A stretch of 22,398 nucleotides of DNA from the IMG/VR virus record IMGVR_UViG_3300027608_000169, positions 1 through 22,398 of that record, one strand, 5' to 3'. How positions within the stretch are numbered: position 1 is the first letter of the stretch; each line of letters begins with the position of its first letter. Below are positions 1 through 22,398 of the stretch, piece after piece. The translations under genes were made by a program, and so were the position numbers. The notes beneath the pieces were generated by a model. That model did no database searches and was not told the origin of the DNA. It was given only the letters and a program-made list of their open reading frames with translations. This stretch comes from a virus.

Positions 1-490
1 CACTAGAAGGTGTACCTAATGCTCCGCCATTGACCACAAAAGCGCCTGCGGAGCCTGTATTCACGCCCAGAGCAGTCACAACGCCTGTGCCAGTGGTGAC
101 GGTGCTTGGGGTTGCTCCAGCGCCTCCGCCGACCATTAAAGCGCTGGCTGTTAAAACTGCGCTGGTCGCCCATGTAGATGTACTAGAAAAATACGGAATG
201 CCCCCGCTTGTTCCCGCAATAGTCAGCGCCAATGTGCCTGATGTTGTGATTGGTGAACCCGCAACTGAAACTATGCCACCTGTAAATGACTGCGCTACAG
301 AAGTAACCGTGCCAGATGCGCCAGCACTGGATGCCAACAAGGTAACTGTGCCGCCGCTGTTCTTGGCGTACAACTTCATGTCTGAAATGTTTAGACCTAA
401 CTCGCCGTTAGCAAGGTTCCCAGAAGTTGGAATAGCCGCCGCAGTCGTGCTGTAGTACAACTGAATTGGAGTGTAAGTTGCTTGTGCCAT
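1..490 (-). CDS. Tail fibre protein, N-terminal part (runs off left edge)
   Basis: The frame opens at an ATG (490-488) directly abutting the TAA of the preceding fibre gene (TAAATG) and stays open for 163 codons to the window edge, so the C-terminus is missing. The protein begins MAQATYTPIQLYYSTTAAAI, then GNLANGELGLNISDMKLY. This is an N-terminal pattern I know from many environmental phage tail-fibre proteins, where it probably anchors the fibre to the virion. Low-complexity beta repeats follow (GTVTSVAQSFTGG, SGGIPYFSSTSTW, GALGTPSS), typical of trimeric fibres. A strong Shine-Dalgarno (AGGAGGAA) lies inside the end of the upstream gene. Likely role: receptor binding or fibre shaft. The receptor-binding tip, which would show specificity, is outside the window. 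Confidence 0.8.
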   Translation of the reverse strand, partial: MAQATYTPIQLYYSTTAAAIPTSGNLANGELGLNISDMKLYAKNSGGTVTLLASSAGASGTVTSVAQSFTGGIVSVAGSPITTSGTLALTIAGTSGGIPYFSSTSTWATSAVLTASALMVGGGAGATPSTVTTGTGVVTALGVNTGSAGAFVVNGGALGTPSS

Positions 491-2524
491 TTAAAATGTT
501 CCTCCTGAGATTCCACCGGGGACAAATAACATTGAGCCGTTAAATGTCAATGCTGACCCCATTATTAGTTGATTTCCAGCGTTTTGATACGCCACACCGC
601 CAGATGTTCCGTTTAGCGCATACAACTCTGTAATGTCGCTGTTCGTGCCTGACTTGGCGGCAACTAGGTTTGTTCTTGCGTCAGTAGCGTTTGTTGCCCC
701 AGTCCCGCCATTGAGAACCGCCACAGTGCCAGAGGTAATCTGGTTACCGTTAATTGCAATTGAAGTATTTGCCGCCAATGTCAGTTGACCCTGCGCATTC
801 ACCGTAAACGTACCAACCTGCGTTGCAGAACCATACGCGGCGGCTGTTACAGCAGTATTTGTAATACTGAACTGCGTACCCGTAAGGGTCAGACCAGTTC
901 CTGCGGTGTAGGCTCCAGAACCAGAGAACTGTATCCATGTCACAGGGCTTGTGCCAACAACCGTCACTGGGTCAGTCTGCACCCACCCCGTGCTTCCGTA
1001 CAGAGTTCCGTAAGAAATAAATGTAAAGTCACCGCTTGCCATCTCAGCCGCAGTGTCAAAGTCAGTTGCGCGAGTTAGAACAAGTCCGCCCGTTGCCCAT
1101 GTGTAAATGCCGTTGTTGGCGCTGGCAACTTCGTTTTTAACCAAGACACGGTCACCGTTAAGCAGTGTGTAGCCATCCAAAACGGTCAAAGCTACCGACA
1201 AGGTCAAGGTTGCCCCAACGCCAGCCGTTCCGTTGTTGTATGTAACCGTACCGCCAGTGATTGATGCTAGGGTTCCTGTTGTTGCCACCGCGCAAGACGC
1301 ATGGACATGAAGACCCTCAGCCACAGCGTCCACATACTGCTTGGTTGCCAACTGCAATGCAGACGTTGGGTCTTGTGTCACAGCAATGGAGGTTAATCCA
1401 CCTAAAGTAAGTGAAGATGCACCCAAGGCAATTGCCGTTGTTCCAACAGTCACAGAACTATTTGTAAGTCCTGCATTTGGAATTGTTGCGCTTGCGGTCA
1501 TAGCGCTTGTGCCGTTGCCATACACATAGCCAGTCAACGTGTTTGCACCCGTTCCGCCATTTGCCACATTTAAAGTTCCTGCAAGGGTAATTACACCTGT
1601 TGTAGCCGTTGAAGGAGTAAACCCAGTAGAGCCAGCAGAGAAAGATGTAACACCACCAGTACCGTTGGATGCGGAAGTAATTTGACCTTGCGCATTCACG
1701 GTGATGTTGGCAGTTGTATAGCTACCGGCAGTTACTCCAGTTACATCAATACTAATTGTTCCTGTGGAGGTGATAGGGCCGCCTGTGAGACCTGTTCCAG
1801 TAGCAACCGATGTAACACCAGTACCTGTGGTAATTGAACCCCATGCGCCGTTTGCGTAACCTTCAAAGACGGCAGAGGTAGTATTGTAGCGTAATGCGCC
1901 ATTAGAACCTGATCGCTGAGCAGTAGTACCACTAGGAACTATTACTGAATCCGTCCCTGGAATGATCGGATTGGATGCCAGTCCAATCACAGGTGAGGTA
2001 TTGCCATTACTTACATCGATTTGATTTAATGTCCCTGCGATTGTTACAGGGGTTATCGTTGTACCACCTGCGGTAGCCATTAACCCTGTGCCTGTCGTTG
2101 CAACCAGGGCAGACAAAAGACCAGTTACAGAAATTACAGGGTTACCTGAGATGCCATCACCATTTGTGATGTTTAGCCCTGAAGTAGTTGAGAATGTGCG
2201 GTTGGCAACCGTATTTGCTGCTGTCTTAGCAATAAAGCCATTTCCAACAGTCTCTAAAGATCCAGATGTCCCGTTTAAAGCAATTTGTAACTGCCCTTGT
2301 GCACCTGTATCAGTGAGACCAATGCCTGTGCCTACTGCAAAATACCTGCTGTTTGCTAAGGCTGGCGTGTTATTAACTGTAACAAAAGTTTGAGTTAACG
2401 TAGGGCTAGAAGTTAAAGCGCTAACCGTAGTTTGAATGGTCTGACCATTCTGTACAACTGGAACTAGTTCAGTGCCTGTAAGGGCGGAACCAGTTGGAAG
2501 TTGTGAAATTCTTACATTTGACAT
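491..2524 (-). CDS. Tail fibre protein, 677 aa, modular
   Basis: The N-terminus (about residues 1-40: MSNVRISQLPTGSALTG, ELVPVVQNGQT) matches a recurring fibre attachment segment. The body is Gly/Thr/Ser/Asn-rich, with fibre repeats such as TGTGLTGGPITSTGTISID, two copies of a VNAQGQ(I/L)T motif, and NGGTGA near residue 325 and again near the C-terminus. DPTSALQLATKQYVD precedes a compact module at about residues 408-535 (DGYTLLNGDRVLVKNE, NNGIYTW, TRATDFDTAAEM, GWVQT, VTWIQFSG) that I recognise from many phage fibres and minor tail proteins. The start lies 1 bp after the upstream stop, with no clear Shine-Dalgarno, so translation is probably coupled. The second fibre gene follows immediately. 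Family assignment is firm; receptor and exact virion position are unknown. Confidence 0.85.
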   Translation of the reverse strand: MSNVRISQLPTGSALTGTELVPVVQNGQTIQTTVSALTSSPTLTQTFVTVNNTPALANSRYFAVGTGIGLTDTGAQGQLQIALNGTSGSLETVGNGFIAKTAANTVANRTFSTTSGLNITNGDGISGNPVISVTGLLSALVATTGTGLMATAGGTTITPVTIAGTLNQIDVSNGNTSPVIGLASNPIIPGTDSVIVPSGTTAQRSGSNGALRYNTTSAVFEGYANGAWGSITTGTGVTSVATGTGLTGGPITSTGTISIDVTGVTAGSYTTANITVNAQGQITSASNGTGGVTSFSAGSTGFTPSTATTGVITLAGTLNVANGGTGANTLTGYVYGNGTSAMTASATIPNAGLTNSSVTVGTTAIALGASSLTLGGLTSIAVTQDPTSALQLATKQYVDAVAEGLHVHASCAVATTGTLASITGGTVTYNNGTAGVGATLTLSVALTVLDGYTLLNGDRVLVKNEVASANNGIYTWATGGLVLTRATDFDTAAEMASGDFTFISYGTLYGSTGWVQTDPVTVVGTSPVTWIQFSGSGAYTAGTGLTLTGTQFSITNTAVTAAAYGSATQVGTFTVNAQGQLTLAANTSIAINGNQITSGTVAVLNGGTGATNATDARTNLVAAKSGTNSDITELYALNGTSGGVAYQNAGNQLIMGSALTFNGSMLFVPGGISGGTF

Positions 2525-2525
2525 A

Positions 2526-2897
2526 TTATGGGCTTAGATTATCCAAATTTCCGTCTAAATCATCTTCAGATGTTTCTGGTGCTATACCAGACTCACCTGG
2601 CGTTTCTGTTAGATCATACGGTGTAGGATTGTTCACAATATTTGGATCAGTTGTAATTGCATCTTGATATTCTGCAATATCAGCATCGGGTCTAGGAAAT
2701 CTTAATGAGATTCTTTCAGATTGACGAGCTGGTAGTCTATAAGGGTCAAACTGATCCGAGCAACCGTCGCCACAAACTCTAATCCCAGGAATATTACCAT
2801 CAGGCCGAATATCCGAGTACGGTACTTTACGCTTACAGCGATCACAAATCGCTATGCTAAGTACAGTATTGCCTCGAGTGTTAAGCCATAGTGACAT
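2526..2897 (-). CDS. Small zinc-ribbon-like phage protein, 123 aa
   Basis: Four cysteines form CX2C (C18, C21) and CX3C (C42, C46), separated by 20 residues (ICDRCKRKVPYSD, then GIRVCGDGCSDQFDPYRLP). This looks like a zinc ribbon. The block ending FDPYRLPARQ is one I recall from small hypothetical proteins in phage structural clusters. The second half is acidic, proline-rich and probably disordered. It sits between the gp4-like head-completion gene (2-bp gap, Shine-Dalgarno CGAGGTAA overlapping that gene's end) and the tail fibre (1-bp gap), suggesting a neck or tail role or a chaperone-like function. No enzyme is indicated. The zinc ribbon is inferred from spacing only. Confidence 0.7.
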   Translation of the reverse strand: MSLWLNTRGNTVLSIAICDRCKRKVPYSDIRPDGNIPGIRVCGDGCSDQFDPYRLPARQSERISLRFPRPDADIAEYQDAITTDPNIVNNPTPYDLTETPGESGIAPETSEDDLDGNLDNLSP

Positions 2898-2899
2898 TA

Positions 2900-3958
2900 T
2901 TACCTCGTATAGTAACTAATGTTAGGCGCATAGTAAATAGGAGATTTATCTCTTTCTTCTTGTTCTGCCATCGCCCAATATTTCTCTGCCTGTTGTTCAC
3001 AGTACTGAATTCTGCCGGCTTCTACACTTGGCAATTCCATCGCCATCTGATGTGCCAACATGTTCTGAATTGCCAAATACCACCTTTGTGGAATCTCAAT
3101 CTCGCCAGACAGAGCGCCCACATCTTCTACTTGGCGACTAACCCACAACTCCAGCTGTGGTTGAATGCTATTTGGCACTGGCCATAGTTCCATGTTAGGC
3201 TGTGGAATCGTACGATTAAACCAGTATTGCAAAGGCCTAAGCGATGTAAAACTACGGTTTGGCAACGATGAATAGTCATCTCTATTCATACGCGACATGT
3301 TGATAGCCATGGGCATAGTGCCAAACACAACCTGATAGAAACCCATGTTCACACCTGCGGATTGCTTAATCCTCCAATACGGTTGTGTCACAGTAGGCTG
3401 TAAGTCATAGTAAATCCATGTGCCTGATGCCCATGTAGTAGCACCGGGGCTATACAAAGTAACCCATGTAGCATTGTCTGTAGAGTACTGAATATCAACA
3501 GTGACTGAACCACTCACGGCTGGCAAAATACCAATCGTATTGATCGCCACAGGGTTGCCTGACCCATTACTAATACCGATAGAACCTGTATTTGTTGTTA
3601 ACAAACAAGTTAGATCACCTACGCCATTAAATGCATTTAGTGTTGTACCAGATGAGCTATTTGCACCAGTACTAACTGCAGTAAGAGTTCTGTAGTTTGC
3701 ATTTAGCACATCAACAGTGCCAACAGGTAAGTAATAGTTTTGTTGATCAGGTATTAAGCCAACAATGACTTTGTCAATACACCAATACTGAATGCCAAGG
3801 TTTACTAAATTAGAAAGTAAATAGTATAGCGATTGTTTAGATGCGGCAATTTGCTCAGATGTTAACTCTTCTGCAAGTTTGCCTGCACGACGAGCACCAC
3901 TGTCAATAAGATTCTGAACAGTAATGACTGTCTGACCAACTGTTCCTGAAGTTGACAT
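2900..3958 (-). CDS. Head-completion / tail accessory protein (P22 gp4-like) with inserted beta-sandwich
   Basis: Residues about 12-65 are helical (LIDSGARRAGKLAEELTSEQ, SLYYLLSNLVNLGIQYW), followed by LIPDQQNYYLPVGTVDVLNANYR. The C-terminal half contains ELWPVPN, LELWVSRQVEDVG, EIPQRWYLAIQNMLAHQMA and EAGRIQYCEQQAEKYW. This arrangement resembles P22 gp4-type proteins that cap the portal and retain packaged DNA. Residues about 95-212 interrupt it with a Ser/Gly/Thr-rich linker and a beta-rich stretch (SVTVDIQYSTDNATWVTLYS, then YWRIKQSAG) that looks like a discoidin (F5/8 type C) domain. It lies between structural genes, with Shine-Dalgarno AAAGGAA. Fold assignment is by pattern only; a T7 gp11-like tail adaptor is the alternative. 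Confidence 0.7.
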   Translation of the reverse strand: MSTSGTVGQTVITVQNLIDSGARRAGKLAEELTSEQIAASKQSLYYLLSNLVNLGIQYWCIDKVIVGLIPDQQNYYLPVGTVDVLNANYRTLTAVSTGANSSSGTTLNAFNGVGDLTCLLTTNTGSIGISNGSGNPVAINTIGILPAVSGSVTVDIQYSTDNATWVTLYSPGATTWASGTWIYYDLQPTVTQPYWRIKQSAGVNMGFYQVVFGTMPMAINMSRMNRDDYSSLPNRSFTSLRPLQYWFNRTIPQPNMELWPVPNSIQPQLELWVSRQVEDVGALSGEIEIPQRWYLAIQNMLAHQMAMELPSVEAGRIQYCEQQAEKYWAMAEQEERDKSPIYYAPNISYYTR

Positions 3959-3967
3959 TATGTTCCT

Positions 3968-4504
3968 TTACCAGCCAGGACAATTCCACTTTTTCAGTGA
4001 TGCTTTTGCTCTTGGTGCGTCGCCTTTTGCATTATTTACAACGCCAGACATTCTAGCACAGAACGAATCTTTTCTGCCTTTGTCAGCATCAGATTTTGGG
4101 TGTGGTGCAGGTGCTTTTAACTTACTTCCTGTAAGCCTGTTTACCTTGTCTCGACCCTTCTTTGTAAGGCCTGCGCCTTGATCAGTAGGTCGTTTTTCAC
4201 CTTTGCTGACTGATAACTTTACATCACCACCAGACTTTTTACCTGCCGCGGTCTTAAAGTCCATTGCAGTAGGCGCGCCTTTTGTCCCGGGTTTGCGCAT
4301 ACGCTCACCAGAGCCCTCAGCAATCCGCTCACGTTTGGCATGAATGTTATCCCATAGACCAATTTTGCCGCCGGCTTTCTTAGGCGCAGCATTCTTAGTT
4401 GCGTAAGCAATAGCCACTGCTTGTTTCTGTGGTTTACCTGCGGCCATTTCAGCCTTGATGTTGGACTTAAAAGCTTTGTCAGATTTTGATTTGATTAAGG
4501 GCAT
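3968..4504 (-). CDS. Lysine-rich phage protein with FCAR/KWNC signature, 178 aa
   Basis: Strongly basic. The N-terminus (PLIKSKSDKAFKSNIKAEM, GKPQKQAVAIAYA, residues 2-35) is a conserved block seen in phage and some bacterial small proteins (possibly DUF6496). Residues about 109-176 carry GAGLTKKGRDKVNRLTGSKL, DSFCARMSG (147-154) and LKKWNC (170-175). I recall this signature as DUF6321, common in environmental phages and of unknown function. The middle is Gly/Lys-rich (APKKAGGKIG, GKKSGGDVK). The high Lys content suggests DNA or RNA contact or packing inside the head, but that is inference. Shine-Dalgarno TGAGGA overlaps the upstream stop. Cys149 and Cys175 are conserved in my memory of the family, and a metal or disulfide role is possible. 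Confidence 0.75.
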   Translation of the reverse strand: MPLIKSKSDKAFKSNIKAEMAAGKPQKQAVAIAYATKNAAPKKAGGKIGLWDNIHAKRERIAEGSGERMRKPGTKGAPTAMDFKTAAGKKSGGDVKLSVSKGEKRPTDQGAGLTKKGRDKVNRLTGSKLKAPAPHPKSDADKGRKDSFCARMSGVVNNAKGDAPRAKASLKKWNCPGW

Positions 4505-4512
4505 ATAAATCC

Positions 4513-5292
4513 TCAGTCAGGGTTCTGAATGTAGATACCTTCAAACTCAGCAGACGCATTAGAAGTTCCTGCTGAAGCAATTGCCCTAATTTCAATGTCT
4601 GTCTTTTCAGCAAAAACAAGAGGGGTGTGCAAATCAAGAATGAAGTCACCATTACCAGCAACCCTAGCCGAAGTTTGTTGTCTAAAAACTCCGCCCAATG
4701 GACGCTGATTCATTTGAAAGTTTGTCCAAGTATTTGCGGTTGCGTTTCCAGATGTGTAGAAAACTCCCATCAAATACAAGGTGTACCCAGCAGGTACAGT
4801 CCAAAATGCCATTTGCGTTTGGTTTGCACCAATAGCAACCATGCCGTATATGTTTGCAGGGACGCCAGAAGTAACAGTGCCAGTGCCAGCGTAAATAGTT
4901 CCTACGGCAGTTGCACCAGAACCCGCTGTGGTTACATACATACGAGAAATACGCAAATAACTGTTGCCAGTGTTGACTGCTGTTTGCCCATTTAAAAGGA
5001 CAGACTCGCTAATTTCGTTGTAATTTGCATCAAGACCAAAAATAGCAATTGATCTTGCGCCAGTGCCAGCCGACGCGTCATCCGCGCTGGAACTAGAAAT
5101 TTTCATAACAGTTGCGGAGGCAGGATACACATATGTTCCACCTTGCGCCCAAACTGTTTCAATAGATGTACCGACATCGCCATTGATGCCAAACTTAAAT
5201 AAGGCTTTGTGACCATCAACTTGCCCACGGGCTACTTGCAGTTCAAATGGCTCGTATGCGCCTTGACGGGTCGCAGAAGAATAAGTTCCCAT
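4513..5292 (-). CDS. Virion structural protein, beta-rich, 259 aa
   Basis: A Gly/Ser/Thr/Ala-rich protein without catalytic motifs. Distinct segments are GHKALFKFGINGDVGTSIET, VWAQGGTYVYPASATVM, IFGLDANYNEISESVLLNGQ and ANQTQMAFWTVPAGYTLYLM. I have seen these in structural proteins of uncultured marine and freshwater phages and pelagiphages. The WTVPAGYT(L/G)YL block suggests a jelly-roll or head-fibre-like fold. It starts after a hairpin with a UNCG-type loop and the Shine-Dalgarno TAAGGAAA. It lies in the cluster between the capsid protein and the head-completion gene, so it is probably an abundant head or neck decoration. No precise function can be given. Confidence 0.75.
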   Translation of the reverse strand: MGTYSSATRQGAYEPFELQVARGQVDGHKALFKFGINGDVGTSIETVWAQGGTYVYPASATVMKISSSSADDASAGTGARSIAIFGLDANYNEISESVLLNGQTAVNTGNSYLRISRMYVTTAGSGATAVGTIYAGTGTVTSGVPANIYGMVAIGANQTQMAFWTVPAGYTLYLMGVFYTSGNATANTWTNFQMNQRPLGGVFRQQTSARVAGNGDFILDLHTPLVFAEKTDIEIRAIASAGTSNASAEFEGIYIQNPD

Positions 5293-5300
5293 GTTTTTTC

Positions 5301-5330
5301 CTTAAAGAAGTGGGAGCCGTAGCCCCCACT
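5301..5330 (-). terminator. UNCG-loop hairpin, weak terminator or attenuator
   Basis: On the minus strand AGTGGGGGC (5330-5322), loop TACG (5321-5318) and GCTCCCACT (5317-5309) form a 9-bp stem with one G-U pair closed by C(UACG)G, a very stable tetraloop type. TTCTTTAAGG follows, so the U-tract is interrupted and overlaps the ribosome site of the next gene. It sits in the 42-bp gap between two structural genes and probably tunes read-through or mRNA decay rather than fully stopping transcription. Confidence 0.55.
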
Positions 5331-5334
5331 CAGT

Positions 5335-5934
5335 TTAGCACTTTTGCATTTTCTTGTTAGTGGCAAAGCCACCTGCATTCATACAAGACATAGAGGCATG
5401 ACCACCATCTTTATAGCCTGCAGGACCTTGCTTAATACCTTTGGTACCGCCTTTAACGCTAGGCATTGGGTTGCCTGTGTTTGTAGTCTTCTCGTACTTC
5501 TTGGCAATAGCCATGCCTTTAGCAGCAATGCTTCCACCCATCTTATAGCCCGGCATGCGCACACCACTAGTCATTTTTTTCATGTCTGGACGTGTGGCCT
5601 CTAATCCGCCAGCAAGACCACCCATCACATTAGGGCCGGCTTTTGGCGCCATGTTGCTCATTCTAGAAGACATGCCACCTTTACGCAGTTTAAGGTTAGT
5701 ACCTTTACCACCTTTGTGTTCTTGCATATCATGTTGCTTCATGGCTTTTTTGATCATGGCTTTGTCTTGCGACATGTCAGCTTTGCCACCTTCAGCTTTG
5801 CCGCCATTTTTCATTTTGCCACCGTGCATCATCTTGCCACCGTGCATCATTTTGCCGCCATTCTTCATCTTGACCTCGTCAACTGAAGGCTCAGTGGTCA
5901 TCATCTTGGGTTCACGTTTAAAACTTGTTGCCAT
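5335..5934 (-). CDS. GGK-repeat basic protein, Met/His/Lys/Gly-rich, 199 aa
   Basis: No recognised domain. Residues about 22-51 are tandem six-residue repeats of the type K-M-(M/K)-(H/N)-G-G, encoded by 18-bp DNA repeats, followed by AEGGK. Later come MKQHDMQEHKGGKGTNLKLR, KGGMSSRMSNMAPKAGPNVM, GVRMPGYKMGGSIAAKG, and a C-terminus with three cysteines (SMSCMNAGG, KMQKC). Methionine, lysine and glycine dominate and there is no hydrophobic core, so much of it is probably disordered. It shares KxGGK wording with the 93-aa gene at 10670 and the C-terminus of the 1687-aa protein. Shine-Dalgarno AAGGAG overlaps the upstream stop. Inferred possibilities are a DNA-condensing internal head protein, a glue peptide or a metal-binding protein. 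Confidence 0.7.
   Translation of the reverse strand: MATSFKREPKMMTTEPSVDEVKMKNGGKMMHGGKMMHGGKMKNGGKAEGGKADMSQDKAMIKKAMKQHDMQEHKGGKGTNLKLRKGGMSSRMSNMAPKAGPNVMGGLAGGLEATRPDMKKMTSGVRMPGYKMGGSIAAKGMAIAKKYEKTTNTGNPMPSVKGGTKGIKQGPAGYKDGGHASMSCMNAGGFATNKKMQKC
5800..5871 (-). repeat. Four 18-bp tandem repeats encoding K-M-x-x-G-G
   Basis: Four consecutive 18-bp units (5800-5817, 5818-5835, 5836-5853, 5854-5871). The two middle units differ at one base (GCCACCGTGCATCATCTT versus ...TTTT on the plus strand). The outer units match each other apart from two bases. They encode hexapeptides of the type KMMHGG and KMKNGG in the 199-aa basic protein. In-frame duplication by slippage is the simplest origin. 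Confidence 0.85.
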
Positions 5935-5946
5935 GATTTAAGCTCC

Positions 5947-6924
5947 TTAAGCTTGTGTGACGCCAAGAGCGCCAATACGAGTTGCATTAGGGCCTGCAGC
6001 AATTGCTGGCAGGGCTATTACCATCACAAGACGCTTAATACCGTCTGCCGCTGAGGAGGGCAAATAAGTACCTCTCACATCACCAGTTGTGGTGGTAGCC
6101 GTCAACGTAGCGGCAACAGTCATAGTGCCAGCATCTGCAGCCAAGGTATTGTCCCAACCAGCGCGGGCAACGTAACCCCTGTCAGTGATGCGCAATGGCG
6201 CACCTAAGATGTCGGTTGTACCTACCGCAACGGTTACTACGCTTGCGCCAGAAGAAACAACACTGGAAATTTGGTAGAAGGCTTTTTTACCACTTACAGT
6301 TGTTGATGCCACTGTGCCTGTTGCAATTACCTCGCTCATGGCTTGACCGTAATAGTCGTACCCTGAAACAGTAATGTTGACAGAAGTTGGAGAGCCAGCG
6401 CCTGTGGTTGTAGAAACCGCACGAGGGCAGTCAAGTTGCAATCCTGTTGCACCGCCATATATGGTTGTTGATGTCACACCAGCACCTGCGGCAAGCGTGA
6501 GCGTGGTAGCAGTTGTGATGACAGCGGCAACAATGTTGGTTGTCAGTTTTGCTTGTGGTACAGCGTCCCAAACATAGACACGACCTAGTGGGCCAACACC
6601 TACGCTCATGGAAGATGGGTTTTGCAACAAAGCATTACCAGAACCAATGATGGTGGCGCTTGCTACAGTTTGTGAGGCGCTTACTGTGTAAGTACCTGTA
6701 CCGCCAGAACCTGTACCAAAAGCGGTAATGTAAGTTCCATTGGTAAGTGAGGTTGAACTGTCAAGAAACATACCCACAGTAATTGGGTCACCAGACAACA
6801 TGGCGGTGACAGTTAATGTGGTAGTAGCAATTGAACCAGTGAAAGTTGAAACAGAAGGATACTGGTCTGCACCTTGATAGGTAACAGCAGAACCTAAGAA
6901 TAGGTCGTCGGAAAATTGAGGCAT
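5947..6924 (-). CDS. Virion structural protein with inserted FTGS-type beta module, 325 aa
   Basis: The N-terminus ([18 protein letters not shown]) and the core ([72 protein letters not shown]) look like a conserved structural protein encoded just downstream of capsid genes in environmental phages. Residues about 28-95 are an inserted Thr/Gly-rich module ([35 protein letters not shown]) that occurs alone or repeated in many unrelated phage virion proteins, probably an Ig-like surface decoration. It follows the capsid gene across an intrinsic terminator, so expression should be lower than that of the capsid gene. Shine-Dalgarno CAAGGAGAAG is strong. Head or neck location is inferred. Confidence 0.75.
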
Positions 6925-6957
6925 TTGATCTTCTCCTTGAAAAGCTTGATCAGATTA

Positions 6958-6989
6958 ATAAAAAAGGGTTGACCTTTTGAGCCAACCCC
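6958..6989 (-). terminator. Intrinsic terminator after major capsid gene
   Basis: Read on the minus strand, GGGTTGGC (6988-6981), a 7-base loop and GTCAACCC (6973-6966) form an 8-bp stem with one G-U pair, extendable by one more G-U, followed immediately by TTTTTTATT (6965-6957). It lies in the 74-bp gap between the capsid stop and the next ribosome site. Partial read-through would let downstream structural genes be made in smaller amounts. Confidence 0.85.
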
Positions 6990-6998
6990 TGTGGCGTT

Positions 6999-7913
6999 TT
7001 AGACGCCTGGTGTGCCGTAAACGGCACGTGGATCGGTCCAACCCACTTGATAACGCTCAGTTGCTTTGTAGCGCATTGAGTCGGTTTCGAAATCGCCTTC
7101 CATCGTCTTCTCTAAAGCACGACGCATGAGCAATTTCAAACCTTCTGGTGCATCGGTCTGAACCCACCAGTTAGTAGCTGAAGTCAGACGGCTGATCACT
7201 GATGCGCCTTCAGGCAACAAACCAATCGATTTGATTGGGTTGATGTCATTGTTAGCGGTACCAGTGCGCAGAACTGATTTCAACAGTACTTCGGCTTGGA
7301 ACACGTTGCCAGGAGCCACAACCAACTTGGTAGGTTGCAACCGGATCTTCTTACCGTTGTTGTCAACGGCTTGACGAACCTGAATCAACATCTGCTCAAG
7401 TGAGGTTTGTGATAGGTTAGCAGCAGTAGATAGCAAATTGCTAAATGTACCGCTTACCAATGGGTGCGCTGAATTGCTCAACGACACACCGTCACCGCCT
7501 GCATATGAAGAGTTAAAGGCACGGTTCAATACGTTAGCAGATAGCAATTCCTTGGTTTCCACCAAAGATTGAGCCAAGTGCTTCGCATATACCTGTCCAA
7601 TGCGGATATGGTCACCGTCTTCAACCAAAACTTTGGTTAAAGCAAATGCCAAACCGAACACTTGATAGACATAGCGTTGTAAGAACAACACGCCGCCTTG
7701 TTGATACGTTACGGGAGAGCCATCAGGTAACTGAGGCGCTGCACCGAAACCGTATAACACAGGTTCTTCATGGTAGTTACGTGGAATGCCGGATTGTTCA
7801 CGGAAAACCGTGGACCATTCGTCTTTACGTTGGTCATAGACTCCGTCGAATGCTTCGTTGAGGATTGGTTCAACTATCGAACGGAAGTCCGTACTTCTCA
7901 TTGGGGCTGCCAT
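6999..7913 (-). CDS. Major capsid protein (Mu gpT / HK97-fold type)
   Basis: At 304 aa the length is typical. Family segments I recognise: SIVEPILNEAFDGVYDQ, HEEPVLYGFGAAPQLPDGSP (N-terminal region), LLSANVLNRAF, AHPLVSGTFSNLLSTAANLS, LEQMLIQVRQAVDNNGKKIR, PTKLVVAPGNVFQAEVLLKS, TGTANNDINPIKS and, at the C-terminus, SMRYKATERYQVGWTDPRAV. These match the major head subunit family related to Mu gpT, which forms the icosahedral shell with an HK97 fold. I see no prohead protease gene in the window. Shine-Dalgarno AAGGAGA sits 15 bp after the upstream gene, and a strong intrinsic terminator follows directly, as expected for a highly expressed gene. Scaffold and co-chaperonin genes are just upstream. 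Confidence 0.9.
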   Translation of the reverse strand: MAAPMRSTDFRSIVEPILNEAFDGVYDQRKDEWSTVFREQSGIPRNYHEEPVLYGFGAAPQLPDGSPVTYQQGGVLFLQRYVYQVFGLAFALTKVLVEDGDHIRIGQVYAKHLAQSLVETKELLSANVLNRAFNSSYAGGDGVSLSNSAHPLVSGTFSNLLSTAANLSQTSLEQMLIQVRQAVDNNGKKIRLQPTKLVVAPGNVFQAEVLLKSVLRTGTANNDINPIKSIGLLPEGASVISRLTSATNWWVQTDAPEGLKLLMRRALEKTMEGDFETDSMRYKATERYQVGWTDPRAVYGTPGV

Positions 7914-7928
7914 TTGTCAGTCTCCTTA

Positions 7929-8519
7929 TTAAGCAATAGCGGTGTAAGCACCGAAGAATTGCGTACTTGCTATTTGAACACGAACGATAACGTAAGCATC
8001 CCCCCATGCATTATCAGGATAAGCAGCAATATCAACAATGCGCATTTGTGCTTGTCCACCACTACCTGCCGCAGTAGATACACCAAGTGTACACTGTGAT
8101 AAGCCTGTGGTGGTAGAACCTGCAGCAATGTTGCTAAAGTTGTACTCATTACCGATAGATGTTTGCGCGATAGTCGCATCAGTTTGTATTTCATACACGA
8201 TGTTTAAATCGTTATAGAAATACGCAACGATGTTGGTACCGCTTGTACTGGCAGGCCAGTAGTTAGATACGCGACGACGGCCGGTAGTATCAGTGAACTC
8301 AACGCCTGCAAAAGCGCCTGTTACGGCGCCTGTGTTAGCAGCGATGATGATCGTACCGAGTGTACCACCGTTGGCCGTCGTACCGTAAACTACGGGTTGG
8401 CCCTTCAGTATGTTCGAGCTATAGCCCGAAGTGATTCCGTTTGTAATTGCTTGAGCACGTTCCAACCCTGTTGGGAAGAATGATGGGCGCAAACCAAACG
8501 GAGCATTAGTAGCTGACAT
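7929..8519 (-). CDS. Putative head decoration protein, 196 aa
   Basis: The start MSATNAPFGLRPSFFP resembles the NAPFG(F/L)RP opening of small phage structural proteins encoded just before the capsid gene. Further blocks are ILKGQPVVYGTTANGGTLGT, GAFAGVEFTDTTGRRRVSNY and DLNIVYEIQTDA. The protein is short, beta-rich and Gly/Thr-rich with no enzyme motif. Position between the scaffold group and the capsid gene fits a decoration or stabilising protein, like lambda gpD by position rather than by sequence. Shine-Dalgarno TAGGAGT is well placed. Function is inferred from context. Confidence 0.7.
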   Translation of the reverse strand: MSATNAPFGLRPSFFPTGLERAQAITNGITSGYSSNILKGQPVVYGTTANGGTLGTIIIAANTGAVTGAFAGVEFTDTTGRRRVSNYWPASTSGTNIVAYFYNDLNIVYEIQTDATIAQTSIGNEYNFSNIAAGSTTTGLSQCTLGVSTAAGSGGQAQMRIVDIAAYPDNAWGDAYVIVRVQIASTQFFGAYTAIA

Positions 8520-8542
8520 AAGTACTCCTAGATTGTAGAGCT

Positions 8543-9076
8543 CTATTCAAAAACAGGCGCTCTAGCGGTTTGGTCAAAATTCATGCCGTCACCTTCAATT
8601 TGGCCAATACGTTTACCGTGACTGTCCTTTGCATTGAGTAGCTGATCTTGTTGTACTTTGATTTTCTCTTGCTCATCAAGAGGTGCGTGATGATGCATTT
8701 CCATCATGACATCTTGGTAGATGTCTTCAGGCATTTTGTAAAGCACCATCTCGTTACAAGCAACAAAACCTTCTAGCTCACCGGCTTTCACTCGAAAGTT
8801 TTCAAAGCCTGTTAATTCTTCGGCTTTTACTGGAGTGTAACCCATGCGTAGGCGTTTGTGGATCGGATCATATTGGTTGGTCGTTGATAACCAGCACAAG
8901 TGGAAGCCAGGGATAGCTGGCGGGGTCGGAAGTGCTTCTTGAAGCCACTCCGAACGGAACATTCTACGACGTTCCTCGGAAGAAACCATTTGTTCTTCAG
9001 GTGCAGCGCGTGATGCATCTTGCTGAGCACGACTTTCACGATCTGCTTTATTGTTACGTTTAATGCGAGAATCCAT
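8543..9076 (-). CDS. Conserved head-cluster protein of unknown function, 177 aa
   Basis: Recognisable blocks are RRRMFRSEWLQEALPTPP, IPGFHLCWLSTTNQYDPI, RLRMGYTPVKAEEL, VACNEMVLYKMPEDIYQ and MMEMHHHAPLDEQ. I recall this protein from environmental phages, always beside the scaffold and capsid genes and without an assigned role. The N-terminal 40 residues are charged and probably disordered; the middle is a small folded unit; HHH at about residues 128-130 could bind metal, but nothing else supports that. It starts 2 bp after the scaffold-like gene, with Shine-Dalgarno AAGAGGT inside it, so the two are probably translationally coupled. A head assembly accessory is the likely role. Confidence 0.7.
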   Translation of the reverse strand: MDSRIKRNNKADRESRAQQDASRAAPEEQMVSSEERRRMFRSEWLQEALPTPPAIPGFHLCWLSTTNQYDPIHKRLRMGYTPVKAEELTGFENFRVKAGELEGFVACNEMVLYKMPEDIYQDVMMEMHHHAPLDEQEKIKVQQDQLLNAKDSHGKRIGQIEGDGMNFDQTARAPVFE

Positions 9077-9078
9077 GT

Positions 9079-10050
9079 TTAACCTCTTTTCTGTTGACGA
9101 TCATATTCAGCGTATTTTTTTGCCATCTTAGTTCGAAGCTCAGGGTCTTCCCACATCCCAGCTTCTTTAATGGCAGCAACACGATCAGGTGTTAACCTGT
9201 ATTCATTAGGCTTTGAATTGCCTGAAGATTCGCGTCCTGAACTTGTCACAACAGACCTCGGTCTTGAATTTTGCGTGTTCGTACTATACCTCGCATTGTA
9301 ACGATGTGGTAAATATTTTTGAAGCCTATCGTCTAACTCTTCCCAATAGTCAGGCGAAGACGGATCAAACCCTTCTTCAGACAAAGTCTTGTCCAAAGCT
9401 TGGGCAATCTTTGAATCCGGATCTTTCATCTGAGGATCGTACCAGCTGTTACGGTTCATCCAGTCTGATGCATTCCTCTGTACGGCAATATCCGGAGTTG
9501 AAATGTTTTGCTTAGGCTGAGAAATCTGCTTGCTAGCACTATCCTTCATCGATTTCAAGGATTCTAGCTGCCGCTGATTGTCATACCAAAGTTCTTGTGC
9601 TTGTGTTAAAGCTTCGCCTTGACGATTATTTACAGCTTCCTGCATCTTCATCTTGGCATACTCAACACGTGTCGCAGCATCGTCAATAGCTTTGTCCAAC
9701 CTTGCCATCTCTGCACCGGAAGTCCTAGACTCCAATGAGGCAACACGGTTAGCAAGCTCAGAGTTTTGCTTCTTTAATGCTGAGACTAGGTGATTTGATT
9801 CACGAATCTTCTCACGATGAAGCTGCTTCTTTAGCCTTCTTTCTTCCCTACGAGCTTCGCGTATAGCTTCGCGCTCAGGGTCATCAGAAACTGCACCTTC
9901 TCCATGATCATCATCTTGATCTTCTGTATCATTTTGGTCCCCTTGTATAGGTTCTGCCTGAGGGTTTTCCTCGTCAGCAGGTAAACTAACTACTGCAGAA
10001 CCGTCTTTGACCTCGTCGATCTGCATCTCCATCTTATCTGTAGGCGTCAT
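9079..10050 (-). CDS. Capsid scaffolding protein (putative), 323 aa
   Basis: The first 60 residues are very acidic (EDQDDDHGEGAVSDDPEREA). A long charged helix follows from about 55 to 170 with coiled-coil character (EARREERRLKKQLHREKIRE, KKQNSELANRVASLESR, AKMKMQEAVNNRQGEA). The C-terminal part has DWMNRNSWYDPQMKDPDSKI, LSEEGFDPSSPDYWEELDDR, NEYRLTPDRVAAIKEAGMWE and a basic tail (KKYAEYDRQQKRG). An acidic N-terminus, coiled coil and basic C-terminal helix upstream of the capsid gene are typical of scaffolding proteins, whose basic C-terminus binds the shell. Shine-Dalgarno AAAGGAAA precedes the ATG. A minor capsid role is a less likely alternative. Confidence 0.75.
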   Translation of the reverse strand: MTPTDKMEMQIDEVKDGSAVVSLPADEENPQAEPIQGDQNDTEDQDDDHGEGAVSDDPEREAIREARREERRLKKQLHREKIRESNHLVSALKKQNSELANRVASLESRTSGAEMARLDKAIDDAATRVEYAKMKMQEAVNNRQGEALTQAQELWYDNQRQLESLKSMKDSASKQISQPKQNISTPDIAVQRNASDWMNRNSWYDPQMKDPDSKIAQALDKTLSEEGFDPSSPDYWEELDDRLQKYLPHRYNARYSTNTQNSRPRSVVTSSGRESSGNSKPNEYRLTPDRVAAIKEAGMWEDPELRTKMAKKYAEYDRQQKRG

Positions 10051-10069
10051 AACAGTTTCCTTTCAAAAC

Positions 10070-10492
10070 TTAAATAAATGCCTTAATTGCACGAGGATCG
10101 CCGGTAACTTTGCCAATAATCTCATGATCATTGAAAAAAGTGAACAAACTTTTACCGTTTGCACCTTTTTCATCAGTGAAGTCAATTTCCCAACGATCTC
10201 CGCCCCATTTTGGAACACGGACAAAGTCTCCGAGCTGGCACCATGAACCCTCAGGCCATGATTCCATAGTGTCGCGCTTCTTAAAGGCAAGCGGACCAAT
10301 TGCAATGACTTTTCCAATCATCGTGTTCCATTTCTCTGTCTCCTTTGTCTCTTCTGGTATGTAAATACCTGAAGAAGTCACTTTGTCTTTCACGGCCCTA
10401 AGCTGCACAAGGATCCTAGCGCCATATGGCGCCATTAGTGGGTCTACGGCTGGAAACGCTTCTGCAAGCGTCTGCTCGATATCATGCGACAT
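10070..10492 (-). CDS. groES-like: GroES-like co-chaperonin (Cpn10 family), 140 aa
   Basis: PYGARILVQLRAVKDK (residues 22-37) matches the Cpn10 opening strand. It is followed by VTSSGIYIPEETKETEKW (38-55), the mobile-loop position, where a GI(V/Y)(L/I) motif contacts GroEL. Next come GKVIAIGP (60-67), CQLGDFVRVPKWGGD (85-99), a strand pair, and HEIIGKV (123-129). The protein is longer than the roughly 97-aa bacterial GroES because of an N-terminal extension of about 20 residues and an insertion near 70-85. Phages such as T4 (gp31) and some cyanophages encode co-chaperonins that let host GroEL fold their capsid protein; location upstream of scaffold and capsid genes fits. It overlaps the upstream gene by 11 bp and has a GAGGAAAAACGAG ribosome site. 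Confidence 0.85.
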   Translation of the reverse strand: MSHDIEQTLAEAFPAVDPLMAPYGARILVQLRAVKDKVTSSGIYIPEETKETEKWNTMIGKVIAIGPLAFKKRDTMESWPEGSWCQLGDFVRVPKWGGDRWEIDFTDEKGANGKSLFTFFNDHEIIGKVTGDPRAIKAFI

Positions 10493-10670
10493 CTCGTTTT
10501 TCCTCTTCTAAAAGATTGTTAATAATGATCAAGGCTTCTTCCAAGCCTAGGTGCTGGCCGACCAACCGTTGATAACTTTCCCAAGTCATCGCATTGCCTT
10601 CTGCCAAAGATACTTGTATCTCTTGCTTCTTGCTGTTAATCTGACCAATGAGATCAGCTAGCAGAGCCAT
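10482..10670 (-). CDS. Small helical protein of unknown function, 62 aa
   Basis: The sequence MALLADLIGQINSKKQEIQV, then SLAEGNAMTWESYQRLVGQH, then LEEALIIINNLLEEEKR predicts two amphipathic helices joined by a short turn. I recall similar short proteins in phages beside portal and head genes, without assigned function. Its ATG overlaps the upstream stop by one base (TAATG) and its end overlaps the co-chaperonin start by 11 bp, so it is embedded in a chain of coupled genes. That argues that it is real despite its size. No further role can be given. Confidence 0.75.
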   Translation of the reverse strand: MALLADLIGQINSKKQEIQVSLAEGNAMTWESYQRLVGQHLGLEEALIIINNLLEEEKRDVA

Positions 10671-10951
10671 TAACGACCTCTGCCAGCCATTCTCTTCACG
10701 GGGGTAGCAATGACAACAGTCAGACCGCCTTTAGCAGGCCCGCCTTTTTTCATTGTTGCAATTTTCGCCTTGCCTGCATTAAAGTCGACGCCAGAATTCT
10801 TTCTGTCGCCCATTGCAGGAAGTTTTGCAGCTTTAGATTCAGCAACTGCACCACCTGCAGCATACTTATGAACCTTGCCACCTTTTTTCATCACATTACC
10901 TTCGGTAATGCCCATTGCCATTTTCTTATGCGCATTAATTGCTTCAGACAT
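10670..10951 (-). CDS. GGK-motif basic small protein, 93 aa
   Basis: Rich in Lys, Gly, Ala and Met. Residues about 21-35 read MKKGGKVHKYAAGGA, residues about 67-76 MKKGGPAKGG, and the end is RMAGRGR. There is no recognised enzyme or fold. The first motif nearly repeats KDGGRVRKYQDGG near residue 1566 of the 1687-aa protein and resembles the GGK repeats of the 199-aa protein at 5335-5934. It overlaps the portal gene by 8 bp, with Shine-Dalgarno TAGGAGAAC, and overlaps the next start as TAATG. Comparable KKGGK peptides are scattered through environmental phage structural clusters; a head-internal, DNA-binding or linker role is conceivable but unproven. Confidence 0.7.
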   Translation of the reverse strand: MSEAINAHKKMAMGITEGNVMKKGGKVHKYAAGGAVAESKAAKLPAMGDRKNSGVDFNAGKAKIATMKKGGPAKGGLTVVIATPVKRMAGRGR

Positions 10952-13478
10952 TTTGCTGTTCTCCTAAAGTTTGCTGGATAGCATTTTGAGCCGTGATTGC
11001 AGTCTTCAACTGCTCGTGTTGCAAGTCGGCAGCATCTTTGGTAAGCTCTGCTGACTTGATTCTTTCTTGCGTAAGATTGTTCTCTGTGTTCTTAGCCATG
11101 TCTGACTGTGTCTTAAGCATGAACTGCTGATTGCTTTGTTGCATTTCAGCGGCTTTGATCTGCATCTCGGCCTGATCCTTGGTGGCTCTACGCTGTGTCT
11201 CAGCCATGCTGGTCTGCACCAAGGCTTGTGTTCCAGGGTCAAGTGGCTGTTGGCCTTTAAGTTGCTGCATTGCCGCAATTGCCTTCTGAATGATAGGCGG
11301 AATTTGCTGGAATGTTTCACCTGTGTCTTTATGCACATGCTGAACAACAGCTGCCAACAGCTTATCAGCCTCATGCGGCAATGTCTGCTCTTTCAACACA
11401 TTAAACGGTCTGCCAAGTGCAGTACTTGCATATGCATCGACTTGGTTCAGATACCACAACGTAAGGTGCTGCTTGATGTGTTCTAAACAGTGAGGTATAA
11501 ACATAGGTGCCATGATCGGATTGGCACCGTACATTGGGTCTTGCATGTAGTCCAGATGCACTTGAATATGCGCTAAATGATCTTGCTTGGGGAATGCTCC
11601 AACCGCACGATTCAATGTCATTGCCACATTTTCTAATGCAGGGTTCATCTCTTTTACGTCAGCTGGATCAGGCAGCACCTCATTAATGTCAGGCAACTTA
11701 ATCTGCTTTAAGATCCTACGCTCAACCGCCAGTCTGTTATACAGATCAGGGTTTGCAGTGGCTCTGGCTGCTAGTGTTTGTATCTGTGCATACCGCTGTG
11801 TTTCAGCAAAGATATGTGGATCAGACACCGGCACAATGTCGGAATTCTTCTTAAAGTCTTCCTTCGTAACGCCTAAGTCCTCAACCAGATCGTCTTTACG
11901 CTGCTCATCAAAGTACCAGCGGTTTAAACGACCAAGGATCTTTAAGACTCGAGCCTGACTGCCATGTAACCGAGCATGCACAGCACTGAATACCGCCGCA
12001 CCTTGCTCAATCAGAGCCTGCGTAGTGCCAACCGGCATATTGCTGTTGGCATCGGCAATCTTCTCTTCGGACGTAGTGACTACGCCTTTGGCTGCATCGG
12101 TCAACCAGCCTAACAGCGAGAACAAGACAGGCGATGGCTGGTTAAACGGCACCGGCATTGCAATCTTGCGGACATCGTCAACACCCGGAGCACCCTCGAT
12201 CTCAGTCACTTGTGTAGGCTCTATGGTCAGACTTTGCCCAGAGATCTTGGCGCCTTTCAGCTTCAGCATCGTAGGCGCAGTGGCTATATGAGCTGAATCA
12301 AGAAGTGCACGAAGAGAGCCGGTAAGAGCGGCACTAAGACCACCAATAAGATGAGGTAGACCAATTGCATAAGCACCTCGCCAAGGTATGAATTTGAATT
12401 CAACCAGCCAATCAAGCTTGTCCATGGTCTCATCGCCAAACTCCCAGTTGCGGTACAGACCTACAACTTCAGTAAGCGTCTCATCGATCATCAAGATGTA
12501 AGGTGCACGATCGCCTTTGGAGAAGCTGTCGTCTTCTAGCTCCAACCAGACATAGATGTGAAACACACGACGGATACCATCGATGTTAGTCCCAGAGCTA
12601 TTCTTACCCTCGATCTTGTCATTTGCCCTCTGCGGCTTGGTTTGCTCCGGTTCTTCACTAGGCCGATAGATCTCTATATCTCTGTACAAGCCACGATCAA
12701 TCCGAATCTCAAACTCGTCCTGCGTAATGTCGTTGACCTCAGTCACACGGCTAGCCGTATAGAAATTGGCCGCTGAAAACGGCAGATAGATATTGTCAAT
12801 AGGCGTAAACTCAACACAAGGCCTACGTTTCTGGTCGTCGTACCAGATCTTGAGGTACTGTGAACCGCCTAATGGTTGCTGTGTAAGCAGCTGTTCAAGC
12901 TCGTCACGATATTCCTCAATCTGCTCGGTCAGCTGCCAGTTCATGAAGTCCCGCTTACGCTCAGCACGCTCGGTCTTCTCTTCAGTCACCTCGCCTACGA
13001 TCTTGGTGCGGACTGGTCCATCTGGTGGAAATAGTTCCTTAATGGCACGTGCTGAGAAGTCAACACACGCCTCGGCCATCACTGGGTGCACCACTTTCGA
13101 TGCTCCCATGAACTGTGCACCACCGGGTGCATCGTGTCCTAGACCTGTACGGCGTAGACCTTCCTCATACTGCTTGTCGCGCTCCTCACGAGCCTCTTTG
13201 TCTTTCTCGACAAGGTCAATGTATTTAAGTGCCATGCTTGATAGCGTAGAGCGATCAAGTGACTCGGACAAGTTTTCATAGAAATCCGGGTCTTCGTCAG
13301 GGCCTTTAAACTTGTCCTCGGACATCTTAATGATAGCGCCACCATCAGGCTGCATCTCAACATCATTGTCATCATCGAACATCTCAAAGATTGAAGGATT
13401 GTCTTGGTCCTCTTCTTCTTCGGCTTGAGGACCGACAAAACGATCGAAGTCCTGAGGAATCGGCATCTCTGTTGCCAT
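10944..13478 (-). CDS. Portal protein (P22 gp1-like type), 844 aa
   Basis: The portal forms the dodecameric ring at one capsid vertex through which DNA enters and leaves. Conserved-looking blocks are EEGLRRTGLGHDAPGGAQFM, SKVVHPVMAEACVDFSARAI, KELFPPDGP, TPIDNIYLPFSAANFYTASR, FIPWRGAYAIGLPHLIGGLS, GSLRALLDSAHIATAPTMLK and QPSPVLFSLLGWLTDAAKGV, as in portals of P22-like and related environmental phages. The N-terminal 60 residues are acidic. From about residue 700 the protein is Gln/Lys/Glu-rich and helical (TQRRATKDQAEMQIKAAEMQ), matching the C-terminal barrel or crown extension of P22 portals. It is longer than P22 gp1 (725 aa). It begins 2 bp after the 1687-aa gene. The fold is assigned by pattern and position. 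Confidence 0.85.
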   Translation of the reverse strand: MATEMPIPQDFDRFVGPQAEEEEDQDNPSIFEMFDDDNDVEMQPDGGAIIKMSEDKFKGPDEDPDFYENLSESLDRSTLSSMALKYIDLVEKDKEAREERDKQYEEGLRRTGLGHDAPGGAQFMGASKVVHPVMAEACVDFSARAIKELFPPDGPVRTKIVGEVTEEKTERAERKRDFMNWQLTEQIEEYRDELEQLLTQQPLGGSQYLKIWYDDQKRRPCVEFTPIDNIYLPFSAANFYTASRVTEVNDITQDEFEIRIDRGLYRDIEIYRPSEEPEQTKPQRANDKIEGKNSSGTNIDGIRRVFHIYVWLELEDDSFSKGDRAPYILMIDETLTEVVGLYRNWEFGDETMDKLDWLVEFKFIPWRGAYAIGLPHLIGGLSAALTGSLRALLDSAHIATAPTMLKLKGAKISGQSLTIEPTQVTEIEGAPGVDDVRKIAMPVPFNQPSPVLFSLLGWLTDAAKGVVTTSEEKIADANSNMPVGTTQALIEQGAAVFSAVHARLHGSQARVLKILGRLNRWYFDEQRKDDLVEDLGVTKEDFKKNSDIVPVSDPHIFAETQRYAQIQTLAARATANPDLYNRLAVERRILKQIKLPDINEVLPDPADVKEMNPALENVAMTLNRAVGAFPKQDHLAHIQVHLDYMQDPMYGANPIMAPMFIPHCLEHIKQHLTLWYLNQVDAYASTALGRPFNVLKEQTLPHEADKLLAAVVQHVHKDTGETFQQIPPIIQKAIAAMQQLKGQQPLDPGTQALVQTSMAETQRRATKDQAEMQIKAAEMQQSNQQFMLKTQSDMAKNTENNLTQERIKSAELTKDAADLQHEQLKTAITAQNAIQQTLGEQQNV

Positions 13479-13480
13479 AG

Positions 13481-16400
13481 TTATGCTCTCCGCATCATAA
13501 GTTCATTTTTCATTTGCTCGACGCTGGGAATAGGTTGTACTGTACCGCCTTTTGCAAAGGTCTTACCACGATAACGATAATTGAAGTTTTTCTGCCTCCA
13601 TTGGTCGTCTTCCCAAGGCGTTTTTAATTTAGCGTCAAAAGTGCTTTCTCTTGGGACTTGCGCATCATCATCACGTTCTAGATCCGGTGTATTGTCATTA
13701 AACTCTTTCGAATCTACACGAAATTCAGGGCGCTTAGACATCCATCTTTCTAATTTCATAAGATCAAAAGCGTCTAGTGCTGCATTATTTGGTTCGCCAT
13801 AGTCGCTGGTTGACCCACCATCTTGGTACTTGCGAACACGACCACCATCTTTGCGACCTTCAGGTGGCGGTGTGTTTGGCGGTGGATTGTCACCAAGATA
13901 CTCTTCAATGTTACGTGCTAGCCATTCACGTTGTACATCTGAAAAGTTTTCCCAAAAGCCCATTGCATATGATCGTGCAAGACTTACAATGTTCTCAAGC
14001 TCTCCAGGCATATGCGCATTAGTAAGTGCTTCAAACATGCTTTGAACACGAGTTCTGTCATACTCAGACATATCAGCTGTTAGCGCTTGATCAGACATTG
14101 CATGAATAATTGCCGGTATAGGTCTATACGGTGCAGTGGCTGGTTGTGCAGGAACTGGTGTAGGTAAAGCTTGGCCTCTAATTCCAAATACATTGTCTAC
14201 TTGTGGTGCTTCATTAGCAACAGACTCAAGTTCATCCGCCATATGATCCAATGCTTGACGAAGATCTTCACTCATGCCAGGTCTATTTCGACGCAACTGG
14301 TACACATATTCACTAAGCTCATCACCAGGATTAACATGCTCTGAAATGCTTTGTCTAACCATACTAGCATCATTAGCGACTTCGATGCCATAGTCATTGT
14401 CGATATTTGCTAATGCATTGTCAAGTGCTTCACGAGCATCGCCTGAATCAGCAACAAGATCTCGATCAGGTCGACGACCACGTATCTCGTCAAGCATGTT
14501 CTGTAAACGGAATGCTACATCTTCTGAGAATGATGCTTGTTCTCTTGGTGATAGCATACGAATACGCTCATCGTCAAACAAGCCTTCACGAAGTGCATGA
14601 ATAGAGTCTTCAATACTTCGTATGTCAAAGTTATTGGCATCAGTACGTTCTTGCTCAAACAACTCACGCGCCATACTAATGGCATCTGTATCAGTATATC
14701 GCCGAATTGCTGGCGCATTTGCACCGTGCATACCATCAGGCTCAAAGAAGTCAACAGGCAGTTCTCTAAGCTGCTCAGGCTCTTGTGCAATTAACTGATC
14801 ATGCACTCTTGCTAAATTGCCATATGCATCATCTAAGCGACTACGAAGTACATCGGCTTCAGCACCATTAAGCCCACGATTAGCTACACGATCAGGATCA
14901 CTAAGCACCATAATCTCAGACCTAACGCGTGCTTGCAAATGCTCAATGATCTCGCTTGAACTTAACCCATTACCAAATAAGTTAGTTGACATGCCATCTA
15001 ATAAGTCTATGAACTCACTTAGCGCATCATTTGTATTGCTAAATGCCGAGTCTGGGTCAAGAGGTCTTTGATATGCACTTGTAATTTGACGGTTTCGGTT
15101 GTCAATGTTTTGCTGTACTTCAGCAGGCAAGTTTGCACGTTGTGGTTGTTGCTGTTGTGTTTCTATCCAGCGACCGGTGTTGTCAATCATTTGACGTAGC
15201 TCGGAAACATACTCACCAAGCTCATCAGGCGTGAAATTACGTGTAGCTTCTGTAGGCTGTGACAACACTAAGTTTCTTTGTATATTTACGGCATCTCGAA
15301 TCCCGTTTGCAATATCAATAGGGCTCATGCCATTTTGTACTTGGTTTGCTGCATATCGTTGTAAGTTGTCTGAATATGAGCTTAATGTCTCATTTACAAC
15401 ACGTGAATTACCAGCAAATAATCGAGGTGCCATTGCTTGTCGTAACTGTTCGGCCGGCTGCATTTGAGGCGCAGGCTGTTGAGCTCTTTGTTGTTGACTT
15501 ACTAAGTCATTACGAGCCGATGTAAGTTCATCTGCATACCTTTGAAGAGCAGCTGCCATCTCTTGCGATAACTCAGAAAAATTATTATTACGTCTGTCAA
15601 TTTCATACTCAAGATACTCAAGTGCGCGATTTAATGCAGTCACAGGATCATCTAATAAAGTAGGGAAGTATTGACCTTGCATTGCGGAAAACGTAATACC
15701 TAGTCTTCGTTCAAGCTCTTCTGGCGCATCCAAGTTTGAGTTTTGAATTGCTTCATTAACAACAAAGTCAATATTGTCCACCAGTGCGGCTTGAAGTTGC
15801 CCAATGTCTTCTTGGAATACCGATGATTGTTGTATAACAGCAGGCACATTGCCTTGAACAGCTTGCTTAATGTCTTTAGCTGTCATAAACCGCGGCATTG
15901 AGTTCCAATCCACGGTTTTCATCTGATCAGCAGAAACTTGAGCGGATGATCTTGACTTGTTTAAGCTAGACTTATTTGTAGTGTCATAAATCCCGGCATT
16001 CTTCTCAAGATTTTCTCCGATGCCTGCTATGTCATCAGCTCTTGTGTTCAAATAGTCGCGTATTCCATCAATGTACTTAGGCTCAATAAACCCATTTTGT
16101 GCGCCTGAAGCATACCCAATATTAAATCTAGATTGCCCATTGGCACCAACGCTTGATGACTTCATAAACTGCAATGCCGCAATCGGCATGCCGGTCTCTA
16201 AGTCACGAAACATTGGCAACTGCTCACCACGTTTCAAATTCTCTACGTATGAACTTGTATGGATTGAAGCATTAGGGTTTGGCTTACCTGTCAGAATATC
16301 AACAATAGGCGTCCAACGAGGATCTTTCTTCTTAGTAAAGAAGTTTCTGGTACCTGAACCTCCGCCGCCTTCACCAATACAAATATCTAAAGCTTCGGTT

Positions 16401-18544
16401 GACAATGCTGCTTCTTTATTTGCAACAAATTCCGGCGTGTCTTTCGTAAGCTCAATTACACCGACATTGCCACTAAATTGCTTATTCTCCGGGATTGCAC
16501 TAGCCACTGACTTCATATCATTAAATACATCAGTTCGATATTTCTGAATGTTTTGTGCGCGTTCTTTGGCTATGCCATGTATGTATCGATCAACAGGGTA
16601 TGTAGGCGCTTTCTCTTTCGGTATCCTGTTTGCAAGCACATCATCATAGAACTGTTTAGCTGCATCTATAATGCCTGTTTCTTTCATAGGGCTTGGATAA
16701 GCCATGTACGCCATTTCACCGCGCTTAGCCGATTCTTTAAGCTCAGGATAGAACTGTTGTACGGCATACGGCAACTTTGAGCTTAGCATTGTTGATGCAT
16801 CGATCGGCGCCACTGACGCATCCTCAAGCGTTTCATACGCATCAGCAACAGTTAACCTGTCAAGCTTTTTCTGTACCTCGGTCTTTTGCTTAACAAGCTT
16901 GTTCGCGTTCTTCTTAGCTTCTTTGTATAAGTTGCCAATTTCTCTAGCTTGTGGCTCCATTGCAGGGTCTTGCTCAGCCATCTTTTTGGCAATAAGAAGC
17001 TGGTCATTTAACGATCTTTCAGCATTTGCGGCATTCTTAATGGGAAGATTAAGCGCTTCTACTTCTTGTTGTAGTGCTGAAATATCCGTTGCAAATGAGC
17101 CTTCAACCGGCATACCGGCATTTCGTCTAAAAGACCTTGCATGGCTTCGTTGACTTTGAGCATTGTCAATAACTTCTTCATCAGGTAAGTATGTAAGCCC
17201 TTCTTGCGCGGCCATCTTTACCAATGGGTTGCCTTCGGTACCTAGATTCTTAATAAGGTACTTACCCCACATGTTCTTAAGGCCTTCAACAGCGGCTTCA
17301 TGCCGTTCAGCTAGTTCGCCTGTAGATGCTGCATTAGGCAAGAACTCTTGGCCTTCCGGTGTTTGAATAAACTCGTTATATAGCTCGTTAATCTTTGAAT
17401 TTCGAGCATTGTCATCGTAAAGCGATACTTTAAGCGCCATCAGTGCTTCGCTACCGTTTGGCGCATCAGGGAATAGCTCAAGAGCTTTTGCTTCTTGGAA
17501 ATAGCGAAATGCCGACATCGCCGTATTTGAGTTATCCGACTTCTTAATTTGATCTGTAACGATCTCATCAAGCATCATTGGCGTTGGCTTTGTCACATTC
17601 GGATCAATATTGATCTCTCTAAGCATTTGACCTACAGGGTCTACATCTGGCACATACTCTTTAGCCGTCTCAGGCAATGTAGGCGTGGTAAGCCTTGAGC
17701 CTTGTGGCCGAATTGCATACATGTTGGTTTCAGGTTGCAATGCAGCAGGTAGACCTGGAATCGGTGTCAGCCCTTGCATACGTCTTTGCTCCATGATATC
17801 GCCAAGACGATCAACGCCGCTTTGTATTCTTGCGCCAAGTACCGGTTGGTTAGTTATTGGATCGATACGTTGCAAGCCTGATTGCGCATTCACAAAGTCG
17901 GTCGGTATATCAACAACTTGCTTACCAACACGCGTTGCTTCAGCACCAAGTACACGCACATCGTTCGGCGTAATTAAAGGTCTTGGTGATACACGTGAAG
18001 TGCCAGGTAAGCCTGAGCCTGGCCCTATCATTGGCAATTTAAGTGGCGAAAATACTTGAGTTGCGCCTTCTAATACAGCTTGCCCTTGTGGCGTTTGTGG
18101 TGTAACGGCTTGGCCAATGGCTTCGATACGTTGGTTCATCGGCGCTGGGTTGTACCTTGCTCCAGGTGGTGCAAACTGAGGAAGACTTTCACGAATTGTG
18201 GCAGCTTCTTGCATTGATTGTGGATCACCAAGCACTTTCTCACGATACAACACGCCTGGCATCTTAGACGCATACTGGTATGCGCCAACTACAGGTTGCG
18301 TAATGCCTGCAATGTAAGGCGCTACGCCACTTGCCGCAACTCGAGGTATGTCACCTGCTAAATCAATTCCCTGCTTTCTAAGCATTAAAGGATTGTTGTT
18401 GATAGCTACGTTCTTAATTGTATTAACTGCACTATCTAAAGGACTAGGCTTACCGTTCCTAGCCAACTCATATTGCATTTGGTCGATCGATGGTTGACCA
18501 TCGTCACCGATCGGCACGCCAAACAGGTCATATTGCATTGTCAT
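13481..18544 (-). CDS. Giant polyvalent-type virion-associated protein, 1687 aa
   Basis: The largest gene in the window, sitting unusually between terminase and portal. The N-terminal 100 residues include a mildly hydrophobic stretch (63-93). A proline-rich linker region runs to about 300, then helical, charged segments. Around residue 718, LSTEALDICIGEGGGGSGTR with DPRWTPIVDILTG resembles the (H/D)xCVGxGG block of PcfJ-like / large polyvalent protein-associated domains. About 60-80 residues later YIDGIRDYLNTRADDIAGIG resembles the block that follows it in that family. The remainder to about 1500 is Gln/Asp/Glu/Arg-rich helical repeats. The tail has KDGGRVRKYQDGG (about 1566), AKGGT, and a terminal PSVEQMKNELMMRRA. 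ATGA overlaps the upstream stop; Shine-Dalgarno AAAGGA. Probably a virion-internal or DNA-delivered protein; no catalytic site is identified. Confidence 0.75.
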   Translation of the reverse strand: MTMQYDLFGVPIGDDGQPSIDQMQYELARNGKPSPLDSAVNTIKNVAINNNPLMLRKQGIDLAGDIPRVAASGVAPYIAGITQPVVGAYQYASKMPGVLYREKVLGDPQSMQEAATIRESLPQFAPPGARYNPAPMNQRIEAIGQAVTPQTPQGQAVLEGATQVFSPLKLPMIGPGSGLPGTSRVSPRPLITPNDVRVLGAEATRVGKQVVDIPTDFVNAQSGLQRIDPITNQPVLGARIQSGVDRLGDIMEQRRMQGLTPIPGLPAALQPETNMYAIRPQGSRLTTPTLPETAKEYVPDVDPVGQMLREINIDPNVTKPTPMMLDEIVTDQIKKSDNSNTAMSAFRYFQEAKALELFPDAPNGSEALMALKVSLYDDNARNSKINELYNEFIQTPEGQEFLPNAASTGELAERHEAAVEGLKNMWGKYLIKNLGTEGNPLVKMAAQEGLTYLPDEEVIDNAQSQRSHARSFRRNAGMPVEGSFATDISALQQEVEALNLPIKNAANAERSLNDQLLIAKKMAEQDPAMEPQAREIGNLYKEAKKNANKLVKQKTEVQKKLDRLTVADAYETLEDASVAPIDASTMLSSKLPYAVQQFYPELKESAKRGEMAYMAYPSPMKETGIIDAAKQFYDDVLANRIPKEKAPTYPVDRYIHGIAKERAQNIQKYRTDVFNDMKSVASAIPENKQFSGNVGVIELTKDTPEFVANKEAALSTEALDICIGEGGGGSGTRNFFTKKKDPRWTPIVDILTGKPNPNASIHTSSYVENLKRGEQLPMFRDLETGMPIAALQFMKSSSVGANGQSRFNIGYASGAQNGFIEPKYIDGIRDYLNTRADDIAGIGENLEKNAGIYDTTNKSSLNKSRSSAQVSADQMKTVDWNSMPRFMTAKDIKQAVQGNVPAVIQQSSVFQEDIGQLQAALVDNIDFVVNEAIQNSNLDAPEELERRLGITFSAMQGQYFPTLLDDPVTALNRALEYLEYEIDRRNNNFSELSQEMAAALQRYADELTSARNDLVSQQQRAQQPAPQMQPAEQLRQAMAPRLFAGNSRVVNETLSSYSDNLQRYAANQVQNGMSPIDIANGIRDAVNIQRNLVLSQPTEATRNFTPDELGEYVSELRQMIDNTGRWIETQQQQPQRANLPAEVQQNIDNRNRQITSAYQRPLDPDSAFSNTNDALSEFIDLLDGMSTNLFGNGLSSSEIIEHLQARVRSEIMVLSDPDRVANRGLNGAEADVLRSRLDDAYGNLARVHDQLIAQEPEQLRELPVDFFEPDGMHGANAPAIRRYTDTDAISMARELFEQERTDANNFDIRSIEDSIHALREGLFDDERIRMLSPREQASFSEDVAFRLQNMLDEIRGRRPDRDLVADSGDAREALDNALANIDNDYGIEVANDASMVRQSISEHVNPGDELSEYVYQLRRNRPGMSEDLRQALDHMADELESVANEAPQVDNVFGIRGQALPTPVPAQPATAPYRPIPAIIHAMSDQALTADMSEYDRTRVQSMFEALTNAHMPGELENIVSLARSYAMGFWENFSDVQREWLARNIEEYLGDNPPPNTPPPEGRKDGGRVRKYQDGGSTSDYGEPNNAALDAFDLMKLERWMSKRPEFRVDSKEFNDNTPDLERDDDAQVPRESTFDAKLKTPWEDDQWRQKNFNYRYRGKTFAKGGTVQPIPSVEQMKNELMMRRA

Positions 18545-19581
18545 TCATTGTCCTTTGAAGCATCTTTTTTGTCTTTTTGAGACTGCTTCCATGATTGATC
18601 AAGATATTGTTCAAACTCATGCATGTCAACCAAGTCTTCAAATGATTGCTCTACTTTTGCAGTTTTAGGCTTAAGTCCAAGTTGCTCATTCCTTTGTTTA
18701 ACGTATGCATTTTCAGGTAAAGCATTTGAGAAATGATCTGCTATATTCTCATATATTTCGCCGTTGGGGTAGTCTTCTTGATGTAAATTACTTAATACGT
18801 CCGCTAGTTCGTGCGGCTTTAATTTACGCATGTTGTTTTGCATTCGTATAAATAACTCATGCGATGCGTCGTCTGAAAGTTCAGGGCTATTTTTGCGAAG
18901 TTTGCCTTGTTTTGTTAAATTTGCCAACGTGTCAAATTCTTGTACAGTTTCTTCAGGCAGTTGGTTTTTTAAATAGTCTCTAGAAATAATCCATAAGCCT
19001 TGTGCAACCGCGCCAGGCTCTTGTTCATAAGCGTTCATTGCCATGCCTTGCACGTAATTCCGCAAATGCATATCAATAACATCGTTTGGAATAAACCCAG
19101 GCTGCATAATGTTAGCAGCTTGTGCTAATGGCGATACTATTTCAGGCACAACATCAGCAACTTTAGGCATAGGTAGCATTTGGTTCAATGCAACTTGGCC
19201 TGTCTTCTTTAGCACTTCACGTCTCGATATCGGCGTATTCAGTGCTTTGTTCGCCATTTGACCTAATGGCGCAAGAGGCGTTGTTGCAGGTGTCGGTTGA
19301 GCAGGTGCTTGTGGTACAGACACTGCGCTTGGCACAGGCACATCGGACGATCTCACGGCAGGTAAGTTGTCAGGCAATGGCGCTTGCGGCTTTAAACCAA
19401 GTATAGAACGTCGTTGTATGTCGATCGGTGGTGCAACTGGCTTTGGCTTACCTTTGCCAAACAACCCAACTTGTTGCATGTAAGGGCTCATGCCTAATTG
19501 ACTTGCACCATCGTCATAGACATTCGGGTCTTGACGCATAAGCATCTCGGCCCGCATTTGTGCTAAGTCATCAAACGGCAT
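18541..19581 (-). CDS. Unknown protein of the terminase-portal interval, 346 aa
   Basis: No recognised family. Residues 1-20 (DDLAQMRAEMLMRQD) share a short motif with both ends of the 1687-aa protein. Residues 45-110 are proline/alanine-rich and probably disordered. PISRREVLKKTGQVALNQML (117-136) contains a twin-arginine-like SRRxVLK followed by moderately apolar residues, although it is internal. The rest is helical and acidic (NDVIDMHLRNYVQGMAMNAY, DYLKNQLPEETVQEFDTL, EDLVDMHEFEQYLDQSWKQ), ending in a Lys/Asp/Glu tail. It overlaps the terminase gene by 11 bp and its stop overlaps the 1687-aa start as ATGA, so the two are probably made together and may act together. Shine-Dalgarno AAGAGGGTG. 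Confidence 0.7.
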   Translation of the reverse strand: MPFDDLAQMRAEMLMRQDPNVYDDGASQLGMSPYMQQVGLFGKGKPKPVAPPIDIQRRSILGLKPQAPLPDNLPAVRSSDVPVPSAVSVPQAPAQPTPATTPLAPLGQMANKALNTPISRREVLKKTGQVALNQMLPMPKVADVVPEIVSPLAQAANIMQPGFIPNDVIDMHLRNYVQGMAMNAYEQEPGAVAQGLWIISRDYLKNQLPEETVQEFDTLANLTKQGKLRKNSPELSDDASHELFIRMQNNMRKLKPHELADVLSNLHQEDYPNGEIYENIADHFSNALPENAYVKQRNEQLGLKPKTAKVEQSFEDLVDMHEFEQYLDQSWKQSQKDKKDASKDNE

Positions 19582-20998
19582 ATGGGTTCACCCTCTTAGG
19601 TCGATCCTCGTCGTACGAGTCGTTCGCATCATACACTGGATCGATACTGATGAGCCCAATGTCACGCATTATGCGCAAAGCTTGTGTTGTCGAGTCAACA
19701 AGGTCGTCATGCCGCACTTCAGGGAACGAACACAACTGTGTGATTAGCGGTTCAGCCCAGTCTCTTGCCATGCCTGGGTTTGTCATTGACTCAGGCATGT
19801 AGATTCGTCCACGTTGAATGATGGGAGACACAATGTTTAGTCGCATCATCTTGTCAGCATTGCCAGGGTTGTAGCTTCGTACTGGCAAGCCAGCTCTTTG
19901 TAAGTCCTGCAGTAAGCTGATGCCTGCCGACTTGTCCTCGATCACGATCATGTCCACCTTCTTGCCATGGCCCCACTCGTTCTCATCGCCATAGATCGCA
20001 TCGGCTTCCTCGACCACTTTAGGTCGTAGGTCTGGGTACTGCATGTACTCTTCCCAGCAGTCGATCAGCATCACCGACATTGGCTTGTCGTCACTTGGCT
20101 TGAACACACCCCACACAGTGCACGCGGTCGGATCGTTCTTGGTCTTGTCGGACGTGGCACAGTCATACGATTGCACAACGTACTGAAAGCGTGGCAATGG
20201 CTTGTCGTTCGGCCAGAGCTTGAACCAAGCACGTTTGATGATGCCTGACTCTTCAGGGTCGATGATCTCGGCATAGATTTCCTGACGTCCTAGCTTCGTA
20301 CCCTCGTACTGCATGATCTGGTTTTGGAAACTAGGCGCCAAGTTCTTGATGTTGTCATACGTCGATGCCGATGTATAGATCACGTCCTCACCATCTCGGT
20401 TAGTCAGGTCGATAATCAACGGCTTTGGCTTCGGTGTCGTGGTACAGATCAGTCGTGGCTGTGAACCGAGACGCATGCCGAACTGAATCATGTTCCAAGC
20501 ATCGTCAAGGTAATCCCATGCAGCCAGCTCGTCAAGCCAGCCACCATGAAACTGTGGACCACGAAAGCGGTCAGGCTCTGATGCAGCAATGCCTTTGAGG
20601 ATTGAGCCGTTCTTTAGCGTGATTTCGTGCTGGCTCTTGTTGTAGGCTTCTACGATCTCTGGCGGTATGACATTAATCAGCCCTGAATCACCTTCAAAGC
20701 ACACATCACGTACATCACCGGAAGTTGGCGCACTGACTAGCCACCGTGTCTTTGGCTTAGTCCATGCTTCCCACCACGCCCACTCAGCAGCACAGCGTGT
20801 CTTGCCAGCACCACGACCAGCAAGCAAGAGCCAAATGTTCCACCAATCGCCCTTTGGCGTGATCTGATGGTCATTTGCTTTTTGTAGCCATTTCAGCCGT
20901 GCTTTGATGGCCGCTTGCCATTCCTTCGATGCATGGTTTAAGTTCGGCCCAGCTTTAATGCGCTCGGCAAACTGTTCAGCTATCGTCTGACTTATCAC
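19571..20998 (-). CDS. terL: Terminase large subunit (DNA-packaging ATPase/nuclease)
   Basis: Packages phage DNA into the prohead through the portal. ATPase: Walker A GRGAGKT (61-67) within WLLLAGRGAGKTRCAAEWAW, Walker B GGWLDE (152-157), coupling motif CTTTPKP (185-191). RNase H-like nuclease: SYDCATS with D279, VIEDKSAG with E354/D355, and RHDDLVDS with D431/D432. All expected acidic residues are present, and 475 aa is normal. The start is GTG at 20998-20996: there is no in-frame ATG upstream before a stop, and the frame overlaps terS by 23 bp with a modest CAAGGCAAG ribosome site. The ATPase resembles the Terminase_6-type group. Whether packaging uses cos or headful cutting cannot be told from this sequence. 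Confidence 0.95.
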   Translation of the reverse strand: MISQTIAEQFAERIKAGPNLNHASKEWQAAIKARLKWLQKANDHQITPKGDWWNIWLLLAGRGAGKTRCAAEWAWWEAWTKPKTRWLVSAPTSGDVRDVCFEGDSGLINVIPPEIVEAYNKSQHEITLKNGSILKGIAASEPDRFRGPQFHGGWLDELAAWDYLDDAWNMIQFGMRLGSQPRLICTTTPKPKPLIIDLTNRDGEDVIYTSASTYDNIKNLAPSFQNQIMQYEGTKLGRQEIYAEIIDPEESGIIKRAWFKLWPNDKPLPRFQYVVQSYDCATSDKTKNDPTACTVWGVFKPSDDKPMSVMLIDCWEEYMQYPDLRPKVVEEADAIYGDENEWGHGKKVDMIVIEDKSAGISLLQDLQRAGLPVRSYNPGNADKMMRLNIVSPIIQRGRIYMPESMTNPGMARDWAEPLITQLCSFPEVRHDDLVDSTTQALRIMRDIGLISIDPVYDANDSYDEDRPKRVNPYAV

Positions 20999-21431
20999 CG
21001 GCTTGCCTTGTTGACAACAAGTCGTTCATAAGCTCTTGTGCAAAGTCATGAACTACATCGACCTGAATTGCTCCGTCGTTTTTACCAGTAACTTCAACTT
21101 TAGAATTTTCGCGGTACTTCTGTGGGAATCTAGCCGCCAGGGACCTAGACCATATGGACGTGTTTAGTTTGTCCCCCTGAGGCCGTTCTACCATGTACTG
21201 GATACCAATCTTTTCAAAGAAGATTAATTCCTGCATCTTTGCAGTTTCTAAGGCCGCCAAGAAATCTGGATTTGCTTCCATCCAATTTATGAGTGTGTTC
21301 CATGACACATCAAGCTCACCGGCGATCATCTCGCGGCTATAGCCTTGCTTGCCCCATTCGACCACTTGATCACAATATGCTGGATCGTATTTGGTGGGTT
21401 GGCCCCGACCTCGTTTTGGCTTATCAGTCAT
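20976..21431 (-). CDS. terS: Terminase small subunit (DNA recognition)
   Basis: At 151 aa, with PKRGRGQPTKYDPAYCDQVV at the N-terminus and a helix-turn-helix at about residues 30-51 (YSREMIAGELDVSWNTLINW), followed by ANPDFLAALETAKMQELIFF. This is the usual layout of small terminases that bind the packaging site and hand DNA to TerL. It directly precedes and overlaps terL by 23 bp. The ATG has no Shine-Dalgarno (upstream CAATCCCGCAC), while the TGA of a 38-codon upstream frame overlaps it as ATGA. Only about 26 bases separate it from the inverted-repeat structure at 21458-21557. Confidence 0.88.
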   Translation of the reverse strand: MTDKPKRGRGQPTKYDPAYCDQVVEWGKQGYSREMIAGELDVSWNTLINWMEANPDFLAALETAKMQELIFFEKIGIQYMVERPQGDKLNTSIWSRSLAARFPQKYRENSKVEVTGKNDGAIQVDVVHDFAQELMNDLLSTRQAGDKSDDS

Positions 21432-21457
21432 GTGCGGGATTGTATAACAAAAGAGGT

Positions 21458-21557
21458 GTTGGCGGCACGTTCACATAAAGCAGTGGTGTTCGTCCTTCCT
21501 ATGTATTTGCACAAAACGAGGAAGTATGAGGCGCTAACCCTCATTCGTGCCGCCAAC
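21458..21557 (-). other. 100-bp inverted-repeat structure ahead of terS (leader RNA or packaging site)
   Basis: GTTGGCGGCACG (21458-21469) and its exact complement CGTGCCGCCAAC (21546-21557) enclose 76 bp. Inside are two smaller inverted repeats: CTTCCT/AGGAAG (21495-21500 and 21519-21524) and ATGAGG/CCTCAT (21526-21531 and 21539-21544), the second one base from the outer stem. A multi-branched fold is possible on either strand. It lies between a candidate promoter and the terS ATG. Alternatives are a 5' leader controlling terS or a cos/pac recognition site. Confidence 0.55.
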
Positions 21558-21563
21558 GAATGG

Positions 21564-21592
21564 ATTGTACAAAACCGACGAAAAACCGGCAA
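21564..21592 (-). promoter_or_regulatory. Candidate second promoter, start at edge of inverted repeat
   Basis: On the minus strand TTGCCG (21592-21587; 4 of 6), 17-bp spacer and TACAAT (21569-21564; 5 of 6). The predicted start near 21557 coincides with the outer base of the 12-bp inverted repeat, so the transcript would begin with the left strand of that stem. Two GATACA boxes lie directly upstream of the -35. Moderate pattern support only. Confidence 0.4.
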
Positions 21593-21680
21593 GATACAAA
21601 ATTGGATACAAAGTTCTGCAGACTCTTTTATACGATACATATATATATATATAGATTCTAAATAAGAAGTATGTATCTTT

Positions 21681-21715
21681 GTATCTGGTATTAGCAGATG
21701 TAACAGTGCTGTCAA
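21681..21715 (-). promoter_or_regulatory. Candidate sigma70 promoter upstream of packaging genes
   Basis: On the minus strand a perfect -35 TTGACA (21715-21710), 16-bp spacer and TAATAC (21693-21688) preceded by TGC, an extended -10 arrangement. The -10 hexamer itself is poor (3 of 6). The expected start, near 21681, falls inside two adjacent TGTATC boxes (21680-21685 and 21672-21677), where a DNA-binding protein could control it. Not tested; pattern only. Confidence 0.45.
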
Positions 21716-21738
21716 AAACATGGATACAAAACCTTTCG

Positions 21739-21771
21739 AAAAAATTGTATCTGGATACAGGATCCTGTATC
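21739..21771 (-). terminator. Palindrome and possible terminator after primase-like gene
   Basis: GATACAGGATCCTGTATC (21754-21771) is a perfect 18-bp palindrome whose outer base is the last base of the gene's TAG stop. An overlapping inverted repeat, TGTATC-CA-GATACA on the minus strand (21759-21746), is followed by ATTTTTT (21745-21739). The second could be a weak intrinsic terminator. The two structures are mutually exclusive. Since both are built from the GATACA box, a protein-binding role is equally possible. Confidence 0.5.
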
Positions 21772-22398
21772 TAGCTCACACTTATATGCTTGTTGACCAT
21801 GACTTTCGTCGAAGATACAATTTCTACGAGCTTTAGCTCTTTCTTTTTGTATCTACCTTCTTTGGTCGTATAGACATGGAATCGGGTCGTGACACCATCT
21901 ATTCGAGTAGTTCCGTTCATGTCAACTTCACCAAGCTTCATGAACGCATACACCAAAGCTTTGGCTTTTACATTCTTAAGACCGGTCAATGTCTCGGCAA
22001 GTGTCTCGATCTGAGACGGTCTGAATGCTGCTACACCACCAAGCTCTTCATTAATTAGAGCATATAGCTCATCGGCAAAGTCCTCAATGCTGGTTTGGCT
22101 CATCTTTACGGCTTCATCTTTGTGTGTAGATGTTGGTGCTGGTGCCGTAGCACTGTAGTCACCAAGATCCCGGCACATATACCAGTTTAATACTTTAGAA
22201 TACCCCATCTCAAACTTAGTCCATGCTTCCAACTGTCTAAAACGCATGGCACCTTCTTCACGAGTTAGTGTCTTTGGCATGTAGACGGCATCCCTACGGC
22301 TGTTCTTGCTCATCTTGGTCACATACGCAGCATTGGTGGTCATGATCAGGTTGATGTAGTTCCTAGTCGTATACTTCAGGCCGTACTTCTTATCAATG
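21771..22398 (-). CDS. Primase/helicase-like replication protein, C-terminal part (5' end off window)
   Basis: An ATG exists at 22343, but the frame stays open upstream to the window edge (IDKKYGLKYTTRNYINLI before that Met), so 208 residues of a longer protein are seen. The segment RNYINLIMTTNAAYVTKMSK then NSRRDAVYMP matches the sensor-like 'TSN ... RR' region of superfamily 3-type phage primase-helicases (DUF5906-like). Downstream, YSKVLNWYMCRDLGDYSATA with PAPTSTHKDEAVKMSQ resembles that family's L..W...RDL..YxPxxxAPxT block. Walker motifs would lie upstream, outside the window. The C-terminal part (ELYALINEELGGVAAFRPSQ, TRFHVYTTKEGRYKKKELK) looks like a small winged-helix tail. Stop TAG abuts an 18-bp palindrome. 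Family assignment is by motif order. Confidence 0.65.
   Translation of the reverse strand, partial: IDKKYGLKYTTRNYINLIMTTNAAYVTKMSKNSRRDAVYMPKTLTREEGAMRFRQLEAWTKFEMGYSKVLNWYMCRDLGDYSATAPAPTSTHKDEAVKMSQTSIEDFADELYALINEELGGVAAFRPSQIETLAETLTGLKNVKAKALVYAFMKLGEVDMNGTTRIDGVTTRFHVYTTKEGRYKKKELKLVEIVSSTKVMVNKHISVS

Follow-up and report, generated by a model that had tools for sequence, protein, structure and literature searches.

A dense array of short repeated boxes, lying between the primase-helicase gene and the terminase genes of a freshwater phage, is with a probability of about 0.8 the replication origin of that phage. It resembles the iteron-type origins of P4 alpha and SaPI Rep, and the phage's own primase-helicase is predicted to bind it and to initiate replication there. 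The array was found in a virus fragment of 22,398 nucleotides (22.4 kb), which is referred to in its entirety as the window. Sequence and phylogeny support this reading through the array itself, its conserved layout, its weak core, a box word that varies in step with the C-terminus of the primase-helicase, and the predicted order of the protein domains. A preliminary description of the window had proposed either an iteron origin or a multi-site operator. The iteron origin is now favoured and the operator less supported, since the contigs checked have a single array and its word tracks the primase. Beyond that single-sequence view, lineages differ in the word but agree in the layout, and the neighbouring primase-helicase is the likely reader.

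The box array and its AT-rich core

The minus strand of the window carries the 3' end of the primase-helicase gene, followed by terS, terL, the portal gene and structural genes (Table 1). As described at the outset, the array joins a primase/helicase-like gene to the packaging genes: a primase-like C-terminus is encoded on one flank, terS and terL on the other. The whole window contains 22 copies of GATACA, against 10.2 expected from shuffles, and half of them fall within the array. The claim that 11 copies in 261 bp, in both orientations, exceed chance was upheld by simulation, where no 6-mer passed seven copies in 200 first-order Markov windows, and the earlier figure of 0.13 expected copies is about right. 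The most copies of any 6-mer per 261 bp is 11 at the array versus 5 in the remaining window. A count beyond the array had been proposed as a check, and equal density there would have refuted the proposal; neither the rest of the window nor the larger related contigs showed a comparable density of boxes.

Table 1. Positions of the array, its boxes and the neighbouring genes in the window
Feature	Position	Strand	Remarks
Box array	21593-21853	both orientations	11 GATACA boxes (counted); proposed initiator-binding iterons
AT core	21624-21683		lowest stability of any 60-bp stretch in the window; proposed unwinding element; includes AT run 21639-21653
Box	21593-21598	+	right cluster, facing core
Box	21605-21610	+	right cluster, facing core
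Box	21634-21639	+	AT core edge
Box	21672-21677	-	tandem pair left of core (terS orientation), facing core
Box	21680-21685	-	tandem pair left of core (terS orientation), facing core
Box	21723-21728	+	outer cluster
Box	21746-21751	-	outer cluster
Box	21754-21759	+	outer cluster; one half of 18-bp palindrome
Box	21766-21771	-	outer cluster; other half of 18-bp palindrome
Box	21814-21819	+	within primase-helicase coding sequence, 3' end
Box	21848-21853	-	within primase-helicase coding sequence, 3' end
CGTATAAAAGAGTCTGCAG	21616-21634	-	element between core and right cluster; similar sequences in relatives
TACAAT	21439-21444	-	-10-like hexamer directly upstream of terS, outside array; by eye
Primase-helicase gene, 3' part	21771-22397	-	full-length copy (704 aa) in near-identical L007:1989-4103
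terS	20976-21431	-	terminase small subunit
terL	19571-20998	-	terminase large subunit

The 15-bp AT run noted at first is confirmed. The perfect 18-bp palindrome GATACAGGATCCTGTATC (21754-21771) is real, but it consists of two boxes face to face and was rejected as an independent element because its centre is altered in the relatives L008 and L086. The minus strand likewise contains the TTGACA promoter candidate, which other lineages have not retained. Promoter-like sites were detected by a promoter scan in the array and nearby. The TACAAT copy before terS is absent from the list of that scan, which contains another TACAAT ending at 21564; a sequence similar to the copy before terS was seen in relatives. 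Between the core and the right cluster, an element like CGTATA(A/T)A(A/G)AGTCT recurs in other lineages.

The array region has an AT content of 68%. At 79 of 83 loci, the 60 bp of lowest stability fall within the intergenic DNA of the array, and the genome-wide stability minimum over 60 bp also falls at the array in three large contigs: G002 (54 kb, with 127-bp terminal repeats), G003 (75 kb) and G009 (44 kb). An easily melted AT-rich segment between repeats, as in iteron origins served by an initiator helicase, is therefore part of the locus. A minimum of GC skew had also been suggested as a check on the origin. Several contigs do show minima no more than a few kb from the array, but these follow gene-strand switches. 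As gene orientation confounds the measure, it was judged uninformative and dropped.

Other features of the window were noted. A phage-encoded gene for a Cpn10 (GroES-like) co-chaperonin lies between the portal and capsid genes (10070-10492, minus strand); the complete phage MW202545 has one too. A protein of 1687 aa (13481-18544, minus strand), encoded between the terL-side genes and the portal, has no confident family, and Pfam gave only a weak DivIVA match below the cut-off. No RNA families were found at the locus, and its DNA, searched directly against phage records, had no match.

Conserved layout and changing box words in related phages

A search with TerL led to 80 viral loci, and primase searches led to many more. 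The order primase-helicase, intergenic DNA, terS and terL is common to most relatives, and the box arrays are conserved at the same locus, a comparison that the preliminary description had called for. The 84 distinct arrays are distributed over five words: GTAACA (33), GTTACA (29), ATTACA (13), GATACA (6) and GTATCA (3). Read 5' to 3', all of them are roughly variants of R-W-W-W-C-A followed by A/T-rich bases. A single array has nearly always one box class, so that the boxes change together. The orientation pattern is common to the classes: an outer cluster is followed by tandem boxes directed toward an AT-rich core and then by tandem boxes facing back. The core between converging boxes was detected automatically in 68 of 82 arrays, the remainder being mostly mis-placed cores. 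Multiple short repeats at a single place of the genome are a feature of iteron origins with an initiator helicase, and the five large contigs checked contain one such box cluster per genome; a second match in G003 is a tandem repeat and not a box array.

Matches to the IHF consensus are present in 30 of 84 arrays, against about 4 expected, and usually lie between the left box clusters. An IHF site was rejected as a general element of the array, given this partial occurrence and the lack of a match at the usual place in the GATACA class, to which the window belongs. Neither a DUF5906 protein nor an array was found in MW202545, which has a related terL; the array scan covered the terminase half of that genome. 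Both were likewise absent from G005 and G007, but these partial contigs are fragments.

Among cultured phages there are only remote relatives of the primase-helicase, with about 21-29% identity. For 11 such DUF5906 primases, the first 380 bp after the primase gene were checked for an array. The Pseudomonas phages Turba (L332), vB_PstS-pAN (L334) and PG1 (L329) have CAACAC-like arrays directly downstream with the same converging layout (CAACAC-type counts of 12, 11 and related), and Achromobacter phage JWT (L330) has a weaker, TAGCAG-like array. The other seven gave no significant array. No published description of such an array in these phages was found in the open-licence literature. Turba, vB_PstS-pAN and PG1 offer cultured models for the array layout behind remote primases.

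A candidate reader of the boxes

The full primase-helicase (704 aa, in L007) comprises DUF3854 and DUF5906. An SF3-type helicase domain is indicated by DUF5906 and by fold matches to NrS-1, SaPI5 and D5/E5-type helicases. The AlphaFold model of the whole protein (mean pLDDT 72.9) matches the helicase region of NrS-1 with an E value of 1.8e-12 and, more weakly, the SaPI5 primase-helicase, PriRep1 with dsDNA, and the catalytic cores of DnaG. A TOPRIM-type primase half is suggested by DUF3854 and by the DnaG fold matches, which have E values of about 1e-5 and come from a moderate model. Residues 600-702 are predicted to form a winged-helix-like domain at the C-terminus. The last 130 residues, modelled separately (pLDDT 82.5), give the order helix, strand, helix, helix, strand, strand, helix, from which a winged helix is predicted. 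Solved structures match this model only weakly in a winged-helix-like manner (best Foldseek E 0.067, best Z 6.6), and the fold call therefore rests on model topology. P4 alpha was not among the sequence or fold matches to the C-terminal domain. No relatives of the primase were found in bacterial and archaeal genomes, and no host is therefore deduced from that search. Directly upstream of the primase gene, a protein of about 327 aa is conserved (L007:921-1907, L071:2197-3180, L090:3891-4874, L092:1400-2380), which we take to be DUF932-like.

The likely reader of the boxes is this predicted winged-helix C-terminus, with binding predicted from sequence comparison. A natural pair of loci is informative here. 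L126 has GTAACA boxes and L129 has GTTACA boxes; their TerS proteins are identical (143/143) and the N-terminal parts of their primases nearly so (573/579). The primase C-termini are identical at 114 of 125 positions, and the 11 differences centre on the predicted wing. In the intergenic DNA, 16 of 49 box sites are changed, compared with 30 of 208 non-box sites. The opposite case is that of L007 and L008, whose boxes are the same although their TerS proteins are only 77% alike.

Of all 1,313 columns aligned for primase, TerS and TerL, the one that predicts box class best, by a wide margin, is residue 659 of the primase. Its normalised mutual information with the class is 0.665, followed by 0.383 for the next column; the best TerS and TerL columns reach 0.263 and 0.239. 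Leucine occurs at this residue with GTAACA and GTATCA, V, M, I or A with GTTACA, P, S or A with ATTACA, and T with GATACA. With the C-terminus left out of the tree, residue 659 and the class switch jointly in each of 7 independent pairs (p 0.016). Residue 661 is K or R if the box starts with G and N, S or T if it starts with A, a pattern seen in two independent pairs only. Codon 659 is at least 41 nt away from any box; overlap is therefore no explanation for the co-variation of residue and word. On whole trees, box-class changes number 8 on the primase C-terminus versus 10 on TerS, a slight edge only, and such counts (8, 9 and 10) were abandoned as a test of the reader, being too close to decide.

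In the window, as in most relatives, the array directly follows the primase-helicase gene; the exceptions are L090, G018 and G019. In L090 the array is about 2-4 kb from the primase gene, and its GATACA word is shared with the closest primase relatives (84% identity), whose TerS is only 57% identical to that of L090. A similar distance of about 2-4 kb applies to G018 and G019, both of which carry short terminal repeats. In both of these, as well as in G025 and G026, the word is the one forecast from residues 659 and 661 before the arrays were located. The array of G022 has mixed words, and no array was found in G023 and G024.

As a rule stated beforehand and applied out of sample, the residue forecast failed overall: it was right for 3 of 3 new C-termini with at least 50% identity but for only 1 of 8 in a subfamily whose C-terminus has diverged to about 20% identity and whose boxes are ATTACA. 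A rule for all C-termini was rejected, as it does not transfer to this subfamily, in which residue 659 is not reliably alignable; its validity is confined to the family that can be aligned. The members of the subfamily (L218, L219, L222, L265, L266, L268, L271 and L279) have an ATTACA array downstream despite the low identity of their C-termini. A recognition word that switched as a unit at least eight or nine times, largely set by one or two wing residues (659, 661), in a large and apparently undescribed group of freshwater phages, is a tentative proposal to which we give somewhat less than even odds.

Proposed origin function, rival readings and known systems

From these data we infer a sequence of binding, ring assembly, melting, priming and initiation. 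The TOPRIM-type primase/SF3 helicase would bind boxes of roughly 8 bp through its C-terminal winged-helix domain, and the beta-hairpin wing may contribute to box specificity. Because tandem sets face the AT core from both sides, two helicase rings would come to lie head to head; they could then melt the core and unwind outward, and the primase half would make primers during unwinding.

Several observations run counter to the origin reading. The array has kept its place near terS even in genomes whose primase gene lies elsewhere, and most of the remote primases of cultured phages lack a significant array downstream. The failed out-of-sample forecast, the mixed or missing arrays of G022, G023 and G024, the close whole-tree counts, the weak structural matches of the C-terminal model and the confounded GC skew also count against it. 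Where the gene moved but the array stayed, a link of the array to late genes or packaging is possible. The constant position near terS is also why an operator is kept as a rival, in which a phage regulator or the primase itself would act on the boxes and control the terS/late promoter or a promoter within the array. The promoter-like sites in and near the array fit such a role. However, one would expect a regulator to act at several promoters, and the contigs checked have one cluster per genome; the genome's weakest DNA between converging tandem boxes would be unusual for an operator; the box class tracks a residue of the primase-helicase; the TACAAT directly before terS falls outside the boxes; and two boxes lie within coding sequence. 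An operator in place of an origin is thus considered unlikely, and a double role as origin and operator is possible.

The cosB site of lambda lies just upstream of the small-terminase gene. The position of the array directly upstream of terS in nearly all relatives, together with the IHF-consensus matches in some arrays, would suit a packaging site (cos or pac) bound by the small terminase. Such a site is hard to reconcile with the different boxes beside identical TerS proteins in L126 and L129 and with the TerS columns, none of which tracks the class well, so that the co-variation expected between TerS and its site was not found. The shared boxes of L007 and L008, the GATACA word of L090 despite its distant TerS, and the related large terminase of MW202545, which comes without an array, also speak against packaging, and this reading is regarded as very improbable. 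The AT-rich composition of the region might have produced low-complexity repeats by chance and without function, but the copy number is far beyond simulation, and the position and orientation conserved in 84 arrays, with coordinated word switches, already refute this view, which retains a negligible probability.

The proposed origin shares features with several known systems. The SaPI5 primase-helicase, from the SaPI origins and their Rep helicase, is among the fold matches found here. SaPI5 has an archaeo-eukaryotic primase (PMC7581432), whereas the primase half here resembles TOPRIM/DnaG; the host, the box sequence and the placement beside terminase genes differ as well. Phage P4, with its alpha protein and origin, is a satellite, whereas the relatives here are full phages, and the likeness to P4 was judged without comparison of box sequences. 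In SCCmec, the initiator helicase Cch2 uses its C-terminal domain to bind direct repeats that lie downstream of its own gene (PMC7581432). The proposal here is alike in having an initiator helicase with a C-terminal domain reading repeats downstream of the gene, but SCCmec has only three 5-nt iterons and a separate primase-polymerase. ORF904 of pRN1 combines a primase, an SF3 helicase and a C-terminal winged helix, with the origin downstream of the gene (PMC4234260). This is the domain order and downstream origin proposed here, but the pRN1 origin is a large stem-loop without iterons and its primase is archaeo-eukaryotic. For geminivirus Rep and its iterons, closely related viruses are reported to differ in iteron sequence but to agree in iteron position and pattern (PMC12548392). 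The arrays described here behave alike, although the rolling-circle Rep of plant ssDNA viruses belongs to an unrelated system.

A likely origin and a likely initiator can now be named for a large group of freshwater phages that are uncultured. Natural pairs of origin and initiator are available by the dozen, and one near-identical pair with different boxes opens the word switch to direct study. If the word switching is true, it would represent a readable natural code of protein-DNA specificity for replication initiation, which keeps the origins of related phages apart.
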